A stretch of DNA of 64,000 bases from Aquisphaera giovannonii (GTDB lineage Bacteria; Planctomycetota; Planctomycetia; Isosphaerales; Isosphaeraceae), in contig NZ_CP042997.1 of NCBI RefSeq assembly GCF_008087625.1, positions 2,728,001 to 2,792,000 on the forward strand, in the 5' to 3' direction. The position numbers were made by a program, and so were the translations under genes. Of the stretch, positions 1-64,000 are shown piece after piece. Numbering within the stretch: position 1 is the stretch's first letter; every line of letters begins with the position of its first letter. The notes under the pieces are model-generated. The model was not told the DNA's origin, did not search any database, and saw only the letters and a program-made list of their open reading frames with translations.

Positions 1-1039
1 GCTCGTCGTCCTGGGACCCTCGGGCTCGGGAAAGACGACCTTGCTCCGGCTGATCGCCGGTTTGCATGAGCCCCAGTCGGGTACGGTGCGGATCGGCGCC
101 AGGGACATGGCGGGGGTGCCGCCACACGAGCGAGACCTGGCGATGGTCTTCCAGTCGCAGTCGCTGTACCCCCACCTGAGCGTAGCGGCGAACCTGGCAT
201 TCTCCTTGCGGGCCCGCCGCGTCCCGCGTGCCGAGCGTCGCGACCGCGTCCGGGAGGCGGCCGCGCTGCTCGGCCTGGAAGACCTGCTCGAGCGCCGCCC
301 TTCCCAGCTATCCGGAGGCGAGCGCCAGCGCGTCGCCCTCGGCCGGGCGGTCGCGAGGCGTCCCGGCATCCTGCTGCTGGACGAGCCCTTCGCCGGCCTC
401 GACGAACCGCTCCGGGTCGCCCTCCGCGCGGAGCTATTGGACCTGCACCGGCGCATCGGCTCCACGCTGGTGATGGTCACCCATGACCAGGCCGAGGCGC
501 TCGCGATCGGGGAGCGCCTGGCGGTCCTCGATCGAGGGAGGCTCCTGCAAGTCGGCCCGCCCTCGGAGGTTTACGCCCGCCCCGGTCACCGACTGGTTGC
601 GTCGTTCCTCGGCCGCCCCGGGATGAACCTCCTCCGTTGCGCCGTCGTCCAGGACGGAGATTCCCTCAGGATCGTACCGGATGGGACCGCCCCGTCATGC
701 CCGATCGTGCCGCCCGATGACCGCCTGCCCCGCCCCGGCCGATACGAGCTGGGCATCCGCGCCGAGAGGGTGCGGATCCTTGGTCCTTCGGGAGGCCACA
801 CGGGCATCGGAGCCGGACTGATCCTCGCCCCGGGGGTCGCCCGGACGGTCGAGTACCGCGGAGAATCGAACCTTCTGGCGATCGGGATCGGCCTCCAAAC
901 CCTCTTCGTCCGCGTGGCAACGGACGCGAGCCCGGGGGAGGGTCAGGCGGTGGCCGCGGCGTTCTCGCTCAATGACGTGTGCTGGTTCGACCCCGGGTCC
1001 GGGCTTCGCGTCGCGGGCGGGGGCGGCCCGGACGCTTGA
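1..1039 (+). CDS. ABC importer ATP-binding protein, 5' end missing
   Basis: This is the ATPase subunit of an ABC importer that binds and hydrolyses ATP at the inner face of the membrane. The frame is open from base 2 and begins inside the Walker A loop (GPSGSGKTT), so roughly the first 30 residues lie outside the window; 345 residues are visible. It has a Q-loop in VFQSQ, the signature LSGGERQRVALGRA, Walker B ILLLDEPFAGLD and the H-loop VTHDQ. A C-terminal extension of about 140 residues resembles the MOI/TOBE domain of MalK/UgpC-type ATPases. That subfamily usually serves sugar, glycerol-phosphate or similar uptake; the substrate cannot be told because the permease and binding-protein genes are not in the window. 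The class call is solid, the substrate is not. Confidence 0.9.
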   Translation, partial: LVVLGPSGSGKTTLLRLIAGLHEPQSGTVRIGARDMAGVPPHERDLAMVFQSQSLYPHLSVAANLAFSLRARRVPRAERRDRVREAAALLGLEDLLERRPSQLSGGERQRVALGRAVARRPGILLLDEPFAGLDEPLRVALRAELLDLHRRIGSTLVMVTHDQAEALAIGERLAVLDRGRLLQVGPPSEVYARPGHRLVASFLGRPGMNLLRCAVVQDGDSLRIVPDGTAPSCPIVPPDDRLPRPGRYELGIRAERVRILGPSGGHTGIGAGLILAPGVARTVEYRGESNLLAIGIGLQTLFVRVATDASPGEGQAVAAAFSLNDVCWFDPGSGLRVAGGGGPDA

Positions 1040-1150
1040 AGTCCCGGCTCTGAAGACGGCCCGAGGGACCTCCCGGTGCGTCCCCGCGATCACAGGATCA
1101 CTCCGCGACGGAGCACCGGCCCTCCCACAAACCAAATCGTGCCGGTCCGC

Positions 1151-2170
1151 TCACGAACCCGGCTCTTCGTCCGGGACGCGGACCGGGTAGGGAGCCTGGG
1201 CCCGGGCGAGACATTCCGGGCAGGCATTGCCCAGTCCGACGTACGGCTTGGCGCATCGGGGGCAAAGCCCGGCGCTGCGGCGGAGGGTCGGAAGCGATGC
1301 CCGAAGGCTTGCGCCGTCCGGGGTATGGCTGAATGCCTCCGCGATACGCCCGGCGAGCTGGACGAGGTCCCCCTGGATCTTGCCGGTCCTCAACCGGTTG
1401 TGGACGAGGTGCAGGAGCCATCGCGAGAGGTCGGATTCGAGGCTGTCCCGTGCCGCCGCATCCAGGAGCGGCGCGACCAGGCCGTGCAGTTCGAGGACGC
1501 GCTCCGGGTCGTTCACCTCGCGGGCCGCGCCGATCTGGAGCAGGTGCTCGTCCCGCGCCGCCTCTTGCGCCAGGCGGAGCTCCTCGCGCAGCGCGTCCAA
1601 TCGGGGATCCTCGGGCGACTCCGCCTCCAGGTCGAACAGGAGATTCTCGGCTTCATCCCAGTTCCGGCCGACGATGCTCCGGCGGATGGAGCCGGTCGGT
1701 GCCAGGGCGACCTTCGGCGTCGGGGCCGGTTCGTCATCCACCGGGACCGGCTGGTCCGTCGGAGATGCCGGGGCAGGGGGGGAGTCCAGGACGGAGGACG
1801 GCCCGGGGGCCGCCGCGGTGGTGACGGGTGCCGTCGCGGAATTCCTGGTATCCGACAACCAGTCACCGACCGCCCGGACGAGGGCCGCGAGGACCATGCC
1901 GGCGAGGGCATACGCCCCGGCGACGAACGTGGCGTCGCAGACGACGACCGCCAGCAGGATGGGCGAGAGCAAGCCGCCTGCAAGTCCGAGCAGGACCGCA
2001 CGCAAGGCCAGCACCAGGCCCAACCCCGGCAGCCCGTACGCGATCGCCCTGGAGGCAGGGTCGAGCAACCGTCTCGGCGAGGCGCCGAGATCCTGGGGAT
2101 CGAGGACGCGGGCGGATTCGGGCATGGTCGGTGTGACTCGGCGAGGCGCTGAGGTGGCGGTTTCCTCCAT
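1151..2170 (-). CDS. Membrane protein with C-terminal zinc ribbon, unknown function
   Basis: No family was recognised for this 339-residue protein. After a short polar N-terminus there are two or three hydrophobic segments (about residues 45-110). A Pro/Ala-rich linker follows, then a charged helical region (about 165-290) that could be TPR-like. Near the end are two CxxC pairs (CPRC and CPEC, about residues 302-322), typical of a small zinc ribbon. The layout suggests a membrane-anchored protein with its soluble part and zinc ribbon in the cytoplasm. The start at 2170 has no good ribosome-binding site; an ATG 45 bases further in is an alternative. It lies downstream of the RimI-like gene on the same strand, but a strong hairpin separates the two. 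Confidence 0.7.
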   Translation of the reverse strand: MEETATSAPRRVTPTMPESARVLDPQDLGASPRRLLDPASRAIAYGLPGLGLVLALRAVLLGLAGGLLSPILLAVVVCDATFVAGAYALAGMVLAALVRAVGDWLSDTRNSATAPVTTAAAPGPSSVLDSPPAPASPTDQPVPVDDEPAPTPKVALAPTGSIRRSIVGRNWDEAENLLFDLEAESPEDPRLDALREELRLAQEAARDEHLLQIGAAREVNDPERVLELHGLVAPLLDAAARDSLESDLSRWLLHLVHNRLRTGKIQGDLVQLAGRIAEAFSHTPDGASLRASLPTLRRSAGLCPRCAKPYVGLGNACPECLARAQAPYPVRVPDEEPGS

Positions 2171-2225
2171 TATTCGCGACGAATCGGCCGGGTCCAGGTT
2201 GCGGCCGCGAAGATAGGGGTGCGCA

Positions 2226-2283
2226 AAAGCACGGGACCGCCGGGGCTCGCACGCGGTCTCGCGTCACAGGCCCCGGCGGTCCC
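2226..2283 (-). terminator. Long GC-rich hairpin after the RimI-like gene
   Basis: A perfect 14-bp inverted repeat (2233-2246 with 2270-2283, GGGACCGCCGGGGC and its complement) encloses a 23-base loop. Read on the minus strand it lies just past the stop codon of the acetyltransferase gene (2310) and is followed by GTGCTTTTGC, a short T run. It probably ends or attenuates transcription before the next minus-strand gene at 2170. The T-tract is weak and the loop is long for a classic intrinsic terminator. Confidence 0.5.
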
Positions 2284-2309
2284 CGGGAAGATCGGTCTGT
2301 CGGCTGCGG

Positions 2310-2840
2310 TCAGGATCCGAGCTTGCGGGCGATGCGGTTGGCGGAGGCCGGCATCTCGAGGACCGACTCGTCCAGGTGGTAGAGCATGGCGTAGGCGTCC
2401 TCGCCCGTATCCTGGAAATGCTCGCGGATCACTTCCACGGCGCGGAAGCCGACCACGCGGAAGAAGTGCTGGGACGGGAGGTTGGTCTCGCGGACGAAGA
2501 GGGCGATCCGATTCCGCCGCTGCGAGGACAGCTTCCCGGCGAGCTTCGAGACCATCTGGCGGCCGATGCCCATCCGCCGGCATTCCGGGTGGGTGGCGAA
2601 GTCGAGAACCTGGATCCGGTTGCGGTGCAGCTCATAGATCATGAAGCCGACGATCCGCTCGGACAGCTCGGCCACCATGCCGATGCAGTTCCGCTGGCGG
2701 AGGACGCGGAGGAACTCCTCCTCGCACCAGGGATATTCGAAGCTGGCGTGCTCGATGGCCAGGACCTCGGGCATGTCGCGCCGGATCATCCAGCGGATGT
2801 GCACGCGGGTCTGGGCCTGGGAGATGGGGACCGTGCTCAT
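2310..2840 (-). CDS. RimI-like GNAT N-acetyltransferase
   Basis: This is a GNAT-fold acetyltransferase of 176 residues that moves an acetyl group from acetyl-CoA to an amine, most like the RimI enzymes that acetylate the N-terminus of ribosomal protein S18. The N-terminal half has the helix-strand pattern around IRRDMPEVLAIEHASF and YPWCEEEF, a RimI-like substrate loop. The acetyl-CoA pyrophosphate loop is RRMGIGRQM. The C-terminal NLPSQHFFRVVGF matches the usual N-x-x-S/A-x-x-F/L-Y/F-x-x-x-GF pattern. The ATG at 2840 was chosen because AGGAGAG lies at a good distance upstream; a longer open frame to 3167 has low-complexity, non-domain sequence. Planctomycetes have several RimI-like paralogues, so the exact substrate is uncertain. 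Confidence 0.85.
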   Translation of the reverse strand: MSTVPISQAQTRVHIRWMIRRDMPEVLAIEHASFEYPWCEEEFLRVLRQRNCIGMVAELSERIVGFMIYELHRNRIQVLDFATHPECRRMGIGRQMVSKLAGKLSSQRRNRIALFVRETNLPSQHFFRVVGFRAVEVIREHFQDTGEDAYAMLYHLDESVLEMPASANRIARKLGS

Positions 2841-3229
2841 CGAGCCTCTCCTTCCGTGGAACTCTGGAACGACCCCGCGGGCTTCCGTCCTGGAGCGCCT
2901 GGGTCGAGCGAACGGGCAAGCCGAATCCGGCATCGGAGACCGAAAGACATGCTTGGGAAGACGCGGCCTGGGTGACGCACCGTGGGGAGATGATCCTGGC
3001 CTGATGCGTGCGAGCCGAGCGAGGCGGATTCTAGCGAGAGCCCTACCCGCTGCCAAGGCCGCTTCCAACGAGGCGAGGGTCGCTTCCCCCGGTCTCCTGC
3101 TATCGGCCCGCGCGCCGGCCGGACGTGAGGAAAATGAGGGCGGGACGCGTCGTGCGGTCTCGTCCATCTCGGCCGATTGACGGGGTGGAACGGCGCCGCA
3201 CCGAGGCGAGCGGAGGATGCGTCGCCTTC
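2841..3229. other. Intergenic region, no gene seen
   Basis: This is 389 bases between the start of the acetyltransferase gene and the stop of the DUF1571 gene, both on the minus strand. It should hold the acetyltransferase promoter, but no clear -35/-10 pair was found. The open frames that cross it have no recognisable protein character. Confidence 0.5.
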
Positions 3230-4252
3230 TCAGAAGCGACCGAACGCGTATTGCTTGTTGGCGACGTCGAAGTCGATGTCACCGAGGCCCACGTTCAGCT
3301 TCAGGTCGACGTATGCGTATTCCTCGGCCAGCGTCCCGGGCCCGCCCGGCTCGGACGGCCAGTCGTAGCCCTCGAACCGAACGGGCAGGTTGAGGTCGGC
3401 GTCGATGAACAGGCGAACCTTGTAGAACTGGAAATGCGGCTGCCTCTTCGGGTGTACGGCCTCGACCAGCAGGCATCGGCGGCCGGCGGCGACGACATCG
3501 GGGTCGAAGAGGAGGAGCGTCTCGCCGGGGCTCAGCTCGAGTTCCCAGCGGCGCGTGACCGTGTCGATCAGGTTGCCGATCCCGGCCTCCGTGATCGGGT
3601 GCCGGCATTCCTCCATCGCCCTGGCCGACGTGGGGGCGATCTCCATCGTCCCGGCGAGGAACTTCACGAGCCCCGCCTCATGGACCATGATGTTGCCCCG
3701 GTTGCGACCGTCCACGTAGATCGCCTCGCGACCCCGGTTCGGCTCCTCGAATTTGAAATAGATGCTCGCCGGCCTCGTCCGGGCCTTCATCGCCATGACG
3801 TTCAGGGGGCTGAGCCGCCCGTTGAGGAGCTCGCGCTTGTAAAAGGTGCAGGTGTAGTCGTGAACTTTCTGGAAAGCCTCCCGGCAGCCCTTCATGGTCC
3901 TCAGGGCCCGTCGCATCGGCTCCTCGTCCGCGAGGGACGTGGCGCGGCTCCCCTCCGGGATGTCGGCGGTCGCCGTCCGGGACAGGTCCGCTGACGGGGA
4001 GCTCGTCGGGGAGATCGTCGCGGAGACGGTGGCCGTCTGCGAGGGCGGGGCGTGGGCCGGGCCGGGCGGGGTCGGCCTGATGGGCTCGGCCTCGGCGGCA
4101 TCGCCCGGCGGCCTCGATTCGGGGCCGGGCAGGTCGGCGCGAATCCAGGCGGCCGAGCAGGCCCCGGCGAAGAGCAGCAGCGAGACGCGGGCCCTGTAGA
4201 GCAGCGACCGAGCGGGCCGATCCGGGCTATCCGACCGTTTGCCGAATGCCAT
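3230..4252 (-). CDS. DUF1571 family secreted protein
   Basis: A 340-residue protein of the DUF1571 family, common in planctomycetes and of unknown function. The N-terminus has a basic stretch and a hydrophobic segment (YRARVSLLLFAGACSAAW, about residues 20-37), consistent with export. A Pro/Ala/Thr-rich linker of about 80 residues follows. The DUF1571 core starts near residue 110 with the conserved sequence VHDYTCTFYKRELLNGRL and continues through EIYFKFEEP-like and HPITEAGIGNLI-like segments. The ATG at 4252 was preferred because it precedes the signal-like segment; the much longer frame reaching 5284 runs antisense through the MBL gene. The fold resembles lipoprotein-carrier-type outer-membrane proteins, but that is inference. 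It is divergent from the MBL hydrolase gene. Confidence 0.85.
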   Translation of the reverse strand: MAFGKRSDSPDRPARSLLYRARVSLLLFAGACSAAWIRADLPGPESRPPGDAAEAEPIRPTPPGPAHAPPSQTATVSATISPTSSPSADLSRTATADIPEGSRATSLADEEPMRRALRTMKGCREAFQKVHDYTCTFYKRELLNGRLSPLNVMAMKARTRPASIYFKFEEPNRGREAIYVDGRNRGNIMVHEAGLVKFLAGTMEIAPTSARAMEECRHPITEAGIGNLIDTVTRRWELELSPGETLLLFDPDVVAAGRRCLLVEAVHPKRQPHFQFYKVRLFIDADLNLPVRFEGYDWPSEPGGPGTLAEEYAYVDLKLNVGLGDIDFDVANKQYAFGRF

Positions 4253-4561
4253 GTCGACGGGACTCCCCACAGAGCGGATAGACGGATCGGGATGTTTCTT
4301 TCGCACCGATGGCTCGGCTCCTGGGGGCGACGCCCCGGCAAGTTCTCGGTGCGGGCGAGCGGGTCGGCGAAGGTCTCGGGGCCGATTGTTCATTATTCTA
4401 TCACGCAATTCGTACGCCAAGGCGGAGTCTCGCGTTTTCGAGGCGGCGAGGTTATCCTCGGAGCTCGCCCCGAGGATGTTGAGGCGATCGCCCCCGAGAT
4501 CGCGGTCCGCCCTCGGGCTTTGCCGGTCGTGCGATGCCCCCGGGGCACGGAGTGAGTCGAG
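4253..4561. other. Divergent intergenic region with an AT-rich patch
   Basis: This is 309 bases between the divergent DUF1571 and MBL-hydrolase genes. At 4387-4412 there is a short AT-rich island in an otherwise GC-rich stretch, including TAGAAT read on the minus strand (4395-4400), a possible -10 box for the DUF1571 gene. No convincing -35 sits at the right distance. No gene is seen. Confidence 0.4.
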
Positions 4562-5233
4562 GTGTCTGCATCGAGCTATGCCATCGAGGTCGTGGTCTCC
4601 GAGCCCTTCGGCCAGAACGCCTACGTGCTGTGGCGCGAGGGACGGGACGACGCGCTGGTGTTCGACCCGGGGTTCGACCCGCGGGGGATCCTGTCGATCC
4701 TCCGGTCGAACGGCCGGCGGCCCGCCATGATCCTGGACACCCACGGCCACGTGGATCATATCGCGGGCAACGCGGCGTTGAAGGATGCCTTCCCGGACGT
4801 CCCGCTGGTGATCGGCCGGAATGAAGTCGATGCCCTCACCGACCCGGACGTCAACCTGAGCGGGCCCTACGGCATCCCCGTGATCAGCCCGCCCGCGGAT
4901 CGGCTGGTGGACGATGGGGAGCGGATCCAGGTGGCCGGCTTCGACTTCGAGGTGCGGGAGATCCCGGGTCATAGCAAGGGCTCGGTCGTATACGTCTTCT
5001 CGGGCGAGCAGCCGCCCTTCGTGCTGGGCGGAGACGTCCTGTTCGCGGGATCGATCGGCCGCACCGACCTCGGCGGCGACCTCCAGCAGCTCCTGTCCGG
5101 CATCGGAGCGAAGCTGATGAATCTGCCCGACGACACGAGGGTCTATTCGGGCCACGGTCCGGTGACGACGATCGGGCAGGAGCGGCGGTCCAATCCGTAC
5201 ATCCGCCAGTTCGCGACGAGCCGTCCCCGTTGA
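4562..5233 (+). CDS. MBL-fold metallo-hydrolase, glyoxalase II-like
   Basis: A 223-residue metallo-beta-lactamase-fold hydrolase with two metal ions, of the small GloB-like type that cleaves thioesters such as S-lactoylglutathione or related substrates in the cytoplasm. The metal ligands are visible: the THGHVDH motif (H61, H63, D65, H66), H138 in EIPGHSKG, D158 in LGGDVLF and H198 in YSGHGP. The start is a GTG at 4562. It has no C-terminal HAGH domain, unlike classical glyoxalase II, so the substrate may differ. It sits 21 bases upstream of the phosphoesterase gene on the same strand, which suggests an operon of two. Confidence 0.88.
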   Translation: MSASSYAIEVVVSEPFGQNAYVLWREGRDDALVFDPGFDPRGILSILRSNGRRPAMILDTHGHVDHIAGNAALKDAFPDVPLVIGRNEVDALTDPDVNLSGPYGIPVISPPADRLVDDGERIQVAGFDFEVREIPGHSKGSVVYVFSGEQPPFVLGGDVLFAGSIGRTDLGGDLQQLLSGIGAKLMNLPDDTRVYSGHGPVTTIGQERRSNPYIRQFATSRPR

Positions 5234-5254
5234 CGGAGCGAGGGCCGGCGAGCC

Positions 5255-5968
5255 ATGGAGATCTGGGCGATCGCGGACCTGCACCTGTCATTCGCCCGGC
5301 CCGATCGGCGCGAGCGATACGCGGCGCGATGGCGGGATCATGCCGACCGCATCGAGGCCAACTGGCGGGCGACGGTCGGACCGCGGGATCTCGTCCTGCT
5401 CCCGGGCGACCTGTCGATGGGCAGGAACCACAGAGAAATCCAGCCGGACCTCGCCTGGATCGCCCGGTTGCCCGGGCGGAAGGTCCTCTCCGCGGGCAAT
5501 CACGACACCTGGTGGAACGGCGTGGACAAGGTGCGCCCCATGATGCGCCCCTCGATCCGTGCCGTGGGCGGCGATGCCCTGGAGGTCGACGGCGTCATCG
5601 TCTGCGGGACGAGGGGAGCCCCGGCCCCCGCGGGAGATGACCCTCCCGAGTCGCGTGCCGCCGCCGCGCACGAGCTCGGCGAGCTCGAACGCGCCCTCGA
5701 GATGGCCGCGACCCTTCGCCAATCCCCCTCTCAGCCGGTTTACCTGCTCTGGCACTATCCCCCGTTCGACTCGTACGGCCGCCCGGGCCCCTGGGTCGAC
5801 CGCATCGAACAGGCCGGCGTTTCGGTCTGCGTCTACGGGCACCTCCACACCGAGGGCCAGTGGTCGCGAGCCGTCCAGGGGAATGTCGGAGGGGTCCGGT
5901 ACTACTGCGTCGCCGCGGACGCGGTCGGGTTCCGGCCCCTGCGCGTGGGTCAGATTCCACACTCCTGA
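5255..5968 (+). CDS. Calcineurin-like metallophosphoesterase
   Basis: A 237-residue metallophosphoesterase that hydrolyses phosphoester bonds with a two-metal centre. The motifs of the family are in order: D8-x-H10 (AIADLHLS), GD in LPGDLSMG, GNHD in SAGNHDTWW, a histidine in LWHYPPF and GHLH near the C-terminus. No signal peptide is present, so it should act in the cytoplasm. The sequence resembles the small bacterial phosphohydrolases related to YkuE/YfcE types, but the substrate is unknown. It follows the MBL hydrolase gene closely and is probably co-transcribed. Confidence 0.87.
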   Translation: MEIWAIADLHLSFARPDRRERYAARWRDHADRIEANWRATVGPRDLVLLPGDLSMGRNHREIQPDLAWIARLPGRKVLSAGNHDTWWNGVDKVRPMMRPSIRAVGGDALEVDGVIVCGTRGAPAPAGDDPPESRAAAAHELGELERALEMAATLRQSPSQPVYLLWHYPPFDSYGRPGPWVDRIEQAGVSVCVYGHLHTEGQWSRAVQGNVGGVRYYCVAADAVGFRPLRVGQIPHS

Positions 5969-6357
5969 TCGGACTGCCGATCCGCACGTAACCAGGTAGG
6001 CAGCCGTCCTCCCATGCTCGCCAAGGTGTGCCATGGATCGACGCGCGGGAGGCCGTATTCGGTCGATCGCACTCGAATTGACGAGAATACCGGCCATTCT
6101 GATCTTGCTGTGTTAACCCCGCTTCCCATTCTTACAAGGACGGCGGAAAAGGAGTGGCCTTGTTGACAAATGACTGTAGACGGGGAGGTCGCAATGAAAC
6201 CGCGGATGGGACCTAAGATCCGTTGAGTCCAGGATTTCGGGCTTTCTGGGAAGTGTTCAAGTGGCCCCGGCATGGAAGATGCTTTTCTTGAGTTGCGTTG
6301 CCGAATGGCAGAGATCGACAGGTGCGGCCTTAAACCTACGACAACCGGGAGAGTCCC
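5969..6357. other. Long leader region upstream of csrA
   Basis: This is 389 bases between the phosphoesterase stop and the csrA start. It is less GC-rich than its surroundings. It contains a TTGACA at 6163-6168 without a matching -10 box at 15-19 bases, and many GGA triplets (for example near 6152, 6185, 6230 and 6271). CsrA binds GGA in RNA loops, so the leader could be self-regulated, but GGA is frequent by chance at this base composition. No gene is supported. Confidence 0.4.
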
Positions 6358-6549
6358 ATGTTGGTTCTGAGCAGGAAGCTGGGCGAGAAGATCGTGATCG
6401 GTGACAACATCGTCATCACGGTGGTCAAGATTGATCGCAATCAGATCCGCATCGGCATCGAAGCGCCGCATGACGTTCCGGTCTATCGGGAAGAGATCGC
6501 TCCGCCTCGTCCCGCACTCATGTCCACCCGCGAACCCGTGACCGTCTGA
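6358..6549 (+). CDS. csrA: Carbon storage regulator CsrA
   Basis: A 63-residue CsrA/RsmA RNA-binding protein, which works as a dimer, binds GGA motifs in mRNA leaders and changes translation or stability. The family pattern is complete: MLVLSRKLGEKIVIGDNI, then the RIGIEAPHDVPVYREEI core with the conserved RNA-contacting segment. A ribosome-binding site GGGAGAG lies just upstream of the ATG. In many bacteria csrA sits beside fliW and flagellar genes; here it stands alone, convergent with the isomerase gene 34 bases away, so a FliW-type antagonist is not in view. Confidence 0.96.
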   Translation: MLVLSRKLGEKIVIGDNIVITVVKIDRNQIRIGIEAPHDVPVYREEIAPPRPALMSTREPVTV

Positions 6550-6583
6550 CCCGTGGACTGCCATCGGATTTCGTCCGGATTGA

Positions 6584-7495
6584 TCAGGACTCAGGCCAGA
6601 TGGCAAAGATGCTGGCCGCGACGCTTCTTGCCGTATCGACGGGCTTCAAGCCGCGCAGGACCTCGCATTCGGCGAGCGGTTCGACCGTGACGGGCCCTTT
6701 GAATCCAGCGTGTTGAAGGGCGAGCAGGAGGCACCGGCAGTCGGCCAGGCCGGTTATGCCGGGGAGAGTGCGCTCCGTATCCAGCAGGGTATCCCGGTCC
6801 GCATGGACCGGATCCGCAACGTGAACCCACACCACGCGTTCATACCCCCACCCCGAGTACGCCGCTCGAGCTTCTCCGGATGCGAAGAGATGGAACGCAT
6901 CCAGGAGCACCCCCACGTTCGCGTGATTTTCCGCCAGCGGACGAAGGCAGTCCAGCAGCTCCCGATATCGCCCGATGAACGGGGCTGACCTACCCGTCCG
7001 TGCCGTGACGGGACCCATGATCTCCAGCCCCATGGCCTGACCGTGGTCATCGAGGATCGCGGCCACGGCGCCGAGGCGCTCCACGTGCATATCGATCGTG
7101 CGCGCGACTTGCTCGTCGACCGGAAGGCGACCGTCGACATCACCGGCGACTTCGGGGAGGACCCACGTGCCCGTGCACGTGAGTCCTAGCCGTTGCGCGA
7201 GCCGGGCGTACCTGGGGAGCGATCTCAGGTCCTCCACGAACCGCGATTCGTCGCCCTTCCAGGCCACCGGCAGTGGCCAGGCTCCGCCTCGGAGGCCCAG
7301 GTCGTCCATCCGTTCCCGGAGTGCGTCCGGGTCTTCGCCCTCTGCGTCAAGGTCCCGGACGAGCAGATCGACGCCGCCGAACCCGGCCCGGGCCGCCAGT
7401 TCGATCGACTCCCGCGCGCCGAGTTTCAGTCCAACGGCCCGTGCGTTCCATGAAGCGAACATGACGTGCTTGGATCCCCAGGTCGGCTTCATCAT
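6584..7495 (-). CDS. Sugar phosphate isomerase/epimerase-like TIM barrel
   Basis: A 303-residue protein of the xylose-isomerase-like TIM-barrel superfamily (AP-endonuclease 2 fold), whose members isomerise or epimerise sugars or inositols with a divalent metal. Supporting features are the N-terminal strand MFASWNARAVGL, the barrel segment RAGFGGVDLLVRDLDAEG, a glutamate in QAMGLEIMGPV, the VGVLLDAFHLF segment and VWVHVADPVH, and VTVEPLAE at the end; these E/D/H residues fit the metal site. The start at 7495 has GGGAGG upstream; an ATG at 7462 is possible. It is divergent from the GH15-like gene, which hints at sugar metabolism, but substrate and reaction are unknown. Confidence 0.82.
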   Translation of the reverse strand: MMKPTWGSKHVMFASWNARAVGLKLGARESIELAARAGFGGVDLLVRDLDAEGEDPDALRERMDDLGLRGGAWPLPVAWKGDESRFVEDLRSLPRYARLAQRLGLTCTGTWVLPEVAGDVDGRLPVDEQVARTIDMHVERLGAVAAILDDHGQAMGLEIMGPVTARTGRSAPFIGRYRELLDCLRPLAENHANVGVLLDAFHLFASGEARAAYSGWGYERVVWVHVADPVHADRDTLLDTERTLPGITGLADCRCLLLALQHAGFKGPVTVEPLAECEVLRGLKPVDTARSVAASIFAIWPES

Positions 7496-7701
7496 CCTGA
7501 TCGATGCCTCCCAGCATAGGCCACGGTCGCCGGAAGGGAAGGCGAGCAAGCACCGATTCAGCCGCCCCTTGGCGCGGGGGGGCGCACAAAAGAGAATCAA
7601 TGCCTCGCCGCCTCTCCGTCGGTGCCGGAACTTCGAAGGATCGTCCGCTCCGGCGGGGCATTCGGTCGGACGGGCGGTAGAAATCGCGAGGCGGCCACAC
7701 G

Positions 7702-10455
7702 ATGCTTGCAACCTGGATCGAGACGGCGGCTAAGGGTCGAGGAGGCGGCCCGATCCGGGCCGGTATGTGGTCGGCGGCGGTCATCGGGACGCACCCGGTG
7801 CAGGAAGACCAGAGGGTCTGGCTCGAGATCCAGGCCGATGACCTCGACCTCGGGCGTATCCCCGCGTACTGGATAGAAAACAAGGTCGGGAACAGCTTCT
7901 GGCACGTCCCCATCCCGCCCCAGGCCGTGGGCGTTCGGCTGCATTATCGGTCGGTGGCCCAGCACGGCGGCTCGGACATCGCATTCGGCCCCTATCAGGA
8001 CTCGATCGTCCGACCGAATCTTCCCGACCGCACCGAGAGCCCGGACCTCCTGGGACGGACGGCGGAAGGCCTGGTCGGCAATCGGATGATGACCGTGCGG
8101 GTCGACGGGCGCGGCTCGACTTACGACGTCTACTTCCCGACCGTCGGCTTGCACTCGCACGTCCGGCCCAAGGAGGGCGACCTGCCCCAGAGCCGGTCGC
8201 ACTTTCGGGCCATCGTCGGGGGGCTCGCGATCGGCCGCAGGCTCGACTGGTTCACCGAGCGGGCGAGCTGGGAGTCCTACCAGAAGTATTCGGGAGACAC
8301 CAACTTATTGACGACAGAGATGGCCTGGCGTCACGGGCCGATCCGCGTGGTGATCAGCGATTTCGTGGCCATGGGCCAGGGCCTGCCCCGGAATGCGGGC
8401 CATGAGGTCTCGCCGGGCCAGTACGTCAAGCGGTTCCGCGTCACCAACGAGGGGAACGGGCTGCGTCAGGCCATGATTGCGGTGTACGTCCAGGCGGAGG
8501 TCAACGGCGGCGTCGGGGATACGAGCCTGAGCTGGCATGACCAGGGGCGTGCCCTGCTGGCGATCAACCGCGGCCACATGCACTCGAACAAGAAACTGGC
8601 CCGAGACGCCACCGTCGCCTTCTCGCTCGCCCTGGATCCGCGAGGCGACGTCGACTGCGAGCCCACGGGGCCGAATGAAGCGATCCTCTACCGCTGGATT
8701 GAACTGCCCGCCGGCAAGCCCGTGACGGTGGACCTGCTGGTGAGCGGCGCCTTCACCGGCTGGTGGGGCGACATGGGCACCTTCGAACACTGGCTGAGAC
8801 CGTCCCTGGCCTGGTTCCGCTCCCCCGAGGCCGACCTCGATGCGTTGGAGCAGGAGACCGCCCAGTGCTGGGCCCGGTACGTCGAGCCGATCCCGGACCT
8901 TCATTTCCCGAAGGCATGGTATGCGATGCATCTGCGCCGTTCGGCGCTGGCCGCTGCGATTCATGCCGACGCGGAGACCGGCGCCGTCGCCTCGGGACTC
9001 GATCGGGGCTTGAGCGCGTATTGCTGGCCGCGCGATGCCTTGTGGGTCGGCTCGGCCCTGGAACGGCTCGGCCATCCGGGCATCAACAAGGGGGTGTTCC
9101 GATTCCTGAACCAGGTCCGGATGGCCCATCAGCCGTTCCTCTACTGGTTCCAGAAATATTCCATGGATGGCGTGCCAGAGTGGGAAACCCCGGCGATCGA
9201 CCAGACGGCGATGATCCCGTGGTGCCTGGAGCGATACCTCCGGCACACGGGAGACCTGGACTTCGTCTCCTCCGTCTGGCCGATGGTCGAGCAGGCCGCC
9301 TTGGTCTGCCAGGGGAATTCCGGCGGGCATCCCGGGCTGTACATGGACGACGGGCTGCACCTCATCAGCTCGGCCGGGATGGGGGACCAGATCTTCGGTG
9401 CCTTCCTCTATTCCAACGCCGCGGTCGTCGTGGGACTGCGCTCGGCGGCGGACCTGGCGGTGCGGATGGGGCGCGAGGAGCTGGCCCGTTCGTGGGACGC
9501 GGCCGCCGACCGCATCTGGTACGAGGGGATCGACCGCGCGCCGGCGTCGTCCCAGCCGGGATCGCCGGGCCTGGTCGATACCGAGACCGGGCGATTCTTC
9601 AGCGGGCGCCGGCTTTCCACGCTGCGCGACCTCTGGACCCGGCATCCGGATTACCTGCTCGACCGCTCGGACAAGCTCGACGTGGGGATCCTGGCCCTCG
9701 CCGTGCCATTCGACCTGCTGCCGGCGTCGGATCCTCGCCTCAGGCGGACGTTCCAGGCGATCGAGCAGGCGAACCTCTCGGCGACCACCGAGCGGGATAT
9801 CCTCTCGCGATTCACGTACGAGCCGACGCTCATCAACCGCCCGCCCACCCCCGGCGAGCCCCAGGAGGTCTCGAGCCTGGCCACCCTGTGGGCGGTCCGC
9901 TATCTGTTCCAACTCGGCCGCGAGACCGGCCAGGGACAGCACTGGCTCCGCGCGGTGCAGATGCTGGATGCCATCCTCGTCCGACTTTCCCCGCTGGGCC
10001 TGACCCTCAAGTGGGCGAGTCGCGGCCAGGATTCCGCCCGCGTGGTCGCCAACCCGGGTGGGACGGCGTGGCGGCTCCAAGCGATGCTCATCAATGCCAT
10101 GCTGGACCTGGCGGGGCTGGATTACGACGCGGTCGATCGTCTGCTCACCTATCGGCCCATCCTGCCCTCGACCTGGCCCCAGACGGGCATAACGCAGACG
10201 TTCGCCTGCGGGAAGGTCACGTGCCGGCTGGAGCGGCCGATCGGCACCAAGGTGCATCGCCTGACGGTGGACGCGGAGCTGGAGGTTCCCGTCAAGCTCC
10301 TCGTGCAGGTCACCTGCCCCGGCCTCAGCGAGATCGGTCGCTGGGAGGCCGCACCGGCCGCGGAGGAGCCGTCCTTCGACCGCCCGACATCCCGGCTATC
10401 CTGGAGCGTCCGGCTGCCGTTCGGGGCTTCGGAGCGGGTCTATACCTGGGGCTGA
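7702..10455 (+). CDS. GH15-like glycoside hydrolase (glucoamylase/trehalase type)
   Basis: A 917-residue protein whose second half is an (alpha/alpha)6 barrel of the glycoside hydrolase family 15 group, which cleaves alpha-glucosidic bonds. The diagnostic segment is SAYCWPRDALWVGSALERLG (about residues 437-456), followed by PEWETPAIDQTAMIPWCLER and MGDQIFGAFLYSNAAVV. The first 370 residues form beta-rich domains as in prokaryotic glucoamylases. A C-terminal beta region of about 80 residues follows. No signal peptide is evident, so it is probably cytoplasmic and may act on glycogen or maltodextrins. GAGG lies upstream of the ATG. It meets the unknown gene at 10467 tail to tail, 11 bases apart. 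Confidence 0.85.
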   Translation: MLATWIETAAKGRGGGPIRAGMWSAAVIGTHPVQEDQRVWLEIQADDLDLGRIPAYWIENKVGNSFWHVPIPPQAVGVRLHYRSVAQHGGSDIAFGPYQDSIVRPNLPDRTESPDLLGRTAEGLVGNRMMTVRVDGRGSTYDVYFPTVGLHSHVRPKEGDLPQSRSHFRAIVGGLAIGRRLDWFTERASWESYQKYSGDTNLLTTEMAWRHGPIRVVISDFVAMGQGLPRNAGHEVSPGQYVKRFRVTNEGNGLRQAMIAVYVQAEVNGGVGDTSLSWHDQGRALLAINRGHMHSNKKLARDATVAFSLALDPRGDVDCEPTGPNEAILYRWIELPAGKPVTVDLLVSGAFTGWWGDMGTFEHWLRPSLAWFRSPEADLDALEQETAQCWARYVEPIPDLHFPKAWYAMHLRRSALAAAIHADAETGAVASGLDRGLSAYCWPRDALWVGSALERLGHPGINKGVFRFLNQVRMAHQPFLYWFQKYSMDGVPEWETPAIDQTAMIPWCLERYLRHTGDLDFVSSVWPMVEQAALVCQGNSGGHPGLYMDDGLHLISSAGMGDQIFGAFLYSNAAVVVGLRSAADLAVRMGREELARSWDAAADRIWYEGIDRAPASSQPGSPGLVDTETGRFFSGRRLSTLRDLWTRHPDYLLDRSDKLDVGILALAVPFDLLPASDPRLRRTFQAIEQANLSATTERDILSRFTYEPTLINRPPTPGEPQEVSSLATLWAVRYLFQLGRETGQGQHWLRAVQMLDAILVRLSPLGLTLKWASRGQDSARVVANPGGTAWRLQAMLINAMLDLAGLDYDAVDRLLTYRPILPSTWPQTGITQTFACGKVTCRLERPIGTKVHRLTVDAELEVPVKLLVQVTCPGLSEIGRWEAAPAAEEPSFDRPTSRLSWSVRLPFGASERVYTWG

Positions 10456-10466
10456 CGGGCGAGGCG

Positions 10467-11180
10467 TTACATCCCCAGCGGCGGGGGGACCTCCAGTAAC
10501 CGGGACTCGGCGGACTTCAGGCGGGCGTCGAGCCCCTCCGTCGGAAGCCAGAGCCCGCGGACGCGACCGCGGATCACGACCCCCTTCTCAAGGTCATGGC
10601 CGAAGAGGGCCGTCATCGCAGCCCCCGGGGCGGTTTCGGCGCCGACGGTCGGCGCCGGCGGTGCGGGCAGGTGCGAGACGTCGTCCGCGTGGACCAGCTC
10701 GACGTAGGCGAGCTCGCCCGCGGAGCCTCGAGGTCGGAAGACCCTCGGCCTCGTTGGTCCGACCGCCGACGAGGGCCCGTCCATCTCATCGACTCCCGGA
10801 CGCGTCCGGAGGAGGATCTCCAGGCCCTTCAACTCGCCCACGGATCCCGCGGCCACCTGGATCTCCAGGTCCACCCCCGCGTCGCCTTCGCACGGGCTCC
10901 AGCTCGCGCGGACGCGGAGGTCTCCCCATCCCTGCGGGGCGTAGGTCGCTTCGATCCGCGACCGGAACAGCTCCAGCTTGGCGAGCGTCCGGCCGCAGAG
11001 CGCGGAGCTATCGACTCGGCCCCGGGCACCGACACCGGCCAGGCCCAGCCAGATGGGGCCGGACTGTCCGGATGGTCGAAGCCCGGGCTCCTGCCCGTCC
11101 GCAGCCAGCTCCCAGAGCCGGCCGCCCCATTCCAGTCGGAAAGTCGTGCCTGATCCTTGCCAAATCCTCTGGGACACCAT
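10467..11180 (-). CDS. Conserved hypothetical protein, beta-rich
   Basis: A 237-residue protein that was not recognised. It is soluble, has no signal peptide or membrane segment, and alternates short hydrophobic and charged stretches in the style of an all-beta domain (for example GTTFRLEWGGRLWELAADGQ and EKGVVIRGRVRGLWLPTEGL). A Pro-rich insert lies at about residues 190-205. The ATG at 11180 was chosen because the upstream frame runs through a transcription terminator. It is convergent with the GH15-like gene, so a link to polyglucan metabolism is possible but only from location. Confidence 0.65.
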   Translation of the reverse strand: MVSQRIWQGSGTTFRLEWGGRLWELAADGQEPGLRPSGQSGPIWLGLAGVGARGRVDSSALCGRTLAKLELFRSRIEATYAPQGWGDLRVRASWSPCEGDAGVDLEIQVAAGSVGELKGLEILLRTRPGVDEMDGPSSAVGPTRPRVFRPRGSAGELAYVELVHADDVSHLPAPPAPTVGAETAPGAAMTALFGHDLEKGVVIRGRVRGLWLPTEGLDARLKSAESRLLEVPPPLGM

Positions 11181-11231
11181 GCCGTCTCGCGTCGAGGCGG
11201 GGCCGCGAGGAGAATCCGGGCCACGACTCGC

Positions 11232-11276
11232 AAAAAATAAAACCCCGCCGACCCGTATCGCTACGGGCCGACGGGG
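11232..11276 (-). terminator. Strong intrinsic terminator
   Basis: A 15-bp stem (11243-11257 with 11262-11276, two G-T type mismatches) closes a TCGC loop. Read on the minus strand it is followed at once by TTTTATTTTTT (11242-11232). This is a textbook factor-independent terminator for transcripts coming from the right. It can end the small RNA proposed here and also read-through from the DUF1501 gene. Confidence 0.85.
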
Positions 11277-11360
11277 CCGGAACAGAGAAGAGGCCGTATG
11301 ATCGAAGCCGATGCTTCGGCCAACCGCGTATCGACCCGCGGGAAGATACGTCACGGCCGG
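11232..11360 (-). ncRNA. Candidate small RNA of about 130 nt
   Basis: A promoter-like sequence at 11369-11396 points toward the terminator at 11232-11276 with no open reading frame of note between them. The predicted transcript would be about 130 bases. It contains a short hairpin with a 6-bp stem and 4-base loop (11303-11318) and ends in the long terminator stem. No known RNA family was recognised. It could instead be a leader with an attenuator for the gene starting at 11180. Evidence is structural only. Confidence 0.42.
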
Positions 11361-11368
11361 CAATTGTT

Positions 11369-11396
11369 AGAGTACTTGGCGGTACTTCGTTGTCAA
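11369..11396 (-). promoter_or_regulatory. Sigma-70-like promoter for the candidate small RNA
   Basis: On the minus strand a perfect TTGACA (11396-11391) is followed after 16 bases by TACTCT (11374-11369); TCTAAC with a 19-base spacer is an alternative -10. The -35 is perfect, the -10 matches only half of the consensus. Transcription would start near 11360. Confidence 0.5.
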
Positions 11397-11521
11397 GGCC
11401 CTGACACAAGTGTCTGCGACTTTTTCGATGCGTTGTCGATCGCTATTAGCTCTTACCCGTACCGGATATGGATAATTTAGGCCTGTCGGCCCGGATGTAC
11501 TCCTGATTGGATGTCACGTCC

Positions 11522-13021
11522 TCATGCCAGCAGGTCCTTCAGGACTCTGCCGTGAACGTCGGTGAGGCGTCGATCGATGCCGTCGTGGCGAAAGGTCAGC
11601 CGTTCGTGATCGATGCCCAGTAAGTGCAACAGCGTGGCGTGGAGGTCGTAGACCTCGGTGCGGCGGCTCGGGTCCAGCGGCTTGTAGCCCCACGGGTCGC
11701 TCTCGCCCGCGCAGGCCCCGGGCCGGACTCCGCCGCCGCAGACCCAGCTGGTGAAGGCGAACGGGTTGTGATCGCGTCCGCGCCCGCCCTGCGAGCTGGG
11801 CATGCGGCCGAACTCCGTCGTCCAGTAGACGATCGTGTCCTCCAGCAGCCCTCGCTGCTTCAGGTCGAGGATGAGTGCGAAGGCGCCTCGGGCCATCCCG
11901 CGGGCCAGCGGGCCGTGGTCGCGTTCGACGTCCTCGTGGGAATCCCAGTTGCGTCGCGGGAAGCCGTTGTCGTTGCCGCTCCAGACCTGGACGAAACGGA
12001 CGCCCCGCTCCAGCAGCCGGCGGGCGATGAGGCATTTCAGGCCGAAATGCCAGGTCTCCTCGGGGGCGTTGATCGCGGCCGGCCAGTCCCGCGGGCCGTC
12101 CTCGAGCCCGTACATCCGCAGGATGTGACGCGGCTCGTCGCGGATGTCCAGTGCCTCCGGCGCGGCGAGCTGCATCCGGGCGGCGAGCTCATAGGAGCGG
12201 ATGCGGGCCTCCAGTCGATCGTCGCCGGGCCTGGTCGCCGCATGCCGACGGTTGAGCCTCTCCAGCACGCCGCGGCCTTCGGCCTCGCTCGCGGGGGTTA
12301 CGAAATCGGCCCTCCGGTCGGGGAAGAGGTCGTGGATCGGCGTGGGCGACGAGGCGTCCAGGATCGTCCCCTGATGCTGCGCGGGCAGGAATGCGGCGTC
12401 CCAGTTCTTGGTCCCGTTCGAGGCAAGCCCTCGGTGGTCCGGCAGCACGACGAACGCCGGCAAGTTCTCGTTCATCGAGCCCAGGCCATAGCTGACCCAG
12501 GCCCCCATGCCCGGGAACCCCGGCCGGTTGAACCCCGTCGTCTGGAGCAGCGTGCCCTGCGAATGGACGCCGGTCTTGCCGACCATGTTGTGGATCCAGG
12601 CGATGTCGTCCACCACGGGGCCGAGGTCCGAGACGACGTCGGCGAGGAGCTTGCCGGTGTCGCCGTAGGGCCGGAAGGGCCAGATCGGCCGCAGCCAGGG
12701 CCCGAGCCCGTCCTGGAACGTCTCCACCGGCTCGCCGAAGTCGCTCGGCTGGCCGTGCCGCCGGACGAGCTCGGGCTTGAAGTCGAAAAGGTCGATGTGG
12801 CTGGCCGCGCCCGCCATGAACAACTGGACGACCCGACGGGCCCGGGGCGGATGATGGAGGCCGGGAAGGGATGAGGCCGACGCGTCGGCGCGGGCATGCT
12901 CCGAATTCAGCAGGCACGCCAGGGCGAGCCCGCCCAGGCCGCCGCCGCTCTGCCAGAGCCACTCACGCCTCGACAACCCCGAACGCGTGACCGTCGCCTC
13001 CGCCGGATTCGTGGCACGCAT
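11522..13021 (-). CDS. DUF1501 family protein (sulfatase-like), exported
   Basis: A 499-residue DUF1501 protein, a family abundant in planctomycetes and related in fold to sulfatases and alkaline phosphatases. The N-terminus has a twin-arginine-like motif (SRREWL, about residues 17-22) and a hydrophobic stretch (GGLGGLALACLLN), suggesting Tat export. Family landmarks are VVQLFMAGAASHIDLFDFKP, HSQGTLLQTTGFNRPGFPGM, VQVWSGNDNGFP, WTTEFGRMP and HATLLHLLGIDHERLTF. It starts 8 bases after the stop of the PSCyt1/DUF1549/DUF1553 gene, the standard planctomycete pairing. Its reaction is not established; an esterase-type hydrolase role is inferred from the fold. Confidence 0.93.
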   Translation of the reverse strand: MRATNPAEATVTRSGLSRREWLWQSGGGLGGLALACLLNSEHARADASASSLPGLHHPPRARRVVQLFMAGAASHIDLFDFKPELVRRHGQPSDFGEPVETFQDGLGPWLRPIWPFRPYGDTGKLLADVVSDLGPVVDDIAWIHNMVGKTGVHSQGTLLQTTGFNRPGFPGMGAWVSYGLGSMNENLPAFVVLPDHRGLASNGTKNWDAAFLPAQHQGTILDASSPTPIHDLFPDRRADFVTPASEAEGRGVLERLNRRHAATRPGDDRLEARIRSYELAARMQLAAPEALDIRDEPRHILRMYGLEDGPRDWPAAINAPEETWHFGLKCLIARRLLERGVRFVQVWSGNDNGFPRRNWDSHEDVERDHGPLARGMARGAFALILDLKQRGLLEDTIVYWTTEFGRMPSSQGGRGRDHNPFAFTSWVCGGGVRPGACAGESDPWGYKPLDPSRRTEVYDLHATLLHLLGIDHERLTFRHDGIDRRLTDVHGRVLKDLLA

Positions 13022-13029
13022 GGTCCGCC

Positions 13030-16005
13030 TCAGTCCGCGAAGTGGAACTCGTTGAGGTTCAGGAGGAGTCGGCAGCCGTTCTCCAGGCCGCGACGGCGGA
13101 CGTAGCCCGCGAGCTCCGCGAGCTCCTCCGGGTCGGGCTGGCGCTGGATGGCCAGCCGGAAGGCCAGGCCCACCTGGGCCTCGACTTCGCCGGCCCCTCG
13201 CACGCGGTCGGCGAAATGACGGGACATCGCCACGATCAGGGCGTCGTTGAGCTGCGCGAGCGCCTGGAGCGGCGTGATCGTCTGGTTGCGGCGATCGACG
13301 AGGAGCGACGGGTCGGCGCAGTCCATCGCGGCCATCCACGGCTGCTGCTGGCTCCGGACGATGAATCGGTAGATCGACCGCCTGTGGAGTGCGTGGTCGT
13401 CGGGATCCGCCAGGTGGAACTGGTAATGCGGGGAATGCTCCGGGTGCTCGATCACGAAGTCGCGGTAGCCCGGGCCGCCGAGCGTGCCGAGGTCGAGCTT
13501 GCCGGCCACCGCCAGGACCTCGTCGCGGATCGCCTCCGCCTCCAGCTTCCGCCGGCTCATCCGCCAGAGGAGACGATTCTCGCCGTCGATCTCGGCCGCC
13601 CTGGGATCGTTCACGTCCGACCTTTGTCGGTACGACGCGCTCGTCACGATCAGCCGGTGGAGCGACTTGAGGGAGCCGTGCGCGTCGTCCCGGAACCACG
13701 CCGCGAGCCATTCCAGCAGCTCGGGATGGCTCGGGGTGCCACCCATCCGGCCGAAGTCGTTGGGCGTGTCCACCAGACCCCGGCCGAAGTGATACTGCCA
13801 CACCCGGTTGACGATGCTCCGCCAGGGGAGCGGATTGTCCCGGTCCGTCAGCCAGCGAGCCAGGGCCGCCCGGCGCTCCCCCTCGGGGCCGTCGGGGGGG
13901 ATGTCGAAGCGCGACTTGAGTTGGGTCACGGCGGAGAGCGAGCCCGGCCCGACGACCCTGCCCGGCTTCTTCACGTCCCCCCTGGGCAGGATGGCGATCG
14001 GCCGGGGCCGGCCCCCCGAAGGGCCGGTGCCGACGAAGGCTCCCGATCCATGGTGAACCGTGCCGGCGTAGACGTAACCCTGGGGCGGCAGCCGATCGAG
14101 GTCCGCCTGGATCGCGGACAGGTCCGCGACGGCACGCGCGCGGGCCTCGCGCATCTCGTGGGTGAGTACCCGGGACAGCAGCCGGTCACGCTCGGCCTCC
14201 AGGGCGGCAACGTCCCCGGCGATCGCCGCGGGGTAGATCCCGTCCGTCAGGTTCCGTCGCGACCATCGGGCGGGCGCCTCGATGCTGTCCAGCGACGAGA
14301 CCTGGGCCCCGATCGCCGCATTCCCGCCCGAGCCGTCGAGGACCTGCAATTCGGCCAGGGCGAAGATGAAATCCTGCTGGCGGGGGGCCAGCCTCGTGGC
14401 CGTGACGCGGACGAAGCGAGCCCGAGTCGGCCGGACTGCATGATGGACCGGTAGGGACCGGGGATTCGGCTCGTCGGCCTCCTCCCGCGAGACGAGGATC
14501 GCGGCCCCCCGCACGAACGCCGGATCCAGGCCCGCCTCGATGCGGTAGCGACGGGGGAAGCCGAAGCCGGCGCCAATGTTGTTGAAATCATCCTCGCAAG
14601 GGGCGAGGACGATGCGATGGATCTCGACTTCCCTGCCCAGGTCGACCTGGACCCACTTCGCCTCGCTCTCGCTGGCGGCGATGCCGGAATGCCAGCCGTA
14701 CTCCGGACGACGATCCCCGCTTGCCGTCTTCCTCGCGGCTCCCAGGCGGGATTCGAGGGCGGCGAGTTCGGCCCCGCCTGCGTCCCTGGCCAGGGCCGCG
14801 ATCCGATCGACGACCGCCCGCGCCGCGTCGCGACGCGTTTCGAGGTCGCGGCGACGCCTTGCCAGGGAGGGGTCCCGGTCGTAGGGCCTGTCCGCCCGAT
14901 CCAGGGCGGCGAAGACGGCCTGGAGCGAATAGTAGTCTTCCTGCGAGATCGGATCGAATTTGTGGTCGTGGCACTGGGCGCAGTGGACGGTCACCGAGCA
15001 GAAGGTGCTCATCGTGTTGCTGACCATGTCGTCGCGGTCGAGGTGGCGGGCGATCTTCCCGTCCACCTTCGATTCGGGCACCTCGGCGTGGCCGATGAAG
15101 TCCCAGGGCCCGGCGGCGATGAACCCCAGGGCCTCGCAGCCGTCGGCGGTGTCAGGGAAGAGGACGTCGCCGGCGACCTGCTCCTGGACGAAGCGAGGGT
15201 ATGGCCTGTCCTCGTTGAAGGCCCGGATCACGTAGTCCCTGTAGGGCCAGGCGTTGGGCCGGGGCTTGTCCTTGTCGTACCCATGGGTCTCGCCGAAATG
15301 GACCACGTCGAGCCAGTGCCTCGCCCACCGCTCGCCGTACCGCGGGGACGAGAGGAGTCGGTCCACCACGCGCTCGTAGGCGTCCGGCCGCCGATCCCCC
15401 TGGAATTCGACCACTTCCTCATAGGTGGGCGGCAGGCCCGTCAAATCGAAACTGACGCGGCGCAGCAACGTCCGGCGGTCCGCCTGGGCCGACATCGCCA
15501 GCCGCTTCTCCGCGAGCCTGGCGGCGAGGAAGGCGTCGATGGGGTTCGCATGCTTCGACGGGGGGATCGACGGCCGCGCGATCGGCCGCCACGCCCATCC
15601 GGTCCTCGCCTCAGCCGTCGTTACGGCCCGCGGAGCCTCCGGCCATGGGGCGCCCTGCTCGATCCAGGCCCGGATGGTTCCGAGCTCGGCCTCGGTCGGC
15701 CGGGGGGCCTCGCTCTCCTTCGGGGGCATCAGGGGCACATCCCGCCCCCCGGTCAGGGCGGCCCAGAGGAGGCTCTCGTCCGGCCTGCCGGCCACGATGG
15801 CCGCTTCGCCGCGGTCCCCGCCGCGGAAGGCGGCCTCCCGATCGTCGAGCCGGTAGCCGCTCTTCTGCCTGACCGGCCCGTGGCAACCGAGGCAGCATCG
15901 CTCCAGGATGGGCCGGACGTCGCGGTCGAAATCGGCGGCGAGGGCTCGCCCCGGGCCGCCGGCTAGGACGAGCGCGACGAGGAGCGGCGAGATGTTCGAT
16001 CGCAA
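13030..16005 (-). CDS. PSCyt1-DUF1549-DUF1553 cytochrome-like protein with discoidin-like insert
   Basis: A 991-residue exported protein built like the planctomycete-specific cytochromes. A signal peptide (LLVALVLAGGPGRALA) leads into a PSCyt1 domain with a haem c site CLGCH (C38-C41-H42). DUF1549 follows (about residues 165-370; LARRLLSS-type segment and HWLDVVHFGETHGYDKDKPR). In the middle is a region like a discoidin/F5-8C domain (AKWVQVDLGREVEIHRIVLA). DUF1553 (PSD1) takes the C-terminal 300 residues (NPLPWRSIVNRVWQYHFGRG; GTPSHPELLEWLA). The TTG at 16005 was chosen because GGAGG precedes it and it starts exactly at the signal peptide. Electron transfer linked to polymer breakdown at the cell surface is often proposed for the family, not shown. 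Confidence 0.92.
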   Translation of the reverse strand: MRSNISPLLVALVLAGGPGRALAADFDRDVRPILERCCLGCHGPVRQKSGYRLDDREAAFRGGDRGEAAIVAGRPDESLLWAALTGGRDVPLMPPKESEAPRPTEAELGTIRAWIEQGAPWPEAPRAVTTAEARTGWAWRPIARPSIPPSKHANPIDAFLAARLAEKRLAMSAQADRRTLLRRVSFDLTGLPPTYEEVVEFQGDRRPDAYERVVDRLLSSPRYGERWARHWLDVVHFGETHGYDKDKPRPNAWPYRDYVIRAFNEDRPYPRFVQEQVAGDVLFPDTADGCEALGFIAAGPWDFIGHAEVPESKVDGKIARHLDRDDMVSNTMSTFCSVTVHCAQCHDHKFDPISQEDYYSLQAVFAALDRADRPYDRDPSLARRRRDLETRRDAARAVVDRIAALARDAGGAELAALESRLGAARKTASGDRRPEYGWHSGIAASESEAKWVQVDLGREVEIHRIVLAPCEDDFNNIGAGFGFPRRYRIEAGLDPAFVRGAAILVSREEADEPNPRSLPVHHAVRPTRARFVRVTATRLAPRQQDFIFALAELQVLDGSGGNAAIGAQVSSLDSIEAPARWSRRNLTDGIYPAAIAGDVAALEAERDRLLSRVLTHEMREARARAVADLSAIQADLDRLPPQGYVYAGTVHHGSGAFVGTGPSGGRPRPIAILPRGDVKKPGRVVGPGSLSAVTQLKSRFDIPPDGPEGERRAALARWLTDRDNPLPWRSIVNRVWQYHFGRGLVDTPNDFGRMGGTPSHPELLEWLAAWFRDDAHGSLKSLHRLIVTSASYRQRSDVNDPRAAEIDGENRLLWRMSRRKLEAEAIRDEVLAVAGKLDLGTLGGPGYRDFVIEHPEHSPHYQFHLADPDDHALHRRSIYRFIVRSQQQPWMAAMDCADPSLLVDRRNQTITPLQALAQLNDALIVAMSRHFADRVRGAGEVEAQVGLAFRLAIQRQPDPEELAELAGYVRRRGLENGCRLLLNLNEFHFAD

Positions 16006-16051
16006 TCCTGGCCTCCCTCGTCTCGCGGGCACCTCGGGGGCTTGCACGACG

Positions 16052-17119
16052 TCAGCGGGCGCGATCGTGCGCCTCGAGCTCCTTCCAATCCATACCGCGG
16101 AACGCGTCCTTCGCGGCGGCCCGCAGGTTGGACCCATCGGGGGCGGGGGGCGTGGCGGGCCCGGTCCGCGCCGCGACCGCGGCGTCGCGGATCTCCGCCA
16201 GGGCCGGGATCAGCCGGCGGTAGAGGTCGACCTGCCGCTGGGTCGTCGCCGGGCCGAACCTCAGGTTGTAGGCGTTCATGAACGCGATCAGGTCGCCGAC
16301 GGTCCGCTCCTCGCCGCCGTCGAGCTGCTTCAGGAACGCCCTCATGCTGGGATCTTTGAGCAGGCGGCTCAGGCTGTCGAGCGTGGTCAGGTAGTCCCTG
16401 GCGTCCTGGTAGCCCGGGTCGAACTCGGATAGCTTCTTCTCGAAGCCCGCCTTGAATTTCGCCACGGCCTCCCGCAGGTGAGCCAGGGTGTCGGGGGAGA
16501 TGTCCCCTTTCAGGTCCTCCGCGATCGCGGGGCTTACCGCGGCCCGCAGCGCGGACCGCTCCTGCTCGAAGGCCGGCCCCATCAGGGGCTGGGGCAGGCC
16601 GCCGGAGGCCGTCATCTCGTCCAGGCAGAGCGTGATCGCCTCGCTATCCCACTCGAAAGGGATCTCGCGGATCGCGTCCGGGCTGAGCGGCGTCTTCGAC
16701 CGGCTCGCCTTCACGACGGTGGGGTCCGAGTCGAGGATCTCCGTGAGCAATCGGTTCAGCGTAATCCCGTCCTCCGCCTCCCGCCGGGCGACGCGTGCCT
16801 CTCGCTCGGCCTCCTTCTGCGCCAGCTCTCGCTCCCGGTCCTGCCTCAACTGGGCCTGCCTGGCTCGCAAGGCGCGGTTCCACTTGACCATCGTATCCAC
16901 GTTGATGGCATCCGCCTTCGCCTTCTCCAGCATGTATGCGCCTTGGCTACGTCCATACGAGCCCAGCGCGGCCATGTACCCGGAGCCGGGGTCGGCCCCC
17001 CACTTGCTGTAGCCATAGCCCCCGTAACCCATGGGGAAGTACCACTGTGCCCGCGCGGGGGGCTGGGCGGAGGCGAGGATGAGGGAGAGGGCGAGGGCGG
17101 CCCAGACAAAACGGCTCAT
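16052..17119 (-). CDS. Secreted coiled-coil protein, unknown function
   Basis: A 355-residue protein with a clear signal peptide (VWAALALSLILASAQPPARA, residues 5-24), then a Gly/Tyr-rich patch (YFPMGYGGYGYSKWG). A long charged helix, likely coiled coil, covers residues about 75-125 (RQDRERELAQKEAEREARV). The rest is helical with no known domain. GGAGGAA precedes the ATG at 17119. Proteins with this layout are frequent in planctomycetes. It lies 46 bases upstream of the PSCyt1 gene on the same strand, so it may be the first gene of that operon. The function is unknown. Confidence 0.8.
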   Translation of the reverse strand: MSRFVWAALALSLILASAQPPARAQWYFPMGYGGYGYSKWGADPGSGYMAALGSYGRSQGAYMLEKAKADAINVDTMVKWNRALRARQAQLRQDRERELAQKEAEREARVARREAEDGITLNRLLTEILDSDPTVVKASRSKTPLSPDAIREIPFEWDSEAITLCLDEMTASGGLPQPLMGPAFEQERSALRAAVSPAIAEDLKGDISPDTLAHLREAVAKFKAGFEKKLSEFDPGYQDARDYLTTLDSLSRLLKDPSMRAFLKQLDGGEERTVGDLIAFMNAYNLRFGPATTQRQVDLYRRLIPALAEIRDAAVAARTGPATPPAPDGSNLRAAAKDAFRGMDWKELEAHDRAR

Positions 17120-17251
17120 GGACGGTTCCTCCGCGCGGCCGGTCGGCTCCGGGTGAGTTCGTCGCAACGACACGATTGCACACCAAAAGGCGTGCGGAGT
17201 CCAGTCGTTGGCACGCACGGCTCGCGCGACCGAGGGCCAGGCTAGCCCGCC

Positions 17252-20053
17252 TCACCGCGTCATGAGAGCGATCCGGAAGCGATGCGGCCCCGGTGCGTCC
17301 ACTTGCGGGAACTGGTGGAATCGCGCGGGCGCTCCGTCGGATTCGAGGGAGAACCCCGGCTCTTCGAGGACGTGGAGGCGGGTCCCTTTCGCGGTGGGCT
17401 CGACCGAGCTCAGGGTCCAGGAGTGGCTCGAGCCGTCGCCGTGCTCGATGATCAGGGCGCGCCCGGCCAGGGCCGGATCGGCCGCCATGCGAGTCGGGGT
17501 GACGAACCATCCCAGTCCCTTCGAGGACGGCTTGCTCACGGACCCGGCGACCGTGCCCCGGAGGCTTGGCTGCGAGACGAGCCGGCCCGATGCCTCGGCG
17601 AACGTCCCGCCGGCGAGCACCACGGAGTCGCCGCGGATGCGCAGGGCCAGCCCGTCGAAGGAGACGTGCCGGCCGCCGGTGAGGATGGTCTTGCGGATGT
17701 TCCCGGGCGACAGGTTCACGATCAGGTGTTCCGGGCCGTCGGACGTCTCGATGAAGAGGATCACGAGCTCCGGGTCCGAGGCGACCCGGCCGACTCGCAC
17801 CAGCCTCGGGACGGCGCCGGCCGTCGGTTCGAAGAGGGTCACGAAGACGGAGCCCAGCCTGCCCCCCTCCTCGGCCCTGCGGCGGAGGATCAGGCTGGCG
17901 CGTGCCGGGGCCGCGGCGGAATCGGGGGGCGAGCCGCGCCGGGGCGGCTCCGGGCTGCTCGCGGCGATGGCCGTCAGCGGGAGGTCCCCCAGGACGTGGA
18001 GCCGCAGCCCGAGCGCGGGGCCGCCCTCGTCGGCGTTCCCGGTCGGTACGAGCTCCGCGATGGCCGGCCTGGCCAAGCTCGCCTGGGCGACTGGGCGGAA
18101 CTCACCGTATGCCTGGACGAACCAGCGTCCATCTTCCGGGCGTGCGGAGGGCAGGAAGGTGATGCTCGAGGGCAGGAGGCTCGCAGGGGGCCGGGCGAGC
18201 GGCTCCGGGAGGGCCCATCGTGCGGGCTGCCCGGAGGCCGAGTGATAGATCTGGTCGTGCTCCGTCCCGCCCAGGACCTCGAAGACCGACACGACGTAGC
18301 GGGACGTCGCACCCGCGCTGGCGATCAGAGTGTGCCGGTAGCGTGTGGTCGAGAGCGGATAGGCCTGTTGATCCTCCGCGCACGCGACCTGGAAGTCGGG
18401 GTCGGCCGCGAAGAAGAGGAAGCGACTGCCGCCGGCAGGCTGCACGGCCGCCTTCGGCTGCTCGCGCTGGTTCAGGCGATCGACGATCACGGCGTTGTGG
18501 CTCGCCGTGGCGAGCCGCCATCCGCGGACGTCGGCTTCCGAGTCGTCGAGGTCCCCGAGGACGGGCCGGCCCGCGATCGAGAGCCGCAGCGCCAGGCGCT
18601 GGAAGTGGGGCCCTCCGTAGCTGTCCATCCCTAGCAGCTCCGCGTCCATCGCGTCGTCGCCCCCGCCGATCGCGAGGCGGGCTCGGCCGACGCCGCCGAG
18701 CAGGACCGGTCGGCGATTCGATCGGGGCGCCGGGCGGCTCGGCCAGCTCGCCTTCTCCACGGCGTCGACCTTCGCGGGAGGCCCCAGCATCCCCCGCACC
18801 TTCCTGGCGAGCTCGAAGATCGGGGGGGCTGCAACCGGCGCCGCCCGGGTGTTGCCCGCGAGTCTCACCGGCCCTTCTCCCGGTCCCTGGCCGAGCAGTC
18901 CGGGCAGCCAGCCGTCGAGCTCGGAGAGGATCCGGGCATGGGCGGCGAGCTCGCCGTCGCGCCAGAAGCCGTCGTGATAGAATCCGCGTCGGGCGAATCC
19001 GTCCAGCCGGGCCATGGCGTCCGCGACGAGCGATTCGTCCCCCGTCACCCGGCCCACGGCGAGCATCCCCCTGTACACGTTCAGGGCCTGCACCGAGACC
19101 TGGTCGGGCTGCTGACGGCTCGTCTCCGCGGCCGCGAGGAAGAGGTTGCGATCGACAGACTCCTCCGGGGCCTTCTCCCCGAGCAATTCCCCCGCGCGGG
19201 CCCAGGCCGGATCGCCCCGCAGCAGGCAGCGGGCGACGAGCAGGTTGGCCGGCACCTCCAGGCTGCCGTTCCATTCCCAGCGTGCCATCTCGTAGTTCGA
19301 AGCAAGGGGAGGCCGAAGCCTCGCCGGCTGCAGGATCTTGGCCCGATCCGGCTGGTCGACGTGCGTCGCGTAATGGGGATAGACCTGGGCGAACCTCAGC
19401 ATGACGACGCACGCCGTCGTCGCCAGCCTCGCGTCGCGACGGGCGGCCGGCTGCGACCGGTACTCGACCGCGGCGTACAACGCAGAGCGTGCCAGGAATT
19501 TCCGGGCCTCGTAGTCGCGGCGGGCGTCGATGTAAATCCGCTCATCCGCGTAGCGTGCCAGGGCGTCCTCAACCGGATGATAGGGATAGTGATGGGCGAC
19601 CCCCGGGACGACCTCGACGACCTCCTCGGGCGGCTCCTTCTTATCCCCCTTGCTCGGATACTTTTCGTTGGGGAGGACCGCGCGGCAGAACCGGCACTTG
19701 ACGACCTTCGGCTGCTCGATCGACCACGCGAGGGGCTCGTCCCGCTCGGCCGCCCCGCAGGCAGGGCACCGGCAGAAGCGAAGGCCGGCCTGGACCGGCA
19801 CGAGGTCCGCGAGCTCGCGGGGCGAGAGCTTCAGGAGCGCCTGCGCACCCGCTCCTTTCCAGAAAGTCGCGCGCCACTGGGCGGGCAGCTCGAAGCCGGC
19901 GAGGACCGCCGCATCGCCCCGCCCGGCCTCGCCAGCCCGCGCGACGCGGCCGTCGCAGAGACTGCCGCCGCCCGCGGCCACCGCGAGGGCCAGGATGCCC
20001 AGACGCCGGAGCCGCGGCGTGAATCCGCACCGACGGGATCCCTCCCCTCTCAT
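17252..20053 (-). CDS. Heparinase II/III-like protein with zinc ribbon
   Basis: A 933-residue exported protein similar in layout to polysaccharide lyases of the heparinase II/III group. A signal segment (LRRLGILALAVAAGGGSLCDG) is followed by a four-cysteine zinc ribbon (C96/C99 and C120/C123). Next comes an alpha-helical toroid region (about residues 150-480, with HPVEDALARYADERIYIDAR). A beta-rich C-terminal half follows, with the tell-tale SHNAVIVDRLNQ segment of the Heparinase_II_III domain. GGAAGGA precedes the ATG at 20053. Lyase activity on an acidic polysaccharide is inferred from the fold; the catalytic Tyr/His were not assigned. It lies downstream of the 91-residue zinc-site protein and upstream of the cytochrome operon. 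Confidence 0.75.
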   Translation of the reverse strand: MRGEGSRRCGFTPRLRRLGILALAVAAGGGSLCDGRVARAGEAGRGDAAVLAGFELPAQWRATFWKGAGAQALLKLSPRELADLVPVQAGLRFCRCPACGAAERDEPLAWSIEQPKVVKCRFCRAVLPNEKYPSKGDKKEPPEEVVEVVPGVAHHYPYHPVEDALARYADERIYIDARRDYEARKFLARSALYAAVEYRSQPAARRDARLATTACVVMLRFAQVYPHYATHVDQPDRAKILQPARLRPPLASNYEMARWEWNGSLEVPANLLVARCLLRGDPAWARAGELLGEKAPEESVDRNLFLAAAETSRQQPDQVSVQALNVYRGMLAVGRVTGDESLVADAMARLDGFARRGFYHDGFWRDGELAAHARILSELDGWLPGLLGQGPGEGPVRLAGNTRAAPVAAPPIFELARKVRGMLGPPAKVDAVEKASWPSRPAPRSNRRPVLLGGVGRARLAIGGGDDAMDAELLGMDSYGGPHFQRLALRLSIAGRPVLGDLDDSEADVRGWRLATASHNAVIVDRLNQREQPKAAVQPAGGSRFLFFAADPDFQVACAEDQQAYPLSTTRYRHTLIASAGATSRYVVSVFEVLGGTEHDQIYHSASGQPARWALPEPLARPPASLLPSSITFLPSARPEDGRWFVQAYGEFRPVAQASLARPAIAELVPTGNADEGGPALGLRLHVLGDLPLTAIAASSPEPPRRGSPPDSAAAPARASLILRRRAEEGGRLGSVFVTLFEPTAGAVPRLVRVGRVASDPELVILFIETSDGPEHLIVNLSPGNIRKTILTGGRHVSFDGLALRIRGDSVVLAGGTFAEASGRLVSQPSLRGTVAGSVSKPSSKGLGWFVTPTRMAADPALAGRALIIEHGDGSSHSWTLSSVEPTAKGTRLHVLEEPGFSLESDGAPARFHQFPQVDAPGPHRFRIALMTR

Positions 20054-20082
20054 CGCGTGTCCTTCCCTGTCGAGCGTCGGGG

Positions 20083-20358
20083 TCAGGCCTGGGAGAGGGC
20101 CGTGTCGCGGCGGCCCTGCTCGAGCACATAAAGGGCGACCGGGCCCACCGACTCCCCGTCGGCGAGCCGGAGCTGGTCCCGGCGCTGACGCGCCCTCGCC
20201 AGCAGGGACTCTCGGTGCGCCTCGCAGGCGAGGCCGTAATTCTTCAACTCTCGGCTGGTGCCGTCGGACCAGGCGGCTCCCACCTTGAAGACCGCCGGCT
20301 GCTTGCAGCCCGGTGTGGAGCAGGTCGGGTGATACCGGAAGGCGCTCGTCTCCGCCAT
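20083..20358 (-). CDS. Small protein with a Cys3-His zinc site
   Basis: A 91-residue soluble protein with a likely zinc site made by C13, C18, C45 and H48 (HPTCSTPGC and LACEAHR). The second half is a charged helix (ESLLARARQRRDQLRLADG). No family name was recognised. It starts at an ATG with a weak ribosome-binding site and ends 29 bases before the heparinase-like gene, so the two are likely co-transcribed. The compact cysteine pattern and coding character support a real gene. The function is unknown. Confidence 0.68.
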   Translation of the reverse strand: MAETSAFRYHPTCSTPGCKQPAVFKVGAAWSDGTSRELKNYGLACEAHRESLLARARQRRDQLRLADGESVGPVALYVLEQGRRDTALSQA

Positions 20359-20840
20359 GGCCTGGCCCCCGCAAGTTGCCCGAGAGTCCCGGCCGCGCCG
20401 GCGGAACGGCCCTCTCGGGACGTCGCTCGCGTGATCCTAACCCCGCGCAGGATCGGACGCAACGGCGCCCGAAGAGTTGGCATTCCGTCGCCGAGAGGCG
20501 GCCCTGGCTGTTCGGCCCGGCCGGAGCCCGCCGAACGGGATCGGGCTCATGCCAGGTTCCATGGACTCCGGTGCTCGCGTGTCGCCTTCCCCAGGGCCCG
20601 CACAGCGACTAACATTCTGTCCCATAAGCCCGGCGTCGTCGAACCCGGCCCCCTCGGCGCTCCGCGGCAACGGCGAGTGCCGAACACGATTCCCCCCTTA
20701 CGAAGGGGGGATACAGGGGGGTGAATTCGACCGCCTGGGCCTCCGCAATCCGCCCCCTCTAACTGCCCCTTCGTAAGGGGGAGAACCGGACCTTCCTACG
20801 CCCTCACGGAGGCAATTCGAGTGGGCTTGCGGGAAAAAGT
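20359..20840. other. Intergenic region with a 99-bp palindromic repeat
   Basis: This is 482 bases without a gene, between the 91-residue protein and the SpoIIM-like gene, both on the minus strand. Its main content is copy A of the two-copy repeat at 20691-20789. Open frames across it change with the repeat and show no protein character. Confidence 0.6.
20691..20789 (+). repeat. REPIN-like repeat, copy A
   Basis: A 99-bp element. Its left end is CCCCCCTTACGAAGGGGGG and its right end CCCCTTCGTAAGGGGGAGA, so each end is itself a palindrome and the two ends mirror each other. Between them lies about 60 bp with CAGGGGGGT and CCCCCTCT, which can also pair. The same element occurs in reverse orientation at 53283-53381 with the same length and roughly 85 percent identity by eye. 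This is the build of a REP doublet (REPIN) or small non-autonomous element. No transposase is present in the window. Confidence 0.8.
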
Positions 20841-21857
20841 CTAAGCCTCGGCAATTCTTCCCGTCTCCCGGCCGATCTCGTCCTCCGGTGTCCTCCCGGG
20901 GCGGCCGCCCAGGGTCACGTAGAGGAGGATGAGCGCCGCGGTCAGGATGGCGACCGCCGCCTTGGCGGGGTAGGGGAGCGACGAGGCCGAGACGAAGCCC
21001 TCGATGAAGGCCGCGGCGATGAACAGGACGACCGAGGCGCCGAGCGCCGGCAGGGCGTTGGCCGCTTCCCGTCGGAGCGAGGCGATGCGGGTGAGCCCGT
21101 GCGCGTCGATCAGCCCCCATCCCATCCTCAGGCCGGCCGCTCCGGCGAGCACGATGGCCGTGAGCTCGCAGCTCGAGTGGGCCGTGACGAAGGTGAAGAA
21201 GTTCGCCGCGTACGGCGTGGTCGCCATGTGGCCGAACATCGTGCCCAGCCCGATGCCGTTCGAGAGCAGCTGCGCCAGGCTGCCGAGCCCGAAGAGGATG
21301 CCCCAGGCGAAGCATTGCAGGCCGATCGAGGTGTTGTGCCGGATGTAGAAGCCCGCCATCAGCGCGTCATCCCGCCCCATCTCTTCCGAGCCCGGCCCGG
21401 AGAGCGGCCGGGCGTACATGTGATCGATCTGTTCCAGCGCGGCCTCGCCGACCACCTGCCCGGCGAAGTCCGGCCGGGCCGCGGCCGCGAGAGCGCAGAG
21501 CAGGAAGGATCCGAAGAACACGGCGGCCGCAATGCGGAGCGCCGGGTCCGTCCGCAGTCGCCGGGGCGCCGAGTCGAAGAGGGCCCGTCCGAGGTCACGG
21601 AGCGAGAAGCCGCGCGTCCGATACAGCACGTTATGCGCCCGGCCTACCAGCCCGTGGAGGTACTCCACGGACGCCCGAGGGAGGTCGTGAGCTTCGGCGA
21701 GCATCAGGTCGGCACAGGTGGCGCGATAGAGCCGGCCCAGGCGGAGGACATCCCCGGCAGACGCCCGGCGGGGGCCTGTCCTGGAGAGTCGCTCGACGAG
21801 CCGGTCCAGCTCGCGCCAGTCTTCCTCCCGTTGCCTCAGGCGTTCGCCGACTCGCAT
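20841..21857 (-). CDS. SpoIIM-like (stage II sporulation protein M) membrane protein
   Basis: A 338-residue membrane protein of the SpoIIM/DUF95 family. An N-terminal helical region of about 115 residues (WRELDRLVERLSR; VEYLHGLVGRAHNVLYRTRG) precedes five or more membrane segments: near PALRIAAAVFFGSFLLCALA, IGLQCFAWGILFGLG, GLGTMFGHMATTPYA, HSSCELTAIVLAGAAG and the last two hydrophobic helices. The conserved H-S-x-x-E-L-x-x-I-V motif of the family is present. In non-sporulating bacteria this family appears with RDD proteins in a membrane module of unknown function. The ATG at 21857 lies 7 bases after the RDD gene stop with GAGGG upstream, so the two form an operon. Confidence 0.85.
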   Translation of the reverse strand: MRVGERLRQREEDWRELDRLVERLSRTGPRRASAGDVLRLGRLYRATCADLMLAEAHDLPRASVEYLHGLVGRAHNVLYRTRGFSLRDLGRALFDSAPRRLRTDPALRIAAAVFFGSFLLCALAAAARPDFAGQVVGEAALEQIDHMYARPLSGPGSEEMGRDDALMAGFYIRHNTSIGLQCFAWGILFGLGSLAQLLSNGIGLGTMFGHMATTPYAANFFTFVTAHSSCELTAIVLAGAAGLRMGWGLIDAHGLTRIASLRREAANALPALGASVVLFIAAAFIEGFVSASSLPYPAKAAVAILTAALILLYVTLGGRPGRTPEDEIGRETGRIAEA

Positions 21858-21864
21858 GCGATCC

Positions 21865-22665
21865 TCATCCCTCCAGGAAGATGCGGTGGTAGGCGGCGCA
21901 GAGGACGAGATCGGCCGGCACCGACGGCGGGAGGCCGAGTCTCGCGCGGAGCGGCCTCGCCAGCGGCTCGGCAATTTCCTCCCTGCGGGCATCGCCGAAA
22001 CGGAGCCGTCGGCTGGCGTAATCCGAGAGTGCCAGCGAGAGGGAGGGCCCCGCGGCGATCCGCGCCGGGAGCCGGGCGGCAAGCTCCAGCACGGCCTGCT
22101 CATCGATCCGGATGAGCCCGATCCGCGGCCTCCGCTCCTCGACGATGACCATCGTCCCGGCGGCGAGGTCGCCCAGCCGCTGGAACTTCGGGGAGACGAA
22201 CATGCTCGTGAGCCCGAGCAGGAAGGCGAACGGCACGGGACCGTCCACCGAGCCGATGAGATTCCTGAGCACCGCCTGGGGACCGCGGACGGGCACTCCG
22301 TGTTCGGAGACCACCCGCAATCCCAGGGCATGCTTCCCGGGCGTACGGCCGTTGAAGAGCCCCTCGAAGAAGGCGCCGTAGCCCCATGAGAACAGGAAGA
22401 AGAGCACCAGCCCCAACCCGAGGCCCGAGGGGCCGGCGAGGGAGACGGAGAAGACGAGGGCCGCGAGGACGAGGACGCCCAGGATGCAGACGTCGATGAG
22501 GTAGGCGGGCAGGCGGCGGAAGGGCCCCGCGAGGGGGAAGGAGAAGGCGATACGCTCGGGCGTCTCGAGGACGACCGTCCCGTCCAGGGACATGTCCGGC
22601 GGTCGCGGGCGGCCGTGTCCGGGATCGGGGCGTATTCCCTGCTCGGCCGCGAAAGGGACGCTCAT
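21865..22665 (-). CDS. RDD family membrane protein
   Basis: A 266-residue protein with the RDD domain (about residues 45-195), named for conserved Arg and Asp in three membrane helices. Visible features are RRLPAYLIDVCILGVLVLAA (R then D in helix 1), LVLFFLFSWGYGAFFEG (helix 2), the loop FNGRTPGKHALGLRVV and helix 3 near PVPFAFLLGLTSMFV. A soluble C-terminal part of about 70 residues follows. The pairing with a SpoIIM-like gene is widely conserved. Some RDD proteins affect Na+/H+ exchange, but most are uncharacterised. Confidence 0.88.
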   Translation of the reverse strand: MSVPFAAEQGIRPDPGHGRPRPPDMSLDGTVVLETPERIAFSFPLAGPFRRLPAYLIDVCILGVLVLAALVFSVSLAGPSGLGLGLVLFFLFSWGYGAFFEGLFNGRTPGKHALGLRVVSEHGVPVRGPQAVLRNLIGSVDGPVPFAFLLGLTSMFVSPKFQRLGDLAAGTMVIVEERRPRIGLIRIDEQAVLELAARLPARIAAGPSLSLALSDYASRRLRFGDARREEIAEPLARPLRARLGLPPSVPADLVLCAAYHRIFLEG

Positions 22666-22755
22666 GGGAGAGATGGTAGCGTCTCGGGCTCGGGGCTGAC
22701 AACGGCAGGGAGAGGCGGGGGAGGAGGGTTACGGTAGGGCGATCGTCGGGCGAGT

Positions 22756-24552
22756 TCACTCGGTGCCGCGGGCGGTCGGATCGTACTCGGTCCCGTCGAG
22801 GTAGTTCGATACCGGGGTATTCTGCCTGAGCTTGGCGATCAGGTCTTCCCTTCCCTTGCGAAGCTTCTCAACCATGATCGTCCTGCGGACCTGTTCCTGG
22901 ACCTCCTCGAATGTCGCGGGGCCCGCGTTGCGACGCTTCTGGACCTTGACGATGTGCAGGCTGGTCGGCCCTTCGAGGATGGGGCTGACCTGGTTCAACG
23001 GCAGGCCGGCGAGGGCCTTGTTGACGGAATCGACGGCGTAGCTCCCGGGCGAGGTCTCCATGAGGCCGCCCTGGGCCTTCACGGCGGTCGGCCCCTCGCT
23101 CTCGGCCCGCGCGAGGGCCGCGAAGTCCTCGCCCCTGCTCAGCCTGGTCAGCAGGGCCTCCGCCTTCTTCCGGGCATCCCCGGGCGAAGGGTGGCGGCTG
23201 TACTCGACGATGATCTCGCGCCAGGTGATCTGGGCGGGCCGGTCGAACTGGCGGTCGTGCACGTGCTCGTTGTAATACTTGAGCATCTCGGGCAGCTCGA
23301 CCTTGCGGCAGTCCATCAGCTTCTGCTCCAGGAAGGCCTGGGCGAGGAAGTCCTGGCGGAAGTTCTGGTGGAGGGACGAGAGCGACTTCCCGGATTCGGC
23401 CATCTTCTCCCGGAGCTGGGCCTCGTTCTCCACGACGTAGCGGCGCATCATCGGGGGCAGCTCCTGCTCGCGCCAGTACTGGTCGGCGGCCTCGTACAGG
23501 CGGTTGAGCTGCTTCGGGTTCTTGAGGATGCGCTTGGCCTCCTGCGCGATGAGCATCCTCTCGATGAGCCCGGCGAGGACCGTCTTGGAGACCATCAGGA
23601 TTTCCTCCTGGGACGGCCTCTGGTCGGGGGAGAACCTCTTGATCTGGTCCTGAACCACGACGATCAGGTCGTGGACCGTGATGACCTCGTTGCCGACCCT
23701 CGCCGCCGCCCGGCCGGCCTGCTTCAAATTCCCCCCCGCCCCCGCCCCCAGGACGACGTCGGGCGCGAAGGACGCCTTCACGACGCCCTCGCCCTGCGCG
23801 GGGGCCCTGGACGCGACGGCTGCCGCGGCCGGTCTCCCCTGGTTCGCATCGGCCGAAGGACCCGCCGCGGCCTGCGGGTGCGGGTCGGCGGGAACCGAGG
23901 GCGCGGCCTCCAGCAGGCCGTCCGGGGAGGCCGGAACGACCGCCTGGGCCCCGGCCGCCGCGCCCTCGCGGGGCGGATCGGCCATGGGCGACAAGTTCGG
24001 GTCGGGGCCCAGGAGCGAGTCGGCCGCAGGCCTGGTGGCGGGGTCGCTGGGCGGGGCCTGGACGGGGGCGGCTGGCGCGGGGGCCGGCTCGTCCACGGGC
24101 GGCAGTCCCTCGGCCGCCGCCGCCGCAGGTGTCGACGCGGCAGGCACGTCGGTGTCTGGGGGGGCGGCCGAGGGGGCCGCCGTGGTCCCCGCCGCCGTCG
24201 CGACGGCCGCCGCGGCCGGATTCGGCCCGGCACCGGGGCTCGACGGCGACGGCCGGACTGCACGGGGGGCCGCCGCGGGGGCCGCAACCGGGTCGGGAGT
24301 ACCGGCTCCGGCGGGCACGCCGGCCCTCTCCGGCACGAACGATCCCGACCAGCGCGGGCTGTTCGGATCGCCGAGCGCGGTCCGCTGCACGGCCCGGTCG
24401 CCCATCCCCCGATTGATGGTGTCGTTGAGGACGGGTATCGGCTCGACGCCGATAGGCCCGGCTGCTCCAGGGGGCGAAGGCAGGGACGATCGCGATTGTG
24501 CGCAGCCTGCCAGGGCCAGGCCGAGCATCCCGAAGGCGATTCGAAGCTTCAT
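22756..24552 (-). CDS. Parvulin-type peptidylprolyl isomerase lipoprotein
   Basis: A 598-residue lipoprotein: the signal ends in the lipobox LAGC with the modified cysteine at 17. A low-complexity Ala/Pro-rich stretch of about 250 residues follows, probably a linker across the envelope. The C-terminal half has a SurA-like N-domain (VITVHDLIVVVQDQIKRFS; EEILMVSKTVLAGLIERM) and a parvulin rotamase domain (about residues 455-545; TWREIIVEYSRHPSP, LSRGEDFAALARAES, GGLMETSPGSY, LEGPTSLHIVKVQ). Such proteins fold outer-membrane or exported proteins outside the cytoplasmic membrane. The start at 24552 begins exactly at the lipoprotein signal. Confidence 0.88.
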   Translation of the reverse strand: MKLRIAFGMLGLALAGCAQSRSSLPSPPGAAGPIGVEPIPVLNDTINRGMGDRAVQRTALGDPNSPRWSGSFVPERAGVPAGAGTPDPVAAPAAAPRAVRPSPSSPGAGPNPAAAAVATAAGTTAAPSAAPPDTDVPAASTPAAAAAEGLPPVDEPAPAPAAPVQAPPSDPATRPAADSLLGPDPNLSPMADPPREGAAAGAQAVVPASPDGLLEAAPSVPADPHPQAAAGPSADANQGRPAAAAVASRAPAQGEGVVKASFAPDVVLGAGAGGNLKQAGRAAARVGNEVITVHDLIVVVQDQIKRFSPDQRPSQEEILMVSKTVLAGLIERMLIAQEAKRILKNPKQLNRLYEAADQYWREQELPPMMRRYVVENEAQLREKMAESGKSLSSLHQNFRQDFLAQAFLEQKLMDCRKVELPEMLKYYNEHVHDRQFDRPAQITWREIIVEYSRHPSPGDARKKAEALLTRLSRGEDFAALARAESEGPTAVKAQGGLMETSPGSYAVDSVNKALAGLPLNQVSPILEGPTSLHIVKVQKRRNAGPATFEEVQEQVRRTIMVEKLRKGREDLIAKLRQNTPVSNYLDGTEYDPTARGTE

Positions 24553-24938
24553 GATTCCCACATCTCCGTCCTTGGAGACTCCAGGCAGGCGGGCCCGCGG
24601 CCCGCACCCGCGGACCCCGATGCCGGTCCGTCGCGGACGCGTCCCACCGCCGCCTGACCCAACTCCATCCGTGCCCGATTCGCCGGCCTTTCGAGAGGTG
24701 GCTGGGCCGGCCCGGTGATCGCCTCCGCGCACGCGAGAACCGCGAGAACCCGGCGACCGCGCCTTACGATATCCGAATCTCCCGGGGCCGCAAGTGCGAA
24801 GGGAGGGCATTTCGAGGCGCCGTGGCGGCCTTCCAGGACGCGCCGCGATCCGAGCCGGCTCGGTGATTGACCTCCACGCCGCGACCACCTTACGCTTGTA
24901 AAATCGAGGGCCGGCCCCTTCGTTTCAGGAGCAGACGC
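24553..24938. other. Divergent intergenic region
   Basis: This is 386 bases between the divergent parvulin and solute-binding-protein genes. A TAAAAT at 24899-24904, about 35 bases before the solute-binding-protein start, could be a -10 box, but no -35 fits. No gene is seen. Confidence 0.4.
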
Positions 24939-26018
24939 ATGCGGAACATCACCCCGGGACGAGTACGGTTTCCCCGCCCATGTCTCCTCCTGGCGACCTG
25001 GGCACTCGTCCTTCCCGGGTGCGGGTCGCGACTCGCCCCCGACGACACGACCGCCAACCTGGTCCGTCGGGACAGGGATGTGGTGGTGTACGCCGCGCTC
25101 GACCGGGAATTCTCCGACCCGGTGCTCAGGGACCTGGGCCGCGAGCTCGCACTGGCCGTGCAGGCGAAGTTCGACATCGAGAGTACGAAGACGGTCGGGC
25201 TGACGAACCGCATCATCGACGAGGCGGTCCGGCCCCGTTGCGACCTGCTCTGGAACAACGAGATCCTGAACACGATCCGGCTGAAGGAGCGTGGCCTCCT
25301 CCGGCCGTTCCGACCCGCCCACGCCGGCGACATCCCCCCCGGCTACCGGGACAAGGACGAGACCTGGTATGGATTCTCGGGCCGCGCGCGGATCCTGCTG
25401 GTGAATACCAGACTCGTCGCCGAGAAGGACCGCCCCACCCGACTGCTCCAGCTTTGCGACCCACGCTGGAAAGGAAAGGTCGGGATCGCGAAGCCACTCT
25501 TCGGGACGACCGCGACGCATGCCTGCTGCCTCTTCGTCGCGTGGGGCGACGGCAAGGCCGCGGCCTTCTTCCGGGACCTGAAGGCGAACGGCGTGCAGGT
25601 GTTCTCCGGCAACAAGCAGGTGGCCTCCGCGGTCGGCTCGGGACAGATTGCCGTGGGGCTCACCGATACGGACGACGCGATGGGCGAGGTCGAGGCCGGG
25701 GCCCCGGTCGCGATCGTCTACCCGGACAGCAAGCCCGGAGAGTCCGGCACGCTCATCATCCCCAACACGATCGCGCTGATCAAGGCCTCGCCGCACCCGG
25801 AGGAGGCTCAGCGGCTGGCGGATGCGATCCTCGCCCCGGCGGTGGAGGAACGCCTGTCCGAAGGGCCCAGCGCCCAGATCCCCCTCCTGACGAGCAGCAG
25901 GTCGACCCCGCGCGTGCAGACGCCCGCGACGGTGCACGCGATGACCATCGACTTCGAGGCGGCCGCCAAGCTCTGGGAACGCGTGGCCGCGTTCCTGCTC
26001 GCGGAGTTCGCCGAGTGA
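24939..26018 (+). CDS. Extracellular solute-binding lipoprotein, iron(III)-transport type
   Basis: A 359-residue periplasmic binding protein of the FutA/FbpA-like group that captures a ligand for an ABC importer. The signal ends in the lipobox LPGC (C28). The mature protein starts the fold with DVVVYAALDREFSDPVL and has RPRCDLLWNNEILNTIRL, WYGFSGRARILLVNTRL, DPRWKGKVGIAKPLFGTT and GTLIIPNTIALIKASPHPEE, all typical of this family. CAGGAG precedes the ATG. No permease or ATPase gene adjoins it, so it is an orphan component. Iron(III) as ligand is an inference from the family; 2-aminoethylphosphonate-binding proteins share the fold, which matters given the phosphonate genes 11 kb away. Confidence 0.82.
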   Translation: MRNITPGRVRFPRPCLLLATWALVLPGCGSRLAPDDTTANLVRRDRDVVVYAALDREFSDPVLRDLGRELALAVQAKFDIESTKTVGLTNRIIDEAVRPRCDLLWNNEILNTIRLKERGLLRPFRPAHAGDIPPGYRDKDETWYGFSGRARILLVNTRLVAEKDRPTRLLQLCDPRWKGKVGIAKPLFGTTATHACCLFVAWGDGKAAAFFRDLKANGVQVFSGNKQVASAVGSGQIAVGLTDTDDAMGEVEAGAPVAIVYPDSKPGESGTLIIPNTIALIKASPHPEEAQRLADAILAPAVEERLSEGPSAQIPLLTSSRSTPRVQTPATVHAMTIDFEAAAKLWERVAAFLLAEFAE

Positions 26019-26026
26019 CGGTCCTT

Positions 26027-27451
26027 TCAGCGGCGTGCGGAAACGGCCGGCGGGGCCGGGCCGTACCGCGCCGCCGGCCCGAAGGCCGTGCGATCCAGCC
26101 AGTTCAGCGTGCCCGAATTGCCGTGGAGGACGTGCACCGGCCCGCCGTCGGTACGATATCCGCGCCCGTCCTCGCCGACGAAATACTGATCCGGAGGCCG
26201 CCCGGCGAGCGCGTAGTTCCAGCCGCGGTCGATGATCCGGAAGGATTCGGGATGGGCGTGGCAGTAGAGGTTCAAGGCGGGCTGGTCGGCCCACAGGTCC
26301 ATGCCCCAGAGGAAGGGTGACCGCAGCAGCTGGACCCCCTCGCGGCAATACGCCATCAGGCTGCGCGCGGTCCCGGCCGCGAACCCGCTGTTGAGGAAGG
26401 TCTGCGACGACATGATGCGGAACGTCTCCTCGCGGGCGACCGGATCGATGACGTAGTCGGACCAGGTCCGGATGACCGGATTCTCGGGATAGCTCAGCGG
26501 CTCCGGGGCCACGAGGATCCGGTCCGGATGCGCGGCGACCAGGTCCCAGAGCGGCCCGAGGCGGGACTGGAAGAGGACGTCGCCGGCGTCCCAGTAGGCG
26601 ACGGGCGTGTCGGCCGGCCATTCCGCGAGCAACCGGGGAAAGTCCTCGAGCCGCCGGAGGGCCGGGCAGTCCCCGCTGGCGGGGATGGAGACGACGGTCA
26701 GGTTGGGGATCGCCGCCAGCTGCTCGAGCTCCAGGGGGCTCAGCCCGTAGGCGAAGGCCCAGACGGGCTCGTCGTTGCGGAACTCCCGGAGCGTCTTCAT
26801 GAATTGCTTGCGAAATCGCCTCTGGTCGCGCCTGTCGAATGCGGCCAGGATACGCCCCGGGGATCCTCGCGGCGACGAGGCGGCGGCGCTCGGCGCGGCA
26901 TGGTCCGGATGGGGCCGGGCCGGGTGCCGTGCCTCCGGCCCAGGACGATGCCACGCCGCGGCGCCCCGGAGATACCCGATGCCACGCCCGGCGGCGCGGA
27001 GGTCGTCGCAGCAGCACCGGCATTCGCAGCGTTCGTCATCCCATCGGAAGGTGAGGCCGGCGAGGTCGCGACGGCGGAAGAGGACGGCGGCCATGCCGAC
27101 GTGGGACGGGCAATCCCAGTTCTCCAACTCGCAACCCATCTCCGCGGCGCTGTCGGCCGCGAGGGCCGCGAACCCGGCCCGACGTCGGAGCCCCTCCGCG
27201 AGGGCCGACACGCAGCCGGGGCCCAGGACCACGTCGTCGTCGAGGAACATGACCAGCGGCCGCGAGCCGAACCGCTTCATCTCGTTGCGGGCCCGGGCGA
27301 TCGTCGCCCGGCGGTGCGGATCGTCGGGGTGGCGGGTGCCGGCGCAGCGGTGGACCGTCAGCGTCACGCCCCGCTGTGCCGCGATCCCCGCCCGGACGTC
27401 CTCGCGAAGCGGGGAGAGATCCCGGCTGAGTACGATCAGGTCGATGTCCAT
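26027..27451 (-). CDS. Two-module glycosyltransferase
   Basis: A 474-residue protein with two transferase-like halves. Residues about 1-235 are a GT2-type GT-A domain: MDIDLIVLSRDLSPL, ARARNEMKRFG and the metal-binding MFLDDDVVLGPG. A Pro/Ala/Arg-rich linker with a short Cys cluster precedes the second half, which starts about residue 255. This half has PVAYWDAGDVLFQS (a DxD-like motif) and SSQTFLNSGFAAG, as in nucleotide-sugar transferases of the GT8-like fold. GAGGAGG lies upstream of the ATG at 27451. No signal peptide or membrane helix is visible, so it acts in the cytoplasm. The sugar donor and acceptor are unknown. It is convergent with the solute-binding-protein gene, 8 bases apart. 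Confidence 0.72.
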   Translation of the reverse strand: MDIDLIVLSRDLSPLREDVRAGIAAQRGVTLTVHRCAGTRHPDDPHRRATIARARNEMKRFGSRPLVMFLDDDVVLGPGCVSALAEGLRRRAGFAALAADSAAEMGCELENWDCPSHVGMAAVLFRRRDLAGLTFRWDDERCECRCCCDDLRAAGRGIGYLRGAAAWHRPGPEARHPARPHPDHAAPSAAASSPRGSPGRILAAFDRRDQRRFRKQFMKTLREFRNDEPVWAFAYGLSPLELEQLAAIPNLTVVSIPASGDCPALRRLEDFPRLLAEWPADTPVAYWDAGDVLFQSRLGPLWDLVAAHPDRILVAPEPLSYPENPVIRTWSDYVIDPVAREETFRIMSSQTFLNSGFAAGTARSLMAYCREGVQLLRSPFLWGMDLWADQPALNLYCHAHPESFRIIDRGWNYALAGRPPDQYFVGEDGRGYRTDGGPVHVLHGNSGTLNWLDRTAFGPAARYGPAPPAVSARR

Positions 27452-27537
27452 CGCCGCCTCCTCGCCTTGCCCGCCTCGTGCCCGAGGTGGGCCGCCACCC
27501 GTTGCGGGTGAATTCGCCCTCGGCCCGATTGCGACGG

Positions 27538-28119
27538 TCAGGGATCCCGGGGGCACGCCGAGAGGGCCTGGGACTTCTTCTCCTTCGCGCAGCCGCGGGC
27601 GGCCGTGAAGCTCCCCTCCGCGCTCGTGGCCGCGGAGATGAGGCTCTCGTGGCGTGTCAGGACCGGTGCGTTCTCCGGCACGTAGACGATCCCCCGGGTC
27701 CCCTGGGGGAGCCGCACCTCGTAGGCCACGTTCTCGGCCTTGGGATCCCATTTCAGCGAGGCGATCAGGTCGCGGATCTCGCCGGGCCGGACGACCGTCG
27801 CGTGGGAGAGCCAGTTCGGCCCGTCTCCCGTCCATTCGGCCGACGCCGCCTCGGCGTCTTCCACGATGCGGACCATCCGGATGTCCGGGATCGCGACGAA
27901 TCGGGTGACGGTGTGGGTCTGGCTCAGTTGCTGGACGATCTTCAGGTAATACCTCGGATGCCGGTCCTTCGCCCTGGGGTCGGCCGGGCCGGGGTACCGG
28001 ATCAGCAGGATGTCGCCGGTCGACGGATAGGGCCCGGGCAGCGAGACCGTGCCCACGAGGTCGAACGCCAGGGCCTGACCCTCGCTGAACTCCAGGGTCG
28101 GGACCGGATCGGGCGGCAT
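27538..28119 (-). CDS. Conserved hypothetical protein
   Basis: A 193-residue soluble protein without a recognised domain. It has beta-strand-rich segments (QALAFDLVGTVSLPGPYPS, GDILLIRYPGPADP, RYYLKIVQQLSQTHTVTRF) and a basic Cys-containing tail. GAGGAG precedes the ATG at 28119, and a good TTGACA promoter lies about 110-145 bases further upstream. The next gene on the strand, the glycosyltransferase at 27451, starts 86 bases after its stop and may share its transcript. The function is unknown. Confidence 0.66.
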   Translation of the reverse strand: MPPDPVPTLEFSEGQALAFDLVGTVSLPGPYPSTGDILLIRYPGPADPRAKDRHPRYYLKIVQQLSQTHTVTRFVAIPDIRMVRIVEDAEAASAEWTGDGPNWLSHATVVRPGEIRDLIASLKWDPKAENVAYEVRLPQGTRGIVYVPENAPVLTRHESLISAATSAEGSFTAARGCAKEKKSQALSACPRDP

Positions 28120-28461
28120 GGGATGGCTCCTCGGGTTGGACGCGACGGGATTCGGGCCGTCGACCGGGACGCGGGGCGGGTTCCGGGGCGCATCGCCCGG
28201 GTCGGCACGCACCTCGGGCCGGCCTTTTCGGCACGATGATGAGGGCGCATTACCACGGTGTCAAATCATTTCCACATGAGAACGCTGGAGTGAATCGGCG
28301 GAGTGGCCGAATGCCGGATCTCCCGGCCATCCCATACGCATCGTCCTCGTCGATCTTTCGATGATTTCCCGCTATTCCGGACGGAATCCGGGGCGTAACG
28401 ATCGTGGAGCCCGCTCGCTTGCCGCCGGGGATGCCGTCCGGCATGCCGCACTCGTCCGGGC
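28120..28461. other. Intergenic region with a promoter
   Basis: This is 342 bases between the stop of the giant kinase gene and the start of the 193-residue protein, both on the minus strand. It contains the promoter listed at 28236-28264. The rest is without visible features; no terminator was found after the kinase gene. Confidence 0.5.
28236..28264 (-). promoter_or_regulatory. Sigma-70-like promoter of the 193-residue protein gene
   Basis: On the minus strand TTGACA (28264-28259) is followed after exactly 17 bases by CATCAT (28241-28236), four of six matches to TATAAT. Transcription would start near 28229 and give a leader of about 110 bases before the ATG at 28119. Confidence 0.55.
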
Positions 28462-31400
28462 TCAGCGTCCCTCAACCCGGGGCCGGTTTCGGGGCGATTC
28501 CCGCTGCGGGATCGTGCGGACGACCCGGAAGCCGAAAGTCCCCTCGTCGTTCGAGGCCACCACCATGTAGCGATGGGCGGACCGAGCCTGAGACGGGGAG
28601 TAGCAGAAGGCGCCGCCGCGGAGGAGACGCCTCGGCCGCCCGACGAACGTTTCTCCCGGCTGCCGGTCCGGGGCCGGCCTGCCCGGGGAGGACTCGGGAT
28701 AGGGCGGGCATTGGGGGTCGTCCAGCGTGCCGTCGTGGCACCACTCCCAGACGTTTCCAAGCGTGTCGAAGAGGCCAAGCGGGTTGGGCAGCAATTGGCC
28801 GACGGGGCGGGTCCGGTCGTCGGAGTTCAGCCATGTCCAGCCATACCGAGGGAACAGTTCCTTCGAATCTCCGAATGGACGAGTGGTCGCGGTCCCGGCC
28901 CGGCAGAGGAACTCCCACTCCGCCTCCGTCGGCAGGCGATACCCCGACCGCCCGGTCGCGCCCTCGTCGAGCAGCATCCCCGGCGCGATCACGTCCGGAT
29001 AGCAGCACTGGTCCCAGGGTATCGCCGGATCCTGGGAGGTGAGCCAGTTGCAGAAGCGGGCCGCGCCATACCAGTCCACGCCGTTCGCGGGGCAGGAGGG
29101 GTCGTGGCTGTAGACCATGTCGGGCTCCCGATCCGACCGGAAGCGGCGGAACTGGTCGATGCTGACCTCGCAGGTCGAGACCTCGAAGTCGTGACCCAGC
29201 GAGCGAAGGTGGAGCGCCTCGTTCTCCTTGCGGCCCTCCTGCGCAGGCGGCGAGCCGATCGACGCGGGGCCGGAGGGTCGGCAGGCCACGAAGGTGAGCC
29301 CGAGCGGGCCGATCCGCCACTCGGCCGCGGCATCGGGGCGGGGATTCGCGAGCAGCTGCCGTTTCACCTCTTCCACGAGGGACGCCTCGCCGAGGCGGCG
29401 GAGCAGCAGCTCGGCGGCGGAGTGGACGCCCGGGTCGGGATCGTCGCGGAAGGTACGGGCGGCGGCCTCCAGGACGATCGCCCTCTCGTCCGGGCTGAGC
29501 TCGCCCGGCCGGACCTCGGCCCAGCTCATCAGGATCGCCTGCCTCGCACCCGGGCTGGCCTGCGGCTCGATCACGCGGACAAGCAGCCGGGGCCGGGCGA
29601 TGGGGATCCCGGCCAGGTGGTCGATGGCGACCGCCCGGACGCGGGGATCCGGGCCATAACTCAGGAGGGAGGTGAGGTGTTCCTCGAAACCCATCAGGTC
29701 CAGCGCGATGCTGGCGATCGCCTGGCGGCCGGCGAGGTCATCGTCCTCCCGCCGGCAGACCCCCGGGCTCCCGAGCGGGGCTGCGAGGACGCTTCGGAGG
29801 GACTTGACGACGTCCTCCTGCCGGCCGAGGCTGGGGAGTCGCCGGAGGAGGATCTCCGCGGCGTCCATCCGGCTGGCGACGAGGACCTCCGCGAACCTCC
29901 GGGCCTCCTCCTGCCGCTCGAAGATCTCCCCGAGGAGCTCGGAGGCCGTCGCCCTGGCCAGGGGCGTGGCGTCCGGATCCCGGCAGGTCTCGCCGAGCGG
30001 CGTGATGAGGTCGCCTTCCGCGCTGCCGAGCAGGTCCATCCATCGGGATGCGTGCCGGCCGTCCTGCACGAGCGCCGCCGCGATCGCCGGGGCGGCGTCG
30101 CCGGGCACGGACCGGTCGCCGGGCAGGAGGTGCCGCAGGGCGCACGCGGCGCGGAGTCGGCGCCCCGCCTCGGCCCGCGGGTCGTCCATGACCCTCCGCA
30201 GCTCCTCGGGGCCGGCCCAGCCGGGCTGGCTCGCCAGGACGCGCCTCAGGGCATTCACCCGGTCGGGATCCGGGGCGTCCAGCAGGAGCTGCCGGATCCG
30301 TCCGGCCCGCTCCCTCGTCGGCTCATAGCGGAATAGGAGCATGTCCACGACCGGCTGCCCCTCGCCCTCCGCCCGCGCGCGACGCTCGAGCCTCTCGAGC
30401 TCGCCGAGCACCGAGCCGCGGAAGGCGTCGAGGCGCTGTGCCTTCTCGAGGATCATCTCGTCCTTCGCCCAGAGGGCCGCGTCCAGGGCGGCTCGCGCCT
30501 CCTGCCGTGCGACGATCGCGAGCACCGCGGCCGCGATGCCGGCGGTGAGGAGCGCCGCGAAGGCCAGGCGCACGGCGTGGTGCCGCCCCGCGGCGTTCAT
30601 CAGCGTGCTCTCCTCCGCGGACCACTGGCGGCGGGGGAGGCTCGTCAGGATGCCCAGGTATTCCAGCAGGGAGGGGAGCCGGTTCCTCGTCGGGCCGTGG
30701 GCCCACGACGCCGCGAAGGCCTGGAGCCTCAGCCGCGCGCGGCCTTCGCTGGTGCCCATCGCCTTCCGCTCGAGCCACTGGCGGACCGGCCGGATCAGGT
30801 AATCGTGGGCGAGCTGGTAGTGGGTCTCGGCGGCGCGGGCCCGATCGCCGTCATTCGTGTCGGCGGCCGGGCCGACGGCCGAGAGCGGCTCGACGGGCGT
30901 GATCAGCCGGAGGTCGTTCTCCAGCAGGCGGAGGAGGTCCGCGAAGTCCTCGGGCCGGTCGTCGCAACCCGCGGCGGCCCGGAGCGACCGGGCCGATCGC
31001 GGGGACTCGCGGATCCGGGAGGAGGGCGACGGCAGGAGCTGCCTCAGGACCGCCTCCGCCTCCTCCCTCCGGAATCGTGACGCCGGCGTGGAGTTGACCG
31101 GGTCGAAGGCCTGCTCGAGGAACTTTACGCCGATGCCCTCCATCCCGCCCAGCGCGTCGATGGCCTCCAGCGTCCATTGGCGGTGGCGGATCACCTCCAC
31201 CAGGAGGCTGAGGCGGACGGGGACCACGCGGTCGTCTGGCCCCAGCAGGCCGGCGACCGCCGCGTCCAGGAACCGGGACGACTCCTCGGGCGTCACGGTG
31301 CTCGACGGCCCGAGCTGGCCGAGCGATCGGCCGAATTCCTCGAGCACCTTGCGGGCGTGGCGGGCGTCGAAGATCTCCACGGCGGCGGTGTTGACGCCCT

Positions 31401-33282
31401 CCAGGAGCGGCACCTCCACCGCGCGCATCAGTCGCGTGGTGGCCATCCAGAAGTCGTCGCGGACGAGCAGGATCGCCTGCACGTGGCGGCCGTCGCACTG
31501 CCGGAGCGCGCGGGCGAGCGCGGTGGACGGCCCGAGCGGGCGTCCCTGGAGCCATTGCTCGAACTGATCGAGGACCAGGAGGATCTTCTTGCGGGGCCGC
31601 ACCGCCTGGTCGTCGCGGATGATGCCTATGGCGTCGGCGATGTCGACGTCGGCGGGCAGCTGCGGCGCCAGCAGGCGGAGCTCGGCGAGGAGCCGGTCCT
31701 CCAGGCCGCACGGCGTCGCGTCCAGGACGACCGGCTCGACGATGCGGCGGTCGCGGAGCGGGAGCAGGCCCGCGCGGATGAACGACGACTTCCCGCCGCC
31801 GGAGGGGCCGAAGAGGACCCCGACGCTGAACGGCCGCGACGCCTCCTCGCCCTCGATGCGCAGCTTCCAGAAGCGGATCGACTCCGGCAGCCCGTCGCTG
31901 CCGCGCGGCCCCGGCAGCAGCGACACGAAGGACTCGGCGTCCTCCCCGCGGAAGGGACGCATGCCGCGGGGCGAGGCGGGCGGCCTCTCCCCGTTCTCGT
32001 CCTCCGGCCGCGCGCCGGCCAGCCATCGGCGCAGCTCGCTGGCGAGGTCGGCGGCCGTGAGGTAGCGGTCCGTCATCTGCCGGGAAAGGCACCGCAGGCA
32101 GATCCGCTCCAGCTCCCTCGGGATGAACTCCCCGAACTGGCGGGGAGGGCGGGGCTCGCGGTCGAGGATCTCCCGGAAGCAGTCCGACGTCCTCCGGCCT
32201 CGGAAGGGCAGCCGGCCGGTCAGGCCCCGATAGAGGATCACGCCGAGGGCCCAGATGTCCGTCCGCCCGTCGAGCCGGTTGGTCTCGCCCTGGACCTGCT
32301 CCGGCGACATGTAGGGCACGGTGCCGGCCACCTCACCCCGCCGCAGCCGCGGGATCTCCTCGTCGATCGCCAGGCCGAAGTCGCAGACCCTCGGCCGACC
32401 CATGGCGTCCAGCAGGATGTTCGACGGCTTCAGGTCGCGATGCGTCAGGCCGGCGTTGTGGGCGTGATTCACGGCCGAGGCCACGTCCGCGACGATCCTC
32501 GCCAGCCGGCCGGGGTCCAGGCGGCCCCGGCTCATCAGATTCTCGAGCGTCTGGCCGGCGACGTATTCCAGGACGATGAAGCCATCCGCGCCCCCCTCGC
32601 CCGACTGCGGGTCGCCGGGCGGGACGAACTCGTGGAGGCGCACGATCCCGGGGTGGTCGAGGGACCTGAGCCGCCTCGCCTCGTCCCCCAGGGACATCAG
32701 CCGACGCCGGCCGACCGGGTCGCCGGGCCTTGCCGTCTTGATCGCCACGTCCCGGCCGCGCTGCTCGTCGTGGGCGAGGAAGACGAGGAAATTGCCCCGG
32801 CCGAGGAGGCGGCTCGGCCGGTATCGGCCGATCCTCTCCGGCAGGATCGTCTTCCCGCCCCACCCGTCTCCGGCATCCTCCCAGAATACGGATCGGCCGC
32901 CGGGAGCGGCCGGGTCGGTGCGATCCAGGGTGCTGGGCGGCTCCATGCCGGTGGCGTGGTCCGTGCCCACGGCCAGGAAGGGGTCGTCCCCGTCGTGCGG
33001 CGACATCGCCCCCAGGACCGTCCCGACCAGGTCGCCATGCTCGCCGAACCTCCCCTCGTAATCGCTCGGCTCCGGCGCCTCGCCCTCCTGGCGTCGCAAT
33101 TCGATCTCGCGTGCCAGCAGCTCGCGAAACAGGACGGTCCGGGCGAGGATCGTGGACCGATCCAGGTAGTCCTCGATGCGGGGCCTCCGCCCGGACCTCC
33201 AGGCCTCTTCGAACGAATCGCAGAGCTCATCGATCCGCTGGAGTTCGGTGAGGCGGAGCATCTCGGATGACATGAAGACCAT
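28462..33282 (-). CDS. Giant Ser/Thr kinase - NTPase - FGE-sulfatase fusion protein
   Basis: A 1606-residue protein. Residues 1-100 are the helical N-terminus typical of planctomycete kinases. A protein kinase domain spans about 151-425: VAIK lysine K182, catalytic HRD at 281-283, DFG at 301-303 and SPEQ at 326-329. The glycine loop (GRGNFLVF) lacks its third glycine. A P-loop NTPase follows with Walker A GPSGGGKSS (492-500) and Walker B ILLVLDQFE (567-575), of the STAND type. One membrane helix lies near 902-924, then a HEAT-like helical region. An FGE-sulfatase/SUMF1-like domain takes about 1322-1595 (YRLPTEAEWEFLCRAG, LGNVWEWCHDG, RLLRGGAFCY). The kinase and NTPase would be cytoplasmic and the FGE domain outside the membrane. 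The start at 33282 has GGAGAG upstream; an ATG 9 bases inward is an alternative. Confidence 0.88.
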   Translation of the reverse strand: MVFMSSEMLRLTELQRIDELCDSFEEAWRSGRRPRIEDYLDRSTILARTVLFRELLAREIELRRQEGEAPEPSDYEGRFGEHGDLVGTVLGAMSPHDGDDPFLAVGTDHATGMEPPSTLDRTDPAAPGGRSVFWEDAGDGWGGKTILPERIGRYRPSRLLGRGNFLVFLAHDEQRGRDVAIKTARPGDPVGRRRLMSLGDEARRLRSLDHPGIVRLHEFVPPGDPQSGEGGADGFIVLEYVAGQTLENLMSRGRLDPGRLARIVADVASAVNHAHNAGLTHRDLKPSNILLDAMGRPRVCDFGLAIDEEIPRLRRGEVAGTVPYMSPEQVQGETNRLDGRTDIWALGVILYRGLTGRLPFRGRRTSDCFREILDREPRPPRQFGEFIPRELERICLRCLSRQMTDRYLTAADLASELRRWLAGARPEDENGERPPASPRGMRPFRGEDAESFVSLLPGPRGSDGLPESIRFWKLRIEGEEASRPFSVGVLFGPSGGGKSSFIRAGLLPLRDRRIVEPVVLDATPCGLEDRLLAELRLLAPQLPADVDIADAIGIIRDDQAVRPRKKILLVLDQFEQWLQGRPLGPSTALARALRQCDGRHVQAILLVRDDFWMATTRLMRAVEVPLLEGVNTAAVEIFDARHARKVLEEFGRSLGQLGPSSTVTPEESSRFLDAAVAGLLGPDDRVVPVRLSLLVEVIRHRQWTLEAIDALGGMEGIGVKFLEQAFDPVNSTPASRFRREEAEAVLRQLLPSPSSRIRESPRSARSLRAAAGCDDRPEDFADLLRLLENDLRLITPVEPLSAVGPAADTNDGDRARAAETHYQLAHDYLIRPVRQWLERKAMGTSEGRARLRLQAFAASWAHGPTRNRLPSLLEYLGILTSLPRRQWSAEESTLMNAAGRHHAVRLAFAALLTAGIAAAVLAIVARQEARAALDAALWAKDEMILEKAQRLDAFRGSVLGELERLERRARAEGEGQPVVDMLLFRYEPTRERAGRIRQLLLDAPDPDRVNALRRVLASQPGWAGPEELRRVMDDPRAEAGRRLRAACALRHLLPGDRSVPGDAAPAIAAALVQDGRHASRWMDLLGSAEGDLITPLGETCRDPDATPLARATASELLGEIFERQEEARRFAEVLVASRMDAAEILLRRLPSLGRQEDVVKSLRSVLAAPLGSPGVCRREDDDLAGRQAIASIALDLMGFEEHLTSLLSYGPDPRVRAVAIDHLAGIPIARPRLLVRVIEPQASPGARQAILMSWAEVRPGELSPDERAIVLEAAARTFRDDPDPGVHSAAELLLRRLGEASLVEEVKRQLLANPRPDAAAEWRIGPLGLTFVACRPSGPASIGSPPAQEGRKENEALHLRSLGHDFEVSTCEVSIDQFRRFRSDREPDMVYSHDPSCPANGVDWYGAARFCNWLTSQDPAIPWDQCCYPDVIAPGMLLDEGATGRSGYRLPTEAEWEFLCRAGTATTRPFGDSKELFPRYGWTWLNSDDRTRPVGQLLPNPLGLFDTLGNVWEWCHDGTLDDPQCPPYPESSPGRPAPDRQPGETFVGRPRRLLRGGAFCYSPSQARSAHRYMVVASNDEGTFGFRVVRTIPQRESPRNRPRVEGR

Positions 33283-33927
33283 CCCCGCGGGACTCTCCGT
33301 CCCGAAGCATGCCCGACCGCCGCCCCTCCCGACCCGCAGTTCGATTAAACTGCGACAATCCGCGGGAGACAAGCTCGCACCGGAATGCCCCGGCGAATGC
33401 AGCCATCAACATAATCAACGCGCCTGCCTCGATCATGCCGAGCGGCCTTGCACGCTTGATGGCGTACCCATCCAGTGGACGCGCGCAGTAAGCTTATCTT
33501 ATAGAAGCTTTTACGCCAAGTCGTTAGGCAGGATCGGCGTGCTCGCCGCGCCGTCGGAAGGGCGGGAAGCGGTGGCGTCGATCTCGGAATAGGCGGACGC
33601 CCACTTGACTATGGCCACTCCCAAGCATACCGTGATTCCTGAAGGTTGTTCGTATTCCGCCATCCTCTCCCTCTCCATGGCGGACCTATGAATCCTTGCC
33701 CCGCCTCACTCCACCGCCCGACGGATCCGACCTTGCTCGACCCGCCCCGCGACCCCTTGCCTGGTGACGGGCGGATCGATCAGCCCGGAGGTCGAATCAC
33801 ACCGGCTCGCGACGACGCGGCCAGTTTCCCGCCAGGGGATAGGCCCGTGAAGGCGGCGGCCACCTCTTCAGGGGAGAGGCATTTCATGTTCTATTATGCA
33901 TGTTTTCATTCTTCAAGAGGTCTATCG
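33283..33927. other. Divergent intergenic region, 645 bp
   Basis: This lies between the divergent giant kinase and first DUF1559 genes. It holds an AT-rich island at 33489-33517 with two AAGCTT hexamers around TTATAG, and a second AT-rich stretch at 33884-33920 just before the pseudopilin start that includes TATTAT. TTGACT at 33605-33610 with TACCGT 17 bases later is a weak promoter candidate. No gene is convincing: the frame open from 33646 lacks coding character until the ATG at 33928. Confidence 0.45.
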
Positions 33928-35007
33928 ATGAGGATTCATCCGGGCCGACGCCGTGGCTTCACGTTGATCGAGCTTCTCGTCGTGATCGCCATCATCGCCG
34001 TCCTGATCGCGCTGCTCCTGCCGGCGGTTCAGTCCGCACGCGAGGCCGCCCGACGGGCCCAGTGCGGGAATAACCTGAAGCAGATCGGGCTCGCCCTGGC
34101 CAATTATGCGAGCTCCACCGGCTCGTTCCCCCCCGGCTCCATCGGGTACGGAAGCAAGCCGACCGCCGACTGCGTGGTCCGCCGCCGGCATACGTTCATG
34201 TCCCTGATCCTGCCGATGATGGAGCAGAACAATATCTACAACGCGCTGAATTTCAGCCTGCCCGCCGTGGCGTCGGTCGGCCCGTTCGGCCTGTCCGTGA
34301 ACGGCGCGATGTGCAACAGCACCGCCACGACGATGACGATCTCCAGCTTCATCTGCCCCTCCGATCAGCAGATCTCGCTCCCCGCGATCATGACCTCGGG
34401 CGCCGGGGGAGTCAAGGGTTTCGGGCAGTCCTCGTACTCCGGCTCGGCCGGCACCCGTGACATCCAGCACTGGTGGTACGGCTGCCCCGCGAGCCCCTCG
34501 GGCATCGAGCCGGACGGGATGTTCGGCTACGACTACAACTACCTGATCGGGGACGTCGTCGACGGGCTGAGCAACACCCTGTTCGTGGGCGAGGCCACCA
34601 AGTTCCGCAACGACCCCGACCAGGACAACAGCAACGAGTGGAGCAACGACTACTACTCCTACTCGAGCATCACCGGCGTGACGCGGCCGAACTCCGTGGC
34701 CTACGTCCTCTCCAAGCTGAACGCGAGCATGATCGTCCCCGACATCCCGGCGGACGGCGCGGGTTACGGTGCCGACTGGCAGCGCAATCCCAGCACGAAC
34801 TTCCAGAACTTCGGCCAGTGGGGCTTCCGGAGCATGCACCCGGGTGGCGTCAATTTCGTCTTCGGGGACGGCAGCGTCCGATACCTGAAGGACTCGATCC
34901 AGGTCACCAATGGGACGAATCCGGTCAACGGCTACGTCAATCCCGGCGTCCTTCGCAAGCTCGCCACGAAGAACGGCGGCGAGGTCGTCAGCGCGGATTC
35001 CTACTGA
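33928..35007 (+). CDS. DUF1559 pseudopilin-like protein, module 1
   Basis: A 359-residue DUF1559 protein, a family massively expanded in planctomycetes. The N-terminus is a type IV prepilin signal: basic residues, cleavage-methylation motif [10 protein letters not shown], then a long hydrophobic helix and [19 protein letters not shown]. The C-terminal half has the family marks [14 protein letters not shown] and [21 protein letters not shown] prepilin peptidase should process it, and it may assemble into a pseudopilus or surface fibre; the real role is unknown. AGAGG sits 7 bases before the ATG. A small lipoprotein gene follows 58 bases later, and the same pair is repeated downstream. Confidence 0.95.
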
Positions 35008-35065
35008 CCAACGGCCCCGCTCGGACCGGCCCGGCAAGACCATCCCGAAACAGAGGTTATCCGCA

Positions 35066-35272
35066 ATGAGGAAGCGTGGCTCGTGGCTCGTCGCCCCCGT
35101 GATCTGTGCGTCGATCCTGGCCGGCTGCGGTGAGGGCGGCGCCCCCGCGACGGGGCCCACCCCCGGCCCCGCCGCGGGGGGCGCCCCCGCCGAAAACAAG
35201 TCCTCCACGCCCGCCAAACCGGCCACGCCGCCGGGTGCCGGCAAGGCGAAGGCGGCTCCGGATCCCATCTGA
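35066..35272 (+). CDS. Small lipoprotein, module 1
   Basis: A 68-residue protein with a lipoprotein signal whose lipobox LAGC puts the lipidated cysteine at position 21, followed by GEGG. The mature part is a short Ala/Pro/Gly-rich chain with lysines and no fold. AGAGG precedes the ATG. It lies between the two DUF1559 genes in the same direction. The second DUF1559 gene is also followed by a small lipoprotein starting CGESGG, so the pairing is not chance. It may anchor or chaperone the pseudopilin at the membrane; this is inference. Confidence 0.8.
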   Translation: MRKRGSWLVAPVICASILAGCGEGGAPATGPTPGPAAGGAPAENKSSTPAKPATPPGAGKAKAAPDPI

Positions 35273-35382
35273 TCGCGACCCGTCGACTCGACGATCCGGA
35301 TCCCGAAGAGGGACGCCTCTCCCCCTCCACGGAAACAATCATCCCCATGAATCCGCTCCGTCCATAAACGAGGTATGGTCCC

Positions 35383-36450
35383 ATGAGAGAGAGACGTCTT
35401 CATCCCCGCGGTTTCACGCTGATCGAGCTGCTCGTGGTCATCGCCATCATCGCAGTCCTGATCGCGCTACTCCTCCCCGCCGTCCAGTCCGCGCGGGCGG
35501 CCGCCTTCCGCGCCCAGTGCGTCAACAATCTCAAGCAGATCGGGCTCGGCCTGGCCAATTATGAGAGCGCGCACGGCACCTATCCCCCGGGCTCCATCCG
35601 GAACGGTAGCGGCCTGACGCAAGACTGCAATTCCCCCCGGCGGCACACGTTCTTCGCGCTCATCCTGCCGCAGATGGAGCAGAACACGATCTATAACGCC
35701 CTCAACTTCAACCTGAACTCGCTCGACCAGGGGATGCCCTACGGCCTCTCCGGCGGCGACGCGACGGCCGCCAACACCACGGCGTACAACTCGGTCGTGG
35801 CCAGCTACGTCTGCCCGTCCGACATCAAGTCCAGGGCCTACCCGTCGAACCTGCCGGGCCGGTCGCAGGCCTCCTACGCGGGCGTCCACGGCAACAAGGA
35901 CGTGTACCACTGGTGGAACGGCTGCCCCACCACCGGGCCCGCCGTCTGCGAGGGCGACGGCGTCCTGAACGCCGACTACTGCTACAAGCTCACCGCGGTC
36001 ACCGACGGCCTCAGCAACACCCTGTTCGTCGGCGAGACCTCGAAGTTCGTCGGCGATGCCGACGGCGACTGGTTCTACCAGTGGACGCAGGACGCCTGGT
36101 ACGGCTCCTGGATCGATTCGACCGTCAGCCGCATGTTCTCGTTCGCCAGCACGATCGCGCGGCCCAATTCGCCCGTCATGATCCCCGAGGCCCAGGGCGA
36201 CACGACCTACTACGTGGACTGGGACCTGAACCCGAATACCCCGCTCGAGCGGATGGGCCAGTGGGGATTCCGCAGCTTCCACCCCGGCGGCGTGAACTTC
36301 CTCTTCGGCGACGGCAGCGTCCGCTTCATCAAGGACTCCATCGAGGTCTCCGGCGGGATCCACCCCGTCAACAAGACCCGGATGGGCGGGGTCTATCGCA
36401 AGCTGGCCACCCGCGCGGGCGGCGAGGTCATCAGCTCCGATTCGTACTGA
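35383..36450 (+). CDS. DUF1559 pseudopilin-like protein, module 2
   Basis: A 355-residue paralogue of the DUF1559 protein upstream. It has the same prepilin motif ([10 protein letters not shown]), the same QCVNNLKQIG segment and the same C-terminal marks ([34 protein letters not shown]). Both also share a HWWxGCP segment in the middle, and both end in GGEVxSxDSY. The pair clearly arose by duplication. Differences are concentrated between about residues 100 and 250, as expected for surface-exposed parts. The start is an ATG preceding RERRLHPRG. Confidence 0.95.
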   Translation: MRERRLHPRGFTLIELLVVIAIIAVLIALLLPAVQSARAAAFRAQCVNNLKQIGLGLANYESAHGTYPPGSIRNGSGLTQDCNSPRRHTFFALILPQMEQNTIYNALNFNLNSLDQGMPYGLSGGDATAANTTAYNSVVASYVCPSDIKSRAYPSNLPGRSQASYAGVHGNKDVYHWWNGCPTTGPAVCEGDGVLNADYCYKLTAVTDGLSNTLFVGETSKFVGDADGDWFYQWTQDAWYGSWIDSTVSRMFSFASTIARPNSPVMIPEAQGDTTYYVDWDLNPNTPLERMGQWGFRSFHPGGVNFLFGDGSVRFIKDSIEVSGGIHPVNKTRMGGVYRKLATRAGGEVISSDSY

Positions 36451-36496
36451 TGAGCTTGGGCATCTCCCCCGGGCGGTGTATTGCGGAGCGACTCAC

Positions 36497-36727
36497 ATGA
36501 GCAGACCTCGAATTTTGTGCCTGGCATCTTCGTCCGCCTTTCTCGCCTGCCTCCTGACTTCGGGATGCGGCGAGTCCGGAGGGGTGAGCGCCATCTCGGC
36601 CTCGAGCTACGAGAAGGCCACCGGGGACGCGGCCGGAGGCGGCACGCCTCCCCCGGCCGTGGCGAAGGCCAAGCAGAAGAAGGGATTCGGCGCCGCGCCG
36701 GGGCCCATGGCGCCGCCTCCCCAATGA
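36497..36727 (+). CDS. Small lipoprotein, module 2
   Basis: A 76-residue protein with a lipoprotein-like signal (ILCLASSSAFLACLLTSGC) and a predicted lipidated cysteine at 24, followed by GESGG. The mature chain is short, Gly/Ala/Pro-rich and basic (KAKQKKGF) and ends PPPQ. GGAG lies upstream of the ATG. It stands 46 bases after the second DUF1559 gene and immediately before a strong terminator, so it is the last gene of the pseudopilin operon. It is similar in size, cysteine context and composition to the lipoprotein of module 1, though the sequences differ. Confidence 0.8.
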   Translation: MSRPRILCLASSSAFLACLLTSGCGESGGVSAISASSYEKATGDAAGGGTPPPAVAKAKQKKGFGAAPGPMAPPPQ

Positions 36728-36756
36728 GATAGTCGACCCAGGTCGATCGCCTGCCG

Positions 36757-36790
36757 GGCCCGGACGCGACGCGTCCGGGCCTTTTCTTTT
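36757..36790 (+). terminator. Strong intrinsic terminator of the pseudopilin operon
   Basis: A perfect 11-bp stem (36757-36767 with 36771-36781, GGCCCGGACGC and its complement) closes a 3-base loop and is followed by TTTTCTTTT (36782-36790). It lies 29 bases after the stop of the second lipoprotein gene and ends the operon on the plus strand. Confidence 0.92.
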
Positions 36791-36827
36791 CCCGGGCTTC
36801 CGTGCGGGGCCGGACCTCGCGCGGGCG

Positions 36828-37649
36828 TCATTGTGGCGGGCTCTCTCCCCGGGCCATGCGCGTCTGGATCCGCTCGATGATCGACGGCAGGTCGGCGACC
36901 GACTCGATCACGTAGTCGGCGCCGGCACGCCGGAGCGATTCGCCGGCGAGTCGGCAGAGCTCATCCACCTCCGCCGCGGGCCTCCTTCGAATTTCCTCCG
37001 CGGACAGCCCCACTCCGTTGCCGGTGCGGGTGATGCCCACGGTCCAGCACCCGGCGTTGCGGCCCGCCGCGATGCCGATCGTCGTATCGTCGACGGCCAC
37101 CGTTTTCCAGAGGGGGAAGACGTCCAGGGCTTCCGCGGCGCGGAAGAGGAGGTAGGGCGCCGGGCGGCCCCGGCGGGCGTCGTCGGCGCCGAAGACGCAG
37201 TCCGGCTCGTACCCCTGCTCCTTCGCGGCGGCCGAGACGACCTTCATCAGCTCCCGGGTATAGCCGGTCGACGAGCCGATCTTCAGGCCCATGCCGCGGC
37301 AGGCAGAGACGGCCTCGGGGACGCCCGAGATGACCTCGGAATGGTCCCGCAGCACCTCGAGCTGGAGCGGCAGGAACTCCTCGTAGATCGCGTCGACGTC
37401 GCCGTCGATGCACGGGCCGCCATGGACCTCCCGCCAGCGGTCCGCGACCTCGGGCATCCTCGCGATGGTCGCGATGTGCTCGCGCTTGGCCATGCCCATC
37501 GGCTCGCGTGCCTGGGCCGCCGTGATCGGCACCCCCCGGCGGCGGAAGACTTCCTGGAAGACCAGGGCCGGCGCCCGGCTGCCGTGGTCCACGGTCGTGC
37601 CGGCCCAGTCCAGGAAGACGGCGGTCAGACGGTTCGTCGCATCGCTCAT
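36828..37649 (-). CDS. phnX: Phosphonoacetaldehyde hydrolase PhnX
   Basis: A 273-residue HAD-superfamily enzyme that splits phosphonoacetaldehyde into acetaldehyde and phosphate, the last step of hydrolytic 2-aminoethylphosphonate (AEP) breakdown. The nucleophile is D14 in FLDWAGTTVDHG; the Schiff-base lysine is K55 in PMGMAKREHI. Other conserved parts are GLKIGSSTGYTRELM and AGRNAGCWTVGI. The match to known PhnX runs over the full length, better than to the looser PhnX-like group. Its ATG overlaps the stop of the FAD oxidoreductase gene by four bases (ATGA), so translation is coupled. No phnW transaminase gene is in the window. Confidence 0.93.
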   Translation of the reverse strand: MSDATNRLTAVFLDWAGTTVDHGSRAPALVFQEVFRRRGVPITAAQAREPMGMAKREHIATIARMPEVADRWREVHGGPCIDGDVDAIYEEFLPLQLEVLRDHSEVISGVPEAVSACRGMGLKIGSSTGYTRELMKVVSAAAKEQGYEPDCVFGADDARRGRPAPYLLFRAAEALDVFPLWKTVAVDDTTIGIAAGRNAGCWTVGITRTGNGVGLSAEEIRRRPAAEVDELCRLAGESLRRAGADYVIESVADLPSIIERIQTRMARGESPPQ

Positions 37650-38788
37650 CGATCGGTTCCTCTCCTCGTCCAACGGTCCCACGCCCGATCCGCGAGCCCG
37701 AGCGACAGGGTCATCCCGGCTCCTCCGGTTCCCACGAAGAGGTGCACCCCGGGCTCCGGCTCGTGCTCGAAGACGAGCCGCTCGGGATGCTTCGAGAGGA
37801 TGCCGTGCCACCGCTCGCGTACCGTCCAGTCGTCCAGCCGGAAGACCTTGCGACACTCGCGCAGGATCAGGTCTTCGATCTCCGTCCTGTCGAAGGGGGT
37901 GATGTCGCCGCCGTATTCGTGCGAGTCACCCAGCACGACCTCGCCGCCGGGGAACTGGGAGGCCATCACGTGGACCCCGAACCGGTCCAGTTCCGGCGTC
38001 TCCGCCGCGACCCGAGCCTTCAGCGCCGGGAGCGACGGGCAGCCCGCGAACGAGGCATAGTGCCGCAGCGACAGGCCGCTCGCGAGGTGCGGCGGCGTAC
38101 CGACCCTTGGCTGCGCGACCGAGCGGAGCATCTGCAGCTTGCAGAGGATAAGGCCCGATTCCGCGAGCACGTCGGGGTAGAGCGTCCGCAGGTCGCTCCC
38201 CGAGCAAACGAGGATCCTCCCGGCCTCCCACGCCCGGCCGTCGGCGGCGCGGACGGCCCCGCCCTCGATCGCCACGGCGGTCGTGCCGAACGAGATGTCC
38301 ACCCCCCGCGAATGCGCCAAGAAGGCGGCGATCCGGGCGCTGGCGGTCCGCGGATCGACGCGGCAATCCGTCGGGCTATACATTCCGCCGAGGAGGCCTT
38401 CGGGCTGGGCCAGCGAGGTCCTGGACAGCACCTGCTCGCGCGAGAGCATCGAGGCCGGATGGGTCCCCGCGGCCGCGAACTCCCGCAAGACCTCGAGCTC
38501 GTCCTCGTGGTGGGCGAGGCAGATCGCGCCGCATTCCTCCACCTCCAGGACGTCCCGCGCCGCCAGTTCCAGCCACAACTCTCGCGTCCGCAGCGCGATA
38601 CCGAGGGGCTCGCCGCCGGGCTGACCGACCGGCCAGATCATCCCGAAATTGCGGATCGAGGCCCCGCACGCGGCCGGATGGCGTTCCAGGACGGCCACCC
38701 GCAGGCCTCGCCTCGTCGCCGCCAGGGCGTGGGCAAGCCCGACGATGCCCGCACCGACGATCACCACGTCATATCGCGCGGATTTCAT
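37646..38788 (-). CDS. FAD-dependent amine oxidoreductase linked to phosphonate breakdown
   Basis: A 380-residue FAD oxidoreductase of the glycine-oxidase (DAO) fold, similar to the family TIGR03364 that recurs beside phosphonatase genes. It has the dinucleotide motif VVIVGAGIVGLAHALA at the N-terminus, GASIRNFGMIWPVGQPGG, and a second FAD contact GTGGAGMTLSLGLAD near the end. Recurrent enzymes of this type (called PbfC/PbfD) oxidise AEP or N-methyl-AEP directly to phosphonoacetaldehyde. The downstream, overlapping phnX would consume that product. The ATG at 38788 has GGAGG upstream; a TTG three bases earlier is less likely. The substrate is inferred from family and context. Confidence 0.85.
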   Translation of the reverse strand: MKSARYDVVIVGAGIVGLAHALAATRRGLRVAVLERHPAACGASIRNFGMIWPVGQPGGEPLGIALRTRELWLELAARDVLEVEECGAICLAHHEDELEVLREFAAAGTHPASMLSREQVLSRTSLAQPEGLLGGMYSPTDCRVDPRTASARIAAFLAHSRGVDISFGTTAVAIEGGAVRAADGRAWEAGRILVCSGSDLRTLYPDVLAESGLILCKLQMLRSVAQPRVGTPPHLASGLSLRHYASFAGCPSLPALKARVAAETPELDRFGVHVMASQFPGGEVVLGDSHEYGGDITPFDRTEIEDLILRECRKVFRLDDWTVRERWHGILSKHPERLVFEHEPEPGVHLFVGTGGAGMTLSLGLADRAWDRWTRRGTDR

Positions 38789-38983
38789 CAATCGACCGCC
38801 TCCGGTCCGGCGGGGCTGAGCCCGGTACTGCTCAACATCAACAGGCCGGGCGTCGAGGCCCGCTCGACCGCAGTGTCGAGGGGGCTCGGCTCGCCTCGGC
38901 CCGATGATAACCGGCGGATGCGAAGAATTCGTGAAGCGGGCCGATCGCGATTCGAGAATGGACTGGGTGGGCGGGAGGACGCA

Positions 38984-39003
38984 ATCGGATCGGTCGATCC
39001 GAT
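38984..39003 (-). other. Hairpin just after mfd
   Basis: The palindrome ATCGGATCGACCGATCCGAT (minus strand) starts one base after the mfd stop codon. It can form a stem of about 8 bp but has no T-tract behind it, so it may protect the mRNA end or weakly terminate. Confidence 0.3.
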
Positions 39004-39004
39004 T

Positions 39005-42000
39005 TCAGGCACGCGTGCTCAGCAGCGAGCGGACGACGGTCGCGATCTCGGCCGGCTTCAGCGGATCGTCGCCGAGGGGGACGTACGCATGCTTCTCGTC
39101 GACGATCCGGACCCGGCCCGGGTGTCGGCGTGCCAGGGCCTCGATCTTCTTCCGGTCCCGATAAGTGAGGACGACATACTCCGCCTCGATGTGGATCCGT
39201 TCCAGCCGCCAGTTGCCGGCGAGGATCCGCAGCTCGGCCTCCGCCAGCAGGTTCTCGCCGGGCCTCGGGATCGGCCCGAAGCGGTCGCCGAGCTCCTTCC
39301 GGAAGTCGGCCAGGTGGTCCAGGCTGCGGAGGCGGGCAAGCCGGCGATACAGCTCCAGCTTCACGCGGGCGCCCGCGACGTAATCCTTGGGCAGGAAGGC
39401 CCGCCACTTCAGCTCCACGGAGCAGTCGAAGAGGGGCTTCTCGGGCTGCTTCGTCAGCGAGCGGACGGCCGTCTCGAGCATCGAGCAGTAGAGCTCGTAG
39501 CCGACGCTCTCGATGTGCCCGGACTGTTCCGGCCCCAGGATGTTCCCCGCGCCCCGGATCTCCAGGTCGCGGAGCGCGATCTTGAATCCCGCCCCGAGCG
39601 ACGTGAACTCCTCGATCGCCTTGAGCCGCTTGACCGCGTTGGGGGTCACCGGGCGGTCCGACTCGAGGAGCAGGTACGCATAGGCCCGATGCTTGAACCG
39701 GCCCACGCGGCCGCGGAGCTGGTGCAGGTCGGCCAGCCCGTACTTGTCGGCCTCGTTGATGAAGATGGTGTTCACGTTGGGGATGTCGAGGCCGCTCTCG
39801 ATGATCGTGGTGGCCAGGAGGATGTCGTACTTGCGGCGGATGAAGTCGAGCATGGTCCGCTCGAGCGCCTCGCCCCCCATCTGGCCGTGGCCGATGCAGA
39901 TCCGCGCCTCGGGGACGATCTGCTGGATCCGCTCGGCGACCCGGTGGATGTCGTGGATCCGGTTGTGCACGAAGTAGACCTGGCCGTCCCGGTTCAGCTC
40001 GCGGTGGATCGCCTTGCGGATCGTCTCGGCGTCGAAGCGGAGGATCTTCGTCTCGATGGCCTTGCGGTCCGGCGGCGGGGTCTCGAGGTTGGAGATGTCG
40101 CGGATCCCGAGCAGGCTCATGTGCAGCGTCCGGGGGATCGGCGTGGCGGAGAGGGTGAGGACGTCCACGGTGGAGCGGAACGTCTTCAGCCACTCCTTGT
40201 CCTCGACGCCGAACCGCTGCTCCTCGTCGATGACGACCAGGCCCAGGTCCTTGAACGTGACGTCCTTCTGGAGGATCCGGTGCGTCCCGATGAGGATGTC
40301 CACGCCGCCCTGGGCGGTCCGCTTGAGGACCTCGCGGATCTCCGCGCGGGGGCGAAATCGGTTGACGACCTCGACGTTGAAGGGGAACTCGCCCATGCGG
40401 GCCGAGAAGCTCCGGTGGTGCTGCTCCGCGAGGATCGTCGTCGGGACGAGGACCGCCGCCTGCTTGCCGGCGTCCACGGCCTTGAACGCGGCCCGGATGG
40501 CGATCTCGGTCTTGCCGTACCCGACGTCGCCGCAGATGAGCCGGTCCATCGGCTTCGTCTCGGCCATGTCGCGCTTCGTCGCCTCGATGGCGGCGAGCTG
40601 GTCCGGCGTCTCCTCGAACGGGAAGGCGGCCTCGAACTCGGCCATCCAGTGGCTGTCCTCGCGGGGGTAGGCGAAGCCCGGCTGGCTCGCCCGCTGGGCG
40701 TTGATGTCCAGCAGCTCCTGCGCGAGGTCGACTACCGCCTCTTCCACGCGCTTCTTCCGCTTCTCCCACGACGAGGCGCCGATCTTGGAGAGCGGAGGCG
40801 CCGCCTTGCCGCCGCCGACGTACTTCTGCACGAGGTCGATCTTGGCGATCGGCACGTACAGCTTCGTCCCCTCGGCGAACTCCAGGAGCAGGGTCTCCTC
40901 AGCGTGGTCGGAAGACCGATCGACGAAGTGGAGGCCGAGATACCGCGCGATCCCGTGGTTGATGTGGACGACCAGGTCGCCCTCGTTGAGGTCCAGGAAG
41001 CTGTCGATCGCCCGGCTCTCGTAGCGACGCCGCGTGACCGGGCGGCGGATGTCCGCGCGGGCGAAGAGCTCATGGTCGGCGATGACCAGGGTCGAGGCGT
41101 CGATCAGGTGGAAGCCGGCCCGGATCCGCCCGAGGGCCCGCGCGAGCCGCCCCTGGCGGGCCAGCTCGGTGTCGGCGAAGACCTCGCCCAGGCGCTCGAC
41201 CTCGGCGGCGTTGTGGCAGGCGATCAGCACCCGCTCGCCCGCGGCCGCGCCGTCCAGCTCGGCCTTCACCTTCGCGAGGTCCCCGGAGAACCGCTCGACG
41301 CTCTCGATCCTCAGATGGCAGGTCGCCTCGAGCGAGTCGGCCGAGAGCGCGGAGACGGCGATCGTCGGCAGGCGGGTCAGCCGGGCCATCACACTCTCGA
41401 CCGAGTAGAGCCCGCGCGCGTCGTCCAGCCGGCCCAGGTAATTCTTGCCCTCCTCGCGGATGTCCGGCAGCTCCAGGAGTGCGACCCAGGTCCCCTCGGG
41501 GAAGTAGTCGCTCGGAGGGACGAACCCGGATAGCGCCTTGTCGTCGAAGCTGGGCGGGATGGTCAGCGTGACGTGATCCCAGCGGTCGAGCGAGCGCTGG
41601 GATTCGGCGTCGAAGGGACGGATGGACTCCACCTCGTCGCCGAAGAACTCGATGCGGACCGGGTCGTTGGCGTCGCTCGGGTAGACGTCCAGGATCCCGC
41701 CGCGCAGGCTGAATTCGCCGGGCACTTCCACGACCTCGGCCCGCTGCATCCCCCGGTCGAGGAGCCATCCGGCCAGCTCCTCGACGGGGATCGTCTCGCC
41801 GACGGCGACCCGCCGCGACATGCTCCCGAGGATCTCCGGCCCGGGCACGGGCTGGAGGAGGGCCTGGATGGTCGTGATGACGAGCCGCGGGGGCATCGTG
41901 CCGGAGAGACGATTGAGCACGCGGAGCCGCCGGCCGGAGACCTCGTCGGTGGCGTCCTGTTCGCGCGGGAGCTTCTCCCAGGCGGGGAACACCTCCGGAG

Positions 42001-42313
42001 TGACGCCCGCGAAGACGGCCATGTCGTCGCGGAAATCGTCCACGTCCCCATTATGGGCGAGCACGACGACGAGGGTCGTAGGAGCATGCAATCCCAGGGC
42101 GGCCGAGACCAGGCCGGCCGCAGACCCCCAGGCCCCGTCCACCGTGGCCGCCCGGCCGTTCTTGAGCGCGGCCAGGACCTCCGGGAATCCCTCGGCACGC
42201 TGGACCTGACGAGTGAGGTCCTTCAGGTCGCCGATCCCGGCCGGCGCGACCTCGACGGCAGCCGGCGAGATCCGGGACACGGCCGGGGTTTTTCGTGCGG
42301 ACGTCCTTGGCAT
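39005..42313 (-). CDS. mfd: Transcription-repair coupling factor Mfd
   Basis: A 1102-residue Mfd. It removes RNA polymerase stalled at DNA lesions and recruits UvrA for nucleotide excision repair. The N-terminal UvrB-homology region has VVLAHNGDVDDF and FPAWEKLPRE. The RNA-polymerase-interacting (CarD-like) domain is around residues 430-500 (GDLVVHINHGIARYLGL). The helicase has Walker A GDVGYGKTEIA, VPTTILAEQHHRSF, the DEEQ box in VVIDEEQRFGV and SATPIPRTLHMS, with the RecG-like motif after LRGRVGRF. The TRCF C-terminal domain closes the protein. Length and domain order are normal. It follows a receiver-like gene after 30 bases that include an 11-base G/C run. Confidence 0.97.
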   Translation of the reverse strand: MPRTSARKTPAVSRISPAAVEVAPAGIGDLKDLTRQVQRAEGFPEVLAALKNGRAATVDGAWGSAAGLVSAALGLHAPTTLVVVLAHNGDVDDFRDDMAVFAGVTPEVFPAWEKLPREQDATDEVSGRRLRVLNRLSGTMPPRLVITTIQALLQPVPGPEILGSMSRRVAVGETIPVEELAGWLLDRGMQRAEVVEVPGEFSLRGGILDVYPSDANDPVRIEFFGDEVESIRPFDAESQRSLDRWDHVTLTIPPSFDDKALSGFVPPSDYFPEGTWVALLELPDIREEGKNYLGRLDDARGLYSVESVMARLTRLPTIAVSALSADSLEATCHLRIESVERFSGDLAKVKAELDGAAAGERVLIACHNAAEVERLGEVFADTELARQGRLARALGRIRAGFHLIDASTLVIADHELFARADIRRPVTRRRYESRAIDSFLDLNEGDLVVHINHGIARYLGLHFVDRSSDHAEETLLLEFAEGTKLYVPIAKIDLVQKYVGGGKAAPPLSKIGASSWEKRKKRVEEAVVDLAQELLDINAQRASQPGFAYPREDSHWMAEFEAAFPFEETPDQLAAIEATKRDMAETKPMDRLICGDVGYGKTEIAIRAAFKAVDAGKQAAVLVPTTILAEQHHRSFSARMGEFPFNVEVVNRFRPRAEIREVLKRTAQGGVDILIGTHRILQKDVTFKDLGLVVIDEEQRFGVEDKEWLKTFRSTVDVLTLSATPIPRTLHMSLLGIRDISNLETPPPDRKAIETKILRFDAETIRKAIHRELNRDGQVYFVHNRIHDIHRVAERIQQIVPEARICIGHGQMGGEALERTMLDFIRRKYDILLATTIIESGLDIPNVNTIFINEADKYGLADLHQLRGRVGRFKHRAYAYLLLESDRPVTPNAVKRLKAIEEFTSLGAGFKIALRDLEIRGAGNILGPEQSGHIESVGYELYCSMLETAVRSLTKQPEKPLFDCSVELKWRAFLPKDYVAGARVKLELYRRLARLRSLDHLADFRKELGDRFGPIPRPGENLLAEAELRILAGNWRLERIHIEAEYVVLTYRDRKKIEALARRHPGRVRIVDEKHAYVPLGDDPLKPAEIATVVRSLLSTRA

Positions 42314-42322
42314 CGCGATACC

Positions 42323-42333
42323 GGGGGGGGGGG
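42323..42333. repeat. Homopolymer tract G11 (C11 on the mfd strand)
   Basis: Eleven consecutive G on the plus strand lie in the 30-base gap between the receiver-like gene stop (42344) and the mfd start (42313). On the coding strand this is C11, ten bases before the mfd start codon, where a ribosome-binding site would be expected; none is seen. Tracts of this length are prone to slippage and could vary mfd translation. Confidence 0.75.
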
Positions 42334-42343
42334 ATGGAGGGGC

Positions 42344-43258
42344 TCAGGTGGTCGTCTTTTTCGAGGTCATTGTAGGCGCGGAGTCCTGCCTGGGCCACCG
42401 CGATCGGCTCGCCGGGGGCGGGGGAGACCCGTGGCCGCCTTCTGCACGTCGCGCGCCGGGGCCCCCGACGACGGCCGCCGCCGCGAGCACGCGATCGATC
42501 ACGTATCCCAGGTCCTCGAGATCGAGCGGGAGGTCCAGGCACGCCGAGGCGCCCGCCGCCCTCGCCTCCGCCACCAGGCCCCGGTCCGCGAGGCCGAGCA
42601 AGGCGACGACCGGGGCCAGGCGGGCACGTCGCTGCATCACCTCGGGCCAGCCGGGCTCAAGCACGGGGACATCCCAGACCGCCGCCTCGGCCATGTCGTC
42701 GGATTCCGGCAGGAGCGCTTCGAACCGGCCCGAGTCGGCGACGGCCCTGGAAGAAAAATCCAACTCCGCCAGCCCCTCGGCGATGGCGTCGCGGAGCGCC
42801 CGATTGGAGCTGACGACGTCCACCCTTCGGCCCTGCCCGGGCGGCCTGGTTAGCAGGTCCGCCTCGAGGGCCGCGAGCCGGCGAGCCTGCCGGTGGAGGG
42901 TTTCCGAGGCCGTCGCCTCCGGGATGAGCAGGTTGGCGAGACGGGCGCAACGCTCGAGCTCGGCATATCGGACGTTCGGCCCGTAGCAGAGGAGTATGCG
43001 GGGTTGATTCGCTCGCCCGCGCTCGCCGCCGAGCGATTTCCACGTCTCCAGCCGGGCGAGGTCATGCGTCGTCAGCCGGGAACGATGGACGATGAGCAGT
43101 CCGGGCACCTCTTCCGAGCCTCCCGGCGGCGCCGGGAGCTCCCTGCCCGCACCGCGGACCTGAAGCCCGGGCAGGCCAGCGAGGGACTCGCCGATCGCGA
43201 CCACCCAGGGATCTTCCAGGTCGCCGAGGAACCAGACCGCCTTGCCGGACTCGCTCAT
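42344..43258 (-). CDS. Receiver-like protein lacking phosphoacceptor residues
   Basis: A 304-residue soluble protein that looks like two degenerate response-regulator receiver folds in tandem: about residues 8-120 (VWFLGDLEDPWVVAIGESL, LLIVHRSRLTTHDLARL) and about 145-265 (VDVVSSNRALRDAIAEGL, APVVALLGLADRGLVAEAR, GASACLDLPLDLEDLGYVI). The second half has the end-of-receiver pattern but no acidic pocket or phosphoacceptor aspartate was found in either. A Pro/Gly/Arg-rich tail closes it. It is the gene upstream of mfd on the same strand, 30 bases away, so both may be transcribed together. No function is assigned. Confidence 0.68.
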   Translation of the reverse strand: MSESGKAVWFLGDLEDPWVVAIGESLAGLPGLQVRGAGRELPAPPGGSEEVPGLLIVHRSRLTTHDLARLETWKSLGGERGRANQPRILLCYGPNVRYAELERCARLANLLIPEATASETLHRQARRLAALEADLLTRPPGQGRRVDVVSSNRALRDAIAEGLAELDFSSRAVADSGRFEALLPESDDMAEAAVWDVPVLEPGWPEVMQRRARLAPVVALLGLADRGLVAEARAAGASACLDLPLDLEDLGYVIDRVLAAAAVVGGPGARRAEGGHGSPPPPASRSRWPRQDSAPTMTSKKTTT

Positions 43259-43537
43259 GGCCCCCTCCACGGCGCAACACTCCGCCGGCCAGTCCTTAAC
43301 ACAATGTGACCAACACCACAACGGCGGATGGCATTTCACTCCTCGTCGCCTCGTCAAAGCATTGCCCCTGCGGACGGAAGGCGTGGATGTGGGCAACGCC
43401 CCGGTCCAGTTCCTTCATTTCAAGTGTGTGTTTGCATGTGACTTGTGGCGTGAATTCCATCGACTCGGGTTTTTTTCGTATCCAACGGGCCCACAGGCTC
43501 CATAGAAGGGACGTGACGTCGCCAACAGGAGCCGCAC

Positions 43538-45601
43538 ATGCAAGTCGCCCGTGGATCCGTGCCGGAGCTCGTCCGGCTCTTCGATTCGGGAAGTGCCGTC
43601 GCGCTCTCGGAGGAACAAATCCTGGAGCGATACATCGTCCACCGGGACGAGCGGGCGTTCGAGTCGCTGGTGGCGTCGCACGGGCCCATGGTGCTCGGCG
43701 TCTGCCGAAGGCAGCTCGGCTGCTCCCCGGCGGTGGACGACGCGTTCCAGGCTACCTTCCTGGTCCTGATTCGGCGGGCCGCCACGCTGAACCCGTCGAT
43801 CACGCTGGGGGCCTGGCTCCATGGCGTGGCCGTTCGCGTGGCCAAGCAGGCCAGGAAGAAGGCGTATCGGGCCGAGGTCCGGGAGCGACCGGGGCTGCCC
43901 CTCGAAGCGATTCCGGTGCGGGATCGAGACGCCGCCGACCCGGACCTCTGCCGCGTCCTGGACGAGGAGATCGCCCGACTGCCGGACCGGTATCGGCTGC
44001 CGGTCGTCCTCTGCTATCTCGAAGGCCTCACCCATGAAGAGGCGGCTCGCCGCCTCGGCTGGCCCCTCGGCTCGGTGAAAGGGCGGCTCTCGCGGGCCCG
44101 CAACCTGCTCCGGTCGCGGCTGACCCGACGCGGCGTCGCCGGCGGCGTGGGCGCGGCGGCCCTCGCCGGGGGCGGGTATGCCGAGGCCTCCATGCCCCTG
44201 GGGCTCATCCAGGCCACGTGCAAGTCCCTGCTTTCATCCGGAACGGCACCGGCCCTCGGCGTCGTACCCGCCGTTTCTCAACCGGTCTTGAGGCTCGTCG
44301 AAGGAGTTGCAGGCACCATGATCCTCTCGAAGATTCGTCTCCTGGCCGTCGCGGCCGGCGTCTCCGGATTGTTCCTCGCGGGAGTCGGCGCGACGGCGCG
44401 ACAGCCGATCTCGCCGGAGAGGAGGACCGTCGGCAAGGCCGTGGTCCCCGTCGACGCCAGCCCCTCGGCCGGGAAGGCCGACGTGAAGCGGCCGTCGCTC
44501 GCGACCGGGGTCGCCGACCCTGCAGCGCCCGAGGCTCCCCGTTCCGAGATCACGCAACTGGAGAAAGAGGCCCTCAACGCGGCGCGCGAGTCCTATCGGG
44601 TCGTGAGCGAGCAGTTCAAGACCGACAAGCTGTCCGTCGGTGCCGAGCAGGTCCACAACGCCTCGCGGCTCCTGCTGGACACGGAACTGCAGCTCGCGAG
44701 GACGAAGGTCGAACGGGACGCGGCCTTTGAAGGGCACCGTGACCGCATGCGGGAGGTGGCCCGGATCGCCGGCGAGGGGGGGGCCCAGACGGGCGTGACC
44801 GCGGCCGAGACCCGGGCTTTCTTCGCGCTCGCCGCGCTCCAGGCGGAGCGAGCCAGGTCGAGTCAGGCCGCCGAGCCGGATTCGCCCACCCGCCCGGCCG
44901 ACCTCGTCGGGTCGGGAGCGCCTGGTGAGGTCGGCCGACCTGGCGGAAACACGCCGACGGCGGCGACCGGCTCCGGCGCGAATGGGGCAGGTCAGGGCAG
45001 GAGGGACGCGAACTCGGACAAGGTCCTTGCGAAGCTCGAGGATCCGATCCCGATGAACTTCCCGAACGAGACCCCGCTCGAGGACGTGCTCAAGTACATC
45101 GGGCAGGCCACGGCCGGGCCCGAAGGTGCCGGGATCCCGATCTACGTCGACCCCCTCGGCCTCCAGCAGGCCGACAAGACCGTGAATTCCACGGTGAGTA
45201 TGAATCTGGAAGGGGTGCCCCTCAAGCATACGCTCCGGCTCATGCTCCGGGAGCTGGGGCTCGCCTATACGGTCAAGGACGGCTTCCTGATGATCACGGC
45301 GGAGGATGCGGAGTTCAGCGAGACCGAGCTCTCGAAGAAGCGGGAGCGAGTCGAACGCGGGGAACTGACTGTCGAGGAATTGAAGCCGATCGTGGAGGAG
45401 TTGAAGCTGAGGCGGGATGCGCTCCAGTTGTTCGATGCCCCGATCTACAGGGATGCCCCCCCGCGTGGGGAGGATGAGACCAAGGGGCAATCCGCGGAAA
45501 TCCGCCAGCAGCTCAAGGAGATGAAGGAGCTCCTCCAGCAGATCCGATCGGAGCGGGCGGACGCCGGCAAGAAGGCCGACGTCCCGAAGCCCGCCCGCTG
45601 A
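43538..45601 (+). CDS. ECF sigma factor with membrane-anchored C-terminal extension
   Basis: A 687-residue ECF-type sigma factor of the planctomycete kind. Region 2 is at about residues 35-110 (RDERAFESLVASHGPMVLGV, VDDAFQATFLVLIRRA); region 4 at about 145-200 (LPDRYRLPVVLCYLEGLTHE, RRLGWPLGSVKGRLSRARN). An ordinary ECF factor would end here. Instead a membrane helix follows at about 261-284, then an Ala-rich coiled region and a small domain at about 505-590 (FPNETPLEDVLKYIGQATAG, LKHTLRLMLRELGLAYTVKD) resembling secretin N-terminal/STN domains. A charged helical tail ends it. CAGGAG precedes the ATG. The extension may replace a separate anti-sigma factor, none of which adjoins. Confidence 0.85.
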   Translation: MQVARGSVPELVRLFDSGSAVALSEEQILERYIVHRDERAFESLVASHGPMVLGVCRRQLGCSPAVDDAFQATFLVLIRRAATLNPSITLGAWLHGVAVRVAKQARKKAYRAEVRERPGLPLEAIPVRDRDAADPDLCRVLDEEIARLPDRYRLPVVLCYLEGLTHEEAARRLGWPLGSVKGRLSRARNLLRSRLTRRGVAGGVGAAALAGGGYAEASMPLGLIQATCKSLLSSGTAPALGVVPAVSQPVLRLVEGVAGTMILSKIRLLAVAAGVSGLFLAGVGATARQPISPERRTVGKAVVPVDASPSAGKADVKRPSLATGVADPAAPEAPRSEITQLEKEALNAARESYRVVSEQFKTDKLSVGAEQVHNASRLLLDTELQLARTKVERDAAFEGHRDRMREVARIAGEGGAQTGVTAAETRAFFALAALQAERARSSQAAEPDSPTRPADLVGSGAPGEVGRPGGNTPTAATGSGANGAGQGRRDANSDKVLAKLEDPIPMNFPNETPLEDVLKYIGQATAGPEGAGIPIYVDPLGLQQADKTVNSTVSMNLEGVPLKHTLRLMLRELGLAYTVKDGFLMITAEDAEFSETELSKKRERVERGELTVEELKPIVEELKLRRDALQLFDAPIYRDAPPRGEDETKGQSAEIRQQLKEMKELLQQIRSERADAGKKADVPKPAR

Positions 45602-45607
45602 GTATCT

Positions 45608-46549
45608 TCAATCGATCGGCTCCACGACGACCTCGTCGGCGAGCCGATCGACCTGCTCGGGTTCGATGGCGCCGGCGTCCCAGACCAGGGCATTGGAGAC
45701 GGCACAGGCGATCGCACGCCGGAGCATGGGCTCGGGTTCGAGCTGATTCAGCCAGCCGTCGGCGAGGCCCGCCAGGAGCGAATCGCCCGAGCCGATCGGG
45801 TTGATCGCCTTGATCGTCGGCGGGATCGCCCGGTAACGATGGTCGCGGATCTGGGCCAGGACCGGCCGGGGGCCGTCGGTGACGATCCCGCAGGTCACGC
45901 CGTGCCGGGACCAGTCGCCCAGGATGCCCAGGACGTCGGAGTCGCTCGCCTCCGCCTTGCGCAGCCGGCCCGCGGCTTCCTTGCGGTTGAGCTGGAGGGC
46001 CATCGGCCAGAAGCCCCAGATGGCGTCCAGGGCCGGGCCGTAGGTGTCCAGGAAGACGGGGATGCGCTTGGCCCGTGCCAGGGAGATCAGGTCGCTGAAG
46101 AGCCCATGCGTCGCGGGGGACGGGCTCGACCCGGAGAGCGTGAGCGCCGCGACGCCCCGCCCGGCCAGGGCCCGTTCGATCTCGTCGGCGAACTGCTCCG
46201 CCTCCTTGGGCGTGATAACCGGATCCGGATCGAAGAAGGCCGTCTGCTCCGTGGTCCCTTCGGTCAGGACGGTGAGGATCTCCCGCGTCTCCGATTGCGT
46301 GGGGACCGCGATCGGGTCGAAGCCGTCATCCCGCCTCAGCAATTCGGCGCAATGCCGGCCCACCGAGCCGCCCAGGAACGTCGCCGGGCGGGCGGGTCGG
46401 CCCAGCCGCTTCAGGGCGCGGGCCACGTTGTTCCCCTTGCCCCCCACGACCTCCCGCAGCGTCTTCCCTCGGACCAGGTCCCCCGGGCGCCAGGCGGGGA
46501 CTTCCAGCGTCTTGTCCAGGCAGGAATTCAACGTGACGCATACGATCAT
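45608..46549 (-). CDS. PfkB-family sugar kinase, 1-phosphofructokinase-like
   Basis: A 313-residue ribokinase-fold kinase. The N-terminus MIVCVTLNSCLDKTLEVPAW and the motif VVGGKGNNVARALKRLG fit the FruK/LacC/PfkB branch, whose members phosphorylate fructose 1-phosphate, tagatose 6-phosphate or fructose 6-phosphate. The second PfkB signature with the catalytic aspartate is NPIGSGDSLLAGLADGW. Length is normal. The start at 46549 has only a weak ribosome-binding site, but the family N-terminus fits exactly. It is convergent with the ECF sigma gene, six bases apart. No PTS or transport gene is nearby, so the exact substrate is open. Confidence 0.87.
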   Translation of the reverse strand: MIVCVTLNSCLDKTLEVPAWRPGDLVRGKTLREVVGGKGNNVARALKRLGRPARPATFLGGSVGRHCAELLRRDDGFDPIAVPTQSETREILTVLTEGTTEQTAFFDPDPVITPKEAEQFADEIERALAGRGVAALTLSGSSPSPATHGLFSDLISLARAKRIPVFLDTYGPALDAIWGFWPMALQLNRKEAAGRLRKAEASDSDVLGILGDWSRHGVTCGIVTDGPRPVLAQIRDHRYRAIPPTIKAINPIGSGDSLLAGLADGWLNQLEPEPMLRRAIACAVSNALVWDAGAIEPEQVDRLADEVVVEPID

Positions 46550-46801
46550 GACGAGATCAACCACGCGATAAGGAATGTGTCGGATATCGGGGTCGGCGGC
46601 AAAGCCGACGCGACCAACCGCTAGCAGCTTCGGAGGGCGAAACCGGCGCCCCTCGCATGTCGAGACGCACGAGGCTTCGACTCGGCCCGCGGTCGGCGCA
46701 TGGGACGGCCCGCGCATCCCACTAGCATAAGGCAACGAGACGCATTCGGCCACCATCCCGCGATCCGGACGCGAATTCCGTCCCCCGCGAGCGGGGGCGT
46801 T

Positions 46802-47254
46802 TCATAGCGCGTGCCCTTCCAGCCCCTCTATCGCGTGGCGGATCCGGGCCGGGATGGGATGGGCCCGGTTTGCCTTGTAATCGAAGGTCACCATGGTCGA
46901 AGTGCCCTCGGCGGCGAGGGCCCGCTGTTCGAGGCTGAAGATCTTGTGCTCCAGGTCCATGCTCGACCGGCCCAGGCGGACGACCTTCACCGCAATGTGG
47001 ACCGTGTCCGGATACGTGAGCTGGCGGCGGTAGTCGTTGGAGACCCGCGCGAGGATGGGCCCGATCCGCTCGTCCCGGTGCAGTTCCATCAGGCCGACCT
47101 TGTAGAAGTAGGCCAGCCTCGCCGTCTCGTACCAGCGGAAGTACGTCACGTGATTGACGTGCCCGAGCGGATCCTGCTCCCCCCACTGGACCGGCTGCAC
47201 CGCCACGACCGGGAAACCGGCCGTCAGCTCCTTCATCTTCGCTTCGGCGTCCAT
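46802..47254 (-). CDS. Acyl-CoA thioesterase, 4-hydroxybenzoyl-CoA type (hotdog fold)
   Basis: A 150-residue hotdog-fold thioesterase that hydrolyses acyl-CoA thioesters in the cytoplasm. The segment VQWGEQDPLGHVNHVTYFRW carries the catalytic aspartate and the H-V-N-H pattern of the YbgC/FadM branch, followed by YETARLAYFYKVGLMEL. The rest matches the family core. The ATG at 47254 was chosen because the domain begins right after it; an in-frame ATG at 47326 would add 24 basic residues. The physiological acyl-CoA is unknown. Confidence 0.85.
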   Translation of the reverse strand: MDAEAKMKELTAGFPVVAVQPVQWGEQDPLGHVNHVTYFRWYETARLAYFYKVGLMELHRDERIGPILARVSNDYRRQLTYPDTVHIAVKVVRLGRSSMDLEHKIFSLEQRALAAEGTSTMVTFDYKANRAHPIPARIRHAIEGLEGHAL

Positions 47255-47423
47255 CGGCGTGGTGATTCCCGTTCGGTTGCGAGGCCTCCACCGGAGGAGC
47301 CTGATTCTATTCCTTCCCTCCGCCATGGGCCAGTCGCCCTGGTAGTCGCTGGCGATCCGCCATGCCCCGCAGTACAGTCATCAAGCGACCGTGCAGCCAC
47401 ATCCCTGCTTCCGGAGCCCGCTC

Positions 47424-49511
47424 ATGTCCCCGATGCTCCGCCCTGCGTTGGCACTGGTCGTGTTCTCGATGAGTACGACCCTCCCAACGACGGCCGTTTC
47501 CCAGGAGCCGGCGAGGCCCGCGGTCGGCAAGCCGGGCCCCGGGATCGACTCCGCGGTCGCGGCCTTCGCGGATCCGATTGAGGACCGACTGGACGAACTC
47601 CGCGGGGCCTTCTGCGACATCGCCCAGCCTGTCCTCGACCGCGTCCGCTTGATGAACGGTCGTGACGATCGCCTCACCGATCTGAAGATCGAGGTGCAGT
47701 CCGCCGAGGCGGCCTACCAGAATGCCAAACTCACGCGAGAGGTCGATGAGATCGCGATCAAGGAATATGACGAAGGGATCTTCTTGCAGGATCAGGCAAC
47801 CGCCGCGGGTAAGCTCAAGCTGGCCGAGTCGAGCCTGAACAGCGCGCGGCAACGTGCGGCGGACCTCGCCGCGTACCTCGAGGCGGCAAAAAAACTCGCA
47901 TCCCGATCGCTCGCAGATCGGGTGATCCTGGCCCAGGCCGAGGCCGAGCAACGCGACGCCGTTCGAAGTGGTCGCATGGAGGAACTCGAGGTCGAGAAGG
48001 CGCGGGGGGAGATCGAGCGGCTCGAGCGTCTTGAGGCACCGCGGCGGAGGATGGAATTGCGGTCGATCCTCGTCAAAGCTCAGGAAGTCGAGCTCGAGAA
48101 GCAGACGGCCCTGCGCAAGAAGAGCGGCAGGCTTGACGCCCTGAACGTGGAGCGCAAGCGTCTTGGGACCGTCGCCGACTGGAAGGAGATCGTCGCCGCC
48201 TTGGAGGCCTGCTCCAGACTGGACCACCAAATTCGCGATAAACTCCAGATGCTTCGGGCCCGCGAGGAGACTCCGGCCGAGCCGTCGACCCGGGAGATCG
48301 AAGCCCTCCTCCGCCTCGCCGAGGCGCAGTTCGTTGCGGCGAGCAGGGCCATGCAGGTCGTGCGGGTTCGTGAGGTTGAAGTCGAACTCTCCCGATATGC
48401 CGACACGCCCGGTCCGGCCGCGTCGCCTCAATCAAGAAGGGTCGCGGTCGAGCCGGCGATCCCTGACGAGCGATTCGCGTCTCGCCTGGATCGCGTCCGC
48501 GAAACGATCATCCACACTGCCGGCCCTCTGATCGAGCGTCTCCAGGGCATCGGCGAAGACGCACCGGATATTCCCGCACGAGAGGAGGCGATCCGGAGGG
48601 CGGAGGCGGGGCTTGAATCCGCCCGCCAGACATGCGGCACGTGCGAGCGCGCGATCAAGGATTATGTCGAACGCATTTATGTCCGCGATCTGGCCGCCGC
48701 CAGGCGGGCGATCTCCCTCGCCGAGTCCGAGCTGAACGAGACGAAGGAGGATGTCGCCCGCGCCGTCCTCGCGCTCCAGGCCGCCAAGGGAACCGCCCCG
48801 AAGACGTTGCAGGAGGTTGATGCAATCCGAGGGTTCGAGAAGCTATTGACGGTCGCCAAACTCCGGGAAAGAAAAGCCGAGCTCGGATTGGAGCAAAGCA
48901 AGAATCGTCTCGAGATCCTGGATTCGTACGAGAAGGGCAAGACAATCAAGGAACTCACCGCGGACCACGAGAAGGCGCGTTCGCTGGCCTACGGTCGCGA
49001 GGCAACGCTCCAACTTGAGAGGGTGAAGCTGGCGAAGGACAAGAAACGCCAGCAGGGGACGTGGATGCCGGCGATGGAGAAGGCCGTGCTCTTGGCGCTC
49101 CTGGGAGGAATACGGCAGGAAGCCGAGCTTCGAGCCCGGCTCGCGGACCTCAAGGCGAACGGAAAGGGGACGGACCCCGACGCCTCACGCGAGCTGGAGA
49201 CGACGGTGAGGAAGCTGGAGGGCACCGTCCGCGAGGCCTGGCGGCGACTGGGCGATGAGCGTCTCAGGGAGTTCGTCGCAGAGCTCGATCGATTTCGCGG
49301 TTCGGGCGATAACGCGTCCCGCATCGAATTGGAACCAGGTTTGGCGAAACGCCTCCTCGAGAAGATGCGCAGTTTGAAGCCCGAAGACCTGGACGCTTTG
49401 AAGTCGGCGACCGAGGAACAGCGAGCGAAGATTTTGCAGAACGCAGGTTTCACGGACGCAGAGATCGGGGGGCTCAGAAGCATGCGGGAGAGGATCAAGG
49501 CTCAGAAGTAA
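47424..49511 (+). CDS. Secreted coiled-coil protein with an internal duplication
   Basis: A 695-residue protein with a signal peptide (MLRPALALVVFSMSTTLPTTAVSQ) and long, highly charged helices predicted to form coiled coils. The chain contains two related halves: AIKEYDEGIFLQDQATAAGK with KLAESSLNSARQR in the first (about residues 110-145) and AIKDYVERIYVRDLAAARR with SLAESELNETKED in the second (about 410-440). Each half begins with a similar DRLDELR/SRLDRVRE-like segment. No enzyme domain is seen. GGAG precedes the ATG. It lies 105 bases before an ABC exporter operon. A structural or tethering role in the envelope is inferred. Confidence 0.75.
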   Translation: MSPMLRPALALVVFSMSTTLPTTAVSQEPARPAVGKPGPGIDSAVAAFADPIEDRLDELRGAFCDIAQPVLDRVRLMNGRDDRLTDLKIEVQSAEAAYQNAKLTREVDEIAIKEYDEGIFLQDQATAAGKLKLAESSLNSARQRAADLAAYLEAAKKLASRSLADRVILAQAEAEQRDAVRSGRMEELEVEKARGEIERLERLEAPRRRMELRSILVKAQEVELEKQTALRKKSGRLDALNVERKRLGTVADWKEIVAALEACSRLDHQIRDKLQMLRAREETPAEPSTREIEALLRLAEAQFVAASRAMQVVRVREVEVELSRYADTPGPAASPQSRRVAVEPAIPDERFASRLDRVRETIIHTAGPLIERLQGIGEDAPDIPAREEAIRRAEAGLESARQTCGTCERAIKDYVERIYVRDLAAARRAISLAESELNETKEDVARAVLALQAAKGTAPKTLQEVDAIRGFEKLLTVAKLRERKAELGLEQSKNRLEILDSYEKGKTIKELTADHEKARSLAYGREATLQLERVKLAKDKKRQQGTWMPAMEKAVLLALLGGIRQEAELRARLADLKANGKGTDPDASRELETTVRKLEGTVREAWRRLGDERLREFVAELDRFRGSGDNASRIELEPGLAKRLLEKMRSLKPEDLDALKSATEEQRAKILQNAGFTDAEIGGLRSMRERIKAQK

Positions 49512-49616
49512 CCGGGCCGGACGATAATCTGGCAAGAGAGCCAAGATGCTGATGCCGACGGCGAACTACGACCAACTCGAAATCCGAGCGACTATCCCCG
49601 GGAGCCGCCCCGACCG

Positions 49617-50543
49617 ATGATCTCGATTCGCGACCTCCGCGTGGACTATGACAACCTGTGCGCCGTGAGCGACCTGACGCTGGAAGTGGGCGACGGGGAA
49701 GTGTGCGGGCTGATCGGGCCGAATGGGGCGGGCAAGACGACGACGATGCGGACGATGCTGGGGCTGATTGAGCCGACCTATGGCTCGATCGTGATCGACG
49801 GCGTCGACGTCCGCGAATTTCCGCGAGAAGTCAACGCGATCGTCGGGTTCATGCCCGACTTCCCGCCGATCTACGAGGACCTGCTCGTCTGGGAGTTCGT
49901 GGACCTCTTCGCCGCGAGCTACCGGATCCCCCGGCGAGAGCGCAGGGATCGCGTGGATCGCTACCTGGCCGTGGTCGGCCTGACGGAGAAGCGGAATGAG
50001 GGGATCCCGGGGCTGTCCCGCGGCATGCGTCAGCGCCTGATGCTGGCCAAGACCCTGATCCCGGATCCCCAGGTCCTGCTCCTCGACGAGCCCGCCAGCG
50101 GGGTGGATCCCCAGGGGCGGATCGACCTGAAGAACATCATCAAGCAGCTCGCCGGCGAGGGCAAGACGATCCTCGTCTCCTCGCACATCCTCTCGGAGAT
50201 GAACGAGTTCTGCACGTCGGTGGCCATCATGGAGCGCGGCAAGCTCGTGGTCGGAGGCCGGATCGAGGAGGTGAACGCCCGCATCATGGGCGCCTCGCTC
50301 CTCGCGGTGGAGGTCCTGGACGACACCGCGGCCTTCCTGCGGGTCGTCGCGGCCGACCCGCATGCCGGCGAGCCGGTCCTGCGGGGCGGGGCCTACGAGT
50401 TCCGCTTCCAGGGCAAGGCGGAGGAGGCGAGCGAACTCCTGGCCCGCCTCATCGGCGAGGGGGTCCGGGTGGCCTCGTTCTCGCGTCGCAAGGAGAATCT
50501 CGAGGAGCTGTTCCTGAAGGTCGGCGCCAAGGAGCTCGCGTGA
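49617..50543 (+). CDS. ABC exporter ATP-binding protein
   Basis: A 308-residue ATPase of an ABC-2-type exporter. Walker A is GPNGAGKTT (G34-T42), the signature is LSRGMRQRLMLAKTL, Walker B is VLLLDEPASGVD and the H-loop is SSHILSEM. The C-terminal 80 residues are a family-typical extension. The stop overlaps the start of the permease gene by four bases (ATGA), so the two proteins are made together. Exporters of this group move lipids, antibiotics or polysaccharide precursors, or take part in gliding; the cargo is unknown. Confidence 0.92.
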   Translation: MISIRDLRVDYDNLCAVSDLTLEVGDGEVCGLIGPNGAGKTTTMRTMLGLIEPTYGSIVIDGVDVREFPREVNAIVGFMPDFPPIYEDLLVWEFVDLFAASYRIPRRERRDRVDRYLAVVGLTEKRNEGIPGLSRGMRQRLMLAKTLIPDPQVLLLDEPASGVDPQGRIDLKNIIKQLAGEGKTILVSSHILSEMNEFCTSVAIMERGKLVVGGRIEEVNARIMGASLLAVEVLDDTAAFLRVVAADPHAGEPVLRGGAYEFRFQGKAEEASELLARLIGEGVRVASFSRRKENLEELFLKVGAKELA

Positions 50544-52132
50544 TGGTCCCGGACTGGCTGCTGGACTGGTTCGACAACCCCCTGTTCATGAAGCACGTCC
50601 GCTCGCGGCTCCGCCGCCCGGCGATCGTCTCCGGGTCGATCGTCACGCTGGCGATCTGCCTGTGCATCGCCTGGGCCGGATACGAGTTCAACCAGTTCGT
50701 GAGCGGCGGGACGTACGGGGCGCTCCTGGTATTGCAGGCGATCCTCCTGTGCATCATGGGGGCCTCGCAGGTCGGCACGGCCGTGTCGTCGGCCAGGGCA
50801 TCGGGCATCCTCGAGTTCCACCGCGTGTCGCCCCTGACCCCCACGGAGCTGGCGCTCGGCTACTTCTTCGGTGCGCCGGTCCGGGAGTACCTGCTGTTCC
50901 TGGTCACGATCCCGCTGGCAATCCTCTGCGTCGCCGCGGGGACGCCGGACCTGCGGGGATTCCTCCAGGTCATGATCGTGCTCATCGCCTCGTCGTGGGT
51001 CCTCCAGTCGGTCGCGCTCGTCAACGGCCTGATCACGAAGCGGCCGACGGGCGGGCGGGGCATCATCGGGCTCATCATCTTCCTGGGCTGGATCGGCGGC
51101 GGCATCTTCCCGGCGTTCGGCAACGTGGCCAACCTGCTCGACCGGGAGCCGAGGCTCGGGTTCTTCGGCATCTCGCTGCCGTGGCTGCCGGTGGTTCTCC
51201 TGTACCAGGCCCCCATCATCCTGTTCGCCTTCCTCGCCGCGCGGCGGAAGCTGGAGTCGGAGCGGCTCCATGCCCTGTCCAAGCCGCAGGCGATGGCGGC
51301 GATGGGAGTCGCCGGGCTCCTCGCCGTCGGCGGGACCTGGGGGCTCACCGACAACGAGTTCGTCACCTTCCTCATCCTCTACGCCCTGGTGGGCCTGGGG
51401 ATCCTCCTGACGATCATCGTCACTCCCAAGCAAGCGGAGTACTACAAGGGGCTCTTGCGGGCGATGCGGAAGGGCGAGGAGAGGCCCTCGTGGTGGGCCG
51501 ACCATTCCATGAACCGGCCGTTCCTCGCCGTCGTCGGAGCGATCGTCCTGGGCGCCTCGACGATCGTCTGGCATCGGAGCTTCTCGGACGGCTCGGCGGC
51601 CTCCAGCGTCGCGCGGAAGGGGATGCCCCTGTCGATCGCCGTCGGCACGCTGGTCGTCGTCTACTTCGGGCTGGCCCTCCAGTACTTCCTGGCGCGATTC
51701 GGCCGGGGGGGCACGACCTACCTGACGCTCTTCCTCTTCCTGGCCTGGCTCATCCCTCTGGTGCTCGGGACGATCATCATCGTCGCCGACTTCCGCAGGA
51801 CGTCGTCGGCCCAGGTCGTCTACGCCCTGGGCCCGATCGCGGGGATCGGCCTGGCGTCCGGGGCGGCCACGAGCGGGTTCAACTCCACCGCCGAGAACTT
51901 CCCCTGGGTGGCGGCCGCCGCGATCACCCCGACCTTGCTCTTCACGTTCGTCTTCAACATGCTCGTCAGCTCGGCCAAGAAACGGTTCCGCAGGGTCGTG
52001 AGCGATGCTTCCAGGTGGACCCCGGAGTCGGGCCAGACGGACCGGCCGGCGTTCCTGGAACACTGGGAGTCGGACGATCGCCCCTCTGCTCCGACGCCGG
52101 GCGAGGTCCCTACTTCAGGGGCCTCGTCGTGA
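50540..52132 (+). CDS. ABC exporter membrane protein
   Basis: A 530-residue integral membrane protein with about twelve hydrophobic segments, for example AIVSGSIVTLAICLCIAWAG, LLFLVTIPLAILCVAAG, GIIGLIIFLGWIGGGIFPA and YLTLFLFLAWLIPLVLGTII. Short loops and an ABC-2-like N-terminal region (NPLFMKHVRSRLRRPAIV) mark it as the permease partner of the ATPase gene it overlaps by four bases. Its last 23 bases overlap the convergent TlpA-like gene. A cytoplasmic tail rich in Ser/Pro/Arg ends the protein. Cargo unknown. Confidence 0.85.
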   Translation: MMVPDWLLDWFDNPLFMKHVRSRLRRPAIVSGSIVTLAICLCIAWAGYEFNQFVSGGTYGALLVLQAILLCIMGASQVGTAVSSARASGILEFHRVSPLTPTELALGYFFGAPVREYLLFLVTIPLAILCVAAGTPDLRGFLQVMIVLIASSWVLQSVALVNGLITKRPTGGRGIIGLIIFLGWIGGGIFPAFGNVANLLDREPRLGFFGISLPWLPVVLLYQAPIILFAFLAARRKLESERLHALSKPQAMAAMGVAGLLAVGGTWGLTDNEFVTFLILYALVGLGILLTIIVTPKQAEYYKGLLRAMRKGEERPSWWADHSMNRPFLAVVGAIVLGASTIVWHRSFSDGSAASSVARKGMPLSIAVGTLVVVYFGLALQYFLARFGRGGTTYLTLFLFLAWLIPLVLGTIIIVADFRRTSSAQVVYALGPIAGIGLASGAATSGFNSTAENFPWVAAAAITPTLLFTFVFNMLVSSAKKRFRRVVSDASRWTPESGQTDRPAFLEHWESDDRPSAPTPGEVPTSGASS

Positions 52133-53084
52133 GCTTGGCGAGCGCCGCGTCCAGGGACTGGCCGCGGAGGTCCAGGCGGATGATGGTCCCCTCCGGATCA
52201 ACCAGGTAGGAGGCCGGTATCGAGCCGACGCCGAAGGCCTCCACCAGGTCCGTGCCGGCCGAGCCGTTGTGGACCTGGGGCCAGGGGATCTTCCGGGTGG
52301 ACACGAAGTCGGCCACGGGTGTCCGCGTCTCATCCAGGCTGATGGAGAGGATTTCGAACCCCGCGTCATGGTATTTGCGGTAGGTCTCCTGGAGCCGGGG
52401 CAGCTCCGCGAGGCACGGCCCGCACCAGGTCGCCCAGAAGTCCACGAGGACGTACTTGCCCTTCAGCGACTCGGAACGGATCGCCTTGCCGTTCAGGTCG
52501 ATGGCCTGGAACGACTCCACCGGCTTGCCGATGCGGTCGAGGCGTCCGATCTCTCGCGTGACCTTGTCGCGGACCGTCGTGCTGTCCGGGAACCGTTCCT
52601 GGAGGATGGTGTACACCTGCTTCGCGGTCGCGAACTCGCCCGCGGTCGCGGCCGAACCGGCGAAGGTTTCGCTGAAGCTCGTTGCGAAGGTTTCTTCCTC
52701 GGGCTTGCCCAGGCCGTTCATCAGTTCCTTGTAGCGGGCCAGTGCCTCTTCGTAGCGACCGGCCGTGGCGCGGGACATCGTCAGGATGATCTGCGCGAGC
52801 GCCCTCACGGGCCCGTCGGGATCGTTCTTCACGTACCGGGTCGCGGCCTCTTCGGTATCCGCGAACCAATCGTGCTCGATCGCCTTGTTGAAGAGCGCGG
52901 CATAGCCCTGGTCGCGGTCGTCGGCCTTCGGGTTCTGCCGGAGGTAAGCCCCCAGGTCGCGGACGAGTGCGCGGTCGCTGCGGTCGAGGATCGACGCCAC
53001 GCTCGACGGCGTGGCCTGCTGGGCCCTTGCCCCCGTCGCGAGGGACAGCACGGCCAGGCTGAGGAGGAACCGAGGGGTGCTCAC
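52110..53084 (-). CDS. TlpA-like thioredoxin-fold protein
   Basis: A 324-residue exported thiol-disulfide protein. A signal peptide (RFLLSLAVLSLATGARAQQ) is followed by a helical, TPR-like region (about residues 50-185). The C-terminal thioredoxin domain has the active site WCGPC (C221 and C224) in VLVDFWATWCGPCLAEL, the cis-proline context IPASYLVDPEGTI and the usual AhpC/TSA-type beta strands. Such proteins reduce disulfides outside the cytoplasmic membrane, for example for cytochrome c maturation. It overlaps the ABC permease gene tail to tail by 23 bases, with no room for a separate terminator. Confidence 0.9.
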   Translation of the reverse strand: MSTPRFLLSLAVLSLATGARAQQATPSSVASILDRSDRALVRDLGAYLRQNPKADDRDQGYAALFNKAIEHDWFADTEEAATRYVKNDPDGPVRALAQIILTMSRATAGRYEEALARYKELMNGLGKPEEETFATSFSETFAGSAATAGEFATAKQVYTILQERFPDSTTVRDKVTREIGRLDRIGKPVESFQAIDLNGKAIRSESLKGKYVLVDFWATWCGPCLAELPRLQETYRKYHDAGFEILSISLDETRTPVADFVSTRKIPWPQVHNGSAGTDLVEAFGVGSIPASYLVDPEGTIIRLDLRGQSLDAALAKLTTRPLK

Positions 53085-53479
53085 GGGTCGGGGCCCTCAG
53101 GGGAATCTTCGGGAGGATGGACCGGGATCTCTCGAGAGACCCGCAGACCGCGGTGGAGAGCCGATCCGGCTCTCCCGTGATGGACCGCGCTGGAGCCAGG
53201 GCCGCCGTGCGCGTCGATGGGAGTTAGAGTCTGTCCCATGAGCGACGCTTCCTGGAAGCCTCGTGAAGAAGGCCGGCCGATCCCGGTTCTCCCCCTTACG
53301 AAGGGGGAGTCAGAGGGGGTGTATCGGTCGAGCCCGAGGCGATCGAACTGACCCCCCTGTATCCCCCCTTCGTAAGGGGAAGCGGATTCGGCCCTCCGCG
53401 ATGACCGGGGCACTCCGATGGAGTCAGGGGCCCCCGGCGCGGGCTTATGACACAGTCAATTAACTTGATCATCCGTCGC
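53085..53479. other. Intergenic region with the second 99-bp repeat
   Basis: This is 395 bases between the TlpA-like start and the glycosyltransferase stop, both on the minus strand. The repeat copy B at 53283-53381 fills its centre. The rest shows no gene. Confidence 0.6.
53283..53381 (-). repeat. REPIN-like repeat, copy B
   Basis: This is the same 99-bp element as at 20691-20789 but in reverse orientation. The ends are CCCCCTTACGAAGGGGGAG and CCCCCCTTCGTAAGGGGAA, each a palindrome. The flanking CCGGTTCT of this copy matches the AGAACCGG at the right end of copy A. The middle is more diverged than the ends, as expected when the palindromes are the selected part. Confidence 0.8.
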
Positions 53480-54925
53480 TCAGCGTGCGGCGGCCCGGAA
53501 CGTGCCGGCCGTGGCCATGACGCCACTGACGCGGTGAGGAGACGATTTCACGACGGATCTCGTGGGCAATAACCCGCGGATGACGTCCAGCCACTGGTCG
53601 CAGCAGAGGTCTCGCTCGTAGCTCGCGAGGAAGGAGATGCGGCCCTTGCGGCCCATCCGTGCCGCGAGTTCGGGGTCGGCGGCGACGGCCGTCAGGGCGT
53701 TGACCACGCCGTCGGCGTCGCCCTGCGGGACCGTGAAGCCGCACCCCGATCGTCGGATGGTGTCGGCCGTCTCGCAGTGGGCGGGGCCGACGAAGAGGGC
53801 GGGCCGGCCGGCCGCCATGACGCCGTAGAGCTTGCCGGGGACGACGATGCCCGTCATCTCGGGCCGCATCGAGATCAGGTGGATGTCCGCCATCGAGAGC
53901 GAATGGCCGAGCTGATCGCGGGGGACGTAGTCGAGGAAGTGCACATTGGCCAGGCCCTCCCGTCCGACGGCCGCCTTCAGGTCCCGGGACCGCGGGCCGC
54001 CGCCGACGAACAGGAAGACGAGATCATCCCGGTCGCGGAGCCGGCGTGCGGCCTCGAGGAACTCGTCGTACGAGTGGGCGAGGCCGAGGTTGCCGGAGTA
54101 CATGGCCACGACCTTCCCCTCGAGCCCGAGCGACCTCCGCAGCGGGTTGCCCTCGCGCTCCACCGGGAAGACCTCGTCCCGGCGGCTCCAGACGGGGATC
54201 GTCGCCACGCGATCGGTCCGGACGCCCTTCATGATCACCCGGTCCGCCATGTAGGGGCCGAGGACGACGACCCGATCCGCCTGCCGGTAGACGAGGTCGC
54301 TCAGCCAGGACAGCCCGCGGACGGCCGGGTTGCGCGAGGACATCCGCTTCAGCGCCAGGCTCGCGTCGGGGTGGAGGTCCATGCTCCAGAACGCGTGCCG
54401 CGTGCCCTTGAAGCGTCGCAGGAGCGTGCCGATCAGGCCGATGATCGGCGGCGTGGTGAGCGTGACCACGGCGTCGAACCGGGGCATGAGCACGGCCCGG
54501 ATCGCCGCCCGCGCGTAGAACGTCAGGTAGTCCGTCATCCGCGCCAGGGTGTTCCTCCGCCCCATCGAGGTGGCGGGGACGCGATGGATGTGGACGCCTT
54601 CGTGGACCTCATACGCCGGCGCCTTCGGCTCGCCCGGCCGGTAGGTCCCTTGCGCACACAGGACGTGGCACTCGAACCCCTTGGCGGCGAGGGACTCGGC
54701 GAGGTCGGCCAGGTGCTGCGCCGTCGAGGCGTGGTCGGGCCAGTAGTATTGATTGACGAAGAGCAGCCGGCGGCCGGCGCCGGGCGGGCCGGGCTCGTTG
54801 TCCTCCGCCCTGCGGCCATCGCCCTGGGCCCCCGGCCCGGTGCGCGGGGCGTCGGTCGTCGCGGCTTCGAGGTGCGGGCGGGCCGGGCTGGGCCCGCTCC
54901 GGAACCAGGGGCGCCGGGTCACCAT
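53480..54925 (-). CDS. GT4-type glycosyltransferase (WbuB-like)
   Basis: A 481-residue GT-B glycosyltransferase of family 4, probably adding a sugar in exopolysaccharide or O-antigen synthesis. After a variable N-terminus of about 55 residues, the donor-binding core starts with RLLFVNQYYWPDHASTAQHL and includes HVLCAQGTYRPGEP, FWSMDLHPDASLAL, VVAMYSGNLGLAHSYDEFLE and FLFVGGGPRSRDLK. The E-x7-E region is around SMRPEMTGIVVPGKLYGVMA. The ATG at 54925 overlaps the stop of the upstream epimerase by seven bases, so they are translationally coupled. Sugar and acceptor unknown. Confidence 0.9.
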   Translation of the reverse strand: MVTRRPWFRSGPSPARPHLEAATTDAPRTGPGAQGDGRRAEDNEPGPPGAGRRLLFVNQYYWPDHASTAQHLADLAESLAAKGFECHVLCAQGTYRPGEPKAPAYEVHEGVHIHRVPATSMGRRNTLARMTDYLTFYARAAIRAVLMPRFDAVVTLTTPPIIGLIGTLLRRFKGTRHAFWSMDLHPDASLALKRMSSRNPAVRGLSWLSDLVYRQADRVVVLGPYMADRVIMKGVRTDRVATIPVWSRRDEVFPVEREGNPLRRSLGLEGKVVAMYSGNLGLAHSYDEFLEAARRLRDRDDLVFLFVGGGPRSRDLKAAVGREGLANVHFLDYVPRDQLGHSLSMADIHLISMRPEMTGIVVPGKLYGVMAAGRPALFVGPAHCETADTIRRSGCGFTVPQGDADGVVNALTAVAADPELAARMGRKGRISFLASYERDLCCDQWLDVIRGLLPTRSVVKSSPHRVSGVMATAGTFRAAAR

Positions 54926-55881
54926 TTGGCATCCGCCTGGGCCTTGTTGGCCCGGTACCAGGAGATCGTTTTGGCGAGGCCCGCGCGGAGGTCGGTGGGG
55001 GGCGACCAGCCGTCCAGCTCGCGCCTCATCCGGGTGACGTCGAGCACCTTCTTGACCGCCCCGTCGGGCTTGTCGGCGTTCCAGGCGATCTTGCCCGCGT
55101 AGCCGGTCACGTCGTTGATCGTCTCCACCAGCTCGCGGATCGAGGTGCCGATCCCCGTGCCGATGTTCAGGGGCAGGTTCACGTCGTTGTACTTCTCGGC
55201 CGCGAGGACGATGGCGTCGGCGCAGTCCTCCACGTAGATGAACTCGCGGATCGGCTTGCCCGTGCCCCAAACCTCGATGCTCGGCGCCTTGGCGAGGTCG
55301 GCCTCGACCCACTTCCGCACGAGCGCGGCGACGACGTGGGAGCGATCGGGGTTGTAGGAGTCGCCGGGGCCGTACAGGTTCGTGAGGATCAGGTGGATCG
55401 AGTCCAGGCCGTACTGCCGCTTGTAGGCGACGCCCTGGACGGCGAGCATCTTCTTGGTCAGCCCGTAGTTGACGACGCTCGCGTGGCAGGCCCCGCCCCA
55501 GAGGTCCTCCTCCTTCAGGTCGCCCTCGAGGTAGCCGGGGTAGCTGCACGCCGTGCCGATGTTCACGACCTTGCCGACGTTCGCCAGCCGGGCCGCCTCC
55601 ATCAGGTTGGCGCCCATCACCAGGTTCGAGTAGTAGAGCTTCGCCGGCTCGGCCTGGTTGATGCCGATGCCGCCGTAGTAGGCCGCCGCGTGGACGAGGA
55701 CGTCGCAGGGGTGCTCGAGCAGGCACCTCATGCAGGAGTCCAGGGCGACGAGGTTGTAGTCCTTCTGCCGGGGGACGAACACCGTCGCCCCATAGCCCTC
55801 GAGCCGCTTGACGATGTGCTGGCCGAGGAACCCGGACCCGCCGGTGACCGTGACGCGCTTGCCGGACCAGAAACCTTTCAT
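54919..55881 (-). CDS. NAD-dependent epimerase, GDP-L-fucose synthase-like
   Basis: A 320-residue short-chain epimerase/reductase. The NAD-binding motif is VTVTGGSGFLGQHIV; the catalytic tyrosine and lysine are in NYGLTKKM (Y-x3-K). NLYGPGDSYNPDRSHVVAAL and FIYVEDCADAIVLAAE are typical of GDP-L-fucose synthase (Fcl/WcaG), which makes GDP-fucose from GDP-4-keto-6-deoxymannose. No gmd gene for the preceding step is in the window. It lies between the second epimerase and the glycosyltransferase, so a deoxysugar for a surface polymer is likely. Confidence 0.87.
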   Translation of the reverse strand: MKGFWSGKRVTVTGGSGFLGQHIVKRLEGYGATVFVPRQKDYNLVALDSCMRCLLEHPCDVLVHAAAYYGGIGINQAEPAKLYYSNLVMGANLMEAARLANVGKVVNIGTACSYPGYLEGDLKEEDLWGGACHASVVNYGLTKKMLAVQGVAYKRQYGLDSIHLILTNLYGPGDSYNPDRSHVVAALVRKWVEADLAKAPSIEVWGTGKPIREFIYVEDCADAIVLAAEKYNDVNLPLNIGTGIGTSIRELVETINDVTGYAGKIAWNADKPDGAVKKVLDVTRMRRELDGWSPPTDLRAGLAKTISWYRANKAQADAKW

Positions 55882-55953
55882 GATGTCCCTCAGAGTGGTT
55901 CCGCTGGGAGTGACGCCGTCGACGAGGGACGCGAGGCGGCCCTCGGCGACGAT

Positions 55954-55977
55954 CCGGGGCGCGACGCCGCGCCCCGG
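55954..55977 (-). other. GC-rich hairpin between the epimerase genes
   Basis: A perfect 10-bp inverted repeat (CCGGGGCGCG at 55954-55963 with 55968-55977) closes a 4-base loop in the 123-base gap between the two epimerase genes. There is no T-tract. It may set the relative expression of the operon genes by mRNA processing. Confidence 0.4.
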
Positions 55978-56004
55978 GCCGTGTCCGCCTGGCCGCTCGG
56001 TCGA

Positions 56005-56934
56005 TCAGACGTTGGCGAACGGGTTCTGGAACTCGATGAGCTGCGCCGCACGGACGAGCTCGGCGATGCCGCGGTCGAGGTCCACGGTCGTCTCGAAGCC
56101 CTTCTTGCGGATCTTCTCGTACGAGACCTCGTAATTGCGCTGGTCGGCGTCGCTGCCGACCTCGGCGAAATGGAGGTAGAAGTTGACGTGCTCCAGGATC
56201 TTCCGGGCCACGTCCTCCTTGGTGAAGTTCATGGACTCGTGGCCGACGTTGTAGACGTCGTCCTTGACCTCGTCCCAGCGCTCGAGGGCGAAGATGAACG
56301 AGCGGGCCATGTCGCGGACGTGGACGAACGTCCGCTTGAATCCGCCCTCGTAGACGATGAGGTTGCGGTTCTTGACGGCCTGGTAGGTGAAGTCATTCGG
56401 CATCAGGTCCAGCCGCATGCGGTTGCTGGCACCGAAGGCGGTGGCGAACCGGTAGGCGACGCCGTTGCCGGCGTCCAGGACCATCTGCTCGGCCTGGCCC
56501 TTGGTCTCGCCGTAGAGCGTGATGGGCGCCCGGGGCGTCTCCTCGTTGCAGACGTAATCCGGGATCGAGCCGTAGATGCTGCCGGTGGAGGCGAAGACGA
56601 ACCGGGTGTCCTTCGCGCGTGCGCCCAGCAAGTTGCGGGTGCCCTCGACGTTGACGGCCTGGGCGAGCTGCGGCTCCTTCTTGCAGGCGGGGTAGCCGAC
56701 GATGGCGGCGAGGTGGATGATCGCGTCCATCCCCTCCACGGCGGACTTGGCGGTCGCGGCGTCGCAGACGTCGCCCTTGCGGAACTCGAAGAAGCGGTTC
56801 TGGCAGCAGGGCAGGAGGCCGTGGCCGCCGAACTTGAGGTTATCGAGCACGCGGACGCGATGCCCCTGCTCCAGGAGCATCGGGACGAGCGTGGAGCCGA
56901 CGTAACCGGCTCCCCCGGTGACGAGGATCTTCAT
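56005..56934 (-). CDS. NAD-dependent sugar epimerase/dehydratase
   Basis: A 309-residue extended short-chain dehydrogenase. The NAD motif is MKILVTGGAGYVGSTLV, followed by MDAIIHLAAIVGYPAC, FVFASTGSIYGS with the catalytic serine/threonine region, and LYGETKGQAEQM with the Y-x3-K pair. The segment KRTFVHVRDMARSFIFALE is typical of nucleotide-sugar epimerases. The start at 56934 was chosen for the family N-terminus; an ATG at 56946 adds four residues. It is the first gene of the polysaccharide operon, about 290 bases downstream of a TTGACA promoter. The product sugar is unknown. Confidence 0.88.
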   Translation of the reverse strand: MKILVTGGAGYVGSTLVPMLLEQGHRVRVLDNLKFGGHGLLPCCQNRFFEFRKGDVCDAATAKSAVEGMDAIIHLAAIVGYPACKKEPQLAQAVNVEGTRNLLGARAKDTRFVFASTGSIYGSIPDYVCNEETPRAPITLYGETKGQAEQMVLDAGNGVAYRFATAFGASNRMRLDLMPNDFTYQAVKNRNLIVYEGGFKRTFVHVRDMARSFIFALERWDEVKDDVYNVGHESMNFTKEDVARKILEHVNFYLHFAEVGSDADQRNYEVSYEKIRKKGFETTVDLDRGIAELVRAAQLIEFQNPFANV

Positions 56935-57783
56935 GGCGGGTTCCATCCTTGGTGGCTCGACTCGAGACGCGCCTGGTCACGTCGCGGATCGTCGATGACT
57001 GGGGATCGACCTCGGCGTGGGCGGCAAGAAATGACGGGCGGAGTAAAACGCCCAGGCCCCGTCCTTGCGGCCACGACCATCCTTCGGTTGCGTTGCGTCG
57101 AGTGGCAGACCTTCCTTGAAGGAAGCCGGGATGCGCGACTCATGCGGTGCGTGAGCGTATACCGGGAGGTTCGCTGGCGTTCGTCTGAGTCGTCTCGATT
57201 CCCGACCTGCCCCGGCCTGTCGGCGAGGAGTATGGTCGAGTCCACCGAACCTGTCAACCGGAGTTGCCCTATAATGGCTCCGGACTCGGCATGGGCAGGA
57301 GATTCCCGGGGTGTGGACGCGCAAAGGACGCGGGAGCGAATCGGTTGGCGGGCCGGGTTCGATGCCTCTTCGCGGTCGGATCGGTCCCCGCATCGTCCCG
57401 CGAGGACCATCTTGAAACGCGATGCGATGTCTCGCCTGCGAGTCCGCTTCACCATCGGTCGCCATCGGCATCGCGGGGTCGGAATCGGACAGCTCCGTTC
57501 GTCCCGGTCGTCGATCGACCTTCAGCGACACCCGCGTCGACGGCCCGTGCTTTCCGCTTCGCGGATGTCCGGTAGCAGCAGGCCGGCCCCCGAGGAGGCT
57601 GCGACCTTCGCGTCCCCGGCGCGGGGATTGCCAGGCTATCCTCGGGTTGACCGTTCCGGGCACGCCCCGTATGCTGCGCGATGGTCTGGCCTCGCGTGCC
57701 CCGCGGGTCCTCTTCCCTCGGCGCGGCCGCTCCTCTCGATCGCCAGCGGGGCGTTTCCCATCGGTCTGTCCAGTCCAGGATAG
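56935..57783. other. Long intergenic region, 849 bp
   Basis: This is the largest gene-free stretch of the window, between the divergent epimerase and membrane-anchored protein genes. Frames on both strands are open by base composition only and have no domain-like sequence. It holds the operon promoter at 57229-57257, and a TATAAT at 57270-57275 on the plus strand without a -35 partner. Its remaining content is unexplained. Confidence 0.45.
57229..57257 (-). promoter_or_regulatory. Sigma-70-like promoter of the polysaccharide operon
   Basis: On the minus strand TTGACA (57257-57252) is followed after exactly 17 bases by CATACT (57234-57229), four of six matches to TATAAT. Transcription would start near 57222, giving a leader of about 290 bases before the epimerase gene. 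Confidence 0.55.
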
Positions 57784-58608
57784 ATGGGCCATTCGATGCT
57801 CAAGAAGCTGACCAAGCGCGTCAAGGCGGCGCTCGCGGCCGTCGGATTCCTCGCGGCGGTACCCTCCGCGGCCTGGCTGTCCTTGACCTACGAGCCGTCG
57901 TACTACCGCGCCATGGTGAACCTGACCCGCGAGCAACGCGAGGGGAAGGCGCGGCATTTCGTCGCCCAGAGCCTCCAGCTCCGCAACGACATCGTCAACG
58001 AGCCCACGTGGGAGGCGGTCTTCTCCGACCAGGAGGTGAACGCGTGGCTGGCCGAGGACCTGGTCACGTACTTCGCCGACCAGCTACCCCCGGAGGTCCA
58101 CGACCCTCGGGTGCTCTTCGAGACGGACCGCGTGATCCTGGCTTTCCAGCTCAATCGCAACGGCGTCCAGTCGATCATCACCGTGATCGCCCGGCCCCGC
58201 GTGCCGGAGGGGAACACGGTCGAGCTCACCCTGGAGAAGATCCGCGCGGGCATCCTCCCCGTGCCCGCGGACAACATCCTCGACCGGATCACGGAGTACG
58301 CGAGGATGCGCGGGGTGGACGTCCGCTGGCAGCGCCGGGACGGCTATCCGGTGGTCGTCATGAAGTACACGCCCAACCTCGCCCGCGAGGACGTGCAGCT
58401 CGAGGAGCTGGAGATCCGCGGCGGCCAGATCCGGCTCGCCGGGCGGTCGGACCGGACCAAGGGGGCCTTCTACCTCCCCACGCTCCCCTCCCGGAGGGTC
58501 CTTCAGTCCACATTCCCCAGCCTGAATACCCAGGTGTACCCGTCCGAGGGCGACGACGAGATGACGCCCGAGCCCGCGTCGTACAGGTCCACGGTCCCCA
58601 CGAGCTGA
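57784..58608 (+). CDS. Membrane-anchored protein, unknown function
   Basis: A 274-residue protein with a basic N-terminus and one hydrophobic segment (VKAALAAVGFLAAVPSAAWLSL, about residues 13-34), then a soluble part of about 240 residues that would lie outside the membrane. Segments such as TWEAVFSDQEVNAWLAEDLV and VILAFQLNRNGVQSIITVIA suggest a mixed alpha/beta domain, but no family was recognised. The start is at 57784 with AGGA close by; an ATG at 57796 is an alternative. Its last 106 bases overlap the LigD-like gene on the other strand. Confidence 0.72.
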   Translation: MGHSMLKKLTKRVKAALAAVGFLAAVPSAAWLSLTYEPSYYRAMVNLTREQREGKARHFVAQSLQLRNDIVNEPTWEAVFSDQEVNAWLAEDLVTYFADQLPPEVHDPRVLFETDRVILAFQLNRNGVQSIITVIARPRVPEGNTVELTLEKIRAGILPVPADNILDRITEYARMRGVDVRWQRRDGYPVVVMKYTPNLAREDVQLEELEIRGGQIRLAGRSDRTKGAFYLPTLPSRRVLQSTFPSLNTQVYPSEGDDEMTPEPASYRSTVPTS

Positions 58609-58907
58609 TCGCCGGCAAGCTCCACCTTCAGGCATCCCGCCCCTGCGACAGCGGTCCGATGCGTGCCCTCCGCCACCCGGCGGACGCGCCCCCGATCGCC
58701 CGAGATCGGCCCCTCGTAGCTCAGGTACGCCAGTCGATGGTCCGGGAGCCGCCGCGCAACGACCTCTCGGCCGCGCTCGGGCAAGGCCCGCAAGGCCCAG
58801 GTCCACAGCGCGCCACCGGCCTCGAGCATGAAGTCCCAGTGCACGCCGTTGTGCTCGTGCTCGAGCAGGACGAATCGGCCGGACACGCCCCCCGGGGAGT
58901 CATTCAT
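58503..58907 (-). CDS. LigD 3'-phosphoesterase-like domain protein
   Basis: A 134-residue stand-alone protein similar to the N-terminal phosphoesterase domain of the repair ligase LigD, which trims 3' ends at DNA breaks. FVLLEHEHNGVHWDFMLEAG matches the H-x-x-H-W/Y-D-x-x-L-E pattern that binds the metal. The arginine that follows the aspartate by two in LigD is replaced by methionine, so the activity is doubtful. WTWALRALPERG and LSYEGPISGDRGRV are also as in the family. Planctomycetes carry several such small proteins without a ligase domain. It overlaps the preceding gene tail to tail by 106 bases and is divergent from glnA. Confidence 0.8.
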   Translation of the reverse strand: MNDSPGGVSGRFVLLEHEHNGVHWDFMLEAGGALWTWALRALPERGREVVARRLPDHRLAYLSYEGPISGDRGRVRRVAEGTHRTAVAGAGCLKVELAGDQLVGTVDLYDAGSGVISSSPSDGYTWVFRLGNVD

Positions 58908-59011
58908 CGCCGTGTCCCTCGACCCAATCTCCGATAGATCGTAAACTTGCGGGATGGGACCCGGCGCGGGGTGGGGCAGACGTCGAGACGCGGGCAGAGG
59001 AGCAAGCGGGC

Positions 59012-60424
59012 GTGACTCCGAAAGAAGTTCTGGCGCATATCCGGCAGCGTGAGGTGACCACGGTCGATTTCCGGTTCATGGACTTCCCGGGGGTCTGGCA
59101 GCACTTCTCGATACCCGCCGACGCCCTCACCGAGGAGACCTTCGAGGAAGGCATCGCGTTCGACGGCTCGAGCGTCGTGGGCTGGAGGGCGATCAACGAG
59201 GCCGACCTGCTCGTCGTCCCGCAACCGGAGACGGCCCTCGTGGATCCGTTCACCGCTCAGCCGACGCTGACGATGATCTGCAACATCCACGACCCGATCA
59301 CGCACCAGGATTATACCCGCGACCCCCGGAACATCGCCCGCAAGGCGGTCAGCTATATGCGGAGCCTCGGGGTCGCCGACCGGTTCATGCTGGCCCCGGA
59401 GCTCGAGTTCTTCATCTTCGACGACGTCCGGTACGCCCAGAACCAGCACGAGGCCTTCTACCACGTCGATTCCGTCGAGGGGGCCTGGAACCGCGGCCGG
59501 GCCGAGCAGCCCAACCTGGGATACAAGCCGGTCTCCGGGCTCGGCTATTTCCCCTGCCCGCCCACCGACAGCCTGGTCAACCTGCGGACCGAGATGTCCC
59601 AGCGCCTGGCCGAATGCGGGATCAAGACCGCGGCCCATTTCCACGAGGTGGCCACGGGCGGCCAGTGCGAGATCGACCTCGATTCGCAGGACCTCGTCGA
59701 GAGCGCCGACCAGGTCATGATGGCCCGCTACATCATCCGCAACGTGGCCCGCAACAGCGGCAAGACGGCCACGTTCATGCCGAAGCCCCTCTACGGGGAC
59801 AACGGATCGGGCATGCACACGCACCTGACGCTCTGGAAGAATGACGAGCCCCTCCTCGCCGGCACCGGCTACGGCACGCTGAGCGACCTGGGGCTCTACG
59901 CCATCGGCGGCCTGCTCAAGCATGCCCCGGCGCTCTGCGCCTTCGCCAATCCGACGACGAACAGCTACAAGCGCCTGATCGAGGGCTTCGAGGCGCCGAC
60001 CAAGCTCTCGTACAGCCGGCGGAATCGAGCCGCGATCGTCCGCATCCCGGTCAGCGGGGCCAGCCCGCGGAGCCGCCGGATCGAATACCGCTGCCCGGAC
60101 AGCGCGGCGAACCCCTACCTGCTGTTCTCGGCCATGCTCATGGCCGTGGTCGACGGCATCCAGAATAAGATCCGCCCCGGCGATCCCCTGGATAAGGACA
60201 TCTACGACCTGAAGCCCGAGGAACTGGCGAGGGTGCCGACGACGCCCCGGACTCTCACCGCCTCGCTGGAAGCCCTCCGCGCCGACCACGACTTCCTGCT
60301 CCGCGGCGACGTCTTCACGCCGGACATCATCGATACCTGGATCTGGTACAAGATCTCCAACGAGATCGAGGCCCTACGCGTGCGTCCCCACCCGTACGAA
60401 TTCGCCCTCTATTACGACATCTGA
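59012..60424 (+). CDS. glnA: Glutamine synthetase, type I
   Basis: A 470-residue type I glutamine synthetase that makes glutamine from glutamate, ammonia and ATP as a dodecamer in the cytoplasm. It has the N-terminal beta-grasp (VTTVDFRFMDFPGVWQHFSI; AFDGSSVVGW), the active-site segments APELEFFIFDDV, FHEVATGGQCEIDL and FMPKPLYGDNGSGMHTH, and NRAAIVRIPV. Length is normal for GSI. Tyr398 in DIYDLKPEEL lies where GSI-beta enzymes are adenylylated, so control by GlnE is possible. The start is a GTG at 59012 with GAGGAG upstream. Confidence 0.97.
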   Translation: MTPKEVLAHIRQREVTTVDFRFMDFPGVWQHFSIPADALTEETFEEGIAFDGSSVVGWRAINEADLLVVPQPETALVDPFTAQPTLTMICNIHDPITHQDYTRDPRNIARKAVSYMRSLGVADRFMLAPELEFFIFDDVRYAQNQHEAFYHVDSVEGAWNRGRAEQPNLGYKPVSGLGYFPCPPTDSLVNLRTEMSQRLAECGIKTAAHFHEVATGGQCEIDLDSQDLVESADQVMMARYIIRNVARNSGKTATFMPKPLYGDNGSGMHTHLTLWKNDEPLLAGTGYGTLSDLGLYAIGGLLKHAPALCAFANPTTNSYKRLIEGFEAPTKLSYSRRNRAAIVRIPVSGASPRSRRIEYRCPDSAANPYLLFSAMLMAVVDGIQNKIRPGDPLDKDIYDLKPEELARVPTTPRTLTASLEALRADHDFLLRGDVFTPDIIDTWIWYKISNEIEALRVRPHPYEFALYYDI

Positions 60425-60480
60425 TCACGCCTCCCATCCCGATCGCGTCGCGCCGACGGCTCCGCCCCCGAGGGTCCAAC

Positions 60481-62805
60481 ATGCTCGCGCCCTTGTTCGT
60501 CTCGCTGTCCCTCCTCGCGACCGTCGACGGCGCGGAGGCCCGGCCGTGGTGGGGCCCCGACGTGGCCGCGTCCCTGGCCCGCTGCCCGGAACGCAGGGCC
60601 GACTGGGAGCGCATGCTCGCGGACGTCCCGCCCGAGAGGCGTCCCGGGGCGGCGTACCTGATGCGGGACCTGCCGCTGAGCGACCTGAAGGAGTTGCCTG
60701 CGGCCGAGCTCTCGCGAAATCTGGATCTGGCGTACCGGGCCAGGGACTCGGTCGCCTGGGGCGGCCGGATACCCGAGGAGATCTTCCTGGACGCCGTGCT
60801 CCCATTCGCCAGCGTCACCGAGAGGCGCCAGCCCATTCGCGCCGAGTGGCTGGCAGAGTACCTGCCGGCCGTGAAGGCCTGCAGGAGCCCCGGGGAGGCC
60901 GCTCAGGTCCTCAACCGTCGACTCTTCGGCGACACGAAGGTCCGCTATAACACCCGCCGGATCCGCCCCGACCAGAGCTCGCGGGAGTCCATTGCCCAGG
61001 GGATGGCCACCTGCACGGGGCTCTCGATCATGCTCGTCGAGGCCTGCAGGGCCGTCGGCGTCCCGGCCAGGCTCGCGGGGATCGCCTCGTGGCCGGGCCG
61101 AGGAGGCAACCATACCTGGGTCGAGGTCTGGGACGGCGGCTGGCACTTCGTCGGCGCCGCGGAGCCCGATGACAAGGGGCTCGATCATGCCTGGTTCGCC
61201 GACGAGGCCGGCGGTGCGATCCGGGACAAGCCGCAGAACGCCATCTTCGCCGTGACCTATCGACGCACCGGCGATTACTTCCCGATGGCCTGGGAGCCGG
61301 CGGCCAGGGTCAACGCGGAGAACGTGACCGAGCGCTATCGACGGCCCGCGGCCATCGCGTCTCCGAAGCCCGCCGGCAAGGCGTCGGTGGCGATCGACGT
61401 CGTGAAGGGCGGCCATCGCGTGGCCGCCGAGGTCGAGATGATCGACGAGCAGACGGCGCGAAGCGTCTGCACGGGGACGAGCCTGGGGGCCGAGGTCGAC
61501 ATCAACCGCCGGCTCTCCGCCGAGGTCCCCACCGGGAGGGACGTGGTGATCACGGCCAGGCACGGCGGCCTCGGCACGTTCGCGATCGCGACCGTCGGGG
61601 AGGATCAGGTCCTTGCGCTACACCTGGATCGGGAGCCGACTCCCCCTTCGCGGGAGAAACTGGCCGGGCTGCTCTCGGATCGCTTCGGCACGGACGGCGC
61701 CCGCCGCGAGCATGCGGAGAGGCTGCTAACCATGATCCCGTTCCACGACTCGCAGCGAGCGGCCGCGTGGGACGCCTACCGCTCCTCGCCGATCCATGCC
61801 GAGCTGAAGCGGGAATTCGAGGCCCGCAGGGTGACCACGCCCCATCGCACGAGCCCCTATCTGTGGCGACACGTCGGCCGGAAGCCGGATAAGGGCTGGG
61901 CGCTCGTGATCGCGATGCACGGCGGCGGCGGGGCACCCAAGGAGGTGAACGACAGCCAGTGGAAGGGGATGTTCGAGCGCTATTACAAGGAGCATCCCGA
62001 GGCCGGCGGCTACGTGTACCTGGCCCTGCGAGCCCCCAATGACGAATGGAACGGCTTCTATGACGACCTGATCGTGCCGATCGTCGAGCGACTGATCCTC
62101 CAGTTCGTCCTCTTCGGCGAGGTGGACCCCGATCGAGTCTCGATCCTCGGCGCCTCTCACGGCGGCTACGGGGCATTCGTCATCGGCCCCAAGGCCCCGG
62201 ACCGATTCTCGGCCATCCACGCCTCGGCCTCCGCGCCGACCGATGGCGAGACGATGGGCGAGAACCTGAGGGACACCCGCTTCACGTTCATGGTCGGCTC
62301 CAAGGACACGGCCCATGGCCGGGCGGACCGGTGCCAGGCGTTCGCGAGGCAGCGCGAAATCTGGAAGGAGAAGTGGGGCGGCTACGAGGGCGGCTTCGAA
62401 TGGAAGCCGGACGTCGGCCATTCGGTGCCGGACCGCGACAAGGTCGCTGAGCTGCTCCGGGCCCCGGCTCGCGATGCATGGCCCGATCGGGTCGTCTGGG
62501 TGCAGTCGGACGATGTCATCAAGCGATTCTACTGGTTGGACTCGCCGGAGCCGGCGGATGGGACGAGGATCGAGGCCGTGGTGAAGCACAACGCGATCGA
62601 GATCACCTCGTCGCGTGCCACGCCGCTGTTCGTCTGGCTCGATGCGCCGCTCGTGGACCTGAACAAGGCGGTGAGCGTGCGGCTCAACGGCGTGGCACCT
62701 CGCGTCCTCTCGCCGTCGCCCGAGCTCGAGACGTTCTGCCGGGGGATCGAGCAGCGCGGCGACCCGCATCTCGCCGCACCCGTTCGCATCGAGATCAAGC
62801 CCTGA
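60481..62805 (+). CDS. Transglutaminase-like and alpha/beta-hydrolase fusion protein
   Basis: A 774-residue protein with two enzyme modules. The N-terminus has a short signal-like segment (MLAPLFVSLSLLATVDGAEA). A transglutaminase-like cysteine protease fold covers about residues 140-265: the cysteine is in GMATCTGLSIMLVEACRAVG, the histidine in GNHTWVEVWDGGWHFVG and the aspartate shortly after. A spacer region of about 200 residues follows. From about residue 470 an alpha/beta hydrolase has WALVIAMHGGGGAP and the nucleophile elbow ILGASHGGYGAFV (G-x-S-x-G), as in poly-hydroxyalkanoate depolymerase-like esterases. Export and action on a cell-surface or environmental polymer are inferred. It starts 56 bases after glnA. 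Confidence 0.82.
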   Translation: MLAPLFVSLSLLATVDGAEARPWWGPDVAASLARCPERRADWERMLADVPPERRPGAAYLMRDLPLSDLKELPAAELSRNLDLAYRARDSVAWGGRIPEEIFLDAVLPFASVTERRQPIRAEWLAEYLPAVKACRSPGEAAQVLNRRLFGDTKVRYNTRRIRPDQSSRESIAQGMATCTGLSIMLVEACRAVGVPARLAGIASWPGRGGNHTWVEVWDGGWHFVGAAEPDDKGLDHAWFADEAGGAIRDKPQNAIFAVTYRRTGDYFPMAWEPAARVNAENVTERYRRPAAIASPKPAGKASVAIDVVKGGHRVAAEVEMIDEQTARSVCTGTSLGAEVDINRRLSAEVPTGRDVVITARHGGLGTFAIATVGEDQVLALHLDREPTPPSREKLAGLLSDRFGTDGARREHAERLLTMIPFHDSQRAAAWDAYRSSPIHAELKREFEARRVTTPHRTSPYLWRHVGRKPDKGWALVIAMHGGGGAPKEVNDSQWKGMFERYYKEHPEAGGYVYLALRAPNDEWNGFYDDLIVPIVERLILQFVLFGEVDPDRVSILGASHGGYGAFVIGPKAPDRFSAIHASASAPTDGETMGENLRDTRFTFMVGSKDTAHGRADRCQAFARQREIWKEKWGGYEGGFEWKPDVGHSVPDRDKVAELLRAPARDAWPDRVVWVQSDDVIKRFYWLDSPEPADGTRIEAVVKHNAIEITSSRATPLFVWLDAPLVDLNKAVSVRLNGVAPRVLSPSPELETFCRGIEQRGDPHLAAPVRIEIKP

Positions 62806-62882
62806 ACGGGCTCATCGGGAAGTACCGGGGAGGGAGGGACGGGGAACCCCCGCAGGCTCGGCGGTCATGACGGGGCCCCGGG

Positions 62883-64000
62883 TCATGGCAAGATCCGCAG
62901 GCCCACGGCCGAGTTGAGGTCCACCATGCTGCGGCGATGGCGGATCAGGGCCTCCCGGAAGCCGCGGATGGCCTCGGTCTCGTCCTCCAGGTGCGAGAGA
63001 TAATCGTCCTCGTTCAGCTTCCCCTCCGCGAAGGCCTTCGCGTTGCGGACCGTCAGCTTGTGCTGGTTGGCCAGCGTCGTCTTCTCGGTCCGCACCAACA
63101 GGTCGCGGGAGCTGCGGTATTCGCGCTCCGCGAGGCGGACCTCGGAGGCCACTCGTCGCTCCAGCGAGGCCAGCTCGACCTGCGTCTGGCTCAGGTTGCA
63201 ATGGGCGCGGGCGATGTTGCCCTGGTTCCGGTTGTAGATCGGCAGCGGGACCGTGACGGCGACCACCCAGGACGTGGCGCTCTTCAGCTTCTGGGAGCTG
63301 AGGTCCTGATAGGTGAACGGGTCGTAGAAGAGGAAGACGTCGTCGAGCCGGTTCGCCTTCTGGAGCGCCACCTCCGCCTGGGCGCGGCCGATCCCACGCC
63401 TCGCGGCCACGAGGTCGGGGCGATGGGAGAGCGCCAGGCGGGTCAATTCCTCGAGCGCCGGCGCCGTCGGCCCTTTGTCCCGGAGCGAGCCTCGGGGCAT
63501 GATCGTCTCGGTTTCCTCGGGCGGCGCGCCGATCAGGACGGCGAGCGCCTCCTGCGCGTCGTTGAGCGCGTCGCGGGCTTCGATCAGGCTGTCGCGAGCC
63601 TTGTCCAGCGTGACGGCCAGCCGGTCTAGCGACTCCTGCACGGCCTCCTTGCCGCCCCCGGCCGCGCGACGGCGGGCCTGGTCCAGTACCTTCTGCTGCT
63701 CGCGCACGGCCGTCTCGGCCGCCATGGAGTTGATACGGGCCGCCTGGAGCTCGATGAACGCCTTGCAGAGGCTGTTGATCTGGCGTCGGATCACGTCCTG
63801 GAACTGGGCCTCGAGCACCGACTTCGCCGTCCTCGCGACCCGGATCCGGGCTTGCCGCTTGTGGGTCACGTCCACCGGATACGTGATGTTGATGTCGTAT
63901 TGCGTGGGGCCGCCCGGCCGCGAGGGCGAGAACGGGGTATACGGCAGGAACTGGGTGTCGAAGTAGATGAGCGGGTTGGTGCGGAGGCCGGCGGTCAGGA
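62883..64000 (-). CDS. TolC-family outer-membrane efflux protein, 5' end missing
   Basis: A TolC/OEP-type outer-membrane protein; the frame is open to the window edge, and 371 residues are visible. The sequence shows paired long helices (IRRQINSLCKAFIELQAARI, LDQARRRAAGGGKEAVQES, LEELTRLALSHRPDLVAARR) alternating with short beta segments (WVVAVTVPLPIYNRNQGNIA), as in the trimeric channel proteins of RND and type I efflux systems. The segment LALSHRPDLVAARR is typical of the family. The start and signal peptide lie beyond base 64000, where the adaptor and pump genes may follow. Convergent with the transglutaminase-esterase gene. Confidence 0.88.
   Translation of the reverse strand, partial: LTAGLRTNPLIYFDTQFLPYTPFSPSRPGGPTQYDINITYPVDVTHKRQARIRVARTAKSVLEAQFQDVIRRQINSLCKAFIELQAARINSMAAETAVREQQKVLDQARRRAAGGGKEAVQESLDRLAVTLDKARDSLIEARDALNDAQEALAVLIGAPPEETETIMPRGSLRDKGPTAPALEELTRLALSHRPDLVAARRGIGRAQAEVALQKANRLDDVFLFYDPFTYQDLSSQKLKSATSWVVAVTVPLPIYNRNQGNIARAHCNLSQTQVELASLERRVASEVRLAEREYRSSRDLLVRTEKTTLANQHKLTVRNAKAFAEGKLNEDDYLSHLEDETEAIRGFREALIRHRRSMVDLNSAVGLRILP

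Follow-up and report, generated by a model that had tools for sequence, protein, structure and literature searches.

A stretch of 64,000 nucleotides from Aquisphaera giovannonii (the window) carries two copies of a short palindromic repeat that looks like a REPIN. This raises the question of what moves it: is the palindromic doublet itself the mobile unit, moved in trans by a RAYT, or does it travel inside something larger?

Anatomy and copy number of the doublet

The earlier note described two 99-bp copies, at 20691-20789 (+) and 53283-53381 (-), about 85% identical to each other. The sequence confirms both copies and their opposite orientation, with matches in 86 of 101 aligned columns; pairs of 99-bp segments taken at random from the window (n=300) average 53% identity and never exceed 61%. 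The inverted-doublet layout is also as described, with near-perfect palindromes at the ends of both copies and inverted arms. Perfect 9-nt stems lie at 20691-20711 in copy 1 and at 53289-53309 in copy 2, and the arms between the halves measure 35 nt at 74% and 32 nt at 78% complementarity. That the centre is more diverged than the ends is only partly true: across 72 genome copies, conservation reaches 94-96% in the ten-column blocks that hold the palindromes, and one central stretch drops to 76%, but the next stands at 92%. An Rfam search of the window gave 0 matches.

The guess of dozens to hundreds of copies per genome proved right. The core palindrome CCCCTTACGAAGGGG has 107 exact occurrences in 10,526,296 bases (3 contigs), split 56 to 51 between the strands, and the reversed control has 0; at least 66 matches came from a BLAST-type search with a 121-bp query, in which 40 of 194 candidates were scored. 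For a census of doublets we used 1.31 Mb in 77 merged stretches picked around palindrome hits. This sample holds 178 palindromes at up to 2 mismatches and 73 inverted doublets, a count that is not an unbiased one because the DNA was chosen around hits; all but two of the 73 (71) share a spacing of 70-73 nt. One doublet (5799640) lacks 400-bp flanks and was dropped, leaving 72 of 73 for the flank analyses, and tandem or duplicate copies were excluded from the column-profile, stem-length and covariation flank tests. Palindrome sites are dense at 4.5-6.0 Mb, approximately the middle of the contig (14, 9 and 9 per 0.5 Mb, from 78 sites compiled by hand, with a few beyond 9.25 Mb missing).

The doublet has a polarity. 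Half A consists of RATCCGGYTCTC, a hairpin, GAGTYRGA and GGGGGTG; half B consists of CCGGATCCGCTTCC, a hairpin, GGATACA and GGGGGGTG. The column profile puts the core common to all copies at about 119 bp and the family elements measure 229-233 bp, so the 99-bp box falls short of the repeat unit. C- and G-rich steps in the same profile suggested outer hairpins in a four-hairpin element, a candidate that we rejected, as energy, stem length and covariation fail to establish it. The features of the two window copies, both of the F2 type defined below, are as follows, with strand where one is assigned:

20613-20841, minus strand: F2-type MITE copy 1, 229 bp, flank subfamily (4,0); ends and flanking duplications read from the sequence; half A at the high-coordinate end
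20610-20612: copy 1 target-site duplication TAA, left, read from the sequence
20842-20844: copy 1 target-site duplication TAA, right, read from the sequence
20613-20629: copy 1 terminal inverted repeat CATTCTGTCCCATAAGC, read from the sequence; family ends from flank clustering
20825-20841: copy 1 other terminal repeat GCTTGCGGGAAAAAGTC, degenerate, read from the sequence
20678-20796, minus strand: copy 1 core, about 119 bp, containing the 99-bp box; core common to all copies
20691-20711: copy 1 half B palindrome, 9-bp perfect stem
20766-20780: copy 1 half A palindrome CCCCTTCGTAAGGGG
53227-53459 (genome 2781227-2781459), plus strand: F2-type MITE copy 2, 233 bp
53224-53226: copy 2 target-site duplication TTA, left
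53460-53462: copy 2 target-site duplication TTA, right
53227-53243: copy 2 terminal inverted repeat GAGTCTGTCCCATGAGC
53443-53459: copy 2 terminal inverted repeat GCTTATGACACAGTCAA
53276-53395, plus strand: copy 2 core with halves A and B; core common to all copies
53289-53309: copy 2 half A palindrome, 9-bp perfect stem
53365-53379: copy 2 half B palindrome CCCCTTCGTAAGGGG

Ends, target duplications and age of the elements

Homology between copies mostly stops less than 30 nt from the palindromes; in subsets it reaches 60-90 and 110-120 nt, and clustering of the flanks sorts the copies into families. We scored the family ends against shuffled flanks in the 72 doublets. F2 ends (GAGTCTGTCCC.../GTGACTGTCYC...) lie on both sides of 20 of the 72, F1 ends (TTACCCCGGCGAG), which are unrelated to them, on both sides of 8, and F3 ends on both sides of 2. 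Window copy 2, with its TTA duplication, belongs to the 20 F2 copies that have both ends; copy 1 does not, and its F2 assignment comes from the clustering of its flanks and from inspection by eye (TAA on both sides, one end degenerate). In F2, the 3-bp duplication is identical in 11 of 20 copies, compared with 0 of 20 at lengths 2, 4, 5, 6, 8 and 9. In F1, TA is duplicated in 7 of the 8 two-ended copies, with no identity at the other lengths tried; neither F3 copy has a 3-bp duplication. When compared by eye, exact F2 16-mer ends (12 of 12) and exact F1 13-mer ends (22 of 22) all lie beside the core or an interrupted core. The doublet core is common to three MITE families (F1, F2 and F3) with unrelated ends; this is a new MITE set with a common REP-like doublet at its core, and it behaves as MITEs wherever this can be tested.

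We therefore read the window copies, with a probability of roughly 0.8, as non-autonomous MITEs of about 230 bp that are moved in trans by a DDE-type transposase and carry an old REP-like doublet as cargo in their centre. The transposase would act in trans on the ~230-bp element and leave the 3-bp TNA duplication. The centre would be an old inverted doublet (half A hairpin, GAGTYRGA and GGGGG; half B hairpin, GGATACA and GGGGGG) that is now copied mainly as MITE cargo. Given that the same doublet is central to F1 (with TA) and F3 (two copies), whose ends are unrelated, the doublet is probably older than the present ends.

A 3-bp TNA duplication goes with IS5/IS1031-like transposases and a TA duplication with IS630-like ones; by these rules, F2 presumably depends on an IS5/IS1031-like enzyme and F1 on an IS630-like enzyme. 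We infer this transposase type, and likewise the route by which the core gained several kinds of ends. By the same rules, the families are like MITEs of DDE-type insertion sequences (IS5/IS1031- and IS630-like) in their terminal inverted repeats, TNA or TA duplications, length (mostly 229-256 bp) and many near-identical copies. They are unlike known DDE-type MITEs in sharing a REP-like doublet core across families with unrelated ends and in having no autonomous partner among 22 loci: no element with F1 or F2 ends was found within 1.5 kb of 15 DUF4096 (PF13340) and 7 DDE_3 (PF13358) loci.

The youngest units are the MITEs, since core identity is higher inside F1 (up to 0.99) and F2 (up to 0.97) than among the 20 of 72 doublets without shared flanks (mean 0.76, maximum 0.86). 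Between F1 and F2 the mean is 0.77; judged by these identities, the core appears homologous yet old across families. The congener G392 has core matches at at least 25 places, with F1 ends on both sides of 3 of the 13 distinct doublets looked at. Comparison of four sites, those of window copy 2 and of three flankless ones at 4.66-4.67 Mb, shows the element missing from G392 at all four; the intergenic DNA there is too diverged for base-exact junctions or empty sites. Where A. giovannonii has the 4673143 copy, the congener (locus L233, G392:C252 near 22450) has a long, nearly perfect intergenic hairpin instead.

The flankless copies could be old F1, F2 or F3 MITEs with decayed ends, only MITEs having ever moved; we put this at somewhat under even odds. 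Weak F2-like ends beside a few copies (5343330 and 5782389, with 421712 by eye), the low mutual identity of these copies and the C-rich and G-rich steps at a fixed distance outside the core all point this way. However, their flanks exceed the F2-end threshold in only 2 of 40 cases and the F1-end threshold in 0 of 40; with 38 of 40 below the thresholds, many copies stay outside the set supported as MITE-derived. Decay alone also leaves the three kinds of ends and the match in other phyla unaccounted for.

Alternatively, the doublet might be retained because its hairpin is of use, perhaps as a two-way transcription terminator at gene ends, and so outlast the decaying outer parts of the MITE. In 12 of 40 cases an F2 end directly adjoins the stop codon of a reading frame 100 or more codons long, compared with 11.4% in the control (p about 0.001 if the ends are taken to be independent), and the single-strand folds are strong (z -3.6 and -4.9). 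The fair control is a random TNA plus the element end, since the TNA target together with the leading G of the element can itself supply a stop codon; a first control (2.4%) was set aside because the element end itself makes stops. F1 ends abut stops in 0 of 16 cases. Selection against gene damage alone would yield the same stop bias, though, and the conservation of the palindromes is partly built in, since copies were found via the palindrome; mate-swap covariation of the outer stems is not significant (p 0.11). On balance a retained hairpin seems unlikely.

The palindrome is also a target for other elements. Its tip holds a DDE_Tnp_1 insertion sequence, X, together with a short relative, both with an 11-bp duplication of the CCTTACGAAGG type as read from the flanks, and the Tn5-like Z (Tnp_DNA_bind, Dimer_Tnp_Tn5, DDE_Tnp_1) inserts there too. 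Short Y elements (~174 bp), which also enter the tip and resemble Z in their ends, have palindrome halves at both ends in 6 of 7 checked. These counts are not a rate, because the sampled DNA is biased towards palindromes. At one doublet (L094, genome 2153600-2156720) both palindromes are interrupted, one by a DDE_Tnp_1 insertion sequence and the other by a Tn5-like one. We take the tip-inserting elements to be of the IS4 type. Insertion into REPs is already known (Tobes and Pareja 2006, PMC1525189), and the entry of such elements into the palindrome tip is like what that paper describes, although host and palindrome differ.

The half-unit in other genomes

Beyond A. giovannonii, the exact half A 29-mer occurs in 10 stretches in a collection of 84,980 genomes: four from a Poribacteria MAG, one from a Planctomycetota MAG and five from Patescibacteria (including Andersen- and Uhr-). 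In some of these stretches the half-unit is paired with another kind of half B, either head-to-head or tail-to-tail, and in two a lone half-unit forms part of a gene's reading frame. The in-frame half-units belong to Patescibacteria MAGs (L143, 1414-2769; L142, 2752-4374), with the peptides TPSNSPFVRGR and LPLTKGELEGV; one of the two open reading frames we take to be UvrC. Such in-gene half-units recall the palindromic elements found inside Rickettsia genes.

Closer to home, the palindrome is present in 7 of 45 genomes of the family and in 6 of 392 genomes of a phylum sample, both counts including A. giovannonii itself (G000). Facing hairpins are separated by 34 nt in G400, and the distance in G404 is 95 nt; the single match in G402, in coding-like sequence, looks like chance. 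Searches of plasmid and viral collections for the palindrome gave no match, and among the papers of the library searched none contains the letters of the palindrome or the encoded peptides.

Because the doublet core occurs in three MITE families and exact copies of its half-unit turn up in both Poribacteria and Patescibacteria, the half-unit acts as a REP of wide distribution would, carried here by DDE-type MITEs. In a bolder version, the half-unit (hairpin, TTAG-type linker and second G run) would form a REP superfamily that spans phyla and has a mobilising enzyme of its own. It would have repeatedly entered unrelated DDE MITEs and given them their common core, making the MITEs carriers of REP doublets; we regard this as an improbable extension.

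Y1 transposases and the separation of doublet and mover

The REPIN interpretation in the earlier note survives in part: the inverted palindromic doublets, their high copy number and the half-unit singlets and doublets in other bacteria stand, and linkage to a RAYT and the expected tag do not. RAYT-type genes are indeed present, with 7 Y1_Tnp matches in the genome, 6 above the curated cut-off. We did not find the core palindrome within 1.5 kb of any of the 7 loci. Among nine other genomes, eight have Y1 matches (54 in total), and at 30 of these 54 loci, in eight genomes and with 1.5 kb on each side, the palindrome flanks the gene in 0 of 30. With up to 3 mismatches allowed, stray strings appear at L181, L189, L198 and L200, which we read as chance, and one linker-like string at L187. 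No GTAG or CGTC tag was seen beside the hairpin in the aligned copies, where the linkers are GAGTYRGA and GGATACA. One MAG in which a gene contains the exact half-unit (L142, G437) gave no Y1 match, MAGs being incomplete. Since RAYT linkage and tag were both looked for and neither was found, membership among the REPINs is not established.

Several of the genome's own Y1 genes carry different repeats of their own. The RAYT-type gene at L014 (near genome 5139599) lies between inverted arrays of CCCCGTGGGAGCCGGCTCCGTCCGGCGACCGGG, and with these flanks it is a better REPIN candidate for the A. giovannonii genome. The Y1 genes at L015 (4903236) and L013 (511168) have flanking GTAG-bearing hairpin repeats (GTAGGGTGGGTC... 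and TTTTGTAGGGTGCGTC), and the one at L010 (8354732) lies between long terminal inverted repeats, GAAAGGGTGTCAGGAACCGAT, resembling the TIR-flanked RAYTs described in PMC3733652.

A true REPIN family, in which a RAYT moves the doublet in trans and the doublet landed by chance inside several MITEs, would fit the high-copy inverted doublets, the singlets and both doublet arrangements elsewhere, the 20 copies without shared flanks and the presence of Y1 genes, but is an unlikely reading given the Y1 loci without the palindrome, the missing tag, the half-unit-bearing MAG that gave no Y1 match and the age of the flankless copies (core identity at most 0.86). Signs of recent movement are instead seen in terminal-inverted-repeat elements carrying 3-bp or TA target duplications, and they point to ordinary cut-and-paste transposases as the movers, not to the REPIN enzyme.

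Compared with the REPINs of Bertels and Rainey (2011, PMC3116915), the MITE-borne doublets are alike in their inverted palindromes, high copy number and a centre partly less conserved than the palindromes; they differ in having no RAYT association that we could find, no GTAG tag and an enclosing unit with target duplications. A further parallel is in PMC3733652, where the REP dimers of A. variabilis GTAG-15 and H. neapolitanus CGTC-1 are regularly embedded in larger palindromic sequence. A REP dimer lies within a larger sequence here too; unlike in those cases, the larger sequences are three kinds of terminal-inverted-repeat elements with duplications, and there is no tag.

In sequence, the mobile unit and a REPIN-like doublet can look alike, and here the two are separated. 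In this case, calling REPINs from palindromic doublets alone would have pointed to the wrong mover. The common core in MITEs with unrelated ends, together with an identical half-unit in distant phyla, poses a testable question: how REP-like sequences spread without a linked RAYT.

Follow-up and report, generated by a model that had tools for sequence, protein, structure and literature searches.

Predicted membrane topology and a variable, putative sensor domain in a kinase-STAND-FGE protein of Aquisphaera giovannonii

A single gene in a 64-kb stretch of the Aquisphaera giovannonii genome (the whole of which we call the window) raises the question of what a protein might do that joins a kinase, a STAND NTPase, a helical repeat region, and an FGE domain in one chain, and on which side of the membrane its putative sensor would work. 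Innate immunity in plants and animals is built around STAND proteins, as are several phage defenses, and those that are well studied sense inside the cell. Our analysis suggests that the window protein is probably a receptor kinase that crosses the membrane once, relays its signal through the STAND domain, and carries a diversifying sensor on the outside. If the family does join a STAND switch and a kinase to a hypervariable sensor on the outside, this receptor logic would be extended to the cell surface.

Domain architecture and predicted topology

Translation from the ATG at position 33282 on the minus strand gives a protein of 1606 residues (Table 1). Pfam places Pkinase at residues 155 to 408 (5.2e-41), nSTAND1 at 487 to 862 (2.1e-14), and FGE-sulfatase at 1336 to 1589 (1.4e-32), with all three matches above their own curated cut-offs. 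Translation, Pfam, hydropathy, and predicted structure together give the order, from N to C terminus, of a Hanks kinase, an nSTAND1 NTPase, a single membrane helix, an alpha-solenoid, and an FGE domain. This is the order that the original prediction had read from the sequence, and the motif positions that it named (K182, HRD, DFG, Walker A, and Walker B) are all found in the translation.

The kinase retains its catalytic set, comprising K182, the alpha-C glutamate E201, H281-D283 (HRD), N288, and D301-G303 (DFG), which is invariant among homologues, and across 18 homologues the key kinase and Walker A/B residues together vary little or not at all. The glycine-rich loop, GRGNFLVF, does not form a complete GxGxxG. 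The third Gly was originally reported as missing, and it is indeed absent, but the alignment shows that the change is not of this Gly alone, one residue having been deleted as well; among 18 aligned sequences the shortened loop is shared only with the Aquisphaera insulae orthologue. A complete GxGxxG is common in Hanks kinases without being universal, and its absence excludes neither activity nor kinase homology. An active kinase stays the default reading because the other catalytic residues are invariant, while the shortened loop makes activity less than certain. PADLOC matches to PD-T4-6, MAD6, PglW, and other kinases were confined to the generic kinase domain, and these identities were rejected.

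The NTPase scores over the cut-off for PF20703 and has both Walker motifs, a conserved Arg after strand 4, a winged-helix end, and a matching fold; Walker A, Walker B, VRDDF, and the winged-helix motif are nearly invariant in the homologue alignment. We modeled residues 437 to 1606 with AlphaFold2 and 17 homologues, obtaining a mean pLDDT of 84 and a pTM of 0.57, the latter meaning that the relative placement of the domains is poorly defined. The STAND part aligns with MalT, Apaf-1, and the NB-ARC of plant NRC1 (Z of ∼15, VIA-align), matches that are supportive rather than exact because the rmsd is large (6 to 10 over 300 to 335 residues), and Foldseek matches also include a STAND protein with TPRs, and Avs4. 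Structure prediction, fold matches, profile, and motifs thus support a STAND fold for the P-loop region. The helical repeat region is predicted to be an alpha-solenoid, with Foldseek matches to the solenoids of PP2A, importin, and CAND1.

Kyte-Doolittle hydropathy of the window protein peaks at 2.56 in a 19-residue segment at residue 906, the next-highest value being 1.22. A helix reaching at least 1.6 is present at the corresponding place in 72 of 80 family members, and later segments reach 1.6 in 3 of the 80. Mean net charge across members is +3.3 in the 15 residues on the N side of the helix versus +0.9 on the C side, and the N side is the more positive in 66 members and the less positive in 4, which is the inside-positive sense. 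Because the ATP-using domains would be inside and the one helix has inside-positive charge, the solenoid and FGE domain are predicted to lie outside the cytoplasmic membrane, with the kinase and NTPase inside. Hydropathy and charge therefore point the same way as the outside sensor first proposed, and a survey of planctomycete kinases, in which FGE domains are mostly predicted to be periplasmic (PMC11032199), agrees with this topology.

Table 1. Coordinates of the window gene, its protein features, and related loci
Feature	Residues	Position	Strand	Basis
Whole gene, 1606 aa	1-1606	28462..33282	minus	Translation; frame conserved in homologues
N-terminal extension, poorly conserved beyond close relatives	1-147	32842..33282	minus	Homologue alignment
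Hanks-type Ser/Thr kinase domain; Lys182, Glu201, HRD, DFG intact	150-430	31993..32835	minus	Pfam, alignment
Glycine-rich loop, one residue short, third Gly absent	161-167	32782..32802	minus	Alignment
nSTAND1 NTPase with winged-helix end (YQLAHDYL)	437-885	30628..31974	minus	Pfam, alignment, fold
Walker A (GPSGGGKSS)	492-500	31783..31809	minus	Translation, alignment
Walker B (ILLVLDQFE)	567-575	31558..31584	minus	Translation, alignment
Single transmembrane helix	about 902-924	30511..30579	minus	Hydropathy
Alpha-solenoid (HEAT/ARM-like), predicted extracytoplasmic	about 976-1312	29347..30357	minus	Predicted structure
FGE/C-type-lectin-like domain	1322-1595	28498..29319	minus	Pfam, sequence and fold matches
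Segment in register with DGR variable repeats (RGGAFCYSPSQARSAHRYMVVASNDEGTFGFR), hypervariable in family	1555-1586	28525..28620	minus	Alignment, entropy
Glycosyltransferase-like genes		window 26030-28212; L041 4560-7238; L168 4480-7314	same as family gene	
bAvd behind kinase-STAND-FGE genes without intact RT		L110 3833-4512; L177 7987-8271; L158 13971-14192; L112 11484-11762; L175 downstream of 5011		
DGR of the host genome		L036 2921-6294 (G000:C1 about 9251900-9255300)		
Second FGE gene of the host genome		L067 (G000:C1:9812423-9812533)		
Kinase-NACHT-FGE protein		L261 6486-12302		
Kinase-FGE proteins without STAND domain		L234 557-5476; L237 1084-4997		

Variability of the proposed sensor face and links to retroelements

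The FGE domain contains a segment that lines up with the variable repeats (VR) of diversity-generating retroelements (DGRs). Among 80 non-redundant family members, positions that are mutable under either of two DGR template repeats (TRs) have a mean entropy of 3.55 and 3.64 bits, respectively, versus 1.63 and 1.76 elsewhere in the segment (p of 2e-6 and 4e-6), and none of the residues on the variable face is conserved. At equal sample size, the receptor family has 3.09 bits at mutable positions versus 1.52 in the core, and a control set of 19 FGE-like proteins that stand alone, in which several positions are invariant, has 1.22 versus 0.53, a comparison that is indicative only because the control set is less diverged overall. 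The loop exceeds the core by a similar ratio (about twice) in both sets, although at a far lower level in the control, and all mutable positions are unconserved in the receptors only; the fold itself accounts for part of the variability of the segment. Comparison with A. insulae (dS of 0.6 to 0.9) gives dN/dS values of about 0.13 for the kinase, 0.25 for the STAND part, 0.47 for the solenoid, 0.29 for the FGE frame, and 0.40 for the VR-like segment. The signaling half is constrained and the outer half is faster-changing, the pattern expected of a receptor.

The original prediction had also placed FGE-like domains in diversity-generating settings, which holds for relatives of the window gene and not for the gene itself. 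One relative, from the same class as the window (L189 in genome G397), is a 1860-residue protein with kinase, nSTAND1, solenoid, LamG, and FGE domains whose gene is followed by bAvd, RT, and TR, a complete DGR. Of the 13 TR/VR mismatches there, 12 fall at TR adenines (P of 4e-7), identifying the protein as a DGR target, and the intact retroelement makes ligand selection of variants a testable question. A bAvd gene lies directly after the stop of six family genes in total (L189, L110, L177, L175, L158, and L112). L110 retains a truncated RT and L112 is cut by the end of its contig, while for L177, L175, and L158 we recognized no RT in the available sequence of the 5 kb downstream of bAvd; it looks as though the DGRs of the five loci other than L189 were lost or act from elsewhere.

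Other planctomycete DGR loci have kinase-FGE proteins and one kinase-NACHT-FGE protein adjoining bAvd and RT. The latter (L261), which keeps the same three-part plan with a second NTPase type and precedes bAvd and RT, is apparently a candidate DGR target, and two of the kinase-FGE genes (L234 and L237), encoding no STAND domain, are directly followed by bAvd and RT. DGR-linked members are scattered over the STAND tree (5 changes, the same as in shuffles), a distribution that speaks neither for nor against ancestral DGR targeting of the whole family.

Within the 64-kb window we found no RT, bAvd, or other DGR part. The host genome has a complete DGR (L036) elsewhere, made up of an FGE target gene, an HRDC protein, RT, and TR, with 14 of 15 TR/VR mismatches at TR adenines. 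Its target segment aligns without gaps to the corresponding segment of the window protein, and its TR has no match in the window gene, which, given also the lack of RT and bAvd in the window, is ruled out as a present DGR target. A second FGE gene of this genome (L067) matches the L036 TR at 72 % and is changed at 20 of 29 adenines, but also at 15 of 92 other positions; it is perhaps an old remote target of the L036 DGR.

We hypothesize that, outside the cytoplasmic membrane, the alpha-solenoid bears an FGE/C-type-lectin-like domain that has lost catalysis and would bind a ligand through its variable face (residues about 1560 to 1583). The signal could then pass through the helix at 902 to 924 to the STAND NTPase at the inner membrane face, where nucleotide exchange and clustering would bring the attached kinases together, leading to their mutual phosphorylation and then to phosphorylation of downstream proteins. 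A DGR would renew the specificity of the sensor face in at least one relative, and ordinary mutation and duplication (four copies) would do so in the host genome. More tentatively, the family may represent a planctomycete receptor class in which a lectin-like sensor outside the cytoplasm, diversified by DGRs or mutation, drives a STAND/NLR-type switch under the membrane; if true, bacteria would have an equivalent of the variable immune receptors of cell surfaces, with a kinase output.

Genomic neighborhood, known systems, and alternative functions

The same topology would also suit an ordinary environmental or cell-surface receptor kinase that senses, for example, glycans, wall fragments, or kin and has no part in defense, and this is quite conceivable given the neighbors of the gene. 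In the window these are two DUF1559 pilin-like proteins, a HAD hydrolase, an FAD oxidoreductase, Mfd, a solute-binding protein, a PPIase, and a SpoIIM protein. These adjoining genes, a survey of which was called for at the outset, are housekeeping or metabolic genes, and in 107 clustered neighborhood loci no conserved operon partner was present in most. Besides bAvd, the most recurrent nameable downstream neighbors are glycosyltransferase-like genes, found on the same strand in about 12 loci, one of them a host-genome paralogue. These genes and the LamG lectin domain added in L189 also favor ordinary reception, whereas a changing partner that has to be tracked is suggested by the DGR diversification of relatives and by the saturation seen at the sensor face. 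The genes at window positions 26030 to 28212 are glycosyltransferase-like by eye alone and have no Pfam match. Near the window gene PADLOC reported no defense gene, only helicase cross-matches to Mfd, so a defense function of this gene is an analogy and not a finding.

The analogy comes from systems of a kind already known. STAND-FGS proteins that contain nSTAND1, have kinases among their effectors, and are linked to DGRs were described by Kaur et al. (2021; PMC8195603), who interpreted them as sensors of invaders inside the cell. The window protein shares their order of an N-terminal effector (Ser/Thr kinases included), a central STAND NTPase (nSTAND1 or other), and a C-terminal FGS, here recognizable by its fold and by an RGG...GFR frame with variable positions in between, and a frequent DGR link is a further resemblance. 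The DGR targets reported from Thiohalocapsa PB-PSB1 and other multicellular bacteria in 2024 (PMC10907252) likewise combine nSTAND1 with a C-terminal FGE as variable ligand-binding domain, but have an EAD8 adaptor or an unassigned N terminus where the window protein has a fused kinase, and the window gene has no DGR. These precedents, together with the fact that characterized antiviral STAND proteins sense inside the cell, would fit an intracellular conflict sensor in which the helix is a mere anchor or uninserted, the FGE domain binds phage or invader molecules, and the kinase effector stops growth. We consider this unlikely, since almost all members of the family, unlike STAND-FGS proteins, have a helix and an alpha-solenoid between STAND and FGS, and it is because of this helix that their sensor is predicted to be outside. 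With the N side of the helix inside-positive and one helix per chain, the C-terminal part would lie on the far side of the membrane if the helix inserts. Planctomycete kinase-FGE proteins are also generally predicted to be periplasmic (PMC11032199), and defense genes were not found adjoining the window gene.

For the membrane receptor that we favor, what appears to be new is a layout that spans the membrane and puts the solenoid and the sensor beyond it, which we did not find described in the literature searched; it is conserved across planctomycetes and DGR-targeted in at least one (L189). A kinase inside, one transmembrane helix, and an FGE domain outside are shared with planctomycete transmembrane Ser/Thr kinases, whose third commonest accessory domain is the sulfatase-modifying-factor (FGE) domain; the accessible part of that survey (PMC11032199) does not discuss the STAND relay, solenoid, or DGR link seen in the present family. 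Cyanobacterial kinase-CLec proteins, which are DGR variable proteins (PMC7517822), also fuse a Ser/Thr kinase to a C-terminal, DGR-diversified C-type-lectin fold, but have no STAND NTPase and are mostly predicted to be cytosolic. A search of the main texts of openly available papers found no dedicated paper on DGRs in Planctomycetota.

The FGE domain itself bears on whether the protein could instead be a bifunctional enzyme. Its top match by sequence (3.6e-14) and by fold (Z of 28.5 and rmsd of 2.6 A over 249 residues; VIA-align) is TvpA of Treponema denticola, a DGR-diversified ligand-binding protein. TvpA (PDB 2y3c) has its variable segment at the same place in the FGE-domain fold but stands alone, without kinase or NTPase. 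PvdO and FGE enzymes rank next by both measures, and C1560, the sole Cys of the window protein in that segment, aligns near the first active-site Cys, as might be expected if an FGE, PvdO, or EgtB-like domain oxidized a substrate under kinase regulation. This is highly improbable: the copper-binding C-x4-C pair of the active site occurs in 0 of 80 members, which rules out an active oxygenase, and the variable face has no conserved residue and is the mutational target of the DGR in L189. Four further cysteines (C1411, C1427, C1460, and C1515) are 72 to 100 % conserved and lie outside the active-site segment. Sequence and modeled fold thus support a domain of the ligand-binding type rather than an FGE enzyme, the second of the two roles originally offered for it.

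Distribution of the domain order

A named-genome collection contained 412 places encoding relatives, of which 79 loci were kept; kinase, STAND, solenoid, and FGE share one open frame in 71 of these, and several of the other 8 are interrupted by contig ends or frame breaks. The host genome alone has 4 copies of the full order. The worry raised at the start, that the order might be a chance fusion peculiar to this genome, is thereby settled, and the conserved order and purifying selection refute a functionless chance fusion or assembly artifact, the probability of which is negligible. Hosts of the relatives are nearly all planctomycetes, in addition to one Verrucomicrobiales MAG and a few uncultured bacteria. 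When the phylum was sampled evenly, 23 of 393 genomes, nearly all of the window's class, gave matches extending from the STAND part through to the end of the FGE domain; this figure is a minimum, as few candidates were scored per genome. In the host genome (10.5 Mb, three contigs), kinase similarity turns up at more than 150 places, and 14 FGE domains and at least 8 nSTAND1 domains exceed the cut-off.
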